The position numbers were made by a program, and so were the translations under genes. Shown here piece after piece: positions 1-63,814 of a DNA stretch of 63,814 bases. Positions within the stretch are counted from its first letter, which is position 1; each line of letters starts with the position of its first letter. Source of the stretch: Eubacteriales bacterium (lineage in GTDB: Bacteria; Bacillota; Clostridia; Lachnospirales; Lachnospiraceae); assembly GCA_030536575.1 (NCBI GenBank), contig JAUNPS010000017.1, positions 1 through 63,814 on the forward strand. Reading direction: 5' to 3'. Under the pieces are notes generated by a model. That model was not told where the DNA came from and did not search any database. It saw nothing but the letters and a program-made list of their open reading frames with translations.

Positions 1-22
1 CTTAGCAGGTAACTGAAGTTGC

Positions 23-113
23 GGCTGGCGAACCTTTCAATGAGTCTTTAGACTCCAGCGCCGGAAACGAGCCCTTATAGGGCGAAAATCAAACCACCGG
101 CTTAGCCGGTGGT
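23..113. other. Structured left-edge sequence with three hairpins, possibly the end of an IS200/IS605-type element
   Basis: Three consecutive hairpins are visible: GAGTC/GACTC (42-46 with 51-55), GCCCT/AGGGC (71-75 with 79-83) and a perfect 9-bp stem ACCACCGGC/GCCGGTGGT (93-101 with 105-113) with a TTA loop. A subterminal hairpin preceded by a folded stretch is typical of the right end and guide-RNA region of IS200/IS605 TnpB elements, but no transposase lies in the window. This is inference. It could equally be the 3' end of another structured RNA whose body lies upstream of base 1. Confidence 0.3.
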
Positions 114-171
114 ACTGATTTTGGTGTTTCTTAAACCGCGCATTGAAAACTACGTGGATTTTCTTATTTCT

Positions 172-885
172 TTAAATTTCTCCCGACAAGTCCCTGTAAA
201 ACTGAATTTTTGTCGTCTCCATATACGGATACAGCCAGAGGAAACCGATATTGAGCGAAAGCACGCTCAACAGCATCAGTCCGATGAAGCTGATTTCAAC
301 ATAAAGCAGGCGCAGGCGGTTTCCCTGCATCATTTCCCGGCTGCACTGCATAACTTCGGTGGTCGTGAGTTCCGGAGTGTCCAGGCAAATATAAGTGGTC
401 AGCGCATAGGTGAGTTCGATGGCGAAACAGCCGACCATTCCAACCAGGAAAAGTATTAAAGTCACAAGCTTTAACCAAACTCTGCCCGTGGACAGCATGA
501 GCAGAAGGAAAGCTGCCAGTGCAGGAAGCAGGCATAAGAGTTCCATCAGGGCTTTCAGGAGGGTGGTGAGCAGAATGCGGTCACCCTGGTGACTGAATGG
601 ATAAATCAAATCCGAAAACTGGTAAGGGTAATTTCGGGAGAGATTCATCAGCAGTCTGGAATAACCTGCGCCTACCAGGCCCGACAGAAGGACGATGATC
701 AGGTAACCGATGTAGAAAATGATCAGTCCGAAGGTGCTGGTGGCGATGCCAAAAAGGTTTGTGTAGGTGAAGGTGATGGCCATGATCGCGAGTTGGGTCA
801 TGAAGAAGGCGGCGACGGGAACGGTGTAGTTTCCCAGGAGGGCTTCTCTGGCCAGACCTTTTAATTCTGATGAAGTTCGCTTCAT
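172..885 (-). CDS. DUF975 family integral membrane protein
   Basis: A 237-residue, strongly hydrophobic protein with about five to six membrane segments. It has the N-terminal signature of DUF975 proteins (RTSSELKGLAREALLGNY, then an alternating hydrophobic core) and the ELTTTEVMQCSREMMQGNR loop before the last two helices. Family function is unknown; members are common in Firmicutes. I chose the second ATG (885): the purine-rich AAAGGATGAG lies just upstream of it, while the first ATG (897) sits directly against GAAAGG with no spacer. The gene stands alone, reading leftward toward the window edge, with no partner visible. Confidence 0.8.
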   Translation of the reverse strand: MKRTSSELKGLAREALLGNYTVPVAAFFMTQLAIMAITFTYTNLFGIATSTFGLIIFYIGYLIIVLLSGLVGAGYSRLLMNLSRNYPYQFSDLIYPFSHQGDRILLTTLLKALMELLCLLPALAAFLLLMLSTGRVWLKLVTLILFLVGMVGCFAIELTYALTTYICLDTPELTTTEVMQCSREMMQGNRLRLLYVEISFIGLMLLSVLSLNIGFLWLYPYMETTKIQFYRDLSGEI

Positions 886-967
886 AAAATGTCTCATCCT
901 TTCGTAATGCTAACAGTATAGCATAGAAGGGATGGAAAAATCAATCCTTCAAATCAGGAGCTTTCTC

Positions 968-1109
968 GTTACGATTCAGACAGTCCCTGAGCACTTAGCT
1001 GCTCAGGTACGTAAGAACGTGATTCAGGTGTGAGCAGGCTCTTTTGCGAAGCAAAACTTAAAATGAGCCTGCGAAATGTTACTGGAACGAGGTACGAGGG
1101 AACAGTAAC
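968..1109 (+). repeat. MITE-like repeat, copy A (142 bp)
   Basis: The element is bounded by GTTACGATTC at the left and GAACAGTAAC at the right, a decayed terminal inverted repeat (the ideal end is GTTACTGTTC). Inside are CTGAGCA/TGCTCAG, ACGT/ACGT and GCAGGCTC/GAGCCTGC stems. A near-identical 142-bp copy in inverse orientation lies at 5838-5979 and a decayed partial copy at 17036-17100. There is no coding capacity. A promoter for the AAA-ATPase gene starts a few bases beyond its right end. Equal length and matching ends in two copies argue for a non-autonomous mobile element; no clear target duplication was found. Confidence 0.75.
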
Positions 1110-1120
1110 GTTTTCTCACG

Positions 1121-1149
1121 TTGCATTTCTGGCGGGGATACAGTAAAAT
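1121..1149 (+). promoter_or_regulatory. Sigma-A type promoter of the AAA-ATPase gene
   Basis: TTGCAT (1121-1126), 17-bp spacer, TAAAAT (1144-1149); the start codon is at 1195. It lies 11 bp downstream of MITE copy A. Confidence 0.55.
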
Positions 1150-1194
1150 AGTAGGGAATCGTGGAATTTCAGGTGTGAAAGGAGTGAGGATGGG

Positions 1195-2883
1195 ATGAAA
1201 AAGATTTTTAATGTGAGCGGGGACTGTAAGCCGGAGCTGCATTATATGGTGGAGCTTTCGGGGAGGCTGGAGCAGATGAAGGAGATGGTGGATGCGGGGC
1301 AGTATTTTACGGTGAACCGGGCGAGGCAGTATGGGAAGACGACGACGCTGCGGGCGCTGGAGCAGTATTTGAAAGCGGAATACACCGTAATTAGCTTGGA
1401 TTTTCAGACACTGGATGCAGATAAATTCGAGAATGGCGATACTTTTTCGCGCGCATTTGCAAAGTATTTTTTACAGACGCTTTCCTATACGAAAGAAGGG
1501 AAAGAGGAGAAGCTAAAGGAAGAGTTGGCAGAATTGAAAGCAGCATCACAGGATAAGACAGCAGGTTTTTCACTGTTTGAATTATTTATGTGCTTGAGTA
1601 ATCTTTGCGCGGTATCAGTAAAGCCTATGGTTTTGCTGATTGATGAAGTAGACAGTGCGTCAAATAATCAGGTTTTTCTTGATTTTCTGGCCCAGCTTCG
1701 TGGAGGCTATATGAACCGTGACCGAAGGCCGACTTTTCAGTCGGTGATTCTGGCCGGGGTATACGATGTGAAAAACATAAAGCGGAAAATTCGACCGGAG
1801 GATGCGCATAAGATGAACAGTCCGTGGAATACTCACGGAGGCAACGAGGAAAGTGGGAGCTTGCTCACATTTGACGACTGCCCGTGGGATCAAAAGGAGT
1901 GTACTCCTTTTGATATAGCGGCGGATTTTCTGGTGGATATGAGTTTTTCACCGAAAGATATTGAAGGGATGCTGAACCAGTATGAAGCGGATTATCATAC
2001 GGGAATGGATGTGCCTCAGATTGCAAAACTACTTTATGATTATACGTCCGGGTATCCATTTTTGGTATCCAGACTGTGCAAATTGATGGATGAAAGACTC
2101 CCTGAACGCGAAGACTTTCCGGATATAAGCGCCGTCTGGACCCAGAAAGGCGTTGTCGAAGCCGTTGGCTTGCTCCTGAGCGAGAAAAATACATTGTTTG
2201 ATTCCCTAACGGGCAAGCTGACAGATTACCCAGAATTAAAGGCAGTCCTCTACACACTGCTGTTCCAGGGACAGAAAATTTTATATAACCCGGATAACGA
2301 GGCTATTAGTACCGCCTTGATGTTCGGTTTTGTGCGCGTAGAAGGAAACAGTGTCATCGTTGCAAACCGCATTTTTGAAACCCGCCTGTATAACCTGTTT
2401 CTGACAGATCCCGAAGTGCAGAACAGCGACATTTACCGCGCTTCCTTCCAAAGCATGAACCAATTTATCCGAAACGGTCATTTGGATATGAAACGGGTTC
2501 TTGAAAAATTCGTCCTTTACTTTCATGACCTGTACGGCGACCAAAATCAGCGGTTTTATGAAGAAGATGGAAGACGCTATTTTCTGCTTTACCTGCGTCC
2601 AATTATAAACGGAACTGGAAATTATTACATTGAAGCCCAGACCAGAAATATGGAGCGCACCGACGTAATCATAGATTATAATGGCGAGCAGTTTGTTATA
2701 GAATTGAAGATCTGGCGCGGCGACGCTTATCATTCCAGAGGAGAGGAGCAGCTTCGCGCTTACCTGGATTATTATCACTTGGACAAAGGCTATATGTTAA
2801 GTTTTAACTTTAACAAAAAGAAAACACCGGGCGTCCGGGAAATTCAGATAGGAGAGAAAGTGCTGATCGAAGCAGTTGTGTGA
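1195..2883 (+). CDS. AAA-ATPase-like protein with C-terminal PD-(D/E)XK nuclease domain
   Basis: A 562-residue protein of the AAA-like (AAA_35-type) plus PD-(D/E)XK family that is widespread and multi-copy in gut Clostridia and Bacteroidetes. Visible motifs: Walker A RQYGKTTT with K48; Walker B LLIDEVD with D150-E151; and a C-terminal nuclease-like D494...E503-L-K505 (DYNG, then VIELKIW). The biological role of the family is not established; a mobile-element or conflict-related role has been suggested from its distribution. The start is set by AAAGGAGTGAGG just upstream. Residues 213-240 are an extra 28-residue stretch interrupting the usual SPWN-IAADF block (see the separate feature); the frame is kept and both ATPase motifs are intact. 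It is a single gene, convergent with the polyferredoxin gene. Confidence 0.85.
   Translation: MKKIFNVSGDCKPELHYMVELSGRLEQMKEMVDAGQYFTVNRARQYGKTTTLRALEQYLKAEYTVISLDFQTLDADKFENGDTFSRAFAKYFLQTLSYTKEGKEEKLKEELAELKAASQDKTAGFSLFELFMCLSNLCAVSVKPMVLLIDEVDSASNNQVFLDFLAQLRGGYMNRDRRPTFQSVILAGVYDVKNIKRKIRPEDAHKMNSPWNTHGGNEESGSLLTFDDCPWDQKECTPFDIAADFLVDMSFSPKDIEGMLNQYEADYHTGMDVPQIAKLLYDYTSGYPFLVSRLCKLMDERLPEREDFPDISAVWTQKGVVEAVGLLLSEKNTLFDSLTGKLTDYPELKAVLYTLLFQGQKILYNPDNEAISTALMFGFVRVEGNSVIVANRIFETRLYNLFLTDPEVQNSDIYRASFQSMNQFIRNGHLDMKRVLEKFVLYFHDLYGDQNQRFYEEDGRRYFLLYLRPIINGTGNYYIEAQTRNMERTDVIIDYNGEQFVIELKIWRGDAYHSRGEEQLRAYLDYYHLDKGYMLSFNFNKKKTPGVREIQIGEKVLIEAVV
1831..1914 (+). repeat. 84-bp in-frame insert ending in a long palindrome, inside the AAA-ATPase gene
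   Basis: The family block that normally reads SPWN directly followed by IAADF is split here by exactly 84 bp (28 codons). The 3' end of the insert is a 12-bp stem ATCAAAAGGAGT/ACTCCTTTTGAT (1889-1900 with 1903-1914) with a 2-nt GT loop. A TCCGTG/CACGGA stem (1821-1826 with 1834-1839) spans the left junction. Length divisible by three, no stop codon and a terminal palindrome fit a small palindromic element tolerated inside a coding region. The uninterrupted family sequence is from memory, not from an alignment. Confidence 0.55.
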
Positions 2884-2900
2884 GGAAAAGGGGTGAAAAA

Positions 2901-2934
2901 CCCGGACAGCCTGGCCATGAGCAGGCTGTCTGGG
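2901..2934. terminator. Hairpin between convergent genes, probable bidirectional transcription stop
   Basis: A 13-bp stem (2901-2913 with 2922-2934, one G-T wobble) around an 8-nt loop, placed 17 bp after the AAA-ATPase stop codon. There is no U-tract, so efficient intrinsic termination is uncertain. Confidence 0.45.
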
Positions 2935-3010
2935 AGATTCACACGGAGCGCGGCCATGAGCAGGCTGCCCGGAGAGGTCGCGCGGAGTCTAGCCACGGCC
3001 AGAGACGCCC

Positions 3011-3112
3011 GCGCCGCGCATCCGTCCGTGCGCCCGTCTCATCCGCGCCGCGCATCCGCCCCGTCCGTGCGCCCGTCTCATCCGCGCCGCGCATCCACCC
3101 CGTCCGCGTCCC
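3011..3112. repeat. Tandem repeat of 34-39 bp overlapping the end of the polyferredoxin gene
   Basis: Three head-to-tail units each begin GCGCCGCGCATCC (3011, 3045, 3084). Unit 1 is 34 bp, unit 2 is 39 bp and unit 3 is partial. The stop codon of the leftward polyferredoxin gene (3078-3080) lies inside unit 2, so its last residues (SKRDADGVDARRG) are encoded by repeat sequence. A second short direct repeat, GGCCATGAGCAGGCTG, occurs just upstream, at 2913-2928 and again at about 2953-2968. Confidence 0.75.
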
Positions 3113-3974
3113 GTTTCGACCTCACCTTCCCCCATCCCGACCCAATCGCTCCCGTCGGACATACTTTCTTACACTCCCCACACCGAATACACTCCCTACT
3201 ATTCGCATCCCTCACCGGATCCACCTGCATCTTACAAGCCTTCGCACACTTCCCACACCCCACACACTTCTCCTCATCCACCCGATACCGAAACACCGAA
3301 ATCGGCTGAAACACCGCATAAATCGCCCCCAACGGACAAAGATACTTACAAAACGGCCGGTAAATCAAAATCGAGAGAAAAACCGTAACCCCCAAAATCA
3401 AATTCTTCCAGGCATAAAGCCATCCAACCGTCCCCCTCATCGCCTTATTCAGAAGCACCAGCGGAATCCCGCCCTCCAACGTCCCCGCCGGGCAGATCAG
3501 CTTACAAAAATACGGCGCTCCCTGCCCCAGCACATCCACCAGAAACATCGGCAGCAGGATCACAAACACCACCAGCACCACATACTTCAGCTTCCGCAAA
3601 AGCTTATCCCCCCGGAATGTCCCAATCTTCTTAAAAAACGGAATCTTATGCAGCAATTCCTGAATCAGCCCAAACGGGCAAAGCCACCCGCACACCAGCC
3701 GCCCGACCAGCGCCCCCACAAAAATCAAAAACCCGGACACATAAAATGCCGCCTTAAAATTCCAGCTCCCAATCACAGCCTGCAGCGCCCCAATCGGGCA
3801 AGCCCCCAGCGCACCAGGGCAGGAATAACAATTCAACCCTGGCACACAAAGCTTTTTCAGATTCCCCCGATAAATACTCCCATTCCGGAAGCCAGTCAGA
3901 TAGCTGTTCGTCAGGAACGCCCAGAGCGCCTGCACCGTCAAACGCCGTTTTCCAGAACCTTTCTTTTTATCCAA
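3078..3974 (-). CDS. Polytopic 4Fe-4S membrane protein (NapH/RnfC-like polyferredoxin)
   Basis: A 298-residue membrane protein with an N-terminal CYSCPGALGACPIGA cluster motif, CGWLCPFG and CKYLCPLGA motifs set between about five hydrophobic helices, and a C-terminal two-cluster ferredoxin domain (CVGCGKCAKACKM and CIRCGECKKVCPTGA). Such proteins carry electrons across or along the membrane. The open frame extends further upstream, but those residues are the CD1871A gene in another frame. I place the start at TTG (3974), overlapping the CD1871A stop codon with GGAG about 14 bases before it. It is the last gene of a leftward redox operon. The C-terminal tail runs into a tandem DNA repeat and may not be functional. 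Confidence 0.85.
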   Translation of the reverse strand: MDKKKGSGKRRLTVQALWAFLTNSYLTGFRNGSIYRGNLKKLCVPGLNCYSCPGALGACPIGALQAVIGSWNFKAAFYVSGFLIFVGALVGRLVCGWLCPFGLIQELLHKIPFFKKIGTFRGDKLLRKLKYVVLVVFVILLPMFLVDVLGQGAPYFCKLICPAGTLEGGIPLVLLNKAMRGTVGWLYAWKNLILGVTVFLSILIYRPFCKYLCPLGAIYAVFQPISVFRYRVDEEKCVGCGKCAKACKMQVDPVRDANSRECIRCGECKKVCPTGAIGSGWGKVRSKRDADGVDARRG

Positions 3975-4113
3975 TTCCAATACACTCCAGACAAATATTG
4001 ACCGCTTTCGTGAAGACCACCGCAACCTCCCCGCGCAGCGCGCCAAAGACCATCATGCAAAGTCCAAGCAAAGCGCAGAACCATCCAGCATATTTTCGGA
4101 TAGCGTTCTTCAT
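3967..4113 (-). CDS. CD1871A-family CXXC mini-protein
   Basis: A 48-residue protein reading MKNAIRKYAGWFCALLGL and ending NICLECIGIG: one membrane helix followed by a C-terminal CLEC (CXXC) motif. That is the pattern of CD1871A-family small proteins, which in Clostridia accompany thioredoxin-like and 4Fe-4S membrane proteins. Its ATG overlaps the TGA of the TlpA-like gene (ATGA) and its TAA overlaps the TTG start of the polyferredoxin gene, so translation of all three is probably coupled. Role inferred: a membrane thiol relay between the thioredoxin-like and iron-sulfur partners. Confidence 0.8.
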   Translation of the reverse strand: MKNAIRKYAGWFCALLGLCMMVFGALRGEVAVVFTKAVNICLECIGIG

Positions 4114-5258
4114 GACGCATCGCTTCCCTTCAGATTCTCCAGTTCCGTTCGGATAATGGTTTCCCAGTCGTCATAGTTTCTGGCTCCAATGTAAGCTTCC
4201 CCGGCAAAATTCCCATTCCGATCCACAAAGAAGGATTCCGGAACCGCGTTAATCCCTTCCAGGCGTCCATTCAGAGCCGTCTCATCAGGAATGAGGTACG
4301 GGAACGTACAGCCGGTCTTCTCTGCCAGCAGTTTTGCTGTCTCGACCGCACTCTGCGTCGCGTCGGTTTGCTTAAAATTCACATCAACCGCATCCATGAC
4401 AAAACCGACCACGCCGATATCAAGTTCTTCGCCCAACTCCTGATAAATTTTTTCCAACTCCGGAAGCTCATTCACGCAAGGCCCGCACCAGGTCGCGAAA
4501 ACATTCACAAGCGTCAGCTCATGCTCCGCAAAAATGCTCTCGTCAACCGCGTTTCCCTCGATATCCGTTGTCTGAAAAAGCCCAATATCGCCAATGGCTT
4601 CCAGGTCAAAATCCGACGTGTCCTGCTCCAAGGCCGCCATCTCGGTAATCGTCACTTCCGCCTCGGCCAAAGCATCCGTAAACTGCGTATCCGCCTCCTC
4701 ATTGAAACTCAGATAATACGTATAGGCGCCATCGTCGCTCTTCCCGATCTCCGTATGCTCCGTAAGCCCTGTGATTTCGTCAATCTGTTCGGTCAGATCT
4801 TCCTGGAGAACATCCAGCCGTCCGATCACCTGAAGGCTGTTCCGCCACTCAAGATAAGTCATCATATTGTCTGTCAGCTCCTGGGTCGTTTCTTCGTCCT
4901 GCTGCCAGCCGGAAGAAACCTCCGCCTCCTCTGAATCAAAGACCATCTGCGTCTTCTGTTCTTCCGTCAGCGCATACCAGATCAGGAAGCCATGCGAAAG
5001 CTGCTCCTCCTCATCTGTAGAGAATTCCAGCCAAGCCATCCAAACGTCATGATCCTCCAGCCAGCCCTGAAAACTGTCCGGCAGTACCAACTGGAACCCG
5101 GCGGCACTGCAGTCATAAGAATCCTGCCACGGCATCCCAAACTCAGCCGGGAGAAAAGACTCCGTTACTGTCTCTGCTGCCGCAGACTCCGGAAACCCGC
5201 AAAAAACATTCAAACACAGCGTGCCAACCAAAAGCGATTGAAATAATTTTTTCCTCAT
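4110..5258 (-). CDS. Exported TlpA-like thioredoxin-fold protein with large N-terminal domain
   Basis: A 382-residue protein. The N-terminal signal peptide (MRKKLFQSLLVGTLCLNVF, cleavage near ESAAA-ET) is followed by about 230 acidic residues of unknown fold and a C-terminal thioredoxin/AhpC-TSA domain with active site FATWCGPC and a cis-Pro-type AVPES motif. It should act outside the membrane as a disulfide or peroxide reductase fed by its operon partners. The start is the ATG preceded by AGGAGGGCTT; an in-frame upstream ATG (5309) would put 17 residues before the signal peptide. First gene of the leftward operon. Confidence 0.85.
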   Translation of the reverse strand: MRKKLFQSLLVGTLCLNVFCGFPESAAAETVTESFLPAEFGMPWQDSYDCSAAGFQLVLPDSFQGWLEDHDVWMAWLEFSTDEEEQLSHGFLIWYALTEEQKTQMVFDSEEAEVSSGWQQDEETTQELTDNMMTYLEWRNSLQVIGRLDVLQEDLTEQIDEITGLTEHTEIGKSDDGAYTYYLSFNEEADTQFTDALAEAEVTITEMAALEQDTSDFDLEAIGDIGLFQTTDIEGNAVDESIFAEHELTLVNVFATWCGPCVNELPELEKIYQELGEELDIGVVGFVMDAVDVNFKQTDATQSAVETAKLLAEKTGCTFPYLIPDETALNGRLEGINAVPESFFVDRNGNFAGEAYIGARNYDDWETIIRTELENLKGSDAS

Positions 5259-5371
5259 AAGCCCTCCTATTGCTTTTATTTCCGCGAGCAACGAGCCAAG
5301 CAACCGCATTTGTGCGGATATTCGGTGACTGCCGCAGAGTATTTGATTAAAAAGTGAAAATCTTTACGCCC

Positions 5372-5425
5372 ATTATACAGGATTTTCCCCAAAAGAGCTA
5401 TTAAGAAAATCATATCTTTTCTTAA
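5372..5425 (-). promoter_or_regulatory. Promoter region of the TlpA operon with inverted repeat
   Basis: On the minus strand a perfect TATAAT (5377-5372) lies about 115 bases upstream of the start codon; no good -35 hexamer is present. Just upstream is a 9-bp inverted repeat TTAAGAAAA/TTTTCTTAA (5401-5409 with 5417-5425), placed where an activator would bind. A poor -35 plus an adjacent dyad suggests activator dependence; this is inference. Confidence 0.4.
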
Positions 5426-5445
5426 GAGAACCTCAAAAAGTTACA

Positions 5446-5769
5446 GTTCACACCTACGCCAGCTTTTGGGTACTTCCCAGTCTTCTACGTACAGTTACCG
5501 GGAAGACGGAAAGCTTACGGGGACGTGTTTCGAGGGGCGGTTTTAGGAAGAGTCGAGATCGCCTCTTACTAAGACTTGAGCGCGAAGGCTTTCCTGAGCG
5601 TTCTAGTCGCAGTTAGAGGAAGCTTCGCCTCAGTGTGCGAAAAAGCTGCCAGTGGCAGGTTTTCCGTAGACGATGACGTTGCCCCGTTCCCCGGAAGGTT
5701 TTCGACGGCACGGTGACGTCCGGTTATGTTTTAGTGGTTAAAAAAGGGAAAAGCTGGCGATATGTGAAC
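5446..5769 (+). ncRNA. Large structured RNA, copy 1 (about 324 nt)
   Basis: The 5' and 3' ends pair: GTTCACA with TGTGAAC (5446-5452, 5763-5769) and CGCCAGCTTTT with AAAAGCTGGCG (5457-5467, 5749-5759). The interior shares long conserved blocks with a second locus at 35384-35759, for example CCGGGAAG, GGGGACGTGTTTCGAGG, GTCGAGATCGC, TTACTAAGACTT, CCTGAGCGT, CTAGTCGCAGTTAG, GATGACGTTGCCCCGTTCC and TTTTCGACGGCACGGTGAC. Hairpins of different length and sequence sit at variable points; here CTGCC/GGCAG near 5646-5658. The end helix is kept by compensatory changes between copies. No open frame covers it. Strand is chosen from the closing helix and the shared orientation of both copies relative to downstream genes. 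The class is not recognised; raiA-type RNA is one candidate. Confidence 0.7.
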
Positions 5770-5799
5770 GGTACCCCCCAATTCCCCCGTCCCTCCCAC

Positions 5800-5828
5800 T
5801 TGACAAACCCCTCCAAGTGTACTAAGGT
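5800..5828 (+). promoter_or_regulatory. Possible promoter of the first two-component operon
   Basis: Consensus TTGACA (5800-5805), 17-bp spacer, weak TAAGGT (5823-5828). MITE copy B lies between it and the kinase start, so it would be part of the untranslated leader. Confidence 0.35.
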
Positions 5829-5837
5829 GAAGAAAAT

Positions 5838-5979
5838 GTTCCTGTTCACTCGTACCTCGTTCCAGTAACGAATCGCAGGCTCATTTTAAGTTTTGTTTCG
5901 CAAAAGAGCCTGCTCACACCTGAATCACGTTCTTACGTACCTGAGCAGCTAAGTGCTCAGGTACTGTCTGAACAGTAAC
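5838..5979 (-). repeat. MITE-like repeat, copy B (142 bp, inverted relative to copy A)
   Basis: Read on the minus strand it starts GTTACTGTTC and ends GAACAGGAAC and matches copy A over its whole length with only a few substitutions. It contains a perfect 11-bp stem GTACCTGAGCA/TGCTCAGGTAC. It ends 27 bp before the kinase start codon and would fold as a long hairpin in the kinase mRNA leader. Confidence 0.75.
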
Positions 5980-6006
5980 AAGAAAACACCTAAAAGAGGA
6001 CTCCCC

Positions 6007-7776
6007 ATGACCAAAAAAATCAACAACCTCCCCCTAAAACACAAACTCCTTGCCATCATGCTGATCGGCCTCTCCATCATGGCCGTCATGTCCTTCCTGA
6101 TCATCCAAATCCTGTCCTCCTCCTATAACCAGATGCTCTACCAGTCCATCTCCGAATCCCTGTCCTACTCCGCCAAAGAGATCACGGACTACCTGGACAA
6201 AATGGAGAACCTCACCCAGCTCTTCCTCTCCGACACCAAAGTCCAGCAGGAACTCCAAAACCTGAAAAAAGCATACGAAAACCAGGAAGGACACCTAAAC
6301 GCACTGAATAAAGTGAGCAGCTACACCGGAGACTACTACTACAACTACTCCGACGGAATCCTGAAATACATCAACCTCTACACCCCCGCCTCCGTCATAA
6401 AAACAAACCTGATCTCCGCCGACAAAGTCCCCGAAAGCATCCAACAGGAAATCCTGGCCCAGTCCGACGAAAAAGACGGCGCACCCTGCTGGGTCGACAC
6501 CTACATGGACGAATACGGCCTTTTCCTGGCCCGGAACATCCGCCAGATCGAAATGCTGAAACTGGACACCTTGGGTACCATCCTGATCAACATTGACATG
6601 AATGCCCTTGTAAAAGCCAGCACGAAATTCGAAAACCAATACGGCGAAACCGCCTATCTGATCCGCGCAAACGGTAAAACGCTGTACCACACCGAAAACC
6701 TTTCAGACGAAAACACCGCCCGGTTCAACCCGGAAACCATCGACAAATACAGCATCGAACAGGTCGGCGACCGTATGTATTTTATCTCCCACGGCATGAT
6801 CGAGGAATACGGCTGGGACTATTACTGCCTGGTTTCTTATGAAGAAATCGATGAAAAACTGACCGGTATCCGCAGCGTCTGTTTCTGGATCATTATCCTG
6901 GACTTTTTGGCGGTAATCTTTATCACCGTCCGCCTGGTCGGAAAACTGGTTTTTCATATCAGCAGCCTGAAAGACCGGATGCATCAGTTCGCCCTGGACA
7001 ACACCCAGGTTCCGGAAACCGCCTACAACTACGCTGAACGCAAGGACGAACTGGGTCTTCTGAACCAGCAGTTCGATGAAATGAGCCGCACCATCATTGC
7101 CCTGATCCAGGAAAACTATGTAAACGAACTCCTGAAAAAAGAAGCCCAGCTCCGCGCCCTGGAAAACCAGATCAACCCCCATTTCCTGTACAACACCCTG
7201 GACTCCATCAAATGGCGCGCAAAATCCGTCGGCGAAAAAGACATCACCGACATGGTTGAATCCCTAAGCGTCCTGCTGCGCGCCTCATTGCGCACGAAAG
7301 ACGAAAAAGACTACACCGTCGGCCGGGAAATGGAAATCGTATCCTCCTACATAACGATCCAAAAACTGCGCTACGAAGAACGCCTGCTTTTCGAAAACAG
7401 CATTGAAGAGAGCTGGTATCCTTACATCATTCCGAAACTGGTCATTCAGCCATTGCTCGAAAACGCGATCTTTTACGGGGTAGAACAAAACGTGGAGGAA
7501 TGCCACATCATCCTTTCCGGCGAACAGAAAGACGGCGTCCTGCATTTTTACGTCAAAAACACCGGCTCCGAGATCGAAGACGACCTCCTGGAAAAGCTGG
7601 AAACCGAAGAAATCAAGCCCCAGGGTCATGGCGTGGGGCTTCTGAACATCCATAAGCGCGTCCGCATCCAATACGGCGAAGCCTACGGACTGAAATTATA
7701 CAATGAAGGAGATTATGCCGTAGCAGAATTGCTGATTCCGGCAGAAAAAAACGATGTTGAAATTAATCATTGCTGA
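6007..7776 (+). CDS. YesM-type sensor histidine kinase
   Basis: A 589-residue membrane kinase. One helix at about 13-35, an extracellular sensor of about 255 residues, a second helix at about 293-315, then HAMP and the His_kinase domain with phospho-acceptor H392 in INPHFLYNT. A GHKL ATPase follows (LLENAIFYG N-box; GHGVGLLNIHKR). It should sense an extracellular glycan or sugar, perhaps via the binding protein encoded downstream, and phosphorylate the next gene product. The open frame runs upstream to 5953 inside the MITE; I chose ATG 6007 because AGAGGACT precedes it and the protein then begins with the usual short cytoplasmic leader. It overlaps the regulator gene by 23 bp. Confidence 0.9.
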   Translation: MTKKINNLPLKHKLLAIMLIGLSIMAVMSFLIIQILSSSYNQMLYQSISESLSYSAKEITDYLDKMENLTQLFLSDTKVQQELQNLKKAYENQEGHLNALNKVSSYTGDYYYNYSDGILKYINLYTPASVIKTNLISADKVPESIQQEILAQSDEKDGAPCWVDTYMDEYGLFLARNIRQIEMLKLDTLGTILINIDMNALVKASTKFENQYGETAYLIRANGKTLYHTENLSDENTARFNPETIDKYSIEQVGDRMYFISHGMIEEYGWDYYCLVSYEEIDEKLTGIRSVCFWIIILDFLAVIFITVRLVGKLVFHISSLKDRMHQFALDNTQVPETAYNYAERKDELGLLNQQFDEMSRTIIALIQENYVNELLKKEAQLRALENQINPHFLYNTLDSIKWRAKSVGEKDITDMVESLSVLLRASLRTKDEKDYTVGREMEIVSSYITIQKLRYEERLLFENSIEESWYPYIIPKLVIQPLLENAIFYGVEQNVEECHIILSGEQKDGVLHFYVKNTGSEIEDDLLEKLETEEIKPQGHGVGLLNIHKRVRIQYGEAYGLKLYNEGDYAVAELLIPAEKNDVEINHC

Positions 7777-9277
7777 TGATGAACGCGTGATACGCGAAAC
7801 CATTTCCACCCTGATCGACTGGAACGAGCTGGGCATCGAACTGGTCGGCCTGTGCAAAGACGGGATCGAAGCCTACAATATGATCCTGGACGAAGCCCCG
7901 GACATTGTGATGACCGATATCCGGATGCCGGGACTCTCCGGCCTGGAGCTGGCCCGGAAGATCACCCAGACAGACCAGCAGATTCAGTTTATCTTTTTAT
8001 CCGGTTACGAAGAATTTGACTATGCCAGAGAAGCGATGGAATACGGCGTGCGCCACTACCTGTTAAAGCCCTGCAGCGAAGAAAAGCTGCTGGAGAGTAT
8101 CCGGCGGGCCAGCGAAGACTGCCTGCGCGCGAAGCGCCAGATGGAAGAACGCCTCCGCCAGAGCGAAATGCTCCGGATCATCCGCCAGGACGCCATGTAC
8201 CATCTGATTCTGGACGGGATTGCGCTGGAAGATGCGGAAGACGGCGGCATTGCCCGGAGGATGCGGGAGCAGATGGAAGCCTATGGGAAGTATCAGGATT
8301 TCGACCGGAGTCCCTGTTATCTCTACTATGTATATTTCCTGGAATGGCAGTATTTAGAGGAAATTCTGGAAAATCTGGAAGCCCGCGAGCGAAAATCCGG
8401 CGAATCTTTTGCCTTTTACGGGGTTTATGTGAAAAATACGCTGCTGCTGTTCAGCTATGACGATATGGGAAAAGAGATTTTGGGACAATGTTTAGGCGGG
8501 GCGGGCGCAATGGTGGAGATTGCCAGGGAGCGGTACGAACATTTACCGGAGCTTCTGGAACACGTCCTGCGGAAAGTAAAACGCTACGACACGATCTACG
8601 CAATCCACAACTTCCGTCCCATCGCCATTTTAAACAACCAGAGCGCCATGCAGTACATGCAGAACATCTACCAGGAGCTGGAAGGCACCGAAAAAGAGCA
8701 GAAGACCAAAGCCCTGGAAGAATTGCTCGCAATGGTTCGGGAAGCGTCCAGGCTGGAATCCCTGCAGATGCTCGGCAACAGCATTTGTACGCAGTTAGCG
8801 CACATGGGTCTTCGCACGATGTCGGAAATGACCTGCTTTTTCCGGATTGCAGGTCAGGAGAAGGATATGGAAAAACTGCGGGAACAGATCATGGAAATGC
8901 TTACGCAGGCCATGACCGAGGTTTCTGAACGAAAACAGGAATGCGGAGGACTTTCCGAGCGGGTGATGGACTACGTGGAAAAACACCTCTCCGATCCGGA
9001 TCTGACGCTGAAAAAGATTGCGGAAGAATACCTGTATATGAATGTGGATTACGTAAGCAGGCAGTTCCGGAAATCCACCGGAAAGAAGTTTTCGCAGTAT
9101 CTGACTGAACAGCGCGTCCGCCGTGCCAAGGAACTTTTGGCGGAAGAAGGCGGAAATAAAATCCAGTACGTGGCCGAACGCGTGGGCTGCGGGAACAATC
9201 CCCAGTATTTCAGCCAGATTTTTAAAAAGATCGAAGGCGTGACCCCCGGAAAATGGGCTGCGCAGTTTCGCGCATAA
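7754..9277 (+). CDS. YesN-type response regulator with AraC DNA-binding domain
   Basis: A 507-residue regulator. The N-terminal receiver domain has phospho-acceptor D55 (VMTDIRMPG) and the switch Lys in YLLKPCSEE. A long middle region follows, and the C-terminal part is an AraC/XylS double helix-turn-helix (LTLKKIAEEYLYMNVDYVSR and a second HTH around IQYVAERVGCGN). It should activate the downstream binding-protein promoter when phosphorylated by the kinase that overlaps its 5' end. A near parallel lies at 25404-26915 in the second sugar locus. Confidence 0.9.
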   Translation: MLKLIIADDERVIRETISTLIDWNELGIELVGLCKDGIEAYNMILDEAPDIVMTDIRMPGLSGLELARKITQTDQQIQFIFLSGYEEFDYAREAMEYGVRHYLLKPCSEEKLLESIRRASEDCLRAKRQMEERLRQSEMLRIIRQDAMYHLILDGIALEDAEDGGIARRMREQMEAYGKYQDFDRSPCYLYYVYFLEWQYLEEILENLEARERKSGESFAFYGVYVKNTLLLFSYDDMGKEILGQCLGGAGAMVEIARERYEHLPELLEHVLRKVKRYDTIYAIHNFRPIAILNNQSAMQYMQNIYQELEGTEKEQKTKALEELLAMVREASRLESLQMLGNSICTQLAHMGLRTMSEMTCFFRIAGQEKDMEKLREQIMEMLTQAMTEVSERKQECGGLSERVMDYVEKHLSDPDLTLKKIAEEYLYMNVDYVSRQFRKSTGKKFSQYLTEQRVRRAKELLAEEGGNKIQYVAERVGCGNNPQYFSQIFKKIEGVTPGKWAAQFRA

Positions 9278-9314
9278 AGTCGTTTTTTTGAACAGGGTAG
9301 TCGGTTTTCCTGGA

Positions 9315-9343
9315 TTGGAAAATTGGGCTGCCCTGTTTATAAT
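9315..9343 (+). promoter_or_regulatory. Promoter of the first sugar ABC operon
   Basis: TTGGAA (9315-9320), 17-bp spacer, perfect TATAAT (9338-9343). The sequence GGGCTGCCC lies in the spacer. Likely the target of the YesN-type regulator encoded immediately upstream. Confidence 0.55.
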
Positions 9344-9394
9344 AAGTCCTGTAAACGAGATCCGAAAACAAAGGAAATGGAAAGGAGAATGAAA

Positions 9395-10687
9395 ATGTTT
9401 AAGAAAATTGTTGCAGGACTTTGCGCATCGGCGTTGGTAATGATGTCGGCTGTTCCGGCTTTCGCGGAGGAAGAAAAAGAGCCGATCACGATGAGCGTCT
9501 TCTGGTGGGGCAGCCAGCTTCGGAACGAGCGGACACAGCAGGTTCTGGATATGTACGCGGAAGAGCACCCGTACATCACCTTTGACGGCCAGTTCTCTGA
9601 CGATTATTGGACGAGAATGGCAACGCTCGCAGCCGGCCATACCCTTCCGGACGTTGTACAGATGGTATACGCTTATCTGGAACAGTACGCAGAGGAAAAT
9701 ACGCTGGTTGATTTAACTCCGTACATTGAAGACGGCACCATCGACGTGACGAATATCGCGGACAGCGTAATCGAAACCGGAAAAGTCGGCGACGGCATCT
9801 ATGCAATCTGCAACGGAATCAATGCATCCGCACTGTTCTACAACAAGACCCTGCTGGATGAAAACGGCATCGAGATCCACGACTACATGACCGTAGACGA
9901 ATTCAAAGAAATCTGCCGCGAAGTTTATGAAAAAACAGGCTATAAGACCAGCTTGAGCTACGGCGCTTATACCAGTGAAACTTATATGCAGTACCTGCTC
10001 CGCGCAGAGGGCAAACACCTTTACGGCGACGGCAAACTGGGTGTAGACAGTGCCGAAGACCTGCTTCCGTTCTTCCAGTTATATGAAGACGGCCTGAACG
10101 AAGGCTGGCATCTGGATCCCAGCTTATACGTAGAGAGAACCAGAGGACAGGTACAGGAAGACCCGATGATCTACGGCAGCAGCCCGGAAAACATGTCCTG
10201 GTGCGGGTTCTATGCCTCCAACCAGCTTGTGGCGATGCAGGCCGCAGCTCCGGAAGGAATGGACATTGCCCTGACCACCTTCCCCAATGACAACAACGAA
10301 GCCGCTGCATGGCTGAATCCCAGCCAGTTCTTCTGCGTCAGCGCAGACGGCGAGAACCCGGACGAAGCAGCAGCTCTGATCGACTGGCTGACCAATTCCG
10401 TTGACTGCAACAACGTGCTGCTCGGAGAAAGAGGCGTTCCGATCTCCAGCGTTGTAGCCGAAGCCATTGCCGAAAACCAGACCGCAGACGATCAGGAAGT
10501 GGTTACTTATATCAATGAAGTCGTGACGCCAAGCTGCAGCACCATTGATCCGCCAAGCCCCAGCAATGGAAGCGAAGTTGTCGCTTTACTGGATTCCCTG
10601 ACCGAGAAACTGATGTACGGCGAACTGAGCGCTCAGGAAGCGGCCGAACAGTTCTTTGAGCAGGCAAATGCGATTCTGGCAGAATAG
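9395..10687 (+). CDS. Extracellular sugar-binding protein of ABC importer (family 1)
   Basis: A 430-residue solute-binding protein. The signal peptide MFKKIVAGLCASALVMM...PAFA is followed by a two-lobed sugar-binding domain (ITMSVFWWGSQLRNERTQQV; late NPSQFFCVSADGENPDEAAALIDWLTN). The start is ATG 9395, 7 bases after AAAGGAG; ATG 9389 is too close to that site. A canonical lipobox cysteine is not seen, which is unusual because Firmicutes normally lipid-anchor these proteins. It should deliver an oligosaccharide or glucuronide to the two permeases that follow; no ATPase gene is present, so a shared MsmK-type ATPase elsewhere is presumably used. Confidence 0.85.
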   Translation: MFKKIVAGLCASALVMMSAVPAFAEEEKEPITMSVFWWGSQLRNERTQQVLDMYAEEHPYITFDGQFSDDYWTRMATLAAGHTLPDVVQMVYAYLEQYAEENTLVDLTPYIEDGTIDVTNIADSVIETGKVGDGIYAICNGINASALFYNKTLLDENGIEIHDYMTVDEFKEICREVYEKTGYKTSLSYGAYTSETYMQYLLRAEGKHLYGDGKLGVDSAEDLLPFFQLYEDGLNEGWHLDPSLYVERTRGQVQEDPMIYGSSPENMSWCGFYASNQLVAMQAAAPEGMDIALTTFPNDNNEAAAWLNPSQFFCVSADGENPDEAAALIDWLTNSVDCNNVLLGERGVPISSVVAEAIAENQTADDQEVVTYINEVVTPSCSTIDPPSPSNGSEVVALLDSLTEKLMYGELSAQEAAEQFFEQANAILAE

Positions 10688-10739
10688 ACTGACCAAGGGG
10701 TGTCACAACGTGGCATCCCTTTTCTGATAGGAGGCATCC

Positions 10740-11633
10740 ATGAAAAAACTCAAATCCATGATTTATAAAGAAAGCGTATCCGGACTCATCTTTGTGGCGC
10801 CGTTTATCATCGGCCTTGTGATGTTTCTGATCGTGCCCCTGGGAATTTCCCTGTATTATGCGTTCTGCGACTACAATATTTTATCGCCGGCCGTCTTCAC
10901 CGGGCTGGAAAATTTCAAAACCATGATAAACGACGAACTGTTCTGGAAATCGCTCCAGGTTACGTTGTTTTATACCCTTGTATCGGTGCCGTTAAAGCTG
11001 CTTTTTGCGCTGCTGGTGGCCCTGCTGTTCCAGAAAACGACGAAAGCGGCCGGGATTTACCGGGCAATTTACTACCTGCCGTCCATTATCGGCGGTTCGG
11101 TGGCGGTTTCCGTGCTCTGGAAGAGAATGTTTGCGACCGACGGAACGGTGAACCAGATCCTCCATGCCCTTGGCATCCAGACGACGATTTCCTGGCTGGG
11201 AAATACGAAAACGGCGATCTGGACGCTGATCCTGCTGACGGTGTGGCAGTTCGGTTCCTCGATGCTGATTTTCCTGTCCGCATTGAAGCAGATTCCGAGT
11301 ACCTATTATGAGGCGGCGATGGTAGACGGAGCCGGGAAGTGGAAACAATTTCTCAAGATCACATTGCCCCTGCTGACCCCGACCATTTTCTTCAACCTCG
11401 TGATGCAGATGATCAACGGGCTTCTGGCCTACACCCAGTGTTTCATTATCACGCAGGGAAAACCGCTGAATTCGACCCTGTTCTACATGGTTCACATGTA
11501 CAACCAGACCTTTGTCTACTATAAAGCCGGATATGGGGCCGCGCTTGCGTGGGTGATGATCCTCATTGTCGCGATCTTTACGTCCTTGCTGTTTGCAACC
11601 AAGAAAAAATGGGTTTATGACGGAGGCTATTAA
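10740..11633 (+). CDS. Sugar ABC transporter permease (MalF/UgpA type)
   Basis: A 297-residue protein with six predicted membrane helices and the EAA loop EAAMVDGAGKWKQFLKITLPLL that docks the ATPase. It pairs with the next permease to form the membrane channel. The start follows ATAGGAGG. The gap after the binding protein contains a weak GGGGTGTCACAACGTGGCATCCC hairpin, a common place for processing that leaves more binding protein than permease. Confidence 0.9.
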   Translation: MKKLKSMIYKESVSGLIFVAPFIIGLVMFLIVPLGISLYYAFCDYNILSPAVFTGLENFKTMINDELFWKSLQVTLFYTLVSVPLKLLFALLVALLFQKTTKAAGIYRAIYYLPSIIGGSVAVSVLWKRMFATDGTVNQILHALGIQTTISWLGNTKTAIWTLILLTVWQFGSSMLIFLSALKQIPSTYYEAAMVDGAGKWKQFLKITLPLLTPTIFFNLVMQMINGLLAYTQCFIITQGKPLNSTLFYMVHMYNQTFVYYKAGYGAALAWVMILIVAIFTSLLFATKKKWVYDGGY

Positions 11634-12479
11634 ATGAAAAGGAAAAAAAGAACGAATAAAATAATCTATTACATCCTGGTGACGGCCATCGGATTCCTGA
11701 TGATCTATCCGCTGCTGTGGATGATCATGAGTTCCTTTAAAGAGACGAACACCATTTTCCTGACGGCGGGCAGTCTGATTCCGGAAAAATTCACGCTGGA
11801 AAACTATAAAAACGGCTGGAAAGGCTTTGCGAAGATCAGCTTCGGAACCTTTTTCCAAAACTCTTTCTTTATTTCGATCACGGCGACCATCGGAACGGTG
11901 ATCTCCTCCTCCCTGGTGGCCTTCGGTCTGTCGCGCTGCCGTTTTCCGGGAAGGAAATTCCTGTTTGCAATGGTGCTGCTGACCATGATGGTTCCCGCAC
12001 AGGTCTTGATGGTTCCGCAGTATATATGGTATAGTAAACTCGGATGGGTGAATTCGTATTTTCCGCTGATCGTGCCCTATTGTTTCGCAATCCAGGGATT
12101 TTTCGTCTACATGATGTATAACTTCATCGAAGGCATCCCCAGGGAACTCGACGAAGCGGCGAAGATCGACGGCTGCTCCTATTTTGGGATTTACCGCCGC
12201 ATTACCCTTCCGCTGATGGTGCCGGCCCTTGTGACTTCCGGAATTTTCTCCTTCATCTGGAGATGGGACGATTTCATGTCGGCGCTTCTGTATATCAGCA
12301 AGGCAGCGCAGTATCCGGTCTGCCTGGCGCTGAAGCTGTTTACCGATCCGGGATCCACGTCGGATTACGGGGCAATGTTTGCGATGTCCACGCTGTCGAT
12401 CCTGCCGGTATTGGTGATTTTTATCTTTTTCCAGAAATACCTTGTGGATGGCATTGCTACCACGGGAATGAAAGGTTAG
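11634..12479 (+). CDS. Sugar ABC transporter permease (MalG/UgpE type)
   Basis: A 281-residue protein with six helices and the EAA motif ELDEAAKIDGCSYFGIYRRI. The ATG directly abuts the stop of the previous permease (TAA-ATG), with GGAGG about 8 bases upstream, so translation is probably coupled. Second half of the heterodimeric permease. Confidence 0.9.
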   Translation: MKRKKRTNKIIYYILVTAIGFLMIYPLLWMIMSSFKETNTIFLTAGSLIPEKFTLENYKNGWKGFAKISFGTFFQNSFFISITATIGTVISSSLVAFGLSRCRFPGRKFLFAMVLLTMMVPAQVLMVPQYIWYSKLGWVNSYFPLIVPYCFAIQGFFVYMMYNFIEGIPRELDEAAKIDGCSYFGIYRRITLPLMVPALVTSGIFSFIWRWDDFMSALLYISKAAQYPVCLALKLFTDPGSTSDYGAMFAMSTLSILPVLVIFIFFQKYLVDGIATTGMKG

Positions 12480-12491
12480 GAGGAGAACGCA

Positions 12492-14192
12492 ATGATTCGA
12501 CTGTTTGAAACGCATAAAATCCGGAAGACCGAGGAGCTTTCCGGGAAAATGTGGGATTTTACGCCCCTTGCGCCGGAGCAGCCCCAGGAAACGCAGAAAG
12601 TCCTGGTGCCGGGGTGCGTGGAGACGTATCCGGGATTCGGGAATTACCGCGGGTGGTGCGCTTACGAAACGGCTTTCGAAGCGGAAGGAAATGTGCGCCT
12701 GGAATTCAAGGGCGTCAGCCACTATGCGAAGGTTTATGTGGATGAGGAACTGGTGGCCGAGCACTATGGTTCTTATACGCCGTTTGATGTGGTTTGCAGG
12801 AACCTGTCTGCGGGAACCCATGCACTGAAGGTGCTGACGGACAATGATTTCCGGGACGAATATGCGCTGGATATGCCGAATGATTACATGTCCTATGGCG
12901 GGATTTCCAGAGGCGTTGCGCTGGAAAACATCGGGGAAGCTTACATAAAATATGTGCATGCGACGCCGCTTGGAGAGACGGACGGCGCGTGGCTGGCCGA
13001 TGTGGAAATCGTCTGTGAAAATGTGACGGGCAATGCATGCGAGGGCAGCATTCGCCTGAACATTGCAGATACGGTGGTCGAGACGGAAACGAAGACGCTG
13101 CTGCCGGGAGAAACCGTGTGGGAGCTGAAAGGGGTCCGCGTGCCGGGTGTGAAGGCCTGGAGTATGGAGTCGCCGGCGCTGTATCAGATGGAAGCGGTGC
13201 TGGTGCAGGATGGGAAGGAAACGGACGACTGGATTGACCGCATTGGGTTCCGGACGGTGCGTGTGGAAGGGAAGCGGGTGCTGTTAAACGGCAGGCCGAT
13301 TCGGATTAAGGGATTCTGCCGCCATGAGGATCATCCGCAGTATGGCTGTGCGCTTCCGGCGCAGGCGATTGCCTATGATTTGCAGTTGATTAAGGACATG
13401 GGCGGAAATTCTGTCCGGACGACGCATTACCCGAACGATGAATTGTTCCTGGATCTGTGTGATGAGATGGGAATTCTTGTCTGGGAGGAGAACCATGCCC
13501 GCGGGTTTGGCAGCGAGCAGATGGCAAACCCATATTTTGAGCCTCAATGTGAGCAGGTAATTCGGGAAATGATTACCTGTCATTATAATCATCCTTCGAT
13601 TTATATCTGGGGTATTTTGAATGAATGCGCCAGCGAGAGCGAAGTGGGGAGGAAATGCTATCAGGCGCAGTATGAGCTGATTCGTTCGCTGGATACGAGC
13701 CGTCCGTGCAGTTCGGCGTCCTGCAAGTTTAACAAGGATATCTGTCAGGATCTGCCGGATGTCTGCTCCTGGAATATGTATCCGTACTGGTACGAGGAGA
13801 AGACGGCCACGCAGATGGCCGGGGAAACCATGCGCTGGGCGGAGGAGCACGGCGGGAGCGGGAAACCGTTTTTGATTACGGAGATTGGCGCGGGCGGAAT
13901 TTATGCGTTCCGGGATCAGGCGCATGATGTGTGGAGCGAGGATCTGCAGGCGGAGATTCTGCGGAAGCAGTTGACGGAGGTTGCGGAGCTGGAGGACTGC
14001 ATGGGGCTGTATATCTGGCAGTTCTGTGATGTGCGGGTGAGCCGGACGTGGTGGGCGATCCGCAGGCCGAAGAGCCGGAATAATAAGGGGGTTGTGGATG
14101 AGTATCGGAGGCCGAAGATGGCGTATCATGTGGTGAAGGAGATTTTTGGGAAGCTGCCGGATTACTGGGATGGTGAGACAGCGGAAAGCTGA
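12492..14192 (+). CDS. Glycoside hydrolase family 2, probable beta-glucuronidase
   Basis: A 566-residue cytoplasmic enzyme with GH2 sugar-binding jelly roll, immunoglobulin-like and TIM-barrel domains. Predicted acid/base E378 (YIWGILNE) and nucleophile E464 (FLITEIG). Near the C-terminus SRNNKGVVDEYRRPK contains N530-x-K532, matching the NxK signature that binds the carboxylate in gut beta-glucuronidases (E. coli N566/K568). The segment between the EENHARGFG barrel strand and the catalytic loop is short, so it would be a small-loop or no-loop type. It lacks a signal peptide, so substrate must be imported, in keeping with the ABC genes just upstream. Beta-galactosidase activity is the alternative, but the NxK motif argues against it. 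Confidence 0.8.
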   Translation: MIRLFETHKIRKTEELSGKMWDFTPLAPEQPQETQKVLVPGCVETYPGFGNYRGWCAYETAFEAEGNVRLEFKGVSHYAKVYVDEELVAEHYGSYTPFDVVCRNLSAGTHALKVLTDNDFRDEYALDMPNDYMSYGGISRGVALENIGEAYIKYVHATPLGETDGAWLADVEIVCENVTGNACEGSIRLNIADTVVETETKTLLPGETVWELKGVRVPGVKAWSMESPALYQMEAVLVQDGKETDDWIDRIGFRTVRVEGKRVLLNGRPIRIKGFCRHEDHPQYGCALPAQAIAYDLQLIKDMGGNSVRTTHYPNDELFLDLCDEMGILVWEENHARGFGSEQMANPYFEPQCEQVIREMITCHYNHPSIYIWGILNECASESEVGRKCYQAQYELIRSLDTSRPCSSASCKFNKDICQDLPDVCSWNMYPYWYEEKTATQMAGETMRWAEEHGGSGKPFLITEIGAGGIYAFRDQAHDVWSEDLQAEILRKQLTEVAELEDCMGLYIWQFCDVRVSRTWWAIRRPKSRNNKGVVDEYRRPKMAYHVVKEIFGKLPDYWDGETAES

Positions 14193-14382
14193 CGCGGAGA
14201 CGGCGGTTTGCCAGGGCGGCGGGACAGAAGGAGTGGCGCAGATGGGCTTGGAAAAGTGGAAGACTGAGGGGGCGCGCCGCCGCCCCGCCCGGCGAATTTT
14301 CGGACTGTGGAAGCGCTATGCTCAGCAGATTGGCTCGTTAAAAAAATGACAGGCGGTTTGTGCGCCGCAGGAGGACAAAGAG

Positions 14383-15432
14383 ATGGAGAACGTGCGCGTT
14401 GGAGTGATCGGAATGGGCAATATGGGAAGCCAGTATGCGGGCATGCTGGAAAAAGGCGAGATTCCCGGAATGGAACTTACCGCCGTTACGCGGGTGAAAA
14501 GGGAGCCGCCAAAAGGCGTTCCGGTTTTTCATACAGCGGAGGAATTGCTGGAATATGACAATTTGGATGCGGTCATCATTGCTACCCCTCATTATCTGCA
14601 TGAAGAACAGGCCATCCGTGCCATGAAACGCGGCCTGCATGTGATGTGTGAAAAACCCGCGGGCGTGTATGCTCTGCAAGCGGAGCGGATGAATGCGGAA
14701 GCGGAAAAACAGGGCATCGTCTTTGGAATTATGTTTCAGTTCCGCGCGAATCCGTTGTACCAGAAGCTGCGGGAGTTGGTGAACAGCGGGACTTACGGCC
14801 CCCTGCGGCGGGTGAACTGGATTCTGACAAGCTGGTATCGGACAGAGGACTATTACCGGAGCGCGCCCTGGCGGGCGACCTGGAAGACGGAGGGCGGCGG
14901 GGTTCTGCTGAACCAGGCCCCCCATAACCTGGATTTGCTTCAGTGGATCTGCGGCATGCCCTGCCGGATTCAGGCCCATTGCCAGGAAGGAAGATGGCAC
15001 CACATAGAAGTCGAGGATGAAGTGACCGCTTACATGGAATTCCCGAATGGGGCCACCGGCGTTCTGGTGGCATCCACCGGGGATTATCCGGGCGTAGACC
15101 GCCTGCAGATCGATCTGGAAAAAGCCCAGATTATTTGCGAAGACGGAAAACTGTACATCCGCAGTTCAGAGGATAAGAAGACGAAACAGACGATGGAGCT
15201 TTGTCCAGAGAAATGTGAGAAGCCCTATCACCGGATGCTGGAGAATTTCCGGGATGCGATCCGGGAAGGGAAGCCGCTCATTGCGGAAGGGACGGAGGGG
15301 CTGAAGAGCCTGCGAATTTCGAACGCAATGTATTTCTCTTCGTGGAAGAACCAGATGGTAGACGTGCCGGTGGACGGCGAGGCATTCTGGAGAGAATTGC
15401 AGGGAAAGATTTCCCAGTCACAGGAGCATTAG
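14383..15432 (+). CDS. Gfo/Idh/MocA family NAD(P)-dependent oxidoreductase
   Basis: A 349-residue protein with an N-terminal Rossmann fold (VRVGVIGMGNMGSQYAG), the family EKPAG motif near residue 94, and a C-terminal alpha/beta domain (GGGVLLNQAPHNLDLL). Members oxidise or reduce sugars, inositols or sugar acids. Position after the GH2 gene suggests it acts on the released monosaccharide. GCAGGAGG precedes the ATG. The 190 bp separating it from the GH2 gene hold only a GC-rich hairpin (GGGGCG/CGCCCC). Confidence 0.85.
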   Translation: MENVRVGVIGMGNMGSQYAGMLEKGEIPGMELTAVTRVKREPPKGVPVFHTAEELLEYDNLDAVIIATPHYLHEEQAIRAMKRGLHVMCEKPAGVYALQAERMNAEAEKQGIVFGIMFQFRANPLYQKLRELVNSGTYGPLRRVNWILTSWYRTEDYYRSAPWRATWKTEGGGVLLNQAPHNLDLLQWICGMPCRIQAHCQEGRWHHIEVEDEVTAYMEFPNGATGVLVASTGDYPGVDRLQIDLEKAQIICEDGKLYIRSSEDKKTKQTMELCPEKCEKPYHRMLENFRDAIREGKPLIAEGTEGLKSLRISNAMYFSSWKNQMVDVPVDGEAFWRELQGKISQSQEH

Positions 15433-15442
15433 AGCTTGAAAG

Positions 15443-15487
15443 GGGCTGTCCCACAGCGTGGTTTTTCGCCATCTGTGGGGGCAGCCC
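15443..15487 (+). terminator. Hairpin ending the first sugar operon
   Basis: GGGCTGTCCCACAG (from 15443) pairs with CTGTGGGGGCAGCCC (to 15487), giving a 14-bp stem with one bulge. There is no U-run after it, so Rho-independent action is uncertain. It faces the convergent symporter gene. Confidence 0.5.
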
Positions 15488-15605
15488 TTGAAAGATTTCA
15501 GTGTGTAGTTTCAAAAATGTCGGTCGGGATGTGCGGAGAGAAATTGTTGTCTCATTCTGGAATAACATGAATTTGCGCGGCTCAATGGTGTGGGCCGCAC
15601 GCTGT

Positions 15606-16997
15606 TCAATGACCACGCGAGGATTTCGATTCATAATCTTTCAGGGACGACAGCGCCTGCCCCGACAGCGGAATCAGCGCGATCATATTAAAGATCGTCA
15701 TCAGCCCAATTCCAATATCCCCCAAATCCCAGACAAACGTATACGCCGCCAGTCCGCCGATAAAAAGCATGACCAGAGCCAGCACCTTATAAAGCGTCTG
15801 CGACAGCCAATTATCCCCGAAGAGATAGGCCACATTCGGCCTGGCATAAAACAGGATCCCGATAAAAGTCGAAAAGCTGAACAGCCACAAAATGACCGCG
15901 ATAAAAAAGACGCCGAAATCTCCGATCTGATACTGCATTGCCGTTTGCAGAAGATCCATTCCGGCCAGCCCCTGGGTCAGCTCGGCGGGTGTCAGCAGCA
16001 TGATCATGGCGGAGCAGCTACAAATGACAATCGTATCAATGAAAACGCCGAACGCCTGCAAAAGTCCCTCCTTGGCCGGATGGCTGATATCCGCCGCAGC
16101 CGCCGCACAGGGCGCGGAGCCGGAACCAGCTTCATTCGAGAAAAGGCCGCGTTTGGCCCCATTCATCAGAACCGCTCCGAAACCTCCGGCTACTGCCTGG
16201 CGAATCCCGAAAGCCTCTTCAAAAATCTGCCGGAAAACCGCCGGAACCTGCCCGATATTTTTCAGAATAATGAAAATTGTGATCAGGAAATACAGGCCCG
16301 CCATCACCGGAACCACCCGGTCAAGCACCTTCACCGTCGCATTTTTCCGAAGCACGATCACCGCCGCAACCGCCACCAGCACAATCGTCGAATAAAGCGG
16401 CGGAATCTGAAACGCATTTTCAAACGCGGAAGAAACCGAATTCCCGATCACCTGGCTGATGCCGCACCAGCAGAGCAGGCCGGAGAGCGCGAACAGGACG
16501 GCGATCATGGAATGCTTCCGGGCGCTTCCCTTCCGGATAAAAAGATGATGGATATAGTAGGCCGGGCCGCCCCGGTATCCCCCGTACAGGGGGTCTTTTT
16601 CTTTGTAAAGCTGCGCCAGGGTTCCTTCGATGAAGGCGGTGGAGGAGCCGAGAAGGGCAGTGACCCACATCCAGAAGACGGCCCCTGCGCCGCCCACGGA
16701 GATTGCCGCAACGACGCCGACCAGATTTCCCATGCCGACGCGGGTGGCCGTGGAGATAATCAGGGCCTGAAGGCCGGAGATGGAATCCTTTTGGGTCGTG
16801 TGCTTTTTTTCAACCGTAATCCGCAGCATTTCCGGGAAAAGGCGGAAGGGCAGGAAGCGGGTGCGGATTGTGAAGTAGATGCCGGCGGGGATCAGGAGGA
16901 TGACCAGGAGCGAGAGGCCAAGGGAGCTTCCGCCGGGCAGGGGGATGGTGATCAGATCGCCCCAGAGCAGGTTATAGATTGCGTGAAAAAGTGTCAT
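15606..16997 (-). CDS. AGCS family sodium:alanine/glycine symporter
   Basis: A 463-residue, 10-11 helix transporter with AGCS signatures: the GLQALIISTATRVGMGNLVGVV helix, the FWMWVTALLGSSTAFIEGTLAQ segment, GGPAYYI and the NGAKRGLFSNEAGSGSAP motif. It imports alanine or glycine with sodium. AGGAAGGA lies upstream of the ATG. The gene diverges from the LysR gene at 17230, the usual arrangement for a regulator and its target. A long opposite-strand frame covers it but has no protein character. Confidence 0.9.
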   Translation of the reverse strand: MTLFHAIYNLLWGDLITIPLPGGSSLGLSLLVILLIPAGIYFTIRTRFLPFRLFPEMLRITVEKKHTTQKDSISGLQALIISTATRVGMGNLVGVVAAISVGGAGAVFWMWVTALLGSSTAFIEGTLAQLYKEKDPLYGGYRGGPAYYIHHLFIRKGSARKHSMIAVLFALSGLLCWCGISQVIGNSVSSAFENAFQIPPLYSTIVLVAVAAVIVLRKNATVKVLDRVVPVMAGLYFLITIFIILKNIGQVPAVFRQIFEEAFGIRQAVAGGFGAVLMNGAKRGLFSNEAGSGSAPCAAAAADISHPAKEGLLQAFGVFIDTIVICSCSAMIMLLTPAELTQGLAGMDLLQTAMQYQIGDFGVFFIAVILWLFSFSTFIGILFYARPNVAYLFGDNWLSQTLYKVLALVMLFIGGLAAYTFVWDLGDIGIGLMTIFNMIALIPLSGQALSSLKDYESKSSRGH

Positions 16998-17035
16998 GAT
17001 AAGAAAGTCCTTCCTAAAAGCATGCGGTTTTCGGG

Positions 17036-17100
17036 GTACTATTCAGACAGTACCTGAGCACTTAGTTGCGCAGGTACGTAAGAACGTGATTCGGGCGTGT
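17036..17100 (+). repeat. MITE-like repeat, copy C (partial and decayed)
   Basis: GTACTATTCAGACAGTACC and the following CTGAGCACTTAG, GTACGTAAGAACGTGATTC blocks match the first half of copies A and B. Beyond about 17100 similarity fades into GC-rich sequence. It sits in the divergent promoter region between the AGCS and LysR genes. Confidence 0.6.
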
Positions 17101-17229
17101 GCCGGACTGCGCGGCGCGCGGAAAACCGGTTGCCAATCTTTTCATTTTAGTATATAGTAGGAATCAGCATCTGTAAAATTGATAAATATAATGTGAAGAA
17201 TCGAAAATATAGATGAAAGGCGGGAGACA

Positions 17230-18117
17230 TTGGAAATCAAAAATTTGACGACCTTTATCCATGTGGCCGAAATGAACAGCTTTACGAAAGCGGCCGAGAA
17301 ACTGGGCTACTCTCAGTCCACCGTATCCTTCCAGATCCGCCAGCTTGAAACGGAGCTGAATTTCCAGCTTTTTGAACGGATTAACCGGACGGTGGCGCTG
17401 ACCGAAAAGGGACGGGAAGTCCTGAAATACGCCTACCAGATTACCCTTCTGACAAGGGAATTGGAAGAAAGCGTAGAGGATGAGAAGGAGGCCAGAGGGT
17501 GTGTTTGCCTGGCCATGGCGGATTCACTGTGCGACTCTCTGCTGCGGGAGCATTTTCCGGATTTTCGGAGGCAGTATCCGGGGATTACGCTGAAGATTAT
17601 TGCGGCCGGGACGGAAGAAATGTTCCGGCTGATTAACCACAACGAGGTGGACGCGATCCTGACCCTGGACAACCACATTTATAATACGGAATATGTGATT
17701 GCGCGGGAGGAAAAGGTGCAGACACATTTTGTTGCAGGCGCGGATTCTCCGCTCTGCGGCCGGAAAAGCATTTCCGTCAAGGAGTTGGTGCGCTATCCGT
17801 TTATTCTGACGGAAAAGGGGATGAGTTACCGCAGGATGATGGATGAGAAGCTGGCGGGAATGTCACTGGAGATTCAGCCGGTGCTGGAGATTGGGAGTAC
17901 GGGAAGGATTTGTGCGCTGGTGGAGCAGGGGGCGGGGGTGTCGTTCCTGCCGGATTATGTGACGAGGGAGGAAGTGAAGAAGGGGAGGATGGGGTATTTG
18001 CGGGTGGAGGATTTTGAGGTTGGGGTGTGGAAGCAGCTGCTGTATCATAAGGATAAGTGGGTTTCGAGGGAGATGGAGGCGGTGATGGGGTGGTGTGGGG
18101 AGAGGGAGTTTGGGTGA
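17230..18117 (+). CDS. LysR family transcriptional regulator
   Basis: A 295-residue protein with an N-terminal winged helix (LTTFIHVAEMNSFTKAAEKL, then SQSTVSFQIRQLETELNFQLFERI) and a C-terminal effector-binding domain. The start codon is TTG, 4-6 bases after AGGCGGGAG; no ATG gives a complete HTH. The inferred target is the divergent AGCS symporter gene, with an amino acid as effector. The last third of the gene is markedly G-rich on the coding strand. Confidence 0.9.
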   Translation: MEIKNLTTFIHVAEMNSFTKAAEKLGYSQSTVSFQIRQLETELNFQLFERINRTVALTEKGREVLKYAYQITLLTRELEESVEDEKEARGCVCLAMADSLCDSLLREHFPDFRRQYPGITLKIIAAGTEEMFRLINHNEVDAILTLDNHIYNTEYVIAREEKVQTHFVAGADSPLCGRKSISVKELVRYPFILTEKGMSYRRMMDEKLAGMSLEIQPVLEIGSTGRICALVEQGAGVSFLPDYVTREEVKKGRMGYLRVEDFEVGVWKQLLYHKDKWVSREMEAVMGWCGEREFG

Positions 18118-18173
18118 GGAGAGGCGGAGGAATAGGGCGTTTCTTCTGCGGCAGAAAAGGTGTTGACGATGCG

Positions 18174-18201
18174 GCTGCTTCACTTGTGGAGCAGCTTTTT
18201 T
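18174..18201 (+). terminator. Intrinsic terminator after the LysR gene
   Basis: GCTGCTTCA pairs with TGGAGCAGC around a short loop, followed by TTTTTT (18196-18201). Confidence 0.75.
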
Positions 18202-18386
18202 GAAACAAAAAGATTGCTATGGATTACCTAAGGAATTTGTGATATGCTTTTACCTGAGAGGACAAAGGAGCGATAAACAAAGAATTAGATAAAGGGGAAG
18301 GTCATTCCGCCTCCGAATATACAAAAGAAGGCAGATAAAAAATTTGCCAAAGCCTGAAAAATAGAATGCGGAGGAAGGATAATAGA

Positions 18387-19217
18387 ATGACAAAACAGAA
18401 ACAATGGGAAGAATTGGAACTAAAAGATGATTTTATGTTTGCGAAAGTGATGCAAAATCCGGAGCTCTGCAAAGGAACGCTGGAGCGTTTGCTGGAAATC
18501 AAAATAAACCGAATCGAATATCCGGAACTGCAGAAGCCGATCAGTCTCACAGCAGATGGGAAGAGCGTCCGCCTGGACGTTTATGTACGGGATGATAAGA
18601 ATACGGTGTACAATGTGGAGATTCAGACCACAGATACAAAAGAGCTGCCGAAAAGAAGTCGTTATTATCAGGGGATGATCGATTTAAATCTGATTGAAAA
18701 AGGAGAGAGGTATAGAAAGCTGAATCCAAGCTTTGTGATTTTTATCTGTACGTTTGACGTGTTTGGGAAAGGAATGTATCGTTATACGTTTCGGAACGTT
18801 TGTGTGGAAGACAGCGAGATTAAATTGGGAGATGGAGCTGTAAAAGTATTTTATAATGCGGGAGGAATCACGGGCGATATCGGGCCGGAAGCATGCAGTT
18901 TTCTGAAATATGTGGCGGGGAAAGGGCCGCAGGATATGTTTACAGAACATCTGGAAAGAGAAGTGAAAAGAGTGAAGGAAAATAAAGAATGGAGGCGGGA
19001 ATATATGATGCTGTTGATGCGTGACCAGGAAAATATCGAAAAGGGAAGGGAGGAAGGAATTATAATAGGAATAGCAGAGGGAAAAATCGAAGGAATCGTA
19101 AAAATGTGCCGTGAATTTCAGGCGACGCAGGAAGTCGCTGCCAGGAAGCTCCAGAAAGAATTTGGAATGGAACTGGAAGAGGCAATGACGCATGTTAAAG
19201 CCTACTGGGATAAATAA
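18387..19217 (+). CDS. Rpn family PD-(D/E)XK nuclease / putative transposase
   Basis: A 276-residue protein of the Rpn (recombination-promoting nuclease) family. The N-terminal LKDDFMFAKVMQNPELC signature is followed by a PD-(D/E)XK core with RLDVYVRD and VYNVEIQT, a helical ISO-type region, and a charged C-terminus with KGREEGIIIGIAEGKIEG repeats. Related E. coli Rpn proteins cut DNA and promote RecA-independent recombination; some Rpn genes take part in phage defence. I chose ATG 18387, with AAGGA 7 bases before it; an ATG 21 bases earlier adds MRRKDNR. It is flanked by terminators on both sides, so it is a single-gene unit. Confidence 0.85.
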   Translation: MTKQKQWEELELKDDFMFAKVMQNPELCKGTLERLLEIKINRIEYPELQKPISLTADGKSVRLDVYVRDDKNTVYNVEIQTTDTKELPKRSRYYQGMIDLNLIEKGERYRKLNPSFVIFICTFDVFGKGMYRYTFRNVCVEDSEIKLGDGAVKVFYNAGGITGDIGPEACSFLKYVAGKGPQDMFTEHLEREVKRVKENKEWRREYMMLLMRDQENIEKGREEGIIIGIAEGKIEGIVKMCREFQATQEVAARKLQKEFGMELEEAMTHVKAYWDK

Positions 19218-19238
19218 TTGAAATAATTTTTAAAAATA

Positions 19239-19291
19239 AAAATTCCCTTGAATATCTTGTGAAAAAGATAGGCATGGGAATTTTACTTTTT
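19239..19291 (+). terminator. Intrinsic terminator after the Rpn gene
   Basis: Stem AAAATTCCC/GGGAATTTT (ends 19284) encloses a second stem TATCTT/AAGATA; a T-rich tail follows. The A/T-flanked symmetry would allow it to act in both directions. Confidence 0.7.
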
Positions 19292-19372
19292 TATGGGGAA
19301 ACGCGGTATTGTTGCAGTCTTCGTCCGGCTGTGGTAAAGTAATGACAATGAGAGAGGAAGGGGCGCAGAACC

Positions 19373-20014
19373 ATGAGCAATTTTATCATCCGAAACGAAC
19401 GGGCCGACGACTATCGAACCGTTGAAGAACTACATAGAGATGCATTCTGGAATTTATATGTTCCGGGATGCAATGAACATTATCTTGCGCATCGTTTAAG
19501 GACACATGAGGATTTTATTCCGGAGCTGGATTATGTGTGTGAATTGGACGGGCAGGTCGTTGCGAATGTAATGTATACAAAGTCCCGCTTGCTTGATGAA
19601 CAGGGGAAAACGACGGATATTCTGACGTTTGGGCCAATCAGTGTAAAATCGGAGCTTCAGCGAAGGGGCATCGGGAAAGCAATGTTGGAAAAATCCTTCG
19701 AAGAGGCGGTGAAAATGGGCTACCCGGCGATTGTAATCTTTGGGGATCCGAATAATTACGTCGCGTGGGGATTCAAAAGCTGTAAGAAATACCATGTCTG
19801 CCTGGAAGGAGCGGTTTTTCCGGCGGCAATGCTGGTGAAAGAATTGAAGAGCGGATTTTTCGACGGAAGAACGTATTTTTATCAGGAGTCCCCGGCTTTT
19901 GAAATCGATGAGGCCGCGGCGGAAGCATTCGATCAATGCTTCGAAAAGAGAGAGAAGGCATGGCAGCCGAGCCAGGAAGCGTTCTATATCCACAGCCATT
20001 CGGTGATACGATAA
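19373..20014 (+). CDS. GNAT family N-acetyltransferase
   Basis: A 213-residue protein with a GNAT fold: a beta strand with CELDGQVVANVMYTKS, the acetyl-CoA pyrophosphate loop as RRGIGKAML, and a PNNYVAWGFKSC strand-turn typical of the YhbS-like subgroup. The substrate is unknown (small amine or peptide). GAGAGAGGAAGGGG lies upstream of the start. It forms a small rightward run with the YjbR and HD/Hsp90 genes, but no functional link is evident. Confidence 0.85.
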   Translation: MSNFIIRNERADDYRTVEELHRDAFWNLYVPGCNEHYLAHRLRTHEDFIPELDYVCELDGQVVANVMYTKSRLLDEQGKTTDILTFGPISVKSELQRRGIGKAMLEKSFEEAVKMGYPAIVIFGDPNNYVAWGFKSCKKYHVCLEGAVFPAAMLVKELKSGFFDGRTYFYQESPAFEIDEAAAEAFDQCFEKREKAWQPSQEAFYIHSHSVIR

Positions 20015-20145
20015 GCCCGAAAGGCAGGACACAGGGAGAAATTATGCGTAAAATCATAGAAAGATATGGGTTCCAAATGCAGGCGCAAATTCTTATGAAA
20101 GAAATGGAGTCTCATGCGGACGGGAAAGAATAGGTTGGTTTCAGT

Positions 20146-20511
20146 ATGAAAGAGCGGAAAGAGATTTTGGATTTTGGGCTGACGTTTTCGGATGTTTATG
20201 TGGATGCCCCGTTCCATGACGAGAATTGGATTCTCCTGCGGTATAAGAAGAACCGGAAGGCGTTTGCATGGACGTATGAGCGGAACGGGCAGATCTGGGT
20301 GAATGTAAAGGTCGATCCGGAGTGGCGGGAGTTCTGGCGGAATGCGTATGCGTCCGTATTGCCGGGCTATCATCAGAATAAGGAACATTGGAATTCGATC
20401 ATACTGGACGGGACGATTCCGGATGAGGAAATCCGGCGGATGGTCGCGGAGAGTTATGATTTGATCGCAGGAAAAAGGGAAAAAGCGAAGGGAGCGAAGA
20501 AACCATGCTGA
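20146..20511 (+). CDS. MmcQ/YjbR family protein
   Basis: A 121-residue protein matching the MmcQ/YjbR (CyaY-like fold) family: the N-terminal DFGLTFSDVYVDAPF, then WILLRYKKNRKAFAWTYERNG, VNVKVDPEW and PGYHQNKEHWNSI blocks are all in the usual order. Members are small putative DNA-binding proteins of unknown role. The length is normal. Its last 7 bases overlap the start of the next gene, so the two may be co-translated. Confidence 0.85.
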   Translation: MKERKEILDFGLTFSDVYVDAPFHDENWILLRYKKNRKAFAWTYERNGQIWVNVKVDPEWREFWRNAYASVLPGYHQNKEHWNSIILDGTIPDEEIRRMVAESYDLIAGKREKAKGAKKPC

Positions 20512-23500
20512 AATTAGAACAACATCTGTCCAATCTTTGTCTGAAAAATCCGGAATACAATGATTTGATGGCAACCTGGAATATTAATAAACGCGCCTAT
20601 GCGGAAGCGCTGGTTGTGGTGGAGCAGAATTATCCGCATTACACGGAGCATGGAAGGTCCCATTCGGAGTCGATCATTACGAATATTGAATTGCTGCTGG
20701 GGGAGGAGCGGATCGAGCAGCTGTCGCCGACGGATACGTGGATGATTCTCCAGGCCGCCTATCTGCACGACCTTGGGATGACCTTACAGGAATCCATGCT
20801 TCAGGAAGATTGGGAAAGCGCGGAGTTTCAGGCATATCTGGCAGAACTGGAACAGTCCGGTGACGACTATCTGCGGGAAGCGGCACAGTATTTGGCGAAA
20901 CTGAAGGACGAGCTGCAAAGAGATTCCTTTGAGAAGAACTGGCCGCTGCAGATCCGGAAATATGTCACGGTGATCATTTCAGATTATTACAGGCGGCGTC
21001 ATGGCGCGCTTTCGGAAAACTATGTGCTGCATTTGGAGGAAAAGCTGGGGATCAGCCTGGGATTTCAGGGACTGATTCAGACGAGGCTGGTGGTGCTGCT
21101 GGGGAGAATTTCCTGTCTGCATACAGAGGACGGGGAGGAAGTGATGAAGCTGGATTACCGCTCGAACGGGCATAATGCGGACTACATTCATCCGCGGATG
21201 ATTGCGGAGCTGATTCGGGTGGGAGATATTCTGGACTTGGACAATAACCGCTACAATCCGTATTTGCATCGGGCGTTTGGAAGAATGCCCGAAAGTTCCG
21301 CTGTTCATGTGAGAAAGCATGAATCTACAAGGCATATCCTGATTACGCCGGAGCGGATCGAATTCCGGGCGGACTGCAAGGATATGCGGGCGTTCCGGGA
21401 GACGCGGAGCTTCCTGGACTGGCTGAACCGGGAGATGGATTTTATGGTCCGGAACTGGACGCAGCTGATGCCGGCCGGGTTTAAAGGGAGCGCGCCCAAG
21501 GTCGGGGAGACGAAGGTGTTCCTGAATGGGAAAGAGGATTTGAATGGGACGGCAGATCTGCGGTTTTCGATTTCACAGGAGAAAGCGTTTGATATCATTG
21601 AGGGGTCGAACCTTTATCAGGAGGATTACATTTTTCTGCGGGAGCTGATCCAGAATGCGAGCGACGCGTGCAAGATTCAGATGTGGCGGGATCTGAAGGC
21701 GGGAAAATATATGGCCTGGATCGAGGGCGGGAAGGCCTCGGCCGGGATGATGCCAAATGAGATCGATCCGCAGGTTTTCCAGAATTATCAGATTGTGGTG
21801 GATTTGAAGCGGATCGGGGATAAAATGCGGGTGACGGTTTCGGACAATGGAACGGGAATTTCAGTGGATGCGCTGAAGAAGATGTGCGAGGTCGGAAACA
21901 GTTATCATGAAAGAGAGAAGCTTCGGAAGGAGATTGAGGAGATGCCGCGGTGGCTGCGGCCGACGGCGGGCTTTGGGATTGGGCTGCAGTCGGTTTTCCT
22001 GGAGACGGAGAGTTTTCGGATTTTGTCGAATTGCCAGGGGGAGGTGATCGAGGCGATTGTGGAGTCGCGGAAGAAGGACGGGTATGTGCAGATTTCGGCG
22101 TCGGATGAGGAAAGGGAGCAGCAGGGGACAGACATTATCGTAGATCTGGACTGGAAAGAGCAAATGTCCTTTCAGCTCGGCGGAAATGTATATCAGTATC
22201 TGGAAGAAAAATATGACCCATTTGGGGAAGAAAACCGGATGATGTACTATAAATTGCTGGACGTCCTGAGCAATCATTGCGAAAGCAGTTATTTCCCGAT
22301 TCGGGTCAGAATACCGGGAGACGGGGAAGTGAAACTGGAGAATCAAATCGCATTTGAAGAGGAAAAGAAATGGACGGAGGGAGAGCGCTACCGTTATCAT
22401 CTGGATGAGAATGGGGTATTCATGAAAATGTGGGATAAACAGACACAGAACCGGATCCTCTTCGAACTGAATAGTCCGGGAGTCGGTAATGGGGAAGCCT
22501 GTTTCCGCGGAATGAACGTAAGGTCGGCGGGGTTCCAGTATTCCGGGTTGAATTTTAAGGCGGATCTCTATGGGATGGAGACCAGGGGAAGCCTTGCGCT
22601 GAATCGAAATGAATTGACGAAAAAAGCCAAAAGAGAGCTGCGCATGATTTTAGACGATGCCTTTGATTTTTATATCCGATGCGTGTGGGAAAAATTTGAA
22701 GAAATGGAAGAGGAGGAGTTTGGCGAAACGTGGGGCGGCGAGCAGAAAGAAGGAAAACTGCTGTCCCTTTGGAGATACCTGGACAAAGAGGAAAAGGGGC
22801 GTGCGCTTTCAAAATATAAAAGCCGATTTGCGCAGTTCGGAGAGATTGTGGAGGTAATCCGGATTGACCAGGAGACAAAATCGGCGGACTATAAAAAGAT
22901 TTCTTTCCTGGATTTTGTAGAAAATTTGAACGTTACAGGCTATCCCACCGATGTGGAAAGACTGGAATATCTTGAAGAACCGGAAAAGGAAAAAGCAAGA
23001 GAAAAGCTGAGAGTCTGCATGGAAAGGAACTTGGAGAAACTGCAGGTGAAATATATTTTGACAGGCAGGATGATTTTTCGATGTATCGAAAAGTATCCGG
23101 TATGCAGAGTGCAGATTTTGGATGATGGGGAAGAAATTTTATGCCAATTGGGTGAAGAGAATGAAAATGGCTGTATTCAAATGAGTGAGGAAGACCGAAA
23201 AGCATTTTTGAAGGAAGCGCTGGGGATTGGCCGGATAACCGGATTTTCCCATAGCTGGCTGCGGGAACGCATCCGTACCGCATTGGCGGCAAATGAGAAG
23301 TATCCGGAGCTGGCTGTACGGGAGTGCGACAGCGTACTCATTGTGGGCGAAAGTTATCAGCAAACGGGAATGATGATCCTCCCCATACTGCGCACCGACC
23401 ACAAAAACGTAAAAATCATGGCAAAAGAAGCCTTCGCCGAAGCGATCATGAAGCGCAAAGACTTCGAAAACCTGGTAAACTTCGTATCCGAAAAACAGTG

Positions 23501-23594
23501 GATACCCGGAAAATATGAGAAAGAAACCATCCGGGAAAGCTATAAAAAACTGATCGAAGAGTGCTATGACCTGCTGAAAGAAGAAATGAAATGA
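20505..23594 (+). CDS. HD-domain/Hsp90-type GHKL ATPase fusion protein, possible conflict-system effector
   Basis: A 1029-residue protein. Residues 40-250 form an HD-type metal phosphohydrolase-like domain (H49 and H53 in EHGRSHSES, H88-D89 in LHDLG, D241 in RVGDILDLDNNRY). Residues 375-540 form a GHKL/Hsp90-like ATPase (FLRELIQNASDAC with N384, DNGTGIS from D447, GFGIGLQS at 489-496). About 480 residues of unrecognised C-terminal sequence follow. The same domain order is known from bacterial proteins proposed to act in NTP-dependent conflict (defence) systems; their chemistry is not settled. The start follows GGGAGCGAAG and overlaps the YjbR gene; the stop overlaps a possible start of the next kinase gene (ATGA). 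Codon choice changes from G/T-ending to C-ending in the last 220 bp. Confidence 0.8.
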   Translation: MLKLEQHLSNLCLKNPEYNDLMATWNINKRAYAEALVVVEQNYPHYTEHGRSHSESIITNIELLLGEERIEQLSPTDTWMILQAAYLHDLGMTLQESMLQEDWESAEFQAYLAELEQSGDDYLREAAQYLAKLKDELQRDSFEKNWPLQIRKYVTVIISDYYRRRHGALSENYVLHLEEKLGISLGFQGLIQTRLVVLLGRISCLHTEDGEEVMKLDYRSNGHNADYIHPRMIAELIRVGDILDLDNNRYNPYLHRAFGRMPESSAVHVRKHESTRHILITPERIEFRADCKDMRAFRETRSFLDWLNREMDFMVRNWTQLMPAGFKGSAPKVGETKVFLNGKEDLNGTADLRFSISQEKAFDIIEGSNLYQEDYIFLRELIQNASDACKIQMWRDLKAGKYMAWIEGGKASAGMMPNEIDPQVFQNYQIVVDLKRIGDKMRVTVSDNGTGISVDALKKMCEVGNSYHEREKLRKEIEEMPRWLRPTAGFGIGLQSVFLETESFRILSNCQGEVIEAIVESRKKDGYVQISASDEEREQQGTDIIVDLDWKEQMSFQLGGNVYQYLEEKYDPFGEENRMMYYKLLDVLSNHCESSYFPIRVRIPGDGEVKLENQIAFEEEKKWTEGERYRYHLDENGVFMKMWDKQTQNRILFELNSPGVGNGEACFRGMNVRSAGFQYSGLNFKADLYGMETRGSLALNRNELTKKAKRELRMILDDAFDFYIRCVWEKFEEMEEEEFGETWGGEQKEGKLLSLWRYLDKEEKGRALSKYKSRFAQFGEIVEVIRIDQETKSADYKKISFLDFVENLNVTGYPTDVERLEYLEEPEKEKAREKLRVCMERNLEKLQVKYILTGRMIFRCIEKYPVCRVQILDDGEEILCQLGEENENGCIQMSEEDRKAFLKEALGIGRITGFSHSWLRERIRTALAANEKYPELAVRECDSVLIVGESYQQTGMMILPILRTDHKNVKIMAKEAFAEAIMKRKDFENLVNFVSEKQWIPGKYEKETIRESYKKLIEECYDLLKEEMK

Positions 23595-23602
23595 GGTTCC
23601 CC

Positions 23603-25429
23603 ATGCTCTTTAAAAAACATCACTCCCTGACCAGAGTCTACTACGGCAGCTTCCTCCTCCTGATCGTCATCCCCATTCTCCTCGTCTTTGCCGTCTCCAT
23701 CGGCATCCTGGGCGTCCTGATGCGGAATTCCGCTGTCTCCAACATCAAAAGCGCCCAAAACAGCATGCTCGACATGCTGAAAGAAGACGTAAAAGAAGCC
23801 TCCCTCCAGCTCACCCATTTCGTCTACGTCAACGACGGTGAATTCATGGCCCTGGGCGCCAGCACCGACACCGATATCACCGCCGAACGCAACCGCAACG
23901 CTCAAAAACTCGAAGACGCCTTCCAGGTCGCCATGACCCCCAAACAGGACATCCTTTTTGGGCAATTCTACATGAAAGACGGAAGAGTCACTTCCATCAA
24001 AGACGACGTGGCCCTCTCCGCAGAGGAAGTGAAGAACAGCGTCTGGTATCAAAACGCCCTGGAAACGAAAAACGTCGTAAGCATTGGCACCTACGACACA
24101 GGGCTTCTGTCCCTGACCTATTCGAAACAGCGGAAATGGGAATTCATCATTGTGGCTGGCTTGGCTCCGGACATTGCCATGGACCGCTCTGGAAAGGTCG
24201 AGTTGGTTTCTTTATTCTATCGAAGCAATATCGGCGACCTGATCCAGAGCTACGAGCGGAAAGGCGCCGTGGGAAATACCGTGATCCTGGACGAAAGCGG
24301 CGAGATCATTTACCAGGGCCATTCCGGGGAGGCAGGCGTGTGGTACGCAGAACAGCTCGATACACTGGAGGAAGGCGTCTACAGCCGAAACGTGCAGTCC
24401 TACGAAAAAGCGGGAAAACGGTCTTCGTATACCTATGTGGTCGCTTCCCTGCCCTCGGTTGGCTGGAAAGTCGTCAGTTTCCTTCCAACCGGAAAGCTGA
24501 CGGAAGAATTCAACCGGATTGCGGCCGTAATGTTGGGCGTGATTCTGGTGCTGTTCTGCCTGTTCTATGGATTTTCCCGGTATTTCCTGAAAAATATCCT
24601 GACGCCGGTGCATGAAGTTGTGGAAGGGATGGGGCAGGTGCAGGAAGGAAACCTGGATACCCACATCGAACCCGCCGGACAGAGCGAAATCCGGAAAATG
24701 ATCCATTCCTTCAACCGCATGGTGCGCACCCTGAAAGCCTCCATTGCGGAAAAAGAGGCGGCCCAGGAGAAGAAACACGAGGCGGAAATCAAGGCGCTCC
24801 AATCCCAGATTAACCCGCATTTCCTGGTCAATACGCTGAATTCTATCCGTTTCATGGCCCAGGTATCCAAATTCGATGGAATCCGGAAAATGGCGGAAGC
24901 GCTGATCCGCATCGTCTCCTGTTCCTTCCGCAGCAACATCAGCTTCTACACGCTGAAGGAAGAAATGGAAGTCCTGGACAGCTACCTCTATCTGATGAAA
25001 ATCCGCTATTCGGACGGATTCGAAGCGGCCTATGAGGTGAGCGAAGACTGCCTGTCCTGCCTGGTCCCGCGGCTGCTTTTACAGCCCTTGGTGGAAAATT
25101 CCATTGTTCACGGCTTCGACGGGGAAGAGATCGGGCAGCTGAAAGTGTCGGCCGCGCGCCAGGACGGGAAGCTGCGGTTAAGTGTCTGGGACAATGGGTG
25201 CGGAATGCCGGGGGAAGAGATCAGACGCATCCTGGAAGGCCGGGAGCGTGCCCAGGACGATAACAGCAGCATTGGGCTGGAAAATGTCCTGTCGCGGCTG
25301 AAACTGAATTTCGGGGAAGGCTGTCAGGTGAAAATCTGCAGCGTTTTGGGGGAATACACGGAAATTACGCTGGAACTGCCGGCGTTCGAGGGAGATGAGG
25401 AACATGAAAAACGTATTGATTGTCGATGA
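23603..25429 (+). CDS. YesM-type sensor histidine kinase (second locus)
   Basis: A 608-residue kinase. First helix at about 12-36, an extracellular Cache-like sensor of about 265 residues, second helix at about 303-326, HAMP, then His_kinase with H406 in INPHFLVNTLNS and a GHKL ATPase (LLQPLVENSIVHGF, DNGCGMP). I chose ATG 23603, about 6 bases after ATGAGG; ATG 23591 overlaps the HD/Hsp90 stop codon and would allow translational coupling, so the exact start is open. It should signal to the regulator it overlaps by 26 bp and respond to a galactoside or other glycan. Confidence 0.9.
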   Translation: MLFKKHHSLTRVYYGSFLLLIVIPILLVFAVSIGILGVLMRNSAVSNIKSAQNSMLDMLKEDVKEASLQLTHFVYVNDGEFMALGASTDTDITAERNRNAQKLEDAFQVAMTPKQDILFGQFYMKDGRVTSIKDDVALSAEEVKNSVWYQNALETKNVVSIGTYDTGLLSLTYSKQRKWEFIIVAGLAPDIAMDRSGKVELVSLFYRSNIGDLIQSYERKGAVGNTVILDESGEIIYQGHSGEAGVWYAEQLDTLEEGVYSRNVQSYEKAGKRSSYTYVVASLPSVGWKVVSFLPTGKLTEEFNRIAAVMLGVILVLFCLFYGFSRYFLKNILTPVHEVVEGMGQVQEGNLDTHIEPAGQSEIRKMIHSFNRMVRTLKASIAEKEAAQEKKHEAEIKALQSQINPHFLVNTLNSIRFMAQVSKFDGIRKMAEALIRIVSCSFRSNISFYTLKEEMEVLDSYLYLMKIRYSDGFEAAYEVSEDCLSCLVPRLLLQPLVENSIVHGFDGEEIGQLKVSAARQDGKLRLSVWDNGCGMPGEEIRRILEGRERAQDDNSSIGLENVLSRLKLNFGEGCQVKICSVLGEYTEITLELPAFEGDEEHEKRIDCR

Positions 25430-26915
25430 CGAAACGATCATCCGGGTAACGCTGCGCTCCATGGTGCACTGGGAAGACTATGGGATGCAGGTGGCGGCAG
25501 ATAAAAGCAGCGGCGCCCAGGCGTTGGAATATCTGCGGGAGCATCCGGTGGATCTGCTGATTACCGATGTAAAAATGCCGGAAATGAGTGGGATCGAACT
25601 TCTGCGCCGCCTGAGCGAGGAGGGAAGGATGCCCCTCACCCTGATGCTTTCCGGCTACAATGAATTCGAATTGGTGCGGGAAGCTTTCCGCCTGGGGGCC
25701 TGCGACTACATCTTAAAAGCCGATCTAAGCCCGGAAAATATGGAGCGGACGCTGCGTGCCCTGCAGGAAGAATATTGGAGCAGGATACCGGATTCGGGCA
25801 ATGAGACGAAACCGGAACGCCGGGAAAACGGGATCGTCTTCCCGGAAGAAGGAACGTATGGAATGGCCGTTCTGGAAGTGGACGATTTCCACCGGCAGGC
25901 CGTGCGCTTTGCGGAGGATCTTGTGGAAATGCTGGAGAAGCCGATGGTGGAGCTGGCAAACCAGATTCCCAGGGTAAACCGGCGGGCCCGGCTTGCGGCG
26001 GTACAGCCGGGGCACTATGTGTTTCTGTACCGGGTAACGGACCGGAGTTTGTACCGCCAGGATATGCTTTCCGTGATCCGGCAGATGCAGGCGGTCTGGC
26101 GGGATTATATGAATTTATCGGTTTCAGCGGCAGTGTGTGACCCGTGCGAAGCGGCCGCATTGCCCCAAATCTGGGACCGCTGCGAACGCCTTCTGACGCT
26201 GGCGCCCCTTGGCGGAAGCGCTTCCGTCACGGCAGACTGGGAAAAAGGCGGGATTCTGGAAGGGATGGAAAATGCCGGGAAACGGCATGAGAAGCTGTTA
26301 GCCTGTCTTTATGTGGCGGACGAAACGGGATTTCTGCGGGAAAAGCAGGAATGTTTCCGCCATCTGGAACAGCAGAGCTTTCCCGAAGCGGTAAGCGAGA
26401 GCCTGCGTCTGGTGGCGCTGCTGGCCCGGAAGTTCCGGGAATACGAGGAGGACTTTTTTGAGGTTTTTCCGGATGAGATCAATTATTACGAAAAGGTCGG
26501 GCGTCTGCCGGGGATGCGGGAGCTGGAACTGTGGCTGAATAATTACCTGCGCTGGGAATTCGAGTATCTGGAAAACCGGCTGGATTTCCGGCAGGCGGAT
26601 CTGATCCTGCGGGCAAAGCGGTTTACGGCGGATAATTATGCGAATCCGGAGCTGACTTTAAAGAGCGTGGCGGACTATGTGGGATTGAATGAAAAATATT
26701 TCACGACCCGCTTCACAAAGGAGACGGGCAGCAATTTTCGGGATTACCTGACCGAAGTGCGCCTTTCCCGCGCGAAGAAGCTGATCGAAACCACCGACCT
26801 GAAAATGTACGAAATCAGCGAGCGCGTCGGCTACAACAACGTGGAGCATTTTAACCGGATGTTCAAAAAGAATGTGGGGATCAGCCCCAGCGATTACAAA
26901 AAATCGAGAATCTGA
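25404..26915 (+). CDS. YesN-type response regulator with AraC DNA-binding domain (second locus)
   Basis: A 503-residue regulator with receiver D55 (LITDVKMPE), K in YILKADLSPE and a C-terminal AraC HTH pair (LTLKSVADYVGLNEKYFTTR; MYEISERVGYNNVEHFNR). Start ATG 25404 is 9 bases after GAGGGAG; ATG 25395 is too close. Phosphorylated by the overlapping kinase, it most likely controls the binding-protein gene 108 bp downstream. Confidence 0.9.
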   Translation: MKNVLIVDDETIIRVTLRSMVHWEDYGMQVAADKSSGAQALEYLREHPVDLLITDVKMPEMSGIELLRRLSEEGRMPLTLMLSGYNEFELVREAFRLGACDYILKADLSPENMERTLRALQEEYWSRIPDSGNETKPERRENGIVFPEEGTYGMAVLEVDDFHRQAVRFAEDLVEMLEKPMVELANQIPRVNRRARLAAVQPGHYVFLYRVTDRSLYRQDMLSVIRQMQAVWRDYMNLSVSAAVCDPCEAAALPQIWDRCERLLTLAPLGGSASVTADWEKGGILEGMENAGKRHEKLLACLYVADETGFLREKQECFRHLEQQSFPEAVSESLRLVALLARKFREYEEDFFEVFPDEINYYEKVGRLPGMRELELWLNNYLRWEFEYLENRLDFRQADLILRAKRFTADNYANPELTLKSVADYVGLNEKYFTTRFTKETGSNFRDYLTEVRLSRAKKLIETTDLKMYEISERVGYNNVEHFNRMFKKNVGISPSDYKKSRI

Positions 26916-26953
26916 CAAAACATCAAGAAATCGAACCTTACTTCATAGCGAAA

Positions 26954-27015
26954 CCCTCCGGAAATTGATAGAATAGGCCTATCAAGTTACAGAACGTAAC
27001 GGAAAAAACGGAGGG
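26954..27015 (+). promoter_or_regulatory. Three-way-junction leader that buries the ribosome-binding site
   Basis: The outer stem CCCTCCG/CGGAGGG (26954-26960 with 27009-27015) encloses two adjacent hairpins: TTGATAG/CTATCAA (26965-26971 with 26979-26985) and GTTAC/GTAAC (26986-26990 with 26996-27000). The 3' arm CGGAGGG is itself the Shine-Dalgarno sequence, and it is followed by CTTTTTT and at once by the ATG at 27023. The same structure could act as a terminator or as a translational lock. An alternative reading is a promoter TTGATA-17-TACAGA inside the region, which would keep the outer stem out of the mRNA. Confidence 0.55.
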
Positions 27016-27022
27016 CTTTTTT

Positions 27023-28318
27023 ATGAAAAAGAAAATCGCAGCATTGACACTGTGCACCGTAATGGCCGCTGGAACCATGGGCCTGATGACCGCCCAGGCG
27101 GAAGAAAATTTAAGCGGCGACCTGGTATTCGCCATCTGGGACAACAACCTGATGGACTTTATCGATGCAAACGATATGGTAGGAAAATTCCAGGAGAAAT
27201 ATCCGGATGCGGATATCGAAGTGGAGAAAATCAAAGACGATTCCGAGTATTGGAACGCGATGAAAATGCGCGCTTCGGCCAATCAGCTTCCGGATGTGAT
27301 GTTCAATAAACCGTTTACGCTGTCAAGATTCCAGGATTATTTGCTGGATCTATCCGACCTGGAAGCAGCGCAGAACAATGAGCTGGCGGACGGCTACGCA
27401 TTGGACGGAAAAATCCTGGGAATCCCGATGACTTCCGGTTATGAATATGTGTATTACTGGAAAGATATGTTTGAGGAAGCAGGCGTAGAAGTGCCGACCA
27501 CCTGGGAACAGTTTGAGGAAGTAACGAAAACATTGCAGGAATACTACGGCGCGGACAATGAAAACTTCATGGCGCTGGCCCTTGGAGCCAAGGACGAATG
27601 GCCGGATTATCCATACATGGAGTTCATGCCCGCACTGGAAAGCGGAAATGGCCAGAACTGGAACGACATGGCGGCCGTAGACGATCCGTTCGCGGAAGGA
27701 AGCGATATCCAGAAAGCATACAGCAAAGTGTATGATCTGTTTACCTCCGGCGTATGCGGAAAAGACCCCCTGGGCCTTGGAAATGACCAGGTAACCACGC
27801 TGTTTGCGCAGAAACAGGCTGCGATCATCGCGCTTGGCGACTGGGGCCTGCAGAATATCATTGCGGGTACGGACGATTATTCCCAGCTTGGCACCTTCTA
27901 TCTGCCGACCAGAGACAGTGAAGAAGACCCGTTCCGCGTGATCGTGCAGGGCGATTCCTTTATGGGCGTGACCACGCACAGTGAGAATCCGGAACTGGCG
28001 AAAGCATTCGTGGAATGGTTCTACAGCGACGAATGGTATCCGGATTACATCAATTACGTTTCCAGCGCCTCTTCGATGACGAACTTCCCGAAAGAGAAAG
28101 ATCCCATTCTGGCGGAAGCGGACGCAGCGCAGCCGGATGCGGAACTGGTGATGTATGACGGCGGCGGGGACGATTTCCAGGCTATCCAGAATGAGACGAC
28201 TTTTGACTACAAAAAACTGGGCGCGGAAATGTTCACGGAAGGCTTTGACTTAAATGCACGGCTGGAAGAACTGAACGCCAAATGGGCGGCAGCAAGGGAA
28301 AAGCTTGGCATTGAATAA
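27023..28318 (+). CDS. Extracellular sugar-binding protein of ABC importer (second locus)
   Basis: A 431-residue family-1 binding protein. Signal peptide MKKKIAALTLCTVMAAGTMG...TAQA, then LVFAIWDNNLMDFIDANDMVG and a C-terminal lobe with GDSFMGVTTHSENPELAKAFVEWF. As in the first locus, no canonical lipobox cysteine is seen. Its SD lies in the 3' arm of a predicted leader stem. Two permeases and a beta-galactosidase follow; no ATPase gene is present. Confidence 0.85.
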   Translation: MKKKIAALTLCTVMAAGTMGLMTAQAEENLSGDLVFAIWDNNLMDFIDANDMVGKFQEKYPDADIEVEKIKDDSEYWNAMKMRASANQLPDVMFNKPFTLSRFQDYLLDLSDLEAAQNNELADGYALDGKILGIPMTSGYEYVYYWKDMFEEAGVEVPTTWEQFEEVTKTLQEYYGADNENFMALALGAKDEWPDYPYMEFMPALESGNGQNWNDMAAVDDPFAEGSDIQKAYSKVYDLFTSGVCGKDPLGLGNDQVTTLFAQKQAAIIALGDWGLQNIIAGTDDYSQLGTFYLPTRDSEEDPFRVIVQGDSFMGVTTHSENPELAKAFVEWFYSDEWYPDYINYVSSASSMTNFPKEKDPILAEADAAQPDAELVMYDGGGDDFQAIQNETTFDYKKLGAEMFTEGFDLNARLEELNAKWAAAREKLGIE

Positions 28319-28329
28319 AAAACGAAAAG

Positions 28330-28354
28330 AGGGCTGCATCAGACAGCCCTTTTT
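28330..28354 (+). terminator. Intra-operon terminator after the binding-protein gene
   Basis: Stem AGGGCTG/CAGCCCT (28330-28336 with 28344-28350) with a 7-nt loop and TTTTT. A partial terminator here would keep permease levels below binding-protein levels. Confidence 0.7.
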
Positions 28355-28378
28355 CTGTGAAAAGAAAGGAGCACGGCT

Positions 28379-29269
28379 ATGAATTCTCTGGCGAAAAAAA
28401 GAAAGCGTTTTATTATCCTGTCCCTGCTGGTGCCGGTGGCGCTGCTCGTGGGGTTCGTGGTTTTTCCGGCTATCGATCTGTTTCGGATGAGTTTTACGAA
28501 CTGGGACGGGTATTCCGCATCCAGCGATTTTATCGGGATCCAGAACTACATTTCCATGTTTAAAAATAAAGACTTGTGGATGTCACTGAAAAACAATGCG
28601 GTGTATTTTGGCGTTCATCTGTGCATGATTCCGGTGGAGCTGGCCTTTGCGGTGCTGCTGACGTCGAAGCTGCGGGCAGCAAAATTTTATAAGACGATGG
28701 TCTTTATGCCCTATATTATCAATGGGGTGGCGATCGCGTATGCATTTTCTTACTTTTTCTCTCCGATCAACGGGGCATTTGATGAAATTCTGAAGGTTCT
28801 GCATCTGGATTTTCTGATCCAGAACTGGCTGTCGGATACGAAAATCGTGAATTTTGTGCTGGCATTCGTGTCTCTGTGGCGGTTTTCCGGGTATCATGTG
28901 ATCCTGTTTATGGCGGCGCTGCAGTCGCTGCCCCAGGATGTGCAGGAGGCGGCAAAGGTAGACGGGGCAAACTCCTGGCAGATGTTTCGGTATATCCAGA
29001 TCCCGGCGATCATGCTGATGGTGGACTTCGTGCTGTTCGACAATATCCGCGGCGCGCTGCAGGTGTTCGATATCCCGTTCGTAATGACAGGCGGCGGGCC
29101 GGGCTATGCGTCTTCCACCTTCACGCTGTACACCATCGATACGGCTTTTAAATACTCCAATTTTGGGCTGGCTTCTACGATGGCGGTGGCAATTATGGTG
29201 ATGATCGTAGTCATTTATGTGGTGCAGAATAAGATTATCCACGGCCTGGTATTGAAAGGAGACAAGTGA
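28379..29269 (+). CDS. Sugar ABC transporter permease (MalF/UgpA type, second locus)
   Basis: A 296-residue protein with six helices and EAA loop QEAAKVDGANSWQMFRYIQIP. GAAAGGAGC precedes the ATG. It forms the membrane channel with the next gene product. Confidence 0.9.
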   Translation: MNSLAKKRKRFIILSLLVPVALLVGFVVFPAIDLFRMSFTNWDGYSASSDFIGIQNYISMFKNKDLWMSLKNNAVYFGVHLCMIPVELAFAVLLTSKLRAAKFYKTMVFMPYIINGVAIAYAFSYFFSPINGAFDEILKVLHLDFLIQNWLSDTKIVNFVLAFVSLWRFSGYHVILFMAALQSLPQDVQEAAKVDGANSWQMFRYIQIPAIMLMVDFVLFDNIRGALQVFDIPFVMTGGGPGYASSTFTLYTIDTAFKYSNFGLASTMAVAIMVMIVVIYVVQNKIIHGLVLKGDK

Positions 29270-29271
29270 TC

Positions 29272-30105
29272 ATGAAGAAAAGTACGGTAGTACAGATTTT
29301 AAAGCAGCTCATCTGTATCGGAATGGTGCTTGTCGTGATTGCGCCAATCCTGCTGACGCTGTTTGCAGCTTTTAAGACGAAAGCGGATATGGTGAATACC
29401 TCCCCGCTTTTGCTTCCGGCCTTTGAGAATATTACGCTGGAAAATTTCCAGAAGGTGCTTGGGGATAAATATTTATTGATCGGATTTAAGAATACGGGAA
29501 TTCTGTTGGTTGTCAGTATTTTTTTCAATGTGATGCTGGGGACGGTTACGGCTTTTATTATCGAGCGGTTTAACTTCCGTTTTAAAAAGGTGGTTGTGGC
29601 GCTGTTTTTCGTGGGAATGCTGATCCCGACGTTTGTAACGGAAATTGCGCGGTTTAAGATTATCAATGGCCTGCATCTTTACAATACGCTGGGCGGGCCG
29701 ATTGTGATCTATGTGGCCTCGGATCTGATGCAGCTTTACATTTACCGACAGTTTATTTCTACGCTTCCGGTGGCGCTGGACGAGAGTGCGCTGCTGGACG
29801 GATGCGGGTATTTCCAGCTTTTCGGGCGGATCATTTTTCCGCTGCTGGCTCCGGCTACGGCTACGGTGGTGATCATCAAGGCGATTAATATTATCAATGA
29901 TATGTACATTCCATATTTGTACATGCCGAAAAATAAGCTTCGGACGCTGACCACATTCCTGATGAATTACGCAAATGCGCAGCAAGGGTCTTGGCAAGCG
30001 CTGGCCGCAGGGATTATAATTATTATGCTGCCGACGGTGCTGATCTATCTCTTCTTCCAGAAATACATTCTGGCCGGCGTGGCAGCAGGAGCTGTAAAGG
30101 AATAA
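29272..30105 (+). CDS. Sugar ABC transporter permease (MalG/UgpE type, second locus)
   Basis: A 277-residue protein with six helices and EAA-like loop LDESALLDGCGYFQLFGRIIFP. I chose ATG 29272, ten bases after AAAGGAG; an in-frame GTG two codons earlier overlaps the stop of the previous gene and is a possible coupled start. Confidence 0.88.
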   Translation: MKKSTVVQILKQLICIGMVLVVIAPILLTLFAAFKTKADMVNTSPLLLPAFENITLENFQKVLGDKYLLIGFKNTGILLVVSIFFNVMLGTVTAFIIERFNFRFKKVVVALFFVGMLIPTFVTEIARFKIINGLHLYNTLGGPIVIYVASDLMQLYIYRQFISTLPVALDESALLDGCGYFQLFGRIIFPLLAPATATVVIIKAINIINDMYIPYLYMPKNKLRTLTTFLMNYANAQQGSWQALAAGIIIIMLPTVLIYLFFQKYILAGVAAGAVKE

Positions 30106-30139
30106 ATGCTGGAAAGGCAGCAGTAAGGAGGAAGCTTTT

Positions 30140-33064
30140 ATGGAAGCAAATCTTGCATGGCTGGAGGATCCGGAGGTTTTCCGGGTAAACCGCCTGGACG
30201 CCCATTCGGATCATTCTTTTTATGAAACCGAGGAAGATCAAAGGGCCGGGCGGGAGAGCCTGCGCCAGTCCCTGAACGGGGAATGGCGGTTCCGGTGGAG
30301 TGAGAAGCCGGGAGAGCGTCCGGCGGATTTTTGGAAGGACGGGGCCGACCTGTCGGGATTTGGGAGCATTCTGGTGCCGGGGCATATGGAGCTTGCGGGC
30401 TATGGAAAGGTTCATTATATCAATACGGTTTATCCGTGGGATGGCCATTGCTTTCTGCGTCCGCCCCATGTGGACTGGGAACAGAATCCGGTGGGGAGTT
30501 ATGTGAAAGAGTTTGATCTGGACGGTGGACTTTGTGGAAAACGGCTCTGCATTTCGTTCCAGGGTGTGGAAGAAGCCATGTATGTGTGGCTGAACGGCGT
30601 GTTTGTCGGGTATGCGGAGGACAGTTTTACACCGTCGGAGTTTGATCTGACCGGGCTTGTGAAGGAGACGGGGAATCGGCTGTGCATGGAGGTTTATAAG
30701 AGGAGCAGCGCGGCATGGATTGAGGATCAGGATTTCTTCCGGTTTTCCGGGATTTTCCGGGAGGTGTATTTGTATGCGAAGCCGCGGGTGCATGTGGAAG
30801 ATCTGTGGGTGAAGGCGGGCCTTGGAGAGGATTATGCGACGGGGACGCTGGAGGCGGAGGTGAAGGTTTCCGGGGAAGAGGCGGGGCGCATTGCATGGAC
30901 GCTGGAAGACCCGGATGGGAAGAAGGTCTGCGAAGGAGAACTGAAACAGGCCGGGCATGCCGGGCCAGGGCTGGCAGACGAGACGCCGGAGAGAGCCGGG
31001 GTAGACGCGGGATATGCGGCGGGCAGCCAGGAAAGCGCAGAGCAGAAGGTCTGCGTGTGGAATCTGGAGCCGCTTACGATTCCGGAGGTTCGGAAATGGG
31101 ATTTGGGCGAAGGAAATTTGTACCGGATTGTTCTGAAAGTGTTCGCAGCAGACGGACATTTGGCAGAGGTGGTTCCCTATCGGATCGGCTTCCGGCGCTT
31201 TGAGATTCGGGAGAAGATCATGCTTCTGAATGGAAAACGTCTGATTATCAATGGCGTGAACCGCCATGAATGGAATCCCCGCCGTGGCCGTTCCATCACA
31301 GCCGACGACATGAAGAAAGATATCGAAGTCCTGAAGCGGAACCATATCAATGCGGTGCGCACCTGCCATTATCCGAACCAGAGTCTGTGGTATCAGCTCT
31401 GCGATGAGGCCGGTATCTGTGTGATGGATGAAACGAACCTGGAAAGCCACGGCTCTTGGCAGAAAATGGGCCGGTGCGAGCCTTCCTGGAATGTGCCGGG
31501 AGCGTCGAAAGTCTGGGAGGCCTGTGTAGTAGACCGGGCCGCGTCGATGTTGGAACGGGATAAAAATCATCCTTCCATTCTCTGGTGGTCCTGCGGGAAT
31601 GAGTCCTATGCCGGGCCGTGCATCCTGGCAATGAGCCAGTATTTTCACGAGAAAGACCCGTCCCGCAGGGTTCACTACGAAGGCGTATTCTGGAACCGGG
31701 AATTCCAGGAAATCAGCGATGTGGAGAGCCGGATGTATGCGACGCCGGAGGAAATCCGCACCTATCTGGAAAATGATCCGCAGAAGCCCTATCTGCTGTG
31801 CGAGTACATGCACGACATGGGAAATTCCCTTGGCGGAATGGAAAGCTACCGGACATTGCTGGACGAGTTCCCGATGTACCAGGGCGGATTCATCTGGGAT
31901 TATATGGATCAGGCGATTTATTATAAAAACGCGTTTGGGGAAGAAGTCCTTGGCTACGGCGGCGATTTCCTCGACCGTCCGACGGATTATGCATTCAGCG
32001 GAAATGGAATCGTATTCGCAGACAGAACCGAGAAGCCTGCCATGCAGGAAGTAAGATACTGGTATGCCGCGCCGGAAGAACGGGAAGCGATTCGCAGGGA
32101 AAATGAGCGGCTGCGAGAAATTGCGGAAGCGGAATGCGCGCGGGCTGTGCCGCAGAATACCGGAAAGCTTCAGGTCATCCACGGGGATGTCCACCTTGGG
32201 CTCAAGGGGACGGATTTCGAGATGCTCTTTTCCTTCCAGGAGGGCGGCCCGGTGTCCATCGTTTATGATGGGGAGGAATGCCTGTACCGTGCGCCGCGGC
32301 CTGCTTTTTGGCGCGCTGCCACGGAAAATGACAAAGGAAATGGCTTCGATACCAGGAGCAGTGTTTGGATGGCCGCTGACCAATTCAGCAAATGCACGGA
32401 TATCCGCGTTGAAGAATATGCAAAAGACCGGACAGACGTGCTGGATGTGACCGATTTTGCCGGAAGAAAGCCAGCCGCGGAGGATATTGAGCGGGTTACG
32501 ATTACCTATACTTATACGACGAGAACCGTTCCGGAAACGGAAGCAGCCATTGCTTATACGGTGGATGGTTCCGGAAGAATCCGCACGGAGCTGCATTATT
32601 CAGGAAAGAAAGGACTGCCGGAACTGCCGGTGTTCGGGCTTCGGATTGTGATGCCGAAACGGTGGGAACGCGTGGCGTGGCAGGGGCTTTCCGGGGAGAC
32701 GTATCCGGATCGGAAGGCCGGAGGGCGTTTCGGGGTACAGGAAGAGGCGATTGCCATTGCGGATTATCTGGTGCCGCAGGAATGCGGGAACCATATGGAT
32801 ACCTGTTGGGCGAAGGTTGGGCCGATGCGGATTCGGATGGATGGAACGCCGTTTCATTTTTCGGCATTGCCTTATACGGCTGTGGAGCTGGAAAATGCGC
32901 TGCATAAAGAGGAGCTTCCGCGGTCGGCGAGGACGGTGGTGACGGTTCTGGGGCGGATGCGCGGAGTCGGAGGGATTGACAGCTGGGGCGCGGATGTTGA
33001 GGCGCCGTATCATGTGTCTGCGGAGGAGGATATCTGCTGTTCTTTCTACATAGAAAAAGCGTGA
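30140..33064 (+). CDS. lacZ: Glycoside hydrolase family 2, LacZ-type beta-galactosidase
   Basis: A 974-residue enzyme of the five-domain LacZ/EbgA layout: jelly roll (SLNGEWRFRW), immunoglobulin-like domain, TIM barrel with acid/base E488 (WWSCGNES) and nucleophile E555 (LLCEYMHDMGNS), another immunoglobulin-like domain and a C-terminal beta-sandwich ending in the ADVEAPYHV region. It hydrolyses beta-galactosides in the cytoplasm; there is no signal peptide. Slightly shorter than E. coli LacZ (1024). It is the last gene of the second ABC operon. The start follows AAGGAGGAAGC. The symbol is by family resemblance; the true substrate may be a glycan fragment rather than lactose. Confidence 0.88.
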   Translation: MEANLAWLEDPEVFRVNRLDAHSDHSFYETEEDQRAGRESLRQSLNGEWRFRWSEKPGERPADFWKDGADLSGFGSILVPGHMELAGYGKVHYINTVYPWDGHCFLRPPHVDWEQNPVGSYVKEFDLDGGLCGKRLCISFQGVEEAMYVWLNGVFVGYAEDSFTPSEFDLTGLVKETGNRLCMEVYKRSSAAWIEDQDFFRFSGIFREVYLYAKPRVHVEDLWVKAGLGEDYATGTLEAEVKVSGEEAGRIAWTLEDPDGKKVCEGELKQAGHAGPGLADETPERAGVDAGYAAGSQESAEQKVCVWNLEPLTIPEVRKWDLGEGNLYRIVLKVFAADGHLAEVVPYRIGFRRFEIREKIMLLNGKRLIINGVNRHEWNPRRGRSITADDMKKDIEVLKRNHINAVRTCHYPNQSLWYQLCDEAGICVMDETNLESHGSWQKMGRCEPSWNVPGASKVWEACVVDRAASMLERDKNHPSILWWSCGNESYAGPCILAMSQYFHEKDPSRRVHYEGVFWNREFQEISDVESRMYATPEEIRTYLENDPQKPYLLCEYMHDMGNSLGGMESYRTLLDEFPMYQGGFIWDYMDQAIYYKNAFGEEVLGYGGDFLDRPTDYAFSGNGIVFADRTEKPAMQEVRYWYAAPEEREAIRRENERLREIAEAECARAVPQNTGKLQVIHGDVHLGLKGTDFEMLFSFQEGGPVSIVYDGEECLYRAPRPAFWRAATENDKGNGFDTRSSVWMAADQFSKCTDIRVEEYAKDRTDVLDVTDFAGRKPAAEDIERVTITYTYTTRTVPETEAAIAYTVDGSGRIRTELHYSGKKGLPELPVFGLRIVMPKRWERVAWQGLSGETYPDRKAGGRFGVQEEAIAIADYLVPQECGNHMDTCWAKVGPMRIRMDGTPFHFSALPYTAVELENALHKEELPRSARTVVTVLGRMRGVGGIDSWGADVEAPYHVSAEEDICCSFYIEKA

Positions 33065-33113
33065 GCCGGGGGCGCGTTTCGTGCAGAACAGAAACGTCAC
33101 TGGTAAATTTTTC

Positions 33114-33142
33114 TTGCGAAAAGGCGGAAACTGTTTTATAAT
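33114..33142 (+). promoter_or_regulatory. Promoter of the thiamine operon
   Basis: TTGCGA (33114-33119), 17-bp spacer, perfect TATAAT (33137-33142), ending about 20 bases before the TPP riboswitch. Confidence 0.7.
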
Positions 33143-33160
33143 GGTTTTCGTAGTTAAAAA

Positions 33161-33245
33161 TGGGGAGCTGGCTGAAGCCGGCTGAGAGGAAACTGGATCG
33201 TTTCGACCCAAAACCTGATTTGGATAATGCCAACGTAGGGACATA
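33161..33245 (+). promoter_or_regulatory. TPP (THI-box) riboswitch
   Basis: Classic THI-box order: GGGGAGCTGGCT, GGCTGAGAGGA, GACCCAAAACCTGATTTGGA, TAATGCCAACGTAGGGA. It binds thiamine pyrophosphate and is followed by two terminators before thiW, so control is by premature termination when TPP is plentiful. Confidence 0.95.
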
Positions 33246-33287
33246 CCGAAGCAAGACAGCGAAGCGATGCGCTTCCTGTTTCAATGA

Positions 33288-33317
33288 GGAGATACCTGCG
33301 GGTATCTTCTTTTTTTA
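33288..33317 (+). terminator. Riboswitch-controlled terminator 1
   Basis: GGAGATACC pairs with GGTATCTTC (33288-33296 with 33301-33309, one wobble), then TTTTTTT. The stem GAAGCG/CGCTTC at 33261-33275 lies between it and the aptamer and could belong to the alternative fold. Confidence 0.8.
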
Positions 33318-33361
33318 TTTTGCCTTCGGCAAACGTATCTGGCGCGCCGACATGCCCTTTC

Positions 33362-33391
33362 GGGGGAAGACGGTACGCGCACCCCCTTTTT
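33362..33391 (+). terminator. Second tandem terminator before thiW
   Basis: GGGGG (33362-33366) pairs with CCCCC (33382-33386), followed by TTTTT. A second stop downstream of a riboswitch terminator would lower leak-through. Confidence 0.5.
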
Positions 33392-33435
33392 GCATTTACG
33401 GCGAAATCCAGTCAAAAGAAAAGGAGTGGAGAAAA

Positions 33436-33945
33436 ATGAAACAACATGACACAACACGGAAACTTGCCCTGGCCGGGGTTCTGACCGCCCTGGCCGTAGC
33501 CGGAAGCCTGATCAGCTTCCCGGTAGCGGGAAGCAAATGCGCCCCCATCCAGCACATGGTCAATGTGCTCTCAGCGGTTCTTTTAGGTCCCTGGTGGGGC
33601 GTTGTGATCGCCTTCTGCGCCAGTCTGATCCGAAACCTGACCGGACTTGGAAGCTTGATGGCCTTTCCGGGAAGCATGGTCGGCGCACTTTGCTGCGGGA
33701 TTGTCTATGCGACCTGTAAGAAGACCAGCCTCACCTGCCTGGCGGAAGCTTTCGGCACAGGTGTCCTGGGAGGGCTGGCGGCCTATCCGGTGGCGAAATT
33801 CCTGATGGGCGTGAACCCGGCGGGACTGTTCGTGTACATTGTGCCCTTCCTGATTTCCACCGTGGCGGGAAGCATCCTGGCCTTTATGATGGTGACAATC
33901 CTGGAAAAAGGCGGCGTGCTCCGCCAGATGCAGGGAGCGCGGTAG
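33436..33945 (+). CDS. thiW: ThiW, thiazole-specific ECF transporter S component
   Basis: A 169-residue membrane protein with five to six helices. Its motifs LALAGVLTALAVAGSLISFP, CAPIQHMVNVLSAVLLGPWWG and NLTGLGSLMAFPGSM match ThiW, the substrate-binding subunit of an ECF transporter for the thiamine thiazole moiety. Start ATG 33436 is set by AAGGAGTGG; the longer open frame upstream runs back through the riboswitch and is not coding. The AT (energizing) module is not in the window. Confidence 0.9.
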   Translation: MKQHDTTRKLALAGVLTALAVAGSLISFPVAGSKCAPIQHMVNVLSAVLLGPWWGVVIAFCASLIRNLTGLGSLMAFPGSMVGALCCGIVYATCKKTSLTCLAEAFGTGVLGGLAAYPVAKFLMGVNPAGLFVYIVPFLISTVAGSILAFMMVTILEKGGVLRQMQGAR

Positions 33946-33948
33946 ACG

Positions 33949-34716
33949 ATGGATGGATTTTCGGCGAAGGTTCATTGCCTGACGAACCCGGTCACGATGC
34001 AGGAGGTCGTGAATGTGCTGCTGGCGGCGGGCGGAAGCGCGATTATGGCCCAGGATCCGGCGGAAGTGGAAGAGATCACCGCTTTCTGCGACGCCACGCT
34101 TCTGAATACAGGAGTCCCGGACGCAGAGAAATTCCGAAGCTGCATACTCGCCGGGAAGCGGGCGGATGCGCTGGGGCATCCGGTGATTCTGGATCCGGTA
34201 GGCGTGGGAGCAAGCGCCTTTCGAAAGCAGGAGCTTCAAAAGCTGCTCTCGGAAGTTCCCGTTTCGCTGATCCGCTGTAATCAGGAAGAAGCCTGCACAC
34301 TTTTACATATGCGCATGGGGCATCCAGGCGGCGTGGAAAGCGCGGTGCGCTTCGGGCAGGGACGGCAGACAGAAATTGCGGAAAAATTGGCAAAAACCTA
34401 TGATTGTACGGTGCTTGTCAGCGGGGAAACCGACGTTGTTTCGGATGGAAGATGGTCTGTCCAGATCTGCGGAGGGGATGCGCGGATTGCGCGGATTACC
34501 GGAAGCGGGTGTATGCTGTCGGCGCTGTGCGCGCTGCTTTGCGGGGCGGGGCTGCCGGCCTGGGAGGCGGCATGCAGGGCGGCGAAAATCTGGAAAAAAA
34601 GCGCGGAAAGGGCAGGAATCCGCACAGAGGAAAGCCATGGAGGGATCGGCAGCTTCCGCATCTTTTTGTTTGATGAGGTGGACAGGCTGTGCCATGGAAG
34701 GGAGGAAACGGAATGA
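33949..34716 (+). CDS. thiM: Hydroxyethylthiazole kinase ThiM
   Basis: A 255-residue ribokinase-fold enzyme that phosphorylates hydroxyethylthiazole for thiamine salvage. Motifs VHCLTNPVTMQEVVNVLLA, LDPVGVGAS and the ATP/anion-hole ITGSGCMLSAL are present. The N-terminus is shorter than usual but begins right before the conserved block. Spacing to thiW is 3 bp and thiE overlaps its end. Confidence 0.92.
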   Translation: MDGFSAKVHCLTNPVTMQEVVNVLLAAGGSAIMAQDPAEVEEITAFCDATLLNTGVPDAEKFRSCILAGKRADALGHPVILDPVGVGASAFRKQELQKLLSEVPVSLIRCNQEEACTLLHMRMGHPGGVESAVRFGQGRQTEIAEKLAKTYDCTVLVSGETDVVSDGRWSVQICGGDARIARITGSGCMLSALCALLCGAGLPAWEAACRAAKIWKKSAERAGIRTEESHGGIGSFRIFLFDEVDRLCHGREETE

Positions 34717-35348
34717 AGATTTTACCAGAACAGCTTTTGCTGTATGCGGTGACGGATAAAAGCTGGCTGAGGCCGGGAGAGCGGCTTGCGGAGGTTACGG
34801 AGGAACTTCTGCAGGCGGGCGTTACCTGTGTGCAGCTTCGGGATAAGCAGGCGGAGGACGCGCTGTTTCTGGAAGAAGCCAAGGAACTAAAGGCTCTCTG
34901 CGACCGTTACCGCGTCCCGTTTATCGTCAATGACCGGGTAGAAATCGCGAAAGCGGTGGGCGCATCCGGCGTCCATGTGGGCCTGTCTGACATGGGAATC
35001 AAGAAGGCAAGGGAGATTCTTGGGGACTCCTTTGTGATTGGCGGCAGCGCCCACAATGTACAGGAAGCGCTGGCGGCGCAGGAAGCCGGAGCCGATTACA
35101 TTGGCTGCGGAGCCGTCTTCGGGAGCAGTACGAAGAAAGATGTGACGCTGCTTTCGGCGGAAGAGCTGCGGGCAATCTGCGGCGCTGTCCGGATTCCGGC
35201 GGTTGCGATCGGCGGAATTACAAGAGAAAATGTTCGGCGGCTTTCGGGTACGGGAATCGCCGGGACAGCGGTGGTGAGCGCACTGTTCGCCGCCGGGGAT
35301 AAGCGGGCGGCAGCGCGGGAGATGCTGGCGCTCGTGAAGGAACTATAA
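34713..35348 (+). CDS. thiE: Thiamine-phosphate synthase ThiE
   Basis: A 211-residue TIM-barrel enzyme joining HMP-PP and thiazole phosphate. Motifs LYAVTDKSW, VTCVQLRDK, FIVNDRVEIA, GVHVGLSD, GADYIGCGAVFGSSTK and AVAIGGI are in order. Start ATG 34713 overlaps the thiM stop (ATGA) and follows GGGAGGAAAC; a longer frame from 34689 is not needed. Confidence 0.93.
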   Translation: MKILPEQLLLYAVTDKSWLRPGERLAEVTEELLQAGVTCVQLRDKQAEDALFLEEAKELKALCDRYRVPFIVNDRVEIAKAVGASGVHVGLSDMGIKKAREILGDSFVIGGSAHNVQEALAAQEAGADYIGCGAVFGSSTKKDVTLLSAEELRAICGAVRIPAVAIGGITRENVRRLSGTGIAGTAVVSALFAAGDKRAAAREMLALVKEL

Positions 35349-35383
35349 AAAGAATCCGGTTTTGGATTCAGGCACAAAATGGT

Positions 35384-35759
35384 GTTCACACTCGCGCCAG
35401 CCTTTCTCGGTCTGAAGGAATTTGGGATACAGTTGCCGGGAAGGCGGAAAGCTTGCGGGGACGTGTTTCGAGGGAATGCGGGTTTCACCTGCATCTCCGC
35501 TTCCAACGGAGATGCAGGCGTGCCGTACACGGCAAGGAAGAAGGTCGAGATCGCGCCTTACTAAGACTTTCTGGTGAATCGGATACCATGCTCGCATGGC
35601 AGGGCGTATGAAGTAGGAAGGCATTCCTGAGCGTCCTAGTCGCAGTTAGGGGAAGCTTGGTGATGACGTTGCCCCGTTCCACGAAAGGTTTTCGACGGCA
35701 CGGTGACGTCCGGCTATCTTAACATGGTAAGAAATAGCAAAGGCTGACGCGATGTGAGT
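35384..35759 (+). ncRNA. Large structured RNA, copy 2 (about 375 nt), within the thiamine operon
   Basis: Same architecture as 5446-5769. The closing helix is GCGCCAGCCTTT (35394-35405) with AAAGGCTGACGC (35739-35750), plus TTCACA with TGTGAG; relative to copy 1 several pairs change on both sides. Conserved core blocks occur in the same order. Variable hairpins are longer here: a 12-bp CCTGCATCTCCG/CGGAGATGCAGG stem (within 35488-35518) and CCATG/CATGG near 35586-35599. It fills the gap between thiE and thiD and lacks any open frame. Whether it is transcribed from its own promoter or as part of the thi mRNA cannot be told. Confidence 0.7.
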
Positions 35760-35835
35760 AGCCATTTTTAAAAGCGGCGGATTGGGGGCACCACCTTCCG
35801 TCGCGTTACAAAAGCATGCTGCAAGGAGGAACCTT

Positions 35836-36615
35836 ATGAAAACAGCATTGACAATCGCTGGAAGCGACTCCAGCGGAGGCGCCGGCATCCAGGCAGACAT
35901 TAAGACCATGACCGCCCACGGCATCTACGCCCTGAGCGCCGTCACGGCCCTGACTGCCCAGAATACGACCGGCGTTTATGGAATACAGGAAGTGACCCCG
36001 GAGTTTCTGGCAAAAGAACTGGACTGCATATTCACCGATATTTTTCCGGATGCGGTCAAAATCGGGATGCTCTCTTCCGGAGAACTTATGAAAACAGTGG
36101 CAGAAAAACTGCGGGAATACGGCGCAAAACACGTCGTCCTGGATCCCGTAATGGTAGCCACCAGCGGCGCGCGCCTGATGCAGGAAGAAGCGGCGGAAAT
36201 TATGAAAAAGGAACTGTTTCCCCTAGCGGAAGTCATCACGCCGAACATTCCGGAGACAGAAGCTCTGACCGGAATGCGCATCCAGAACGCAGAAGACATG
36301 GAACAGGCCGCAAAATGCCTATACGAGCTGAGCGGCTGCGCCGTCCTCTGCAAAGGCGGTCATCGTATTTTAGACGCAAACGACCTGCTTTACCAAAATG
36401 GCACAGCCCTGTGGATCAAAGGAAAACGGATTGACAATCCAAACACCCACGGAACCGGCTGCACCCTGTCCAGCGCCATTGCAAGCAATCTGGCCAAAGG
36501 AGACAGCCTGGAAGACGCGGTACGCCACGCAAAAGCCTATTTGGAAGGCGCATTAGCCGCAGGCCTGAATCTTGGGAAAGGCTCCGGCCCCTTAAACCAC
36601 ATGTATGCCCTGTAA
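35836..36615 (+). CDS. thiD: HMP/HMP-P kinase ThiD
   Basis: A 259-residue ribokinase-fold enzyme phosphorylating hydroxymethylpyrimidine (phosphate). Motifs TIAGSDSSGGAGIQADIKT, VLDPVMVATSG, and the C-terminal THGTGCTLSSAIA anion hole. ATG 35836 follows AAGGAGGAACC; the frame extends 54 bases upstream without an RBS. It is separated from thiE by the structured RNA. Confidence 0.93.
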   Translation: MKTALTIAGSDSSGGAGIQADIKTMTAHGIYALSAVTALTAQNTTGVYGIQEVTPEFLAKELDCIFTDIFPDAVKIGMLSSGELMKTVAEKLREYGAKHVVLDPVMVATSGARLMQEEAAEIMKKELFPLAEVITPNIPETEALTGMRIQNAEDMEQAAKCLYELSGCAVLCKGGHRILDANDLLYQNGTALWIKGKRIDNPNTHGTGCTLSSAIASNLAKGDSLEDAVRHAKAYLEGALAAGLNLGKGSGPLNHMYAL

Positions 36616-36651
36616 AAGATCCGCACAAAAGGAAAAATGGAGGAAAACCAA

Positions 36652-37962
36652 ATGAGAAACTACACGACCCAAATGGACGCCGCCAGAAAAGGCATCCTGA
36701 CCCCGGAAATGGAAATCGTTGCCAAAAAAGAAAAAATGGCCCCGGAACGCCTGATGAGCCTCGTCGCCGAAGGTAAAGTTGCCATCTGCGCCAACAAAAA
36801 CCACACCTGCTTAAACCCCGAAGGCGTCGGCAGCATGCTTCGCACCAAAATCAACGTCAACTTAGGCGTCTCCAGAGACTGCAAAGACTATGACATTGAA
36901 ATGGAGAAAGTCATGAGCGCCGTCAACCTGGGCGCGGAAGCCATCATGGATCTGTCCAGTCACGGCGACACCCAGCCCTTCCGCCGGAAACTGACCCATG
37001 AATGTCCGGCCATGATCGGGACCGTTCCGGTCTACGACAGCGTGATCCATTACCAGCGCGACCTTGCAACCCTTTCCGCGAAAGACTTCGTGGACGTCGT
37101 GCGGATGCATGCGGAAGACGGCGTTGACTTTGTAACCCTGCACTGCGGCATCACCCGGAAAACCATCGAACAGATCCGGAAGCATAAACGGAAAATGAAC
37201 ATTGTCAGCCGCGGCGGCAGCCTGGTCTTTGCCTGGATGAGCATGACCGGGGAGGAAAACCCCTTCTATGAATATTATGATGAAATTCTGGATATCTGCG
37301 AGGAATACGACGTGACCATTTCCCTGGGAGACGCCTGCCGTCCCGGCTGCCTGGCGGACGCCACGGATGTATGCCAGATCGAAGAGCTGGTACGCCTGGG
37401 CGAGCTGACGAAACGGGCCTGGGAACATAACGTACAGGTCATGGTCGAAGGGCCGGGCCATGTGCCGTTGAATCAGGTAGCCGCCAATATGGAAGTGCAG
37501 AAAAGCATCTGCATGGGTGCGCCTTTCTACGTGCTCGGCCCGCTGGTGACGGATATCGCGCCGGGCTATGACCACATCACAGGAGCTATCGGCGGTGCGG
37601 TTGCGGCTATGAATGGAGCAGCATTCTTATGCTATGTGACCCCGGCGGAGCACCTGGCGCTCCCGAATGTCGAAGACGTGAAGCAGGGAATCATTGCGTC
37701 GAAAATCGCGGCGCATGCAGCAGACATTGCGAAAGGAATCCCAGGCGCGCGTGACATCGATGACCGGATGGCCGATGCCCGCCGGAAACTGGACTGGGAC
37801 GAACAGTTCGCCTGCGCCCTCGACCCGGAAACCGCGAAAGCCATCCGCGACAGCCGCAGCCCCGAAGAAGACCACAGCGACACCTGCAGCATGTGCGGGA
37901 AATTCTGTGCCGTGCGGAGCATGAACAAAGCGCTGGCCGGAGAATATATCGATATCTTATAA
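36652..37962 (+). CDS. thiC: Phosphomethylpyrimidine synthase ThiC
   Basis: A 436-residue radical-SAM enzyme converting AIR to HMP-P. It has the conserved [12 protein letters not shown] and [20 protein letters not shown] blocks and a C-terminal cluster motif CSMCGKFC (C-x2-C-x3-C), the short form I associate with anaerobe-type ThiC, whereas E. coli has C-x2-C-x4-C. The length matches the short class. Start ATG 36652 is 9 bases after GGAGG. Last gene of the thi operon. Confidence 0.93.
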
Positions 37963-37968
37963 AAAATC

Positions 37969-38004
37969 CGCCGGAAGGTTGGCTGACTGTCCAGCCTTCC
38001 GGCG
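37969..38004 (+). terminator. Hairpin ending the thi operon
   Basis: CGCCGGAAGG (37969-37978) pairs with CCTTCCGGCG (37995-38004), six bases after the thiC stop codon. There is no strong U-tract. Confidence 0.55.
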
Positions 38005-38099
38005 AACTGCTTACAAATTGTTTACAACCCAATGAATACTTTCGAAACCCCTCTTTGCTATACTACAAAAAGACTGAAATGCAAGAGGAGGAAGACAAA

Positions 38100-38240
38100 A
38101 TGTTCCAAAAAGTACTCATCACCGCAGCCATTCTGGCTCTTACATACACCGCTATCTCACTGATCCGCAGCCTGATAAAAAAAGAATCCAGCATCGAAGA
38201 CGCAGAGCGCCAGGATCAGGGGGGGGGTGAAACGCTCTAG
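38100..38240 (+). CDS. Small single-span membrane protein with a poly-G tract
   Basis: A 46-residue protein: MFQKVLITAAILALTYTAISLI membrane helix, a basic RSLIKK stop-transfer, then an acidic tail. GAGGAGGAAG precedes the ATG and a TATACT -10-like box lies at 38059. The tail crosses a run of nine G (38219-38227) giving GGG then ETL; gain or loss of one G would replace the last residues. Family not recognised. It stands alone between thiC and glmM. Confidence 0.55.
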   Translation: MFQKVLITAAILALTYTAISLIRSLIKKESSIEDAERQDQGGGETL

Positions 38241-38274
38241 CGGCTGAACCCGCCCATTCCAGCATATTTCCCAC

Positions 38275-38303
38275 TTGTCAATTCCTTTTCTAAGAAGTAT
38301 AAT
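38275..38303 (+). promoter_or_regulatory. Promoter of glmM
   Basis: TTGTCA (38275-38280), 17-bp spacer, TATAAT (38298-38303), about 78 bases before the glmM start. Confidence 0.7.
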
Positions 38304-38380
38304 AAGTTCTGATACGCAAAACATTCCAACACAACATATTTTATAACAGAACGAATACGAAAAAACAGAGGTAAAAAAAG

Positions 38381-39727
38381 ATGGGCAAATATTTTGGCAC
38401 AGACGGCTTCCGCGGCGAAGCCAACGTAACCCTGAACGTCGAACACGCATATAAAGTCGGCCGCTTCCTCGGCTGGTACTACGGACAAAACCACAAAGCC
38501 CGCGTCGTCATCGGCAAAGACACCCGCCGAAGCAGCTACATGTTCGAATACTCCCTCGTCGCCGGCCTCACCGCCTCCGGCGCGGAAGCCTACCTGCTCC
38601 ACGTCACCACCACCCCCAGCGTCTCCTACGTCGTGCGCACCGAAGACTTCGACTGCGGCATCATGATCTCCGCCAGCCACAACCCCTTCCACGACAACGG
38701 CATCAAAGTTCTGAACGGCCAGGGCTATAAACTGGAAGCAGAAGTCGAAGAAAAAATCGAAGCCTACCTGGACGGCGAAACCGAAGAAATCCCCTTCGCC
38801 ACCGGCGCAGACATCGGCCGCACCGTAGACTTCGTTGCCGGCCGGAACCGCTACATCGGCCACCTGATTTCCCTTGCCACCCGCTCGTTCAAAAATTATA
38901 AAATCGGCCTGGACTGCGCAAACGGCAGCTCCTCCGCCATCGCCAAAAGCGTCTTCGACGCCCTGGGCGCCAAAACCTACGTCATCAACAACGAGCCCGA
39001 CGGAACGAACATCAACACAAAATGCGGTTCCACCCACATCGAATACCTCCAGGAATTCGTCCGCGAAAAAGGCCTGGATCTGGCCTTCGCCTATGACGGA
39101 GACGCAGACCGCTGCATCGCCGTAGACGAAAACGGCGACGTGGTAGACGGCGACAAAATCCTCTACATCTGCGGCAAATACCTGAAAGAAAACGGCCGTC
39201 TGGACAACAACACCATTGTCACCACCATCATGTCGAACCTCGGCCTCTACAAAGCCTGCGACAAAGCCGGCATCTCCTACGAAAAGACCGCCGTCGGCGA
39301 CAAATACGTCTACGAAAACATGATGAAAAACGGCCACTGCCTGGGCGGCGAACAGTCCGGCCACATCATTTTCAGCAAACACGCCGTGACCGGAGACGGC
39401 ATCCTGACCTCCTTAATGATCATGGAAGTCATCACCGAAAAGAAAATGTCCCTCGGCAAACTGGCCAGTGAAGTGCGCATTTATCCGCAGCTTCTGAAAA
39501 ACGTCCGCGTAGCCGACAAAAAGACCGCCAGAGAAAACCCGGCAGTCACAGCCGCCGTGGAAGCCGTCGGAAAAGCCCTGGGAGACGACGGCCGGATTCT
39601 CGTAAGAGAAAGCGGCACCGAACCGGTGATCCGTGTCATGGTCGAAGCCGCGGATGACGCGCTCTGCGAAAAATACGTAGACCAGGTAATCAATGTTATG
39701 AAAGAACAAGGACTTGTCATTGCATAA
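38381..39727 (+). CDS. glmM: Phosphoglucosamine mutase GlmM
   Basis: A 448-residue alpha-D-phosphohexomutase making glucosamine-1-phosphate for UDP-GlcNAc. It begins KYFGTDGFRGEAN, has catalytic S99 in ISASHNP, the metal-binding DGDADRC loop and C-terminal RESGTEPVIRVM phosphate loop. Its product feeds peptidoglycan and the polysaccharide cluster at 48.8-63.8 kb. Third codon positions are almost all C, which creates a long spurious antisense frame. Confidence 0.93.
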   Translation: MGKYFGTDGFRGEANVTLNVEHAYKVGRFLGWYYGQNHKARVVIGKDTRRSSYMFEYSLVAGLTASGAEAYLLHVTTTPSVSYVVRTEDFDCGIMISASHNPFHDNGIKVLNGQGYKLEAEVEEKIEAYLDGETEEIPFATGADIGRTVDFVAGRNRYIGHLISLATRSFKNYKIGLDCANGSSSAIAKSVFDALGAKTYVINNEPDGTNINTKCGSTHIEYLQEFVREKGLDLAFAYDGDADRCIAVDENGDVVDGDKILYICGKYLKENGRLDNNTIVTTIMSNLGLYKACDKAGISYEKTAVGDKYVYENMMKNGHCLGGEQSGHIIFSKHAVTGDGILTSLMIMEVITEKKMSLGKLASEVRIYPQLLKNVRVADKKTARENPAVTAAVEAVGKALGDDGRILVRESGTEPVIRVMVEAADDALCEKYVDQVINVMKEQGLVIA

Positions 39728-41457
39728 TGAAAAAGAAAACAGGAAAAAGTATTTTTAGTTACTATAAGCCATATCTGGGCCTTTTTTGGTCCGATATGTT
39801 CTTCGCCATTCTGGGGGCAGCGATCACGCTGGTTATCCCCCTGATCGTGCGCTACATCACAAACGATGTGCTCTATCTGCCGGGCGATGAGCCGCTTCAG
39901 ACCATCGTAAAACTTGGCATTTTAATGCTGGTTCTGGTCCTGGTAGAATTTTTCTGCAATTTTTATATTTCTTATTTCGGGCATATCATGGGCGCGAAGA
40001 TCGAACACGATATGCGAAATGAGATCTTCAGCCATTACCAGAAGCTGTCCTTCCACTTTTACGACAACCAGAAAGTGGGGCAGCTTCTGTCCCGCGTAAC
40101 GAACGACCTCTTCGACATCAGCGAACTTCTGCATCACGGGCCGGAGGATGTGGTGATTTCCATCATCAAATTCGTCGGTTCCTTCGTGATTCTTTTCAAT
40201 ATTAATAAAAAGCTGACCCTGGTCGCTTTCGCCTTTTTGCCCCCAATGATGGTGTTCGCTCTGGTTGTGAACAAATACATGAAGCGGGCCTTTAAGGCGA
40301 ACCGCGCCCGCATTGCAGATATCAACAGCCAGATCGAAGACAGCCTCTCCGGAATCCGCGTCGTGAAATCCTTCGGAAACGAAGAAGTGGAAATGTGCAA
40401 ATTCCGGGAAGGAAACGAGCGTTTCGTGAAGAGCAAAAGCATCAGCTACCGCTACATGGGGATCTTTAACTCCGGCATGGGCGCTATGACCACCATGGTA
40501 ACGATCGGCGTGCTGATCGCGGGCGCAATTTTTATGACAGACGGAACCATGGAAGTGACCGACCTGATCACCTTCCTGCTCTACATCAACAACTTCACCG
40601 AACCCGTGAAAAAACTCATGAACTTCGCCGAACAGTTCCAGAACGGCTACAGCGGCTATGAGCGCTTCAAGGAAATGATGGCCATCGAGCCGGATATCAC
40701 CGACGCGCCGGACGCGAAAGAACTCACGAATGTCCAGGGCGACGTGGAATTCCGGGACGTATCATTCCGCTACGACGAAGGGCTTGAAAAAGTATTAAGC
40801 CATATCAGCCTGAAAGTAAAAGCCGGAGAGTATCTGGCCATCGTCGGAAGCTCCGGAGGCGGGAAAAGCACCCTCTGCAGCCTGATTCCCCGTTTCTATG
40901 ACGTAGACGAAGGAGCCGTGCTGGTAGACGGCGTGGATATCCGAAAAGTAAAGCTGAAATCCCTGCGCAGCCAGATCGGAATCGTGCAGCAGGATGTCTA
41001 CCTGTTCGCGGAAAATGTTCTGGAAAATATCCGCTACGGGCGTCCGGATGCCACGGACGAAGAAGTCATCGAAGCAGCGAAAAGGGCAAACGCCCACGAA
41101 TTCATCATGAACCTGCCGGACGGCTATCAGACCGATATCGGCCAGCGGGGCGTGAAATTGTCCGGCGGCCAGAAACAGCGCCTGTCCATTGCCAGAGTCT
41201 TTCTGAAAAACCCGCCGATCCTGATCTTCGACGAGGCCACCAGCGCCCTGGATAATGAAAGCGAAAAAATCGTCCAGGCCTCCCTGGAAGAACTGGCGAA
41301 AAACCGGACGACCTTCGTCATCGCCCACCGTTTAAGCACCATTCGGAACGCGGAAAAAATTCTGGTTCTGACCGAACACGGGATCGAAGAGCAGGGCACC
41401 CATGAGGAACTTCTGGCCAAAGGCGGCGCTTACGCGAAACTTTATAACCAAAAATAG
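39727..41457 (+). CDS. ABC exporter, half-transporter with fused membrane and ATPase domains
   Basis: A 576-residue protein. Six helices (residues 1-310) precede an ABC domain with Walker A GSSGGGKST, Q-loop QQDVYLF, signature LSGGQKQR, Walker B ILIFDEATSALD and the H-loop IAHRLST. MsbA/LmrA-like homodimeric exporters move lipids, drugs or peptides; the substrate is unknown. The start overlaps the glmM stop (TAATG). Confidence 0.9.
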   Translation: MKKKTGKSIFSYYKPYLGLFWSDMFFAILGAAITLVIPLIVRYITNDVLYLPGDEPLQTIVKLGILMLVLVLVEFFCNFYISYFGHIMGAKIEHDMRNEIFSHYQKLSFHFYDNQKVGQLLSRVTNDLFDISELLHHGPEDVVISIIKFVGSFVILFNINKKLTLVAFAFLPPMMVFALVVNKYMKRAFKANRARIADINSQIEDSLSGIRVVKSFGNEEVEMCKFREGNERFVKSKSISYRYMGIFNSGMGAMTTMVTIGVLIAGAIFMTDGTMEVTDLITFLLYINNFTEPVKKLMNFAEQFQNGYSGYERFKEMMAIEPDITDAPDAKELTNVQGDVEFRDVSFRYDEGLEKVLSHISLKVKAGEYLAIVGSSGGGKSTLCSLIPRFYDVDEGAVLVDGVDIRKVKLKSLRSQIGIVQQDVYLFAENVLENIRYGRPDATDEEVIEAAKRANAHEFIMNLPDGYQTDIGQRGVKLSGGQKQRLSIARVFLKNPPILIFDEATSALDNESEKIVQASLEELAKNRTTFVIAHRLSTIRNAEKILVLTEHGIEEQGTHEELLAKGGAYAKLYNQK

Positions 41458-41467
41458 AAAGGATTTT

Positions 41468-42385
41468 ATGGAAATCGAATTTAAACGCACCGAGCTTTCT
41501 GACCGGGAAAAACTGAACCATTACCTGAACAAACAGAACAGCCGGAGCTGCGAATATACCTTTGCAAATATTTATCTGTGGTCCCGTCATTATCCCATGG
41601 AATTTGGGATTCTGGAGGATATGGCCGTTTTCAAAACCATTGGGGAGGAAACCATGTACGCCTTCCCGATGGGCGACCGGAAGAACCTGCATGCCTGTGT
41701 GGACGCCCTGACGGTCTGGTGTGCCGAGCGCGGCCTGCCCCTGGCCTTCCACAGCGTGACCGAAGAGCAGTTTGCCATGCTGGAAGAAGAATTTCCGGGC
41801 AGGTTTCAGGTGGAATATTTCCGGGACGAAGCCGATTACGTCTACGACCGGGAGAAACTTGCCACCCTTTCCGGAAAGAAATACCATGGCAAGAAGAACC
41901 ATTTGAATAAATTTTTCCGGACCTATCCGGACTGGAGCTACGAACGCATTATCGACGAAAATGTGGAAGAATGCTTTCAGATGGCCCTGGACTGGCGCAA
42001 TGCCAACGGCTGCGAGGACGACCCGGAGAAAAACCAGGAAATGTGCGTCACCCTGAACTACCTCCGCCTGCTGAAAGAGCTGGAAATGCGGGGCGGCCTG
42101 ATCCGCACGGGCGGGAGAGTGGTGGCATTCTCCATCGGAGAGCAGGTGGGAGACACCATGATGGTTCACATTGAAAAAGCATATGCGGACGTGGAAGGAG
42201 CCTATACGGTGATCAACCAGCAGTTTGTGCTCCATGAAGCGGGTGACTGCCAATACGTGAACCGGGAAGACGACACCGGCGACGAAGGCCTCAGAAAGGC
42301 CAAAGAGTCCTACCGCCCGGTCTTCATGATACAAAAAGGAATTGTGACGGAAAAGGAACAAACGACAGAGGAGAGAAACGAATGA
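41468..42385 (+). CDS. DUF2156 / phosphatidylglycerol lysyltransferase-domain protein
   Basis: A 305-residue protein with a double-GNAT fold typical of DUF2156: YTFANIYLWSRHYPME, RDEADYVYDREKLATLSGKKYHGKKNHLNKF, then GDTMMVHIEKAYADVEGAYTVINQQF. Relatives transfer amino acids to membrane lipids, but stand-alone cytosolic members such as this (no membrane helices) are not characterised. GAAAGGA precedes ATG 41468. It overlaps hisC by 4 bp. Confidence 0.85.
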   Translation: MEIEFKRTELSDREKLNHYLNKQNSRSCEYTFANIYLWSRHYPMEFGILEDMAVFKTIGEETMYAFPMGDRKNLHACVDALTVWCAERGLPLAFHSVTEEQFAMLEEEFPGRFQVEYFRDEADYVYDREKLATLSGKKYHGKKNHLNKFFRTYPDWSYERIIDENVEECFQMALDWRNANGCEDDPEKNQEMCVTLNYLRLLKELEMRGGLIRTGGRVVAFSIGEQVGDTMMVHIEKAYADVEGAYTVINQQFVLHEAGDCQYVNREDDTGDEGLRKAKESYRPVFMIQKGIVTEKEQTTEERNE

Positions 42386-43443
42386 GACCATGGGAAAAAA
42401 ATATCCGGCAGGTAGTGCCCTACGTTCCGGGAGAACAGCCAAACCAGATCGGCATGATTAAGTTGAACACGAATGAAAACCCCTATCCGCCCGCTCCGGC
42501 AGTAACCCAGGCATGGGAAGAGCTTGCGGCGGAAAACCTGCGTTTGTACCCGGATCCGGCCTGTCAGGAGCTCACACAGGCCCTGGCGGAGCATTACCAG
42601 GTAAACCCGGACGAGGTGTTTGTAGGAGTCGGTTCCGACGACGTGCTTGCAATGGCATTCCTGACGTTTTTTAACTCCGGAAAACCGATTCTGTTCCCGG
42701 ACATTACATATTCTTTTTATGATGTTTGGGCGGACGTCTTCCGGATTCCTTACGAATGCCAGCCCCTGGACGAAAATTTCCGGATCGTAAAAGAGGATTA
42801 CAAAAAGCCGAACGGCGGCGTGGTGTTCCCGAACCCGAACGCCCCTACCGGAATCTTACAAAGTCTTTCAGAGATGGAAGAAATCGTAAAGTGGAATCAG
42901 GACGTCATTGTGATCATTGACGAGGCATATATTGACTTTGGAGGACAGTCGGCGCTGGAATTGATTCACCGGTATGACAATGTGCTTGTGGTTCAGACCT
43001 TTTCCAAATCCCGCTCCATGGCCGGGATGCGCATTGGCTACGCCTTTGGAAACAGACAGCTCATCAAATATCTGAATGATGTGAAATATTCCTTCAATTC
43101 TTACACGATGAACCAGCCCGCCCTGCATCTGGGCGCGGCGGCGTTGAAGGACGAAGCCTATTTTCAGGAAACCTGCGGAAAAATCATTGCCACCAGAGAG
43201 CGCGTGAAAGAAGAACTGGCGGCGCTTGGCTTTACCTTTGGCGATTCCAAGGCGAATTTCCTGTTTGTGACCCATGAGAAAATCGCGGCGCGCGCCCTGT
43301 ACGAAGCCCTGAAGATCAAGAAAATCTATGTGCGCTATTTCAATAAGCCCCGGATTGACAACTATCTGCGGATTACCATCGGAACCGATGCGGAAATGGA
43401 CGCATTGCTGGCATTTTTGAAGGAATATGTGAAGGAGAATTAA
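42382..43443 (+). CDS. hisC: Histidinol-phosphate aminotransferase HisC (class I/II, PLP)
   Basis: A 353-residue PLP aminotransferase with the HisC N-terminus (LNTNENPYPP), IIDEAYIDF, PLP lysine in TFSKSRSMAGMRIGY and C-terminal RITIG. Not near other his genes, so it may act on another substrate such as phenylpyruvate or threonine phosphate. Translation is coupled to the DUF2156 gene (ATGA). Confidence 0.85.
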   Translation: MRPWEKNIRQVVPYVPGEQPNQIGMIKLNTNENPYPPAPAVTQAWEELAAENLRLYPDPACQELTQALAEHYQVNPDEVFVGVGSDDVLAMAFLTFFNSGKPILFPDITYSFYDVWADVFRIPYECQPLDENFRIVKEDYKKPNGGVVFPNPNAPTGILQSLSEMEEIVKWNQDVIVIIDEAYIDFGGQSALELIHRYDNVLVVQTFSKSRSMAGMRIGYAFGNRQLIKYLNDVKYSFNSYTMNQPALHLGAAALKDEAYFQETCGKIIATRERVKEELAALGFTFGDSKANFLFVTHEKIAARALYEALKIKKIYVRYFNKPRIDNYLRITIGTDAEMDALLAFLKEYVKEN

Positions 43444-43446
43444 TCG

Positions 43447-43947
43447 ATGACAGAAAGTCTTGTGGCATGGTTTACAACGAATCTGACAGGCCTTGTTTCG
43501 AAAGAAGCCATTGTGTTTATTATTTCCATGGTTCCGATCCTGGAACTGCGTGGAGGGCTTCTGGCGGCGTCTGCGCTGGGGATTGATATGGTGCGCGGAA
43601 TTGTCCTGTGCGTGATCGGAAACATTATTCCGGTTCCCTTTATCCTGCTCTTTATCACCCCGATTTTTAACTGGATGAAAGGGACGAAGCACTTAAAGCC
43701 TCTGGTGGATAAACTGGAAGGCAAGGCCATGAAAAAGAAAGACCAGATTGAAAAATATGAATTCTGGGGACTGGTGCTGTTTGTAGGGATTCCGCTGCCG
43801 GGAACCGGCGCGTGGACGGGATCTTTGATTGCCTCTTTGCTGGGAATTAAATTCAGAAAGGCATTTCCGGCGGTGATCGTGGGAATCTGCATGGCGACCG
43901 TCATTATGACAGTAATTTCCTACGGGATTTTAGGACAGGTATGGTAA
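43447..43947 (+). CDS. Small multidrug-export-type membrane protein
   Basis: A 166-residue protein with four to five helices and the family signatures [20 protein letters not shown] and [22 protein letters not shown]. The name comes from a weak annotation of the Sm_multidrug_ex family; transport has not been shown convincingly. It starts 3 bp after hisC. Confidence 0.85.
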
Positions 43948-43955
43948 AAAAACAG

Positions 43956-43984
43956 TTGCATTTTTTGCCTGTTCATGCTATAAT
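43956..43984 (+). promoter_or_regulatory. Promoter of rpmE
   Basis: TTGCAT (43956-43961), 17-bp spacer, TATAAT (43979-43984). Confidence 0.75.
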
Positions 43985-44026
43985 TCAATAGCTGTTTTAG
44001 AAGCGAAGGAAGACGAGGTGAAAATC

Positions 44027-44236
44027 ATGAAAGAAGGAATCCATCCGAGTTATCATCAGGCGACGGTTACCTGTAACTGTGGAAACACATTCGTAACCGG
44101 TTCTACAAAGAAAGATATCCATGTAGAAATTTGTTCCAAATGCCATTCATTCTACACCGGACAGCAGAAAGCTGCCCAGGCTCGTGGACGTATTGATAAA
44201 TTCAACAAAAAATATGGTCTTGGCGAAAACAAATAA
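44027..44236 (+). CDS. rpmE: 50S ribosomal protein L31
   Basis: A 69-residue L31 with [20 protein letters not shown] and [13 protein letters not shown]: the C-x-C and C-x2-C pair marks the zinc-binding (C+) form. ATG 44027 is preceded by GAGGTG. An in-frame GTG three codons earlier is unlikely. It has its own promoter and terminator. Confidence 0.95.
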
Positions 44237-44246
44237 GTCTGTGATG

Positions 44247-44280
44247 AACAGGTTGAGGTTGCGAAATCTCAACCTGTTTT
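44247..44280 (+). terminator. Intrinsic terminator of rpmE
   Basis: AACAGGTTGAG pairs with CTCAACCTGTT, 11 bp, followed by TTTT. Confidence 0.85.
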
Positions 44281-44288
44281 GCTATAAT
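44259..44288 (+). promoter_or_regulatory. Promoter of the DUF1385-prmC-prfA operon, overlapping the rpmE terminator
   Basis: TTGCGA (44259-44264), 18-bp spacer, TATAAT (44283-44288). The -35 lies in the loop of the terminator hairpin. Confidence 0.6.
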
Positions 44289-44329
44289 AGAAAACAGGAA
44301 CCCATTCAATCCAAAGAGGAGATGAAAAA

Positions 44330-45346
44330 ATGAAATCATCAAATATCGGCGGACAGGCAGTCATGGAAGGCATCATGATGAAAAGCGGGGACGATTACGC
44401 CGTCGCAGTCCGCAAACCCGACAAAGAAATCGAGGTCAAAGTCAGTACCTACAGTAACTTCATCAAAAAGCACAAAGCCTTTTTCTCCCTCCCCATCGTG
44501 CGGGGCGTCTTTAACTTCGTAGACTCCCTGGTTCTCGGCATGTCCTGCCTGACCTGGTCCGCGAACTTCGCCCTGGAAGACGCCGAAGAGGAAGAACCCG
44601 GAAAAGTGGAAAAAGCCCTGGACAAAGCCACGAACGGAAAGACGAACGATCTGCTTCTGGGCCTCACCGTCGCCTTTTCCATCGTCATGTCCGTTGCGAT
44701 TTTCATGATGCTGCCGTACTTTATTTCCACCCTTCTCCAGAAAGTGACCAGCTCCACGACGCTCATCACCCTAGCCGAAGGAGCGCTCCGCATCCTGATC
44801 TTTGTCGCCTACATCCTTCTGATCTCCAGAATGAAAGACATCCAGCGCGTTTTCATGTATCACGGCGCCGAACACAAATGCATTAACTGCATCGAACACG
44901 GCCTGGATCTGACCGTCGAAAACGTTATGAAAAGCTCCAAAGAGCACAAACGCTGCGGAACCAGCTTCCTTTTGATCGTCATGATCATCAGCATCATTTT
45001 CTTCCTGTTTATCCGCGTGGAATCCCCGCTGTGGCGCGTGGTCACCAGACTTCTGCTGATCCCGGTCATTGCAGGCGTATCCTACGAATTTATCCGCCTT
45101 GCAGGAAACAGCGACAGTAAGTTCGTAAACCTGTTAAGCAAGCCTGGCATGGGCATGCAGCATCTGACGACAAAAGAACCGACGCCGGACATGGTGGAAG
45201 TTGCCATCGCCGCCGTCGAAGCCGTATTCGACTGGAGAGCCTACCTGACTGAGAACTTCGGAAAAGTTTACACGGAAGAAGAACGGAAAAAAACCATAGA
45301 AGCCCATGTAGTCCGGGACGGAGAAACGGCTGAGGCCGCCGTATGA
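44330..45346 (+). CDS. DUF1385 family membrane protein
   Basis: A 338-residue protein with the DUF1385 signature SNIGGQAVMEGIMMKSGDDYAVAV, four to five helices, and FMYHGAEHKCINCIEHG followed by EHKRCGTSFLLIV. Histidine and cysteine conservation suggests a metal-bound membrane enzyme, function unknown. In many Firmicutes it lies between rpmE and prmC/prfA, as here. Overlaps prmC by 4 bp. Confidence 0.9.
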   Translation: MKSSNIGGQAVMEGIMMKSGDDYAVAVRKPDKEIEVKVSTYSNFIKKHKAFFSLPIVRGVFNFVDSLVLGMSCLTWSANFALEDAEEEEPGKVEKALDKATNGKTNDLLLGLTVAFSIVMSVAIFMMLPYFISTLLQKVTSSTTLITLAEGALRILIFVAYILLISRMKDIQRVFMYHGAEHKCINCIEHGLDLTVENVMKSSKEHKRCGTSFLLIVMIISIIFFLFIRVESPLWRVVTRLLLIPVIAGVSYEFIRLAGNSDSKFVNLLSKPGMGMQHLTTKEPTPDMVEVAIAAVEAVFDWRAYLTENFGKVYTEEERKKTIEAHVVRDGETAEAAV

Positions 45347-46191
45347 CGTACCGGCAGGCCCTGAAGCATGGGGAAAACGCTCTTGCTGAAAAACAAGTAC
45401 CGGACGCCGGTATCGACGCCTGGTACTTGCTGGAATATACCTTGAAGCAGACCGGCCTTCCAAATGCGGGCCGTACCTGGTATCTGCTCCACGCCGACGA
45501 AGAAATTCCGGAAGAAATCCTGGCGCAGTACCGGGAGCTCCTGGAAAAACGGGGAATGCGCATCCCGCTGCAGCATCTGACCGGGGAGCAGGAATTTATG
45601 GGAATTCCCTTTCTGGTGAATGAACATGTCCTGATTCCGCGGCAGGATACGGAAATCCTGACAGAAGAAGCTTTGAGAATCCTGCATCCGGGAATGCGGG
45701 TGCTGGACATGTGTACCGGTTCCGGCTGCATGATTATCAGCCTGGCAAAATTAAAGCCCGGCATCCATGCGTCAGCCTGCGATTTATCCGAAAAAGCGCT
45801 GGAAGTTGCCAGAGAAAACGACCGCAGGCAGCAGACCGGCGTGCGGTTTTTCCAGGGCGATTTGTTCGAGACAGTGGAAGGCGCTTACGACGTAATCGTG
45901 TCGAACCCGCCCTACATTCCGACAGCAACGATTGAAACCCTGATGGACGAGGTGCGCGGCCATGAACCCCGCATGGCCCTCGACGGCCGGGAAGACGGCC
46001 TGTATTTCTACAGACGCCTGGCTGAGGAGAGCAAAGCCCATTTAAAGCCCGGCGGATACCTGTTTCTGGAGATCGGTTCCGACCAGGGAGAAGAAGTGAA
46101 AAACCTGCTGACCCAAGCAGGCTTTTGTAATGTTTCCATAAAGAAAGATTTGGCCGGATTGGATCGCGTCGCAGCCGGAAAGCTCGGATAA
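45343..46191 (+). CDS. prmC: Release factor N5-glutamine methyltransferase PrmC
   Basis: A 282-residue SAM methyltransferase that methylates the GGQ glutamine of release factors. It has SAM motif [16 protein letters not shown] and catalytic NPPYIP. The target, RF1, is encoded by the next gene. It has the N-terminal helical domain ([13 protein letters not shown]). Confidence 0.93.
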
Positions 46192-46232
46192 GCGCCTGCC
46201 GATCAGGCGCAGAAAAAGAGGAGGAGAAAAAC

Positions 46233-47306
46233 ATGTTTGACAGACTGGAAGATTTGGTAATCCGGTTCGAAGAAATCATGAGTGAATTAAATGAACCTTC
46301 GGTGGTCAACGACCAGGGGCGTTTCCAGAAACTGATGAAGGAACAGAGCGACCTGCAGCCCCTCGTAGACGCCTACAAAGAATATAAAAACTGCAAACAG
46401 ACCGTAGAAGACAGCGTTTCCATGCTGGGCGAAGAGTCCGACGAGGAAATGCGAGAAATGCTCAAAGAAGAACTGAACGACGCCAAGGACCGCATCGAGG
46501 AGCTGGAGCACGAACTGAAAATCCTCCTTCTCCCCAAGGATCCGAACGACGATAAGAACGTTATCGTTGAAATCCGCGCGGGCGCAGGCGGCGACGAAGC
46601 GGCCCTCTTTGCGGCGGAAGTATACCGCATGTACGTAAAATACGCGGAAACCCGCAGATGGCGCACGGAAACGATGAGCCTGAACGAAAACGGAATCGGC
46701 GGCTTTAAAGAAGTCACCTTCATGATTACCGGACAGGGCGCTTATTCCCGGCTGAAATACGAAAGCGGCGTCCACCGGGTGCAGCGTGTGCCGGAAACGG
46801 AATCCGGCGGAAGAATTCACACTTCCACCATTACCGTTGCCATCATGCCCGAAGCGGAAGAAATCGACTTCCACCTGGATATGAACGACTGTAAATTCGA
46901 TGTGTTCCGGGCGTCCGGAAACGGCGGCCAGTGCGTAAATACCACGGACTCGGCGGTTCGCCTGACCCACATTCCGTCCGGAATCGTCATTTCCTGCCAG
47001 GACGAAAAGTCCCAGTTAAAGAATAAGGACAAAGCCCTGAAGATCCTGCGCTCCCGTCTGTACGAGATGGAGCTTGCCAAGCAGCACGATGCCGAGGCGG
47101 AGGCCCGCAAGAGCCAGATCGGAACCGGCGACCGTTCCGAAAAGATCCGGACTTATAACTTCCCGCAGGGGAGGGTGACGGAGCATCGGATTAAGCTGAC
47201 GCTTTATAAGATCGATGGGGTGATGAATGGGGAGCTGGATGAGATTATTGACAGTTTGATTGCGGCGGATCAGGCGGCGAAGCTGGCGAATATGAGTGAA
47301 AATTGA
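46233..47306 (+). CDS. prfA: Peptide chain release factor 1
   Basis: A 357-residue class I release factor with [16 protein letters not shown] in domain 1, the GGQ catalytic loop ([10 protein letters not shown]) and the downstream [13 protein letters not shown] block. It terminates translation at UAA/UAG. AGGAGGAG precedes the ATG. The last 140 bases become G-rich in third positions. Confidence 0.95.
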
Positions 47307-47320
47307 GAGGAAGAGAGAAT

Positions 47321-47360
47321 ATCCCTGCTTGGGCCTGAGCGGCTGCGGCAGGGTATTTTT
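47321..47360 (+). terminator. Terminator after prfA
   Basis: CCCTGC (47323-47328) pairs with GCAGGG (47348-47353), extended by A/T pairs across a one-base bulge, then TATTTTT. Confidence 0.6.
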
Positions 47361-47381
47361 CAATGAGCGCGGAGGTGAAGA

Positions 47382-47624
47382 ATGGAAGGCAGCGAAGAAA
47401 GAATTAAAAATGTAAACGAACTTGAATTTGTCATATTTTGTATTGAAAATACGGCAGAGAGACTGGGCGTGGACGCCAGGCTGGTCTATGAGGCACTGGC
47501 GAAGAAGAGCGGTATTCTGAATGGCTACCTTGTGCCGGAGTACGAAATTTTGCATACACAAAGCAAAGAGTATATTGTGGACGACATTCTGGAACTGATG
47601 AAAGAAAGAGGGGTGGAAGTTTGA
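47382..47624 (+). CDS. DUF3791 protein, putative antitoxin-like partner (first)
   Basis: An 80-residue protein with the DUF3791 pattern: LEFVIFCIENTAERLGVDARLVYEALAKKSGILNGYLVPEYEILH, then DDILELMKERGV. Such proteins sit next to DUF3990 genes. It overlaps the DUF3990 start by 4 bp, implying coupled translation. No promoter consensus is obvious in the short gap after the prfA terminator. Role as an antitoxin is inferred from arrangement only. Confidence 0.75.
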   Translation: MEGSEERIKNVNELEFVIFCIENTAERLGVDARLVYEALAKKSGILNGYLVPEYEILHTQSKEYIVDDILELMKERGVEV

Positions 47625-48094
47625 TTGTATATCACGGCTCTTATTTGGAAATTCCCAAACCTGACATAAAGCATTCCAGATTAAATGTGGATTTTGGACG
47701 AGGTTTTTATACGACGCCAATCTATGGACAGGCGGAGAAGTGGTGTGGAAAATTTAAACGCCGCGGAGGGAAGGGAGTTATTTCCTGCTATGAATTTGAT
47801 GAAAGAGCATATCAGGAACAAAAAGTGCAGATTTTTCAGTCGTATTCCGAGGAATGGCTGGACTTTATCCTTGCATGCCGCCAGGGAAAGGATGCTTCAG
47901 ATTATGAGATCGTAGTCGGCGGTGTGGCGAATGATAAAGTATTTAATACAGTAGAACTTTATTTTGACAACTTGATCGATAAAACAGAAGCAATCAAACG
48001 GCTGCGCTATGAAAAGCCAAATCTGCAGATTTGTTTTCGGACAAAAGCTGTGATTGAAAAGTATCTGCATTTTGAAGGGAGCAAAGAGGTATGA
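47621..48094 (+). CDS. DUF3990 protein, putative ADP-ribosyltransferase-fold toxin
   Basis: A 157-residue protein starting MIVYHGSYLEIPKPDI and continuing SRLNVDFGRGFYTTPIYGQAEKW, with SDYEIVVGGVANDKVF later. The YHGS block, DFGxGFYTT block and late acidic strand recall ADP-ribosyltransferase folds, to which I believe DUF3990 is distantly related. The start codon is TTG, overlapping the previous stop, with GAGGGGTGG upstream. It lies between two DUF3791 genes. Toxicity is inferred, not shown. Confidence 0.7.
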   Translation: MIVYHGSYLEIPKPDIKHSRLNVDFGRGFYTTPIYGQAEKWCGKFKRRGGKGVISCYEFDERAYQEQKVQIFQSYSEEWLDFILACRQGKDASDYEIVVGGVANDKVFNTVELYFDNLIDKTEAIKRLRYEKPNLQICFRTKAVIEKYLHFEGSKEV

Positions 48095-48300
48095 ATGCAA
48101 ACCCGATTCTGCTGCAAAAAAAATATGCCCGCGTGATAGAAAGATTTTCGGAAAAAGCAGGAATTTCCCTGGATGACGCACTTGATTTTTTTTATCATTC
48201 GGAAGTCTATAGCTTGGTCAGAGAAGGCATTTCAGACATGCATTGCATGAGCGATGAATATCTGGCGGAAGAATTAGAAACAGAATATCGAAAAAAATAA
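48091..48300 (+). CDS. DUF3791 protein (second)
   Basis: A 69-residue DUF3791 protein: VIERFSEKAGISLDDALDFFYHSEVYSLVREGISDMHCMSDEYLAEELETEY. Distinct in sequence from the first copy. Its ATG overlaps the DUF3990 stop (ATGA), so all three genes form one coupled unit closed by a terminator. Confidence 0.75.
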   Translation: MNANPILLQKKYARVIERFSEKAGISLDDALDFFYHSEVYSLVREGISDMHCMSDEYLAEELETEYRKK

Positions 48301-48303
48301 GAC

Positions 48304-48346
48304 AACCCTGTGTTGACTCCACAAAGTCACCACAGGGTTCTTTTTA
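48304..48346. terminator. Terminator between convergent DUF3791 and XRE genes
   Basis: AACCCTGTG/CACAGGGTT (48304-48312 with 48331-48339) with inner TGACT/AGTCA stem and CTTTTT on the plus strand. Probably serves both directions. Confidence 0.8.
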
Positions 48347-48365
48347 TCTCAAACTCCCTCATCCC

Positions 48366-48668
48366 TCAATGCGGGCAGCATTTGTCCGGCCTATATTTCT
48401 TCATATCATTAATCACCTGCTGTACATGCGCGATTTCCTCGACCGTCAGTCCCTTTACCTCAATAAAACATCTCTGATCCAATTCTAAAAGATAATCACA
48501 ACTCACCGAGAAATAATTCGAAATCCGAATAAGCATATTAATTGACGGAAGTATATTATTATTTTCCCAATTTGAAACTGCCTGCTTCGTAACCCCCAGC
48601 TTCTGCGAAAGCTGAACCTGGGATAAACCATAAGATTTTCTTAAACTTTGCACAATATCGCCAAACAT
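48366..48668 (-). CDS. XRE family transcriptional regulator
   Basis: A 100-residue protein with an N-terminal helix-turn-helix (LRKSYGLSQVQLSQKLGVTKQAVSNWENNNILPS) and a C-terminal helical part ending KCCPH. AAAAGGAGG lies upstream of the ATG. It diverges from the capsule operon, whose promoter at 48710-48738 contains a 7-bp inverted repeat, a likely binding site. It is a probable repressor of the polysaccharide genes; control of the convergent DUF3990 unit is less likely. Confidence 0.85.
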   Translation of the reverse strand: MFGDIVQSLRKSYGLSQVQLSQKLGVTKQAVSNWENNNILPSINMLIRISNYFSVSCDYLLELDQRCFIEVKGLTVEEIAHVQQVINDMKKYRPDKCCPH

Positions 48669-48709
48669 TTTAACCTCCTTTTCTATAAAAATAATTCAAC
48701 CGAAAACTA

Positions 48710-48743
48710 TTTACAAAATACTAAAGTCAATGTATAATTGACT
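48710..48743 (+). promoter_or_regulatory. Polysaccharide operon promoter with overlapping operator-like dyad
   Basis: TTTACA (48710-48715), 17-bp spacer, TATAAT (48733-48738). A perfect inverted repeat AGTCAAT/ATTGACT (48725-48731 with 48737-48743) brackets the -10 box, so a bound dimer would block polymerase. The nearest candidate protein is the divergent XRE regulator. Confidence 0.7.
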
Positions 48744-48780
48744 CTATCCGAAAGAACGATGAAATGGGAGCGTTTGCGTA

Positions 48781-49494
48781 ATGAAATTATGTGACATTCA
48801 TTGCCACGTCCTTCCAGGAGTGGACGATGGAGCGAAAACAATGAAAGAAACCCTGGACGTACTGACAGAAGCCGTAAAGCAGGGAAGCGGCAGTATGATT
48901 GTGACGCCTCATTATCATCCGGGAAAATACCGTGTAAACAGCAGCCAGGTGCTGGAAAAACTCGACGAAGTACGTCTGGCCTGCCGGCAGGAAGGGCTGG
49001 ACATTACTTTATATTCTGGACAGGAATGCTATTACTATTCCGGTCTTGTGGAACAGCTCGACCGCGGAAAAGTTCTGACTCTGGCAGGAAGCCGCTATGT
49101 TCTGGTGGAATTTGAACCAGAGTGCCCCTTTACCCGCCTTCAAAAAGGCCTGCGCGATTTACACAGCAGCGGATACGAACCGATTCTGGCCCATTTTGAG
49201 CGGTATGACTGCCTGCGCGACGAGAGCAATCTCAGATGGGTAAAAGAATGCGGGTTCCGCCTGCAAATGAACTATGACACCCTCCTCCAGAAAGAAGTTT
49301 TCTTTCGAAAACAGCCCTGGAAAGGCATGGTGCGTCAAGGAATCGTGGACTTTCTCGGAAGCGACTGCCACGGTACGCATTTCCGCCCGCTGCACGCCCG
49401 CGAAATGCAGAAATGTGTGGACAGCCTCCTGACGCCGTCCCAAAAAGAAAAACTCCTGGAAACAAACGTCAACCGGATACTGAAAAAGGAATGA
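48781..49494 (+). CDS. cpsB: PHP-type tyrosine-protein phosphatase (CpsB/YwqE)
   Basis: A 237-residue PHP phosphatase with metal ligands in DIHCHVLPGVDDGA, MIVTPHYHP, PILAHFERY and FLGSDCHGT. It dephosphorylates the BY-kinase encoded two genes later and thus tunes polymer length. First gene of the polysaccharide operon. Confidence 0.92.
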   Translation: MKLCDIHCHVLPGVDDGAKTMKETLDVLTEAVKQGSGSMIVTPHYHPGKYRVNSSQVLEKLDEVRLACRQEGLDITLYSGQECYYYSGLVEQLDRGKVLTLAGSRYVLVEFEPECPFTRLQKGLRDLHSSGYEPILAHFERYDCLRDESNLRWVKECGFRLQMNYDTLLQKEVFFRKQPWKGMVRQGIVDFLGSDCHGTHFRPLHAREMQKCVDSLLTPSQKEKLLETNVNRILKKE

Positions 49495-49505
49495 TAGGGG
49501 AAGCT

Positions 49506-50219
49506 ATGGAGAATTTTACAGAACAACAGTCATTGTCCAACTTTGACGAAGATGAAATTGAGATTGATCTGCGGGAAGTTTTCTATCTTTTATTAGGAAA
49601 CTGGAAAACAATCTTCCTGGCGATGCTCATTGGAGCCGTGATTACAGGAAGCTTCCATGTCTTTTTTATGCCCGCATCCTATCAGGCGGACGCCGAAATC
49701 TATATCACAAACAAAGATTCCCTGGTAACCTTGTCTGATCTGCAGTTAAGCGCCGCATTGACAGACGACTACGCCAAAATCATCAAAAGCCGTACCGTCC
49801 TGAAAAGGGTCATCCAGGAATTGGAACTGGATCTGACCTACAAAGAACTCCAGGAACTGGTCGAAGTGACAAATCCGGATTCCACCCACATTATTGATAT
49901 CAAAGTGACCTGCGGAGATCTGGAACTGAGCCGGAATATCGCCAATGCCCTGCTGAACATCAGCGTCCAGCAGATCTACCAGATCATCGGCAGCAGCGAA
50001 CCCACCGTGATCGACTATTCCGAAGCGGAAGCCGTGGAAAACGTCACGCCGAGCTTTACGATGTTCCTGCTCATCGGCGCTTTTGCAGGCGCGTTGATCG
50101 TCTGTGCCGTCCTGATTATTCGGATGCTGCTGAACACGACCATCAAGAGTGAGGAAGAAATGGAACGCTATCTGAACCTTCCGGTTCTGTCAGCCATTCC
50201 ATATTACAGAGAAAAATAG
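49506..50219 (+). CDS. cpsC: Wzz/CpsC-type chain-length regulator and kinase activator
   Basis: A 237-residue protein with helix 1 (WKTIFLAMLIGAVITGSF) and helix 2 (FTMFLLIGAFAGALIVCAVL) around an extracellular loop, ending EEEMERYLNLPVLSAIPYYREK, the cytoplasmic tail that activates the partner kinase. Start ATG 49506 after AGGGGAAGCT; an overlapping upstream frame is not used. Confidence 0.9.
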   Translation: MENFTEQQSLSNFDEDEIEIDLREVFYLLLGNWKTIFLAMLIGAVITGSFHVFFMPASYQADAEIYITNKDSLVTLSDLQLSAALTDDYAKIIKSRTVLKRVIQELELDLTYKELQELVEVTNPDSTHIIDIKVTCGDLELSRNIANALLNISVQQIYQIIGSSEPTVIDYSEAEAVENVTPSFTMFLLIGAFAGALIVCAVLIIRMLLNTTIKSEEEMERYLNLPVLSAIPYYREK

Positions 50220-50254
50220 CGGGTGAAACTGCAAAAGAAAGAGAGCTAAGAAAC

Positions 50255-51022
50255 ATGGATCAAAATCAACAGTGGAAGGCGGAAAACTACGGGCCCAACT
50301 ACGGACGCCGCATTGTGACACCCCAGGCCGAACCGCTTCCTTTTCAGGTACGGGAAGCGATCAACGTCCTTCGGGGAAATATCCAGCTAAGCGGTTATGA
50401 CTTAAAAACCATTGCAATTACCAGCGCCCTGGCCCATGAAGGAAAATCCTCCATCGCGTTTCGTCTGGCAAAGAGCATGGCAGGCATCAACAAAAAGACG
50501 CTCTACTTAGACAGCGATATCCGCAATTCCGCCACCCTCTCCAGATATCATATCCAGCAGAAAACCGAAGGTCTCAGCGAATTCCTCTGCGGCCGGGTTT
50601 CCATGCAGGACATTATCTATAAAACGGACGACCGCTGGTTGGATATGCTCTTTACGGGAGCCGTTGCGCCGAATCCCAGCGAGCTGATTTCCGGCCCGCT
50701 TTTCGGGGAACTGATGGCTTACGTGCGGGAAAAGTACGACTATGTGATCGTAGATACCCCGCCAGTGAATCCGGTCATAGACGGAACCCTGATTGCAAAG
50801 CATTGCGACGGAACCATTCTGGTTGTGGAAAGCGGCCTGACCGAGCGCAGTCAGTCCATCCATGCCAAACGGCAGTTAGAATATGCGGGGATCAAAATCC
50901 TTGGCGCAGTCTTAAATAAAGTAGGAACAAAGAAAAGCGGTTATGGCTATGGTTACGGCTATGGCTACGGATATGGTTATGGCTACGGAACAGAAGCAGA
51001 AGACAATAAGAAGAAAAAATGA
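50255..51022 (+). CDS. cpsD: BY-kinase (CpsD/YwqD tyrosine autokinase) with Gly-Tyr tail
   Basis: A 255-residue P-loop tyrosine kinase: Walker A ALAHEGKSS, Walker A' LYLDSDIRNS, Walker B YVIVDTPPVNP. The C-terminus carries eight consecutive Gly-Tyr pairs (bases 50939-50986) before an acidic/lysine end; this is the autophosphorylated tyrosine cluster. It works with the CpsC-like activator and CpsB-like phosphatase upstream. Overlaps the LCP gene by 4 bp. Confidence 0.92.
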   Translation: MDQNQQWKAENYGPNYGRRIVTPQAEPLPFQVREAINVLRGNIQLSGYDLKTIAITSALAHEGKSSIAFRLAKSMAGINKKTLYLDSDIRNSATLSRYHIQQKTEGLSEFLCGRVSMQDIIYKTDDRWLDMLFTGAVAPNPSELISGPLFGELMAYVREKYDYVIVDTPPVNPVIDGTLIAKHCDGTILVVESGLTERSQSIHAKRQLEYAGIKILGAVLNKVGTKKSGYGYGYGYGYGYGYGYGTEAEDNKKKK

Positions 51023-52077
51023 AAAAACACAGAAGATCGCACCGGCACAGTCCCTTGTACCGTATGAAACGCTGGCTCAGAAAAAATAGAACACTTTTCC
51101 TGTGCAGCACTGGAATTATCTGCTTGGTTCTCGGCGCTACATGCCTTTGGATGTACCAGGTGCAAAAACACCAGAAAAGCCTCCAAATTACAGCCCAAAA
51201 TTCTGTAAACGTAGGGAATGGCTATCGAAATATTACCTATCAGGGAAAAAATTATCAGTACAATTCCCTGATCACCACCATCCTCTACGCTGGCGTGGAT
51301 TCCGAAGGAAAACTGGATTCCGATGTGACCTACAGCAATAAAGAGCGGGCCGACAGCATTTCTCTGGTCATCCTGGACGAAAAAAATAAAAAAATGACCA
51401 TCATGGCCCTCAGCCGTGACACAATGACCGAAATCCGCCGCTATACCAGAAATGGCAAAGATATGGGAACCTATGTAAGCCATCTGGGCTATGCCTACAG
51501 TTACGGCGACGGCGGCGAAGCAAGCTGCGAAAATCTGAAAGAAGCCGTTTCAAATTTACTTGGGGGCATTCCCATTGACGAATACGCAGTAACAAACCAG
51601 TCCTCCATGACCTACTTAAATAATCTGGTCGGCGGAGTGACCGTGACAGTTCCGAACAATGACTTGGCAGAGCTTTACCCGGAACTGACCGAAGGCGCCG
51701 TCGTAAAGCTGGACGATACAAACGTCCGGGACTACCTGCATTACCGGGATACCAGCGTCAGCTTCAGTAACGAGGGGCGCGTAGAGCGCCAGCAGACCTA
51801 CGTGACTGCCTACATAAATCAATTAAAAACCCAGCTTACCACCGACCTGGAAGGAAGCTGGCAGCACCTTCAGGAAATGGACGACTATCTCTTGACCAGC
51901 ATTACCAAAAGCCAATACATTGCGATGGCAAACCTGCTGGAAACCGTTTCTTTCACAGACAGCGACTACTATCGTCCAACAGGCGAAAACAAAGAAGGAG
52001 AACTTCACGACGAATTCTACCTCGATGAAGACGCGTTCCAACAGAAAATCATCGAACTTTTCTACGAGGAACGGTAA
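51019..52077 (+). CDS. LytR-CpsA-Psr (LCP) family glycopolymer ligase
   Basis: A 352-residue protein with a basic N-terminus, one helix (TLFLCSTGIICLVLGATCLW) and an extracellular LCP domain (RADSISLVILD, ALSRDTMTEI, LHYRDTSVSFSNEGRVERQQ). LCP enzymes attach undecaprenyl-linked polymers to peptidoglycan. This fits covalent anchoring of the product of this cluster. Confidence 0.9.
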   Translation: MKKHRRSHRHSPLYRMKRWLRKNRTLFLCSTGIICLVLGATCLWMYQVQKHQKSLQITAQNSVNVGNGYRNITYQGKNYQYNSLITTILYAGVDSEGKLDSDVTYSNKERADSISLVILDEKNKKMTIMALSRDTMTEIRRYTRNGKDMGTYVSHLGYAYSYGDGGEASCENLKEAVSNLLGGIPIDEYAVTNQSSMTYLNNLVGGVTVTVPNNDLAELYPELTEGAVVKLDDTNVRDYLHYRDTSVSFSNEGRVERQQTYVTAYINQLKTQLTTDLEGSWQHLQEMDDYLLTSITKSQYIAMANLLETVSFTDSDYYRPTGENKEGELHDEFYLDEDAFQQKIIELFYEER

Positions 52078-52096
52078 CACACGGTTTGAACTTTTT

Positions 52097-52131
52097 AAAA
52101 AGTTTGAACATAGATTGGCTTCCTAAGCCAA
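52097..52131 (+). other. Hairpin between the LCP and secreted-protein genes
   Basis: TTGGCTT/AAGCCAA (52115-52121 with 52125-52131) follows a second palindrome, AACTTTTT/AAAAAGTT, whose right arm is 52097-52104. No U-run follows, so it is more likely an mRNA-processing or stability element than a stop. Confidence 0.35.
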
Positions 52132-52158
52132 AATCAAGAGGGAAAGGAGGAGAGAAAG

Positions 52159-52746
52159 ATGAAAAGATTCACCACTGTTCTCTGCGCCGCAGCGCTGACG
52201 CTGGGGATGGGCATGAGCGCCGTTGCCGCTCCGAGTATCGGATCCCTGATCCCGGAAAAACCGGTTATTGTATCCGGTGAACTTCCGGAAGGCTATACGC
52301 TGGCCGTTCAGGATGCGGACACCGAGAGCTACGAAAACAAAGACGTAGCGGATATCGTTGCCAAATTCAATGACGATGAGACAGAAGTATCCGTTAAGGA
52401 TGTTCTGGACGCATTGAAAATTGACCTGACCGCAGAGATCAAAACCGAAAGCGGTACTGTGATCGACCCGACCGAGTACGACGCAGTTACCCCGTTTGTT
52501 GATCTGGTGATCACAGACGGAGCCAAGGTAGAATATACCCTGGACGACAAAGTAAAAGCAACTCTGAGCGTAGAAGTTGCGAAAGAGCTGGAACAGGACG
52601 ATCTGTTAATCATGCAGATTGACCAGAAAGACGGTGACGTATACTTCATCGAACTGGATGAGTATGTTCCGGAAACCGGAGAAATCACCGCAGAATTTCC
52701 GTGCCTGGGGCCGTTCGCCGTTCTGGAAAAGAGCCAGGAGGCATAA
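52159..52746 (+). CDS. Secreted protein of unknown function in the polysaccharide operon
   Basis: A 195-residue protein with a clear signal peptide (MKRFTTVLCAAALTLGMGM, cleavage after AVAA) and an acidic, beta-rich mature part. I see no enzyme motif. Position between an LCP ligase and a LytR_C-domain protein suggests a cell-wall or polymer-export accessory. GGAAAGGAGG precedes the ATG. Confidence 0.7.
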   Translation: MKRFTTVLCAAALTLGMGMSAVAAPSIGSLIPEKPVIVSGELPEGYTLAVQDADTESYENKDVADIVAKFNDDETEVSVKDVLDALKIDLTAEIKTESGTVIDPTEYDAVTPFVDLVITDGAKVEYTLDDKVKATLSVEVAKELEQDDLLIMQIDQKDGDVYFIELDEYVPETGEITAEFPCLGPFAVLEKSQEA

Positions 52747-52770
52747 GTCTTCAGGAAATTACCAAGGGTA

Positions 52771-52814
52771 CGGCAATAAGGAACGCCGTGAAAAGCAGCG
52801 GCTTCCTTATGCCG
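52771..52814 (+). other. Long intra-operon hairpin
   Basis: CGGC-ATAAGGAA-GCCG pairs with CGGC-TTCCTTAT-GCCG (one single-base bulge on each of two junctions), 16 pairs around a 10-nt loop, between the secreted-protein gene and the next gene. There is no U-tract; it may be a processing or attenuation site. Confidence 0.5.
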
Positions 52815-52845
52815 CAGCCCTGTAAAAGAGGAGAGGGATTTCCGT

Positions 52846-53559
52846 ATGCGCAGAAAAGGAAAGTTTAATCAGGAAAAAAATCCATTGCAGATGGTTCTAT
52901 ATATCGTTGTGGTTGTGCTGCTTTTCGCCTTCCTTGTCTTCCTTGTGTACCGCCACAAAGGCCAGAAACAGGACTACGAAGACGAAGTGCGCCGCGCCGC
53001 AGCAAATGAAACCGAGTTTTCGCTTCAAAGCATTCTTCCGGAGACGGAATCAGAGACTGACGCCGCCGCCAGCGCTGACGAGAATACTGCCGGCGCTGAC
53101 GCGCAGAACGGTACAAATGCTGACAAAAATGGGGCTGTTTCCGCAGAGTCAGAGAGAGATTCTCTTATGAATCCTTCGGCAAACGCCGAAACGGCTTCAG
53201 GCCAGGAGACTGATACAGAAGAGACTGCCACCGAAGATGAAACGGAAAGAAAAGATATGTCTATCCTCGTGCTGAATGGGACGAAAAAGGAAGGTGTGGC
53301 CGGATACTGGCAGAGGCAGCTTGAGGAAGCTGGTTATACGAATGTGTTTTCTGCGAGTTATACCGGGGCGATTGGGGAGGAGACGGTGATTTTCTCGGAG
53401 GATCGGGAGATGGCGGAGGTGTTTAAGGAGCAGTTCCCGAATGGGGTGATGCAGAGCGGGATTGTGGAGGATGGGATTGAGACGGTGGAGGGAGTGGAGA
53501 TTCCGGAGAGGTGTGAGGTTTATATTTTGGTGGGGAGTAGGGATGCGAGGAGTGAGTGA
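52846..53559 (+). CDS. Membrane protein with extracellular LytR C-terminal domain
   Basis: A 237-residue protein: helix MVLYIVVVVLLFAFLVFLVY, a disordered Ser/Thr/Glu/Ala-rich linker of about 80 residues, then a LytR_C domain (ILVLNGTKKEGVAGYWQRQLEEAGY). The domain often accompanies LCP proteins. Codons become strongly G-ending in the last 200 bp. It is the last gene before the AT-rich segment. Confidence 0.8.
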   Translation: MRRKGKFNQEKNPLQMVLYIVVVVLLFAFLVFLVYRHKGQKQDYEDEVRRAAANETEFSLQSILPETESETDAAASADENTAGADAQNGTNADKNGAVSAESERDSLMNPSANAETASGQETDTEETATEDETERKDMSILVLNGTKKEGVAGYWQRQLEEAGYTNVFSASYTGAIGEETVIFSEDREMAEVFKEQFPNGVMQSGIVEDGIETVEGVEIPERCEVYILVGSRDARSE

Positions 53560-53595
53560 GAGGGTTTGGGAAAAACAAAAGAAAGGAAAGAAATC

Positions 53596-54699
53596 ATGTC
53601 TATTTTAGTAACAAGGTCATCTATGCCACCTATTGAAGATTATGTAGAAGAAATTAAACCAATTTTTGAAAGTCATTATTTGACAAATATGGGACCTATC
53701 TATAAAAAGTTTCAGAAACAGCTGATTCGTTATTTACAGGTTCCGGAATTGTCATTGTTCGTGAATGGCCATATGGCACTAGAAATGGCGATTCAGGCAT
53801 TAGAGCTGAGAAAAGAAGGCGGAGAGGTTATTACAACTCCATTCACGTTTGCATCAACAACACATGCTATTGTACGGAATGGATTAAAGCCGGTTTTTTG
53901 CGACATAAGGCCGGATGATTATACAATTGATGCAGAGAAAATAGAAAGTCTTATTACAGAGAAAACGGTAGCTATTATTCCAGTTCATGTTTATGGAAAT
54001 ATCTGTGATGTAGAAACGATTGCAGCGATTGCAGAAAAATACAATCTGAAAGTCATTTATGACGCGGCTCATGCTTTTGGAGTTACATATAAAGGAATCG
54101 GAATTGGAAATTTTGGTGACGCATCTATGTTCAGTTTTCATGCAACGAAGGTATTCAATACAATCGAAGGAGGGGCAGTTGCATTTCATGACCGTAAATA
54201 TAGAGTGCCCCTTCATGAATTAAAAAATTTTGGAATTCATGGCCCGGAAGACACTCTAGCTGTAGGCGGTAATGCGAAAATGGATGAATTTCGAGCCGCT
54301 ATGGGTATATGTAATCTTAGGAGAATCGATGAATGCATTGAGGCAAGAAAAAAGGTATATGACAGGTATGTCGAAAGATTGGATAATGTAAAGGGAATTT
54401 GTCTTTCAAAACACCAGGAAAATGTGGTGGCAAATTATGCATACTTTCCTGTTTTATTTGAGCCTGCTGAATTTGGAAAATCGAGAGATATCGTTTTTGA
54501 CGAATTGGAACAAGCTGATATTCATGCGAGAAAATATTTCTATCCAGCGATTAATGAAATGAGCTGCTACAAAGAAAAGTATAAGGATCAAACGACGCCC
54601 GTAGCACACAAGATAGCAAGGAAAGTTTTGACGCTTCCGATGTATGAAGAATTATCGCTTGAAGATGTGGATCGTATTTGTGACATTATTCTGAATTAG
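53596..54699 (+). CDS. DegT/DnrJ/EryC1/StrS-family sugar aminotransferase
   Basis: A 367-residue PLP enzyme that aminates nucleotide-linked keto-sugars. It has SLFVNGHMALEMAI, TTPFTFASTTHAI, VIYDAAHAFG and the PLP lysine in SFHATKVFNTIEGG. With the phosphoglycosyltransferase and PglD-like acetyltransferase that follow it resembles the PglE/PglC/PglD set for bacillosamine-type sugars; the matching 4,6-dehydratase is not in the window. ATG 53596 follows AAGAAAGGAAAG. It is the first gene of the AT-rich part. Confidence 0.88.
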   Translation: MSILVTRSSMPPIEDYVEEIKPIFESHYLTNMGPIYKKFQKQLIRYLQVPELSLFVNGHMALEMAIQALELRKEGGEVITTPFTFASTTHAIVRNGLKPVFCDIRPDDYTIDAEKIESLITEKTVAIIPVHVYGNICDVETIAAIAEKYNLKVIYDAAHAFGVTYKGIGIGNFGDASMFSFHATKVFNTIEGGAVAFHDRKYRVPLHELKNFGIHGPEDTLAVGGNAKMDEFRAAMGICNLRRIDECIEARKKVYDRYVERLDNVKGICLSKHQENVVANYAYFPVLFEPAEFGKSRDIVFDELEQADIHARKYFYPAINEMSCYKEKYKDQTTPVAHKIARKVLTLPMYEELSLEDVDRICDIILN

Positions 54700-54718
54700 G
54701 TGAAAGTATCGTGATATT

Positions 54719-55432
54719 ATGGAAAATAATTATTTTGGAGCATTACATGAAAAATATACGAATCCATTTGAAACAGGTGAATTGAATTTAGTAAATACAT
54801 TTTATGTGAAATATGTAAAGAGAACATTTGATATTATAATTTCTTTGTCGGCAGTAATCGTAACACTTCCAATTAATCTGGTTATTGGTATTATTACTTT
54901 TTTTGATTTGGGAAGACCAATTTTTTTTGTGCATGAAAGGCCAGGCTTGGGAGAAAGACCATTTAAAATGATTAAATTCCGAAATATGACGAATGAAGTG
55001 GATGAGAATGGAAAGCTATTGCCTGCAAGCGAACGGATAACGAAAATGGGGAAATTTTTTCGCCAGACCTCTTTGGATGAGCTTTTGCAGTTCTGGCTTA
55101 TTTTGCAGGGAAAAATGTCAATCATTGGGCCTAGGCCGTTACTTATGTCATATCTTCCGAGATACGATCGGCGCCAGCATATGAGGCATGCGGTACGGCC
55201 AGGCCTAGAGTGTCCATTGATGCACTATTCGGCCGATGGTCCGTCCTGGGAGGAACGGCTTGAAAATGATGTTTGGTATGTAGAACATATTAGCTTTAAA
55301 ACAGATGTTATTATGATAATTCGATTGGTGAAACTGGTGTTTAACTCAAATCGGACAAAAGTTCGCAGCGAAAAAATAGACGGCGAGTTCAAAAAGAATG
55401 AGGAAAGTAGGAATGAGGGAAGTGTAGGATGA
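54719..55432 (+). CDS. Initiating phosphoglycosyltransferase (PglC/WcaJ-type bacterial sugar transferase)
   Basis: A 237-residue monotopic enzyme: membrane re-entrant region (KRTFDIIISLSAVIVTLPINLVI), KMIKFRNM, then catalytic TSLDELLQFW and IIGPRPLL. It transfers a sugar-1-phosphate to undecaprenyl phosphate, starting repeat-unit synthesis. The small size and lack of extra N-terminal helices fit the PglC type. The RBS is weak. It overlaps the next gene by 4 bp. Confidence 0.9.
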   Translation: MENNYFGALHEKYTNPFETGELNLVNTFYVKYVKRTFDIIISLSAVIVTLPINLVIGIITFFDLGRPIFFVHERPGLGERPFKMIKFRNMTNEVDENGKLLPASERITKMGKFFRQTSLDELLQFWLILQGKMSIIGPRPLLMSYLPRYDRRQHMRHAVRPGLECPLMHYSADGPSWEERLENDVWYVEHISFKTDVIMIIRLVKLVFNSNRTKVRSEKIDGEFKKNEESRNEGSVG

Positions 55433-56073
55433 AGAAATTGGTATTGTATGGGGCAGGAGGATTCGCGCGAGAAGTTGCTTTTATGATTGAGCGGATTAAT
55501 AAGGTAGAGCCTAGATATGACTTGCTTGGATTTGTCGTGGATGAACAATATTACATGCCAGGGATGAAGGTTTTCAATTATCCGGTAATAGGCACGGGAG
55601 AATGGCTGCTTGATCATAAAGATGAGGTAGTGTGTACTTGTGTAGTTGGCGAACCGCCAGAGGCACGTGAATGTATCCAGGAAAAATATGAGGCTCTTGG
55701 TGTAAAATTTGAAACTTTAGTTTCTCCCGATGTTGAAGTGCATAAAACAGTTAAAATTGGGGAGGGAAGTATCATATGCAGAGGGACGATGTTCACAGTG
55801 GATATATCAATAGGAAAAGGAACGATCATTAATCAGAGAGGCGGAATAGGACATGATGCGAAAATTGGAAATTATTGCTGCATTTTTAGCGCGTGCAATG
55901 TGACTGGCCATGTAAAGATAGGAAATCGAGTAAAAGTTGGAGGAAGAGCATATTTTTGCCCTAAGGTAAAAGTCGGAGATGATGCAGTAATTGCAGCAGG
56001 AAGTGTAGTATTTACCAATGTCAAAGCAGGACGTCATGTCATGGGAAATCCAGCAAAGAAAATAGATTTGTAA
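55429..56073 (+). CDS. PglD/NeuD-type sugar O/N-acetyltransferase
   Basis: A 214-residue protein with an N-terminal Rossmann-like part (KKLVLYGAGGFAREVAFMIE) and a C-terminal left-handed beta helix of hexapeptide repeats (VKIGEGSIICRG to GSVVFTNVKAGRHVMGNPAKKI). It acetylates an amino sugar using acetyl-CoA. It could instead accept an unusual acyl donor made by the adjacent acyl-ACP genes. Confidence 0.88.
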   Translation: MKKLVLYGAGGFAREVAFMIERINKVEPRYDLLGFVVDEQYYMPGMKVFNYPVIGTGEWLLDHKDEVVCTCVVGEPPEARECIQEKYEALGVKFETLVSPDVEVHKTVKIGEGSIICRGTMFTVDISIGKGTIINQRGGIGHDAKIGNYCCIFSACNVTGHVKIGNRVKVGGRAYFCPKVKVGDDAVIAAGSVVFTNVKAGRHVMGNPAKKIDL

Positions 56074-56095
56074 ACAATTAAAATGGAGGAATCTT

Positions 56096-57022
56096 ATGAA
56101 AACAGCCTTTCTATTTTCCGGGCAGGGTGCACAGCAACCTGGTATGGGGAAAGAATTTTATGATAACTTCGAAAGTGCTAGAACGGTGTATCGGATAGCT
56201 GGAGATGTATTGGGGCGTGATATTGCGGCGCTTTGTTTTGAAGGAACACAGGAAGAACTGAATATGACCCACAATACGCAGGTTTGTATGCTTGCCACAG
56301 ATATTGCAGCAGGATATGTACTAAGAGATTCCGGAATTATAGCTTCTGGCGTGGCGGGATTTTCATTAGGGGAATATGCTGCATTGGTTTTTTCAGGTGT
56401 GTTAGACATTAAAAACGCGTTTCAAATTGTACAGATCAGAGCAGATGCAATGCAGGAGGCAGTTCCAGTCGGAAAAGGAGGAATGGCTGCGTTTATGGGG
56501 GTAAATGGGGAAAAGGCAGAGGAGATATGCTCATTGGTTCGTGAAGGGTATGTTGTTCCTGCAAATTATAATAGTCCTGTTCAAACCGTTGTTTCCGGTG
56601 ATAAGAAAGGTATAGATCATGCTATTAAGATTGCCGAGAGTATGGGATTTTCAGCAGTTCGTTTGGCTGTCAGCGCGCCATTCCATTGTGGGTTAATGGA
56701 GCCAGCAGCAAACAGAGTAAAGAAGGAGTTAGAAAAAATTGTATTTCATGAATCGCAGATTCCTTTGTATATGAATGTTACGGGAAATGTAGAAGATCAT
56801 TTGGAGAATATTCCGGAACTTTTAGCAAAACAGGCGATGAGTTCTGTACAGTGGGTAACCACATTGGAGAATATGAGAAAGAATGGTATTGAGACATTTG
56901 TAGAGTGTGGAACGGGAAAGACTCTTTGGGGACTTACCAGGAAAAACTTAAAAGGAATCCAATCTTTAAGAGCGGTAGATTTAAAAACACTAAGTAATAC
57001 GATTGAAGTGCTGAAAGGGTAA
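56096..57022 (+). CDS. fabD: Malonyl-CoA:ACP transacylase (FabD-type) of the glycan cluster
   Basis: A 308-residue acyltransferase with FSGQGAQQPGMG, nucleophile S90 in GFSLGEY and H197 in APFHCG. It loads malonyl groups onto ACP, here presumably the two small carriers at 59.6-60.0 kb. GGAGGAATC precedes the ATG. An AT-rich, cluster-specific paralog rather than the housekeeping fab copy, since it sits among sugar genes. Confidence 0.9.
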   Translation: MKTAFLFSGQGAQQPGMGKEFYDNFESARTVYRIAGDVLGRDIAALCFEGTQEELNMTHNTQVCMLATDIAAGYVLRDSGIIASGVAGFSLGEYAALVFSGVLDIKNAFQIVQIRADAMQEAVPVGKGGMAAFMGVNGEKAEEICSLVREGYVVPANYNSPVQTVVSGDKKGIDHAIKIAESMGFSAVRLAVSAPFHCGLMEPAANRVKKELEKIVFHESQIPLYMNVTGNVEDHLENIPELLAKQAMSSVQWVTTLENMRKNGIETFVECGTGKTLWGLTRKNLKGIQSLRAVDLKTLSNTIEVLKG

Positions 57023-57036
57023 GGCGATGAAAGATT

Positions 57037-57681
57037 ATGGAGGTTACTCGCTGCAGATCGGATTTACTTTTTTCCAATATGTATTTGCTGACGGAAAAAG
57101 GACATTCATTGGTTATTGATCCATTTGAACACTACGTTCCTGCGAAAAATTTTATGCCTGATCTGATGCTTATTACACATGAACACTATGACCATATTTC
57201 CGGCGTAAACAGGATGAAAGAAAAATATGGAATTATGTTGATGTGTAGTGCGGATTGTGCACAGAAAATAGAAAATCCCAGAACAAATGCTGCAAGATAT
57301 TTTGATGCTTTTTGTGAGCTTCAAACATATGGCGAGCAGGATATGTCAGTGACAATCAATAAGGACTATTGTTGTTATGCCGACTTAACGTTTGAGGATG
57401 AGATCCGATTCAAATGGCGAGAAAATGAATTGTGGTTGTTTACATTGCCCGGTCATTCGGCAGGCGGTATCGGAATTGTTGTTAATAATGAGATTTTTTT
57501 CTCTGGAGATAGTTTGTTTCTTAATGTAGAAACGGAGTTACGGTTTCCGGGAGGCAATAAAAAGGCGTGGCAGGAAATTTCTGTAAAAAGATTAAATCAG
57601 CTGTCTGAGAATTTGTGCGTTTATCCCGGACACAGAGAAAAGTTTATGTTGAAGGAGAGAAAAAGAAATGGCTCTATTTAA
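57037..57681 (+). CDS. MBL-fold metallo-hydrolase
   Basis: A 214-residue metallo-beta-lactamase-fold protein with THEHYDHISG metal motif, LPGHSAGGIG, FFSGDSLF and YPGHRE. MBL proteins beside carrier-protein genes often act as thioesterases, so it may release or edit the ACP-bound chain. It overlaps the KAS III gene by 14 bp. Confidence 0.85.
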   Translation: MEVTRCRSDLLFSNMYLLTEKGHSLVIDPFEHYVPAKNFMPDLMLITHEHYDHISGVNRMKEKYGIMLMCSADCAQKIENPRTNAARYFDAFCELQTYGEQDMSVTINKDYCCYADLTFEDEIRFKWRENELWLFTLPGHSAGGIGIVVNNEIFFSGDSLFLNVETELRFPGGNKKAWQEISVKRLNQLSENLCVYPGHREKFMLKERKRNGSI

Positions 57682-58759
57682 AACACAGAATGTTGAAATT
57701 GCCGGAGTTACCTGTGTAGTGCCGGATAATTATATTCCGGTCGAAAATTTTGTCGAACGGTTTGGAGAAGAGGCTGTAAATCGATTTAGAGAAGGAACCG
57801 GAATTGGTTCCATATACAATGCGCTCCCGGAACAAACCGCCGGTGATCTGGCGTGTGCTGCGGCTGAGGAATTGTTTACAAAGACTGGAATCGAAAAAGA
57901 AAAAATTGGCATTATGGTGTTTGTGACACAGTCTCCAGATTATCGTAGGCCATCGACAGCATGTGTCCTTCAAAAAAGGCTGGACTTGCCAATGGAATGT
58001 GCAACCATGGAAGTTGAGCTGGGATGTTCGGGTTTCCTATATGGATTTCAAACAGCATTATCTATGATGGCTACAAGTGATACAGAATATGGATTAGTTT
58101 TAATTGGAGAGACAGCATCAAAGCTTGTTAATCCGATGGATAAATCAATTGTAATGATGTATGGGGATGCAGGCGCAGCGATTCTTTTGAAGAAGACAGG
58201 TGCTCAGAAGATTCATACGCTTTTGAAGAGCGACGGCGGGCGTTATAAAGCAATTGTGCTTCCAGCAGGTGGCTTCAGAGATATGAATCCGACGCACGAA
58301 AAATTCCTATGCAGCGATGGAAATGAACGTTCTCTCTATGACATTTTTATGGATGGGACGGCTGTATTTTCCTTTTCCATTACGGATATTCCAAAGACAA
58401 TCAAGGAGTATTTAGCTCTAACGGAGACGGCGATTTCTGACTATGATGTTATCGTGCTGCATCAGGCAAATCATTATATTTTAAAGCAGATTATTCGTAG
58501 AATTAGGGCTGAAAAGGAGAAAGTACCAGTGTCTCTTGATCGATATGGAAATACGGGAGGGATTTCTATTCCGTTGACATTATGCGATAAATATGGCGAA
58601 CAGAATTCGGGAGAAAGAGTTAGAGCGCTTATGAGTGGATTTGGGATTGGACTTTCCTGGGGAGTTACCTCCGTATATGTTAATACAGATGTGATATTTC
58701 CGATTACAAAGACATCTGATTACTACAAAGAAGGAAAATTTGTGCCAGGACAGTATTAA
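57668..58759 (+). CDS. 3-oxoacyl-ACP synthase III (KAS III/FabH family)
   Basis: A 363-residue thiolase-fold enzyme with the FabH catalytic triad: C120 (ELGCSGF), H265 (LHQANHY) and N295 (YGNTGG). It condenses an acyl-CoA or acyl-ACP starter with malonyl-ACP to give a 3-oxoacyl-ACP. Slightly longer than FabH (about 320-330), with an unusual C-terminal end (TKTSDYYKEG). It belongs to the divergent KAS III set found in secondary and polysaccharide clusters. Confidence 0.9.
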   Translation: MALFKTQNVEIAGVTCVVPDNYIPVENFVERFGEEAVNRFREGTGIGSIYNALPEQTAGDLACAAAEELFTKTGIEKEKIGIMVFVTQSPDYRRPSTACVLQKRLDLPMECATMEVELGCSGFLYGFQTALSMMATSDTEYGLVLIGETASKLVNPMDKSIVMMYGDAGAAILLKKTGAQKIHTLLKSDGGRYKAIVLPAGGFRDMNPTHEKFLCSDGNERSLYDIFMDGTAVFSFSITDIPKTIKEYLALTETAISDYDVIVLHQANHYILKQIIRRIRAEKEKVPVSLDRYGNTGGISIPLTLCDKYGEQNSGERVRALMSGFGIGLSWGVTSVYVNTDVIFPITKTSDYYKEGKFVPGQY

Positions 58760-58770
58760 GGGAGAAGGAT

Positions 58771-59532
58771 ATGAAGTTAGTGGATTTAACAGGAAGAAGA
58801 ATTGTGGTGGCAGGGGCTTCTTCTGGGATTGGGCGAGAAACGGCATTTTTGCTGAATCAGCTGGGGGCTTCGGTTATATTGATTGCGAGGAGAGAGGAGA
58901 AGCTGAAAGAAATTGTTGAGCAGATGGAAGGAAATGCAAATGCTTATTATTCGGCTGATTTAAGCGAATTGGATTCGATTGAACCCTTATTTAAACAGAT
59001 TGCGGAGGAACAGGGAAGATTAGACGGGATGGTTTACTCAGCGGGCATTAGCATGTCTCTTTCACTCCAGATGTTCAAACCTGAAAAATTAATGAATATC
59101 TTTACAACAAATTTTTTCGCCTTTGTAGAATGCGTTCGCCAGGCTTGCCGGAAGGGAAGATTTAACGAAGGGATGAGAATCGTTGGCGTATCATCAATTG
59201 CGTCTATGCAAGGTGACAAAGCCCATTTAGGCTATTCGGCATCTAAGGCAGCTATGGATGCGGCTGTTCGATGTATTGCAAAAGAAGTGGCTGATAAAGG
59301 AATTTGTATTAATACAGTGGCACCTGCAATGACTGAAACAGATATGTACTTAAAATATCTACAAAGATATGGAGAAGACAGCGATAGTAATAAGACAGTA
59401 TTAAGCCGCCAATATTTAGGAATTGCAAAAACGAATGATATAGCAAATACAATAGCATTTTTGATCAGTCCGGCAGCACGGTTTATTACTGGAATTACAT
59501 TACCTGTAGACGGTGGTTCAACCACCTCATAG
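58771..59532 (+). CDS. SDR oxidoreductase, 3-oxoacyl-ACP reductase-like (first)
   Basis: A 253-residue short-chain dehydrogenase: GASSGIGRET cofactor loop, YSAGISMS in place of NNAG, catalytic S (VGVSSIAS) and YSASKAA, C-terminal GITLPVDGGSTTS. It could reduce the KAS III product to the 3-hydroxyacyl-ACP. GGGAGAAGG precedes the ATG. Confidence 0.88.
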   Translation: MKLVDLTGRRIVVAGASSGIGRETAFLLNQLGASVILIARREEKLKEIVEQMEGNANAYYSADLSELDSIEPLFKQIAEEQGRLDGMVYSAGISMSLSLQMFKPEKLMNIFTTNFFAFVECVRQACRKGRFNEGMRIVGVSSIASMQGDKAHLGYSASKAAMDAAVRCIAKEVADKGICINTVAPAMTETDMYLKYLQRYGEDSDSNKTVLSRQYLGIAKTNDIANTIAFLISPAARFITGITLPVDGGSTTS

Positions 59533-59575
59533 TAATAAAGAATAACTTCATAAAACAATTAGGAGGAAAAGTAAA

Positions 59576-59794
59576 ATGACGGAAAAAGAAAAACTGAATT
59601 TGCTTGAAGAAACACTGGACGTAGACGAAGGCACCCTTTCCATGGAGCAGAATCTTGTAGATGTGGAAGAGTATGATTCTATGGCAAAACTTTCTGTTAT
59701 CGTAATGATGGAAGATGAGTTTGGAGTAAAATTAAGCAGCGATGAAGTCAAAGCGTTTACCACTGTAGCAGATATTATTAATCGGATGGAATGA
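59576..59794 (+). CDS. Acyl carrier protein (first)
   Basis: A 72-residue acidic four-helix carrier with phosphopantetheine site S35 in EYDSMAKLSVIVMMEDEFG. A clear TAGGAGGAAA site precedes the ATG. Presumed carrier of the growing acyl chain. Confidence 0.88.
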   Translation: MTEKEKLNLLEETLDVDEGTLSMEQNLVDVEEYDSMAKLSVIVMMEDEFGVKLSSDEVKAFTTVADIINRME

Positions 59795-59804
59795 GGTGGC
59801 AATT

Positions 59805-60044
59805 TTGAAAAACAGAGAAAAGTATGATGAAATTTTTTGTGCTGTTTTTGGTGTAAAAAAAGAAGCGCTTGGTGAAACATTTACTTTTAAAGAAACAGCA
59901 GAATGGGATTCTGTGGCACATTTAGGACTGATTTCTGAGCTGGAGGAAGCTTTTGACGTAATGTTCGAAACAGAAGATATTCTTCATTATGGCTCCTATC
60001 TGAATGGACTAAATATTTTGAGAAAGTATGGTGTTCATATTTAA
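59805..60044 (+). CDS. Acyl carrier protein-like protein (second)
   Basis: A 79-residue carrier with S36 in EWDSVAHLGLISELEEAFD, the classic DSx motif followed by helix II. Start taken as TTG 59805, because TGAGGTGG lies 5-7 bases before it; GTG 59796 is the alternative and adds three residues. Two dissimilar ACPs side by side suggest one for chain building and one for loading or hand-off. Confidence 0.8.
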   Translation: MKNREKYDEIFCAVFGVKKEALGETFTFKETAEWDSVAHLGLISELEEAFDVMFETEDILHYGSYLNGLNILRKYGVHI

Positions 60045-60055
60045 AAATAGCCTTG

Positions 60056-60094
60056 CCTGTATCTCTGGGGTTATCCGATTTACAGAGATACGGG
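60056..60094 (+). other. Intergenic hairpin between ACP and SDR genes
   Basis: CCTGTATCTCTG pairs with CAGAGATACGGG (60056-60067 with 60083-60094, one wobble) around a 15-nt loop. No U-tract; probably a stabiliser or processing site that separates high ACP expression from the genes downstream. Confidence 0.55.
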
Positions 60095-60122
60095 ATAGCT
60101 GTAAGAGAGGTGAAAACAGATT

Positions 60123-60872
60123 ATGGGATTACTGGAGAATAAAATATGTCTGATCACTGGGGCAGGCCGTGGAATCGGCAGAGCAATGGCAGAATTATTT
60201 GCAGAAAATGGAGCAATTGTATATGCAAATGATACGCGCGAAGGGTGTATGGATGAGTGGATCGAAGAGTGGCAAGTTAAGATACCTGGAAAGATACATG
60301 CGATTTATTTCGACATTACGGATGAAGAACAAGTGAAACATGCAGTTATGGCTATTCGAAAGGAATATAAGAGAATCGATGTACTTGTGAACAATGCCGG
60401 AGTTGAATTTAATGAATTGATTGGAATGATCAGCCGAAAGAACATGGAATTCATGTTAAATGTTAACGTGATTGGAGTAGTCAATATGATCCAGATTGTT
60501 AGTCGTGTGATGCAAAAACAACCGGAAGGCGGAAGTATTATTAACATTACATCTATGACTGCACTTCGCGGCAATCGGGGACAATTGGTATATTCTGCAA
60601 CAAAAGGGGCTGTTATTTCAATTACGAAATCAGCGGCAAAAGAGTTGGCCGAAAAGAAGATCCGTGTTAATGCAATTGCACCAGGGCTGACCTTAACGCC
60701 AATGATGGCACAGGCAGATCCGGAAAAATTGCAGGAAAGAATCCATAATGTTTGTATGGGGCGTCTGGCTGAACCAATGGATATTGCAAAGGGATGTCTT
60801 TTCTTGGCTTCTGATCTGGCTGGATATGTTTCCGGACAGGTCTTGCCGGTAGATGGTTGTACAATTATGTGA
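60123..60872 (+). CDS. SDR oxidoreductase, FabG-like (second)
   Basis: A 249-residue SDR: TGAGRGIGRAMA, NNAGVEF, catalytic S in NITSMTALRG and YSATKGA, PGLTLTP, GQVLPVDGCTIM. Closer to canonical FabG than the first SDR. It is either the real ketoreductase of the module or a sugar/alcohol dehydrogenase. GAGAGGTG precedes the ATG. Confidence 0.88.
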   Translation: MGLLENKICLITGAGRGIGRAMAELFAENGAIVYANDTREGCMDEWIEEWQVKIPGKIHAIYFDITDEEQVKHAVMAIRKEYKRIDVLVNNAGVEFNELIGMISRKNMEFMLNVNVIGVVNMIQIVSRVMQKQPEGGSIINITSMTALRGNRGQLVYSATKGAVISITKSAAKELAEKKIRVNAIAPGLTLTPMMAQADPEKLQERIHNVCMGRLAEPMDIAKGCLFLASDLAGYVSGQVLPVDGCTIM

Positions 60873-60888
60873 TCTAAAGGAGAAAGTC

Positions 60889-62289
60889 ATGTTTTTAGAC
60901 ATAGATAAATTTTCCAGAGAGCAGGTAGCCATTATCGATGAGAGTTACCAGAAAGTTACATATGGCGAGCTATGTGATTTTACCGATGAAATGAAGAAGT
61001 TAGAACTTGAAAGGGCGATTGTTTTTAGCCTTTGTGAAAATTCAGCAGGTGCGTTAGCAGGCATTATTGCGTTTGAAACTTTAAAGGTGGTGCCTTTGCT
61101 GCTTAGTTCACATATAGAGAAAGAACTGCTATCTGCATTAGAGTCTATTTACACACCTAGTTATTACTGGGTTCCTGAGTCATTCGAAGATAAGCCTGCT
61201 GGTGAAGTGTTGTTTCAAAAATACGGATATTGGCTTATTAGAACAAGGAATAGAGGCTACAAGATTCATGATAAATTGTCACTTCTTATGACTACTTCAG
61301 GTTCCACAGGAAGTCCGAAATTGGTACGTTACAAATATGGAAATCTTGAGGCGAATGCAAAGAACGTGGCAAAAGCTTTTGGATGGACCAATAAAGAACG
61401 TTGCATTGCAGATCTGCCACTGCAGTATACAATGGGACTGAACGTTATCAATAGTCATTTAGTAGTTGGCGCAACGATCCTTTTGATAAAGAGTAATCTG
61501 ATGAGTATGGAGTTTTGGGATTTTATCAAAAAACAACGAGGAACCAATTTCACTGGCGTGCCTTTCAGCTATGAGATTATGATGAAGCTTCGTTTTACCA
61601 GGATGAATCTACCGGATTTGTATACACTTGCTGAAGGCGGGGGTAAGCTGACAGATGAGCTATATGTAAAATTATGTGCTTATGCGAAAGAAAAAGGGAA
61701 ACGTTTTTGTCCAACTTTTGGGACAACCGAGACAAGTGCACGGATGGCATTTTGCCCGCCAGATATGGCGGCAGAAAAAATTGGAAGCATTGGAAAAGCA
61801 ATACCGGGAGGCGAGCTGTTTCTGCTGGACGATGAAGGAAATGAGATTTCGGATATCGTTGCACAGGGGGAACTAGGATACCGTGGCCCGAATGTGACGA
61901 TGGGGTATGGAATTTGCCGCGAAGATTTGGAGAAAGGTGATGAATGGCAGGGAGAGTATCATACCGGTGACATTGCAAGAAGGGATGAAGACGGTTTTTA
62001 TTATATCGTTGGAAGGAAAAAGCGTTTTTTGAAATTGTTTGGTCTTCGTGTAAGCCTGGATCAATGTGAAAGGTTACTTAAAACAGATTTTGATGGGGAA
62101 TTTGCATGTGTTGGAACCGACAAAAAGATGACTATTTATACAACGAATCAGGAAGCTGCCAGTAAAACACCAAAATATCTGTCGGAAAAGTTAAACATGA
62201 ACATTTTGGCATTTCAGGCACGCTATATAGCGAATATACCGAAAAACGATACCGGAAAAACGGTATATGCAAAATTGCCAATAGAGTAA
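60889..62289 (+). CDS. AMP-forming acyl/aminoacyl ligase (ANL superfamily)
   Basis: A 466-residue adenylating enzyme: P-loop MTTSGSTGSPKLVRY, FGTTETSARM, GEYHTGDIARRDEDGFYYIVGRKKRF hinge and the C-terminal catalytic Lys in NDTGKTVYAKL. It activates a carboxylic acid and passes it to a carrier, here perhaps one of the two ACPs, as DltA does with Dcp. ATG 60889 follows AAAGGAGAAAG; a frame from 60853 overlaps the SDR gene. Confidence 0.88.
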   Translation: MFLDIDKFSREQVAIIDESYQKVTYGELCDFTDEMKKLELERAIVFSLCENSAGALAGIIAFETLKVVPLLLSSHIEKELLSALESIYTPSYYWVPESFEDKPAGEVLFQKYGYWLIRTRNRGYKIHDKLSLLMTTSGSTGSPKLVRYKYGNLEANAKNVAKAFGWTNKERCIADLPLQYTMGLNVINSHLVVGATILLIKSNLMSMEFWDFIKKQRGTNFTGVPFSYEIMMKLRFTRMNLPDLYTLAEGGGKLTDELYVKLCAYAKEKGKRFCPTFGTTETSARMAFCPPDMAAEKIGSIGKAIPGGELFLLDDEGNEISDIVAQGELGYRGPNVTMGYGICREDLEKGDEWQGEYHTGDIARRDEDGFYYIVGRKKRFLKLFGLRVSLDQCERLLKTDFDGEFACVGTDKKMTIYTTNQEAASKTPKYLSEKLNMNILAFQARYIANIPKNDTGKTVYAKLPIE

Positions 62290-62303
62290 TGATAGGGGTA
62301 AGA

Positions 62304-63620
62304 ATGATCAAGCGAAATTCTGTGAAGCTGCGAATAAAAATGGATAGAAATTCAATCGGAGATTTATTCTTTGTGTTGTTATTATCACAGGATTTTTTGA
62401 GAATATTGTTGGGAAGATGCTTGGGATTTTTCAGGCTCTCCCGATATTCTCACGTGATAACAAGCATTGTGATTTTCATTCCGTTTCTATGGTGTCACGT
62501 TAATATAAAAACCAAAAGGATGAAAATAAGCAAAAGAGTTGCGAAAGCTTGTTTATTTATTCTCTGTATTATTTGTTTTTTTGTGGTTTCCTATATATGC
62601 CATCCTTCTTATGCCGAATGGTATTTAAGAGATACTTATGGTGTGTGGGATGCTGTTTTTAGTCCTGCTTCAGGCAGCATTTACACAATTTTAGCGTTTA
62701 CGGTAGTTCGGAATAAAGAACATATCGTGAAGAATTTTAAATATATTGCCATAATGAAGTTTTTGGCTTGCCTTTATCAGGTTTTTACTGCGTTGTCAAG
62801 AGGATATTGGGAAGCTTATGATTCAAAGGGCGAGATAATTGAAAGTACATACAATGTTGATTTTGGCTATAAGGCAGCATTTGCCGGACTTTTGCTGCTG
62901 CTATATTTTATATTAGAAAAAAAGAAGATATATCGAATTTTTTATTTGACAGGTTCGCTGATATCAACGTTATGGGTTGTTATATATGGTTCCAGAGGTG
63001 CCATTTTTGCATATGGAATTGGCCTTATTTTTTTTCTTGGATACTATATAAGAGCGTTACCAAAAGTAAAACAGCTTTTGATTTGGTGTGTCTCCTTGCT
63101 GGGGCTAATTGGAATCAGTACATTTTATGAAACGGCTGTGTCCGGTATTTATTTTTTACTAAATAAATCGAATATTAATTCAAGAACAATAGCTATGCTG
63201 CTTGACGGTAGTTTTATGAATGAAAATGGCCGGGATAGAATATCGAGTATGACGTTAGAATTGATAAAAAATCAAGGAATATTTGGAAGCGGGGCATTTG
63301 GGGATCGGCCTCTTATTGGTCCTCATTATTATTGGGGATATTGTCACAATATTGCCCTGGAATTTCTTGTGGATTTTGGGGTAATTTTGGGGACAATTTT
63401 ATTAGTTGTATTGGCGGTGAAATGTATTACCTATTATTTGAATTGCGACAGCTGGGAACAGGCAGGTATTTTTATCGCTATTTTTGCAGTAAATATTAAG
63501 TTGTTTTTTTCAGATACTTTTTGGGGATTCAGCTATTTTTGGCTTTTGTTAAGCTGCCTATTTTTTATGGATCCCAAAGTTCAGAACTCCCGTTTTATTC
63601 GGAAACTCGTATATAAGTAG
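62304..63620 (+). CDS. Wzy-like polymerase / O-antigen ligase-type membrane protein
   Basis: A 438-residue protein with about ten to twelve helices and a large loop between about residues 295 and 345 containing NENGRDRISSMTLELIKNQGIFGSG and HNIALEFLVDFG, the H-N pair typical of the Wzy/WaaL family. It should polymerise repeat units outside the membrane. I chose ATG 62304 after AGGGGTAAGA; ATG 62289 overlaps the ligase stop (TAATG) and is a coupled alternative. Confidence 0.8.
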   Translation: MIKRNSVKLRIKMDRNSIGDLFFVLLLSQDFLRILLGRCLGFFRLSRYSHVITSIVIFIPFLWCHVNIKTKRMKISKRVAKACLFILCIICFFVVSYICHPSYAEWYLRDTYGVWDAVFSPASGSIYTILAFTVVRNKEHIVKNFKYIAIMKFLACLYQVFTALSRGYWEAYDSKGEIIESTYNVDFGYKAAFAGLLLLLYFILEKKKIYRIFYLTGSLISTLWVVIYGSRGAIFAYGIGLIFFLGYYIRALPKVKQLLIWCVSLLGLIGISTFYETAVSGIYFLLNKSNINSRTIAMLLDGSFMNENGRDRISSMTLELIKNQGIFGSGAFGDRPLIGPHYYWGYCHNIALEFLVDFGVILGTILLVVLAVKCITYYLNCDSWEQAGIFIAIFAVNIKLFFSDTFWGFSYFWLLLSCLFFMDPKVQNSRFIRKLVYK

Positions 63621-63641
63621 ACAGAGAGGAATGTATAGAAG

Positions 63642-63814
63642 ATGAAGAAATGCATGGTAACTGTTTGCTGTCTGGCGTTTAATCATGCGCGAACGATAAA
63701 AAGGACTTTAAATTCTATTCTTGCACAAAAGACAAATTTTGATTTTGAGATAATCGTTCACGATGATGCTTCTGTTGATGAAACAGCTGAAATTGTAAGA
63801 GAATATGAGAAAAG
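63642..63814 (+). CDS. Glycosyltransferase family 2, N-terminal part (runs off the window)
   Basis: The first 57 codons are visible: KKCMVTVCCLAFNHARTIKRTL, SILAQKTNFDFEIIVHDDASVDETAEIV. The beta1 strand, the FNHxxTI segment and the HDDASxDxT nucleotide-binding aspartates identify a GT-A family 2 enzyme. AGAGAGGAATG precedes the ATG. It continues the polysaccharide operon. Confidence 0.85.
   Translation, partial: MKKCMVTVCCLAFNHARTIKRTLNSILAQKTNFDFEIIVHDDASVDETAEIVREYEK

Follow-up and report, generated by a model that had tools for sequence, protein, structure and literature searches.

The window, which is the whole 63,814-nucleotide stretch of DNA that was analysed, carries two copies of a structured element. 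Copy 1 is flanked by open reading frames at 4110-5309 (- strand) and 5953-7776 (+ strand), and copy 2 lies between two same-strand open reading frames at 34689-35348 and 35782-36615. Upstream of copy 2, an Rfam scan of the window detected a TPP riboswitch at 33151-33258. Alignment with MAFFT showed long blocks common to both copies in the same order, interrupted by hairpin insertions unique to one copy, as the preliminary description of the two related intervals had stated. The edges of the element lie slightly beyond those intervals, at 5440-5775 and 35378-35766. The features are as follows.

5440-5775, + strand: element copy 1, carrying optional module C
5440-5463, + strand: left inverted end of copy 1, GTTACAGTTCACACCTACGCCAGC
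5753-5775, - strand: right inverted end of copy 1
5534-5538, + strand: 5' side of helix Pa in copy 1, partner 5681-5685 (A4 columns 10-14/116-120, mapped by hand)
5681-5685, + strand: 3' side of helix Pa in copy 1 (mapped by hand)
5552-5625, + strand: apical domain of copy 1 (mapped by hand), with the Pb 5' side at 5552-5557, Pc at 5562-5569/5612-5619, Pd at 5573-5583/5598-5608, Pe at 5586-5588/5593-5595 and the first half of the Pb 3' side at 5623-5625, its second half (5669-5671) lying behind module C
5626-5668, + strand: optional hairpin module C of copy 1
5838-5979, + strand: intact 142-bp repeat of a second family with related ends, GTTACTGTTCA
968-1109 and 17037-17105 (the latter partial): other window copies of the 142-bp repeat
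35378-35766, + strand: element copy 2, carrying optional modules A and B
35486-35535, + strand: optional module A of copy 2, two hairpins (edges approximate)
35570-35613, + strand: optional module B of copy 2 (edges approximate)

Both copies are closed by an end-to-end helix that is kept by changes on both sides (AGCTTTT/AAAAGCT in copy 1, AGCCTTT/AAAGGCT in copy 2), again as first described, and the outermost bases of copy 2 (AATGG..CCATT) are unlike GTTAC and still pair with each other. Compared with dinucleotide shuffles, the fold of copy 1 had a z-score of -5.1 (0 of 100 shuffles equally good) and that of copy 2 a z-score of -3.1 (1 of 100). A covariance model built without either window copy recovered both (E 9.9e-27 and 2.6e-12).

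The element matched none of the 4227 families of Rfam 15. In the scan of the window only the TPP riboswitch exceeded its gathering threshold, both intervals searched at E up to 10 gave chance-level hits only, and seven related loci gave two hits, neither over a core. The candidates put forward in the preliminary description, raiA, ROOL and HEARO, found no match to the element in Rfam 15, nor did introns; models for all of these are, we presume, in the library. We found no description of the element family in the literature searched, which lay mostly outside subscription journals; it may be listed among the 3161 candidate RNAs in the supplementary tables of PMC8040213.

The element is far more numerous than the two copies first reported. 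In the window genome (4.81 Mb, 100 contigs), BLAST with copy 1 found dozens of places (best 40 of 78 candidates scored). R1, a covariance model that drew on 18 copies of the window genome and on four relatives, gave at least 56 matches there at E up to 0.01 (best 150 of 754 candidates scored), corresponding to at least 41 distinct places once antisense matches at the same places were removed. Six further places, some of them partial, were found by BLAST only (on contigs C89, C46 twice, C85, C80 and C31, the last at 69.7 kb). The hairpins that had been seen to differ between the copies are accounted for by three optional modules, A, B and C, in varied combinations: among 30 aligned copies, 21 were shorter than 300 nt and had no module, three carried all of them (L003, L004, L060), three A and B (window copy 2, L062, L055), and one each B and C (L011), A (L020) and C (window copy 1). 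Module C, the GCTGCCAGTGGCAGGTTTTC hairpin, also occurred away from a core in other genomes of the same taxonomic family (L043 1500-1545, L045 1500-1560 and L110 near 1640), once as two copies close together.

Within that taxonomic family, R1 matched 30 of 397 genomes, the window genome included, and 29 of 334 genera, in a survey that scored at most eight candidates per genome under stricter filters and gave no match in G204, a genome of the same genus. Samples drawn from the order and from the class, both including the window genome, yielded 5 of 344 and 1 of 341 matched genomes, all from the window genome's taxonomic family. Six other genomes held 32 (G102), 19 (G026), 14 (G335), 13 (G668), 13 (G133, all partial) and 10 (G364) matches. 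A core pattern searched in a collection of genome contigs hit eight stretches in unrelated bacteria, none of which fitted the model at E up to 1; these are probably chance matches, and the collection may omit records near the window genome. Searches of viral contigs (with one exact pattern), plasmids (with copy 1) and phages (with a relative's core) gave no matches.

Copies are about 290-430 bp long. From the outside inwards, inverted ends are followed by a long outer stem, two fixed internal loops (ACA(G) opposite (C)GUCC, then UAAGC opposite GCGU), helix Pa and the nested helices Pb, Pc, Pd and Pe. The outer stem is copy-specific and varies even inside one genome; helices Pb to Pe, which make up an apical domain of about 85-95 nt, carry conserved mismatched loops. 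Compensatory changes in the core exceed chance. In A4, a plain MAFFT alignment of 22 sequences on which the structure was drawn by hand, 98.8% of cells were paired and 17 of 31 pairs showed two-sided changes; shuffles gave 5.7 (sd 1.4) such pairs, and slid controls no more than 4. Two alignments fitted to R1, and thereby leaning toward the structure, showed two-sided changes in 30 of 31 pairs each: 280 cells versus 56 (sd 7) in A6 (43 sequences), and 546 versus 130 (sd 13) in A8 (78 matches without window-genome copies, one of them antisense, some from loci also in A6). The covariation of A6 recurs in A8, whose sequences are for the most part different ones. As two-sided changes show that complementarity is kept and not on which molecule, covariation alone does not prove an RNA.

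In the window genome, copies have terminal inverted repeats in common, GTTACWGTTCACA..GCCAGC. The end pattern GTTACNGTTCACA, allowing at most one mismatch and counted over both the element and the 142-bp repeat, occurred at 86+81 places versus 6+9 for a reversed control. Of 32 copies tried for target duplications, 28 had both ends recognised, and in 15 of these 7-8 of 8 flanking bases matched (all eight in 7 of the 15); by our own arithmetic a match of at least 7 of 8 has a chance of about 1%, the best of 25 offsets being taken. The two marks of a MITE, inverted ends common to copies and a target duplication of fixed length (8 bp), were therefore both found in the window genome, and the element is a sequence repeat that bears them, contrary to the earlier view of an RNA 'rather than a sequence repeat'. 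At the window copies themselves a clear duplication was absent (5 of 8 bases at copy 1; 3' end of copy 2 unrecognised). Several target sites are hairpins, of which those of L008, L016 and L017 look like terminators, and L009 is inserted in a 142-bp repeat. The ends of that repeat (GTTACTGTTCACT / GTTACTGTTCAGA) are similar to the element's own, so a single transposase may mobilise the two families. The places with exact ends that were inspected proved to be copies, remnants or a solo palindrome, and no transposase with these ends was found among them, one-mismatch places being partly listed. As a source of empty sites, G204 had the flanks on different contigs or without a match. In another genome, the core at locus L039 (1440-1790) has an outer inverted repeat of 33 bp that differs from the one in the window genome, and this core is broken by another palindromic element with CAGTATAACGAAT ends.

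We next consider the neighbouring genes, called with a codon-usage gene caller of our own and read relative to the + strand of the element. For the 29 copies counted in the window genome, the 5'- and 3'-side neighbours were oriented ++ in 20, -- in 3, -+ in 5 and ?+ in 1 (20 versus 3, p 0.0005), so that 26 of 29 copies had a sense gene on the 3' side. Of the 20 ++ copies, 16 had the upstream stop codon no further than 147 nt from the core, which places it about 70 nt or less from the element. The 32 copies of G102, a different genome, were arranged -- 14, +- 9, ++ 7, -+ 1 and ?- 1, with the 3'-side gene antisense in 24 of 32 (p 0.007); for 14 of these 24 genes the stop codon fell 30-64 nt away from the core. 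Eleven copies of G026, which with these two genomes make up the count, gave -- 5, ++ 2, -+ 1, -? 1, ?+ 1 and ?- 1. A cruder count, superseded by the codon-model one, had given ++ 19, -- 3, -+ 4, +- 2 and ?+ 1 in the window genome and, for 33 loci of other genomes, ++ 6, -- 10, -+ 4, +- 7, overlap 4, ?+ 1 and -? 1. Gene 3' ends are favoured and orientation varies by genome. With the 3'-side gene mostly sense in the window genome and mostly antisense in G102, neither strand is consistently co-transcribed; the sense bias of the window genome suggests that transcription matters there. One copy on contig C85 of the window genome adjoins a streptomycin adenylyltransferase-like gene (L015 1692-2573, - strand; Pfam Adenyl_transf, E 4.6e-111), and in L103 a TwoAYGGAY RNA (1167-1331, - strand; Rfam RF01731, 78 bits) adjoins a core without overlap.

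Orthologous sites allowed the fate of single copies to be followed. We compared eight element-bearing loci of G394 with 30 loci of G102, a genome of the same genus. Six of the eight had both flanks in one G102 locus, and at all six the element was present in both species. The 5' stem was 0.94-1.00 identical over the six pairs and the 3' stem 0.93-0.98, save for L251/L224 (0.51), where length changes spoilt the automatic boundary and the full alignment shows the stem almost unchanged. Apical identity was 1.00 in L246/L214 and 0.98 in L250/L226 and L253/L213. In the other three pairs the tip of about 90 nt was strongly different and the outer stem kept: apical identities of 0.53 (L251/L224), 0.64 (L252/L215) and 0.69 (L247/L232) stood beside 5' stem identities of 0.94, 0.94 and 0.98. 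In two fully aligned replaced pairs, the change begins near a conserved TTTTAGC and stops near GCGTTACC. The tip of L224 is 97.7% identical over 88 nt to that of L222 in the same genome, and that of its ortholog L166, which shares its site with L251, is closest to L207 (89%); likewise the L215 tip is nearest to L216 (94%) and that of its ortholog L167 to L211 (91%). These sequences are most simply explained if another copy supplied the tip in an exchange symmetric about the hairpin apex; very fast local evolution might account for them instead. SbcCD might bring about the exchange by cleaving extruded hairpins, which would then be repaired from another copy. At two of the three replaced pairs, L251/L224 and L247/L232, further rearrangements lie no more than about 1 kb away: L207 matches the far 5' flank of L251, and the 3' flank of L232 has shifted by several hundred bases. 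These rearrangements count against tip exchange; L252/L215 is the cleanest case.

Whether complementarity is kept on RNA or on DNA can be read from wobble pairs, as a selected + strand RNA should tolerate single transitions that leave G-U more than those that leave A-C. In the outer stems (89 distinct), isolated mismatches comprised 32 G-U, 32 A-C and 53 transversions beside 2685 matched positions; an earlier count of this kind had given 11 G-U to 9 A-C, and a looser one (126 to 232) was dropped, having run into unrelated flank and a conserved mismatched motif. As a control, 30 TPP riboswitches of the same taxonomic family (the one in the window plus 29 others, from 30 fetched loci of which one, lying at a contig edge, was omitted), aligned with plain MAFFT and counted by the same rule, showed 393 Watson-Crick, 76 G-U, 4 A-C and 22 other cells; 58 of the 76 G-U fell in three columns, leaving 18 G-U to 4 A-C without them. 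Against this control, the outer stems resemble palindromes that undergo repair at the DNA level. The core gave a mixed picture. A4 contained 633 Watson-Crick, 41 G-U, 2 A-C and 6 other cells, which favours RNA and speaks against a DNA reading, although 34 of the 41 G-U lay in two pairs. A6, counted at positions paired in at least 80%, contained 1178, 38, 9 and 29, with 28 of the 38 G-U in two pairs. A8, counted over 75 distinct rows without the antisense row, contained 1966, 66, 17 and 31; one conserved pair, G-U in 43 of 73 cells, held 43 of the 66 and left 23 G-U to 16 A-C. The one or two conserved wobble pairs favour a single-stranded reading, as RNA or as DNA, and the core is ambiguous between the two kinds of upkeep. 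Of the large structured RNA originally proposed, the compensatory changes stand, and the outer stems lack the wobble tolerance that such an RNA should show.

Many copies, covariation, inverted ends with target duplications, and stems kept while tips differ together point to a mobile palindrome with exchanged tips. We give somewhat better than an even chance to the element being a new family of non-autonomous, dispersed, quasi-palindromic DNA elements whose tips are exchanged. In the window genome it would have been spread by a trans-acting transposase that recognises the GTTACWGTTCACA ends, with most insertions in gaps that follow stop codons, several of which are terminator-like hairpins. The extruded hairpin would then undergo breaks or template switches that keep the stems complementary and let another copy overwrite the apical domain. 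Against mobility stands the comparison of G102 with G394, which shows no movement at the six comparable sites. If such repair acts generally, the persistent mismatched loops must be guarded by selection; the conserved loops imply that the folded form is read by something, while the outer stems point to DNA. The original interpretation was half right and is partly supported, in that the element is structured and without an Rfam match, yet is a mobile many-copy palindrome with a putative RNA function.

An RNA function is possible, and the mobile element might carry a functional + strand RNA, either a ribozyme or a structure that protects or processes host transcripts, with template switching merely aiding the pairing of its stems. 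Template switching has indeed been proposed, in PMC8794818, to maintain real RNA hairpins by keeping them perfect, so that DNA-level repair and RNA function are compatible. The conserved mismatched loops, the conserved G-U pair of A8, the G-U excess of the A4 core and the predominantly sense downstream genes of the window genome all agree with this reading, which we nevertheless hold to be rather unlikely in view of the even G-U and A-C counts of the outer stems, the ratio of 23 to 16 in the A8 core without its one conserved pair, and the antisense 3'-side genes of G102.

The stable sites with differing tips could also mean that the unit of spread is the apical hairpin itself. The resident palindromes would be immobile sockets whose tips are overwritten by a hairpin-directed process: either the extruded tip would be cleaved and the gap filled from another copy, or an RNA or single-stranded DNA cassette would be copied. 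A folded 90-nt module would in this way spread through the genome. No other case of a structured hairpin spreading in place is known to us, and we consider this explanation unlikely.

More doubtful still is movement in the manner of REP/REPIN sequences, in which a Y1-type transposase would transfer the hairpin as single-stranded DNA. The element is palindromic, numerous and close to gene 3' ends, and divergent core pairs in several genomes could be the counterparts of REPINs. The ends and 8-bp duplications of the window genome, however, fit a DDE-type transposase, and a replication-strand bias in G102 was not significant (11 to 21, p 0.11). Close core pairs with their 5' ends facing were seen in L106, L109, L110, L116, L128, L130, L164 and L231 and a tandem pair in L117; there was no convergent pair within 1 kb among the matches listed in the surveyed genomes.

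A cis-regulatory leader or riboswitch, as the sense orientation of downstream genes in the window genome might suggest, is highly improbable, since 18 of 20 scanned downstream genes match Pfam families that are unrelated (leucyl-tRNA synthetase, ClpX-like, sigma-70, CTP synthase, PrmA, ScpA, RadC and glycosidases among them; the scans also took in nine upstream genes and a further downstream one) and most G102 copies face a gene's 3' end.

Overall, the preferred reading of a mobile palindrome with exchanged tips describes a family with very strong covariation and no Rfam 15 counterpart, in which part of the covariation bears the mark of DNA-level upkeep, and this makes it a test case for the limits of reading covariation as proof of RNA. 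Because tips are replaced at sites that stay in place, hairpin-driven exchange is open to a direct test through the comparison of strains.

Among known systems, the large RNAs raiA, ROOL, HEARO and OLE have, like the element, a large fold with conserved loops; unlike them, the element found no counterpart in Rfam for either interval even at E up to 10. REP/REPIN sequences are palindromes near gene 3' ends, sometimes in inverted pairs, as the element is, which differs from them in being ten times longer and having 8-bp target duplications. Pneumococcal BOX repeats probably differ from it in sequence and module layout. As outlined in the review PMC10969869, BOX repeats are likewise modular, structured and intergenic, in another host. 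The MITEs Correia, ERIC and RUP are, in the same account, short and non-autonomous like the element, with inverted ends, target duplications, many intergenic copies and a foldable transcript. Judged by description, the element is unlike these three in having a covarying looped core that is common across genera while the outer stems differ, and in having its tips replaced at fixed sites.
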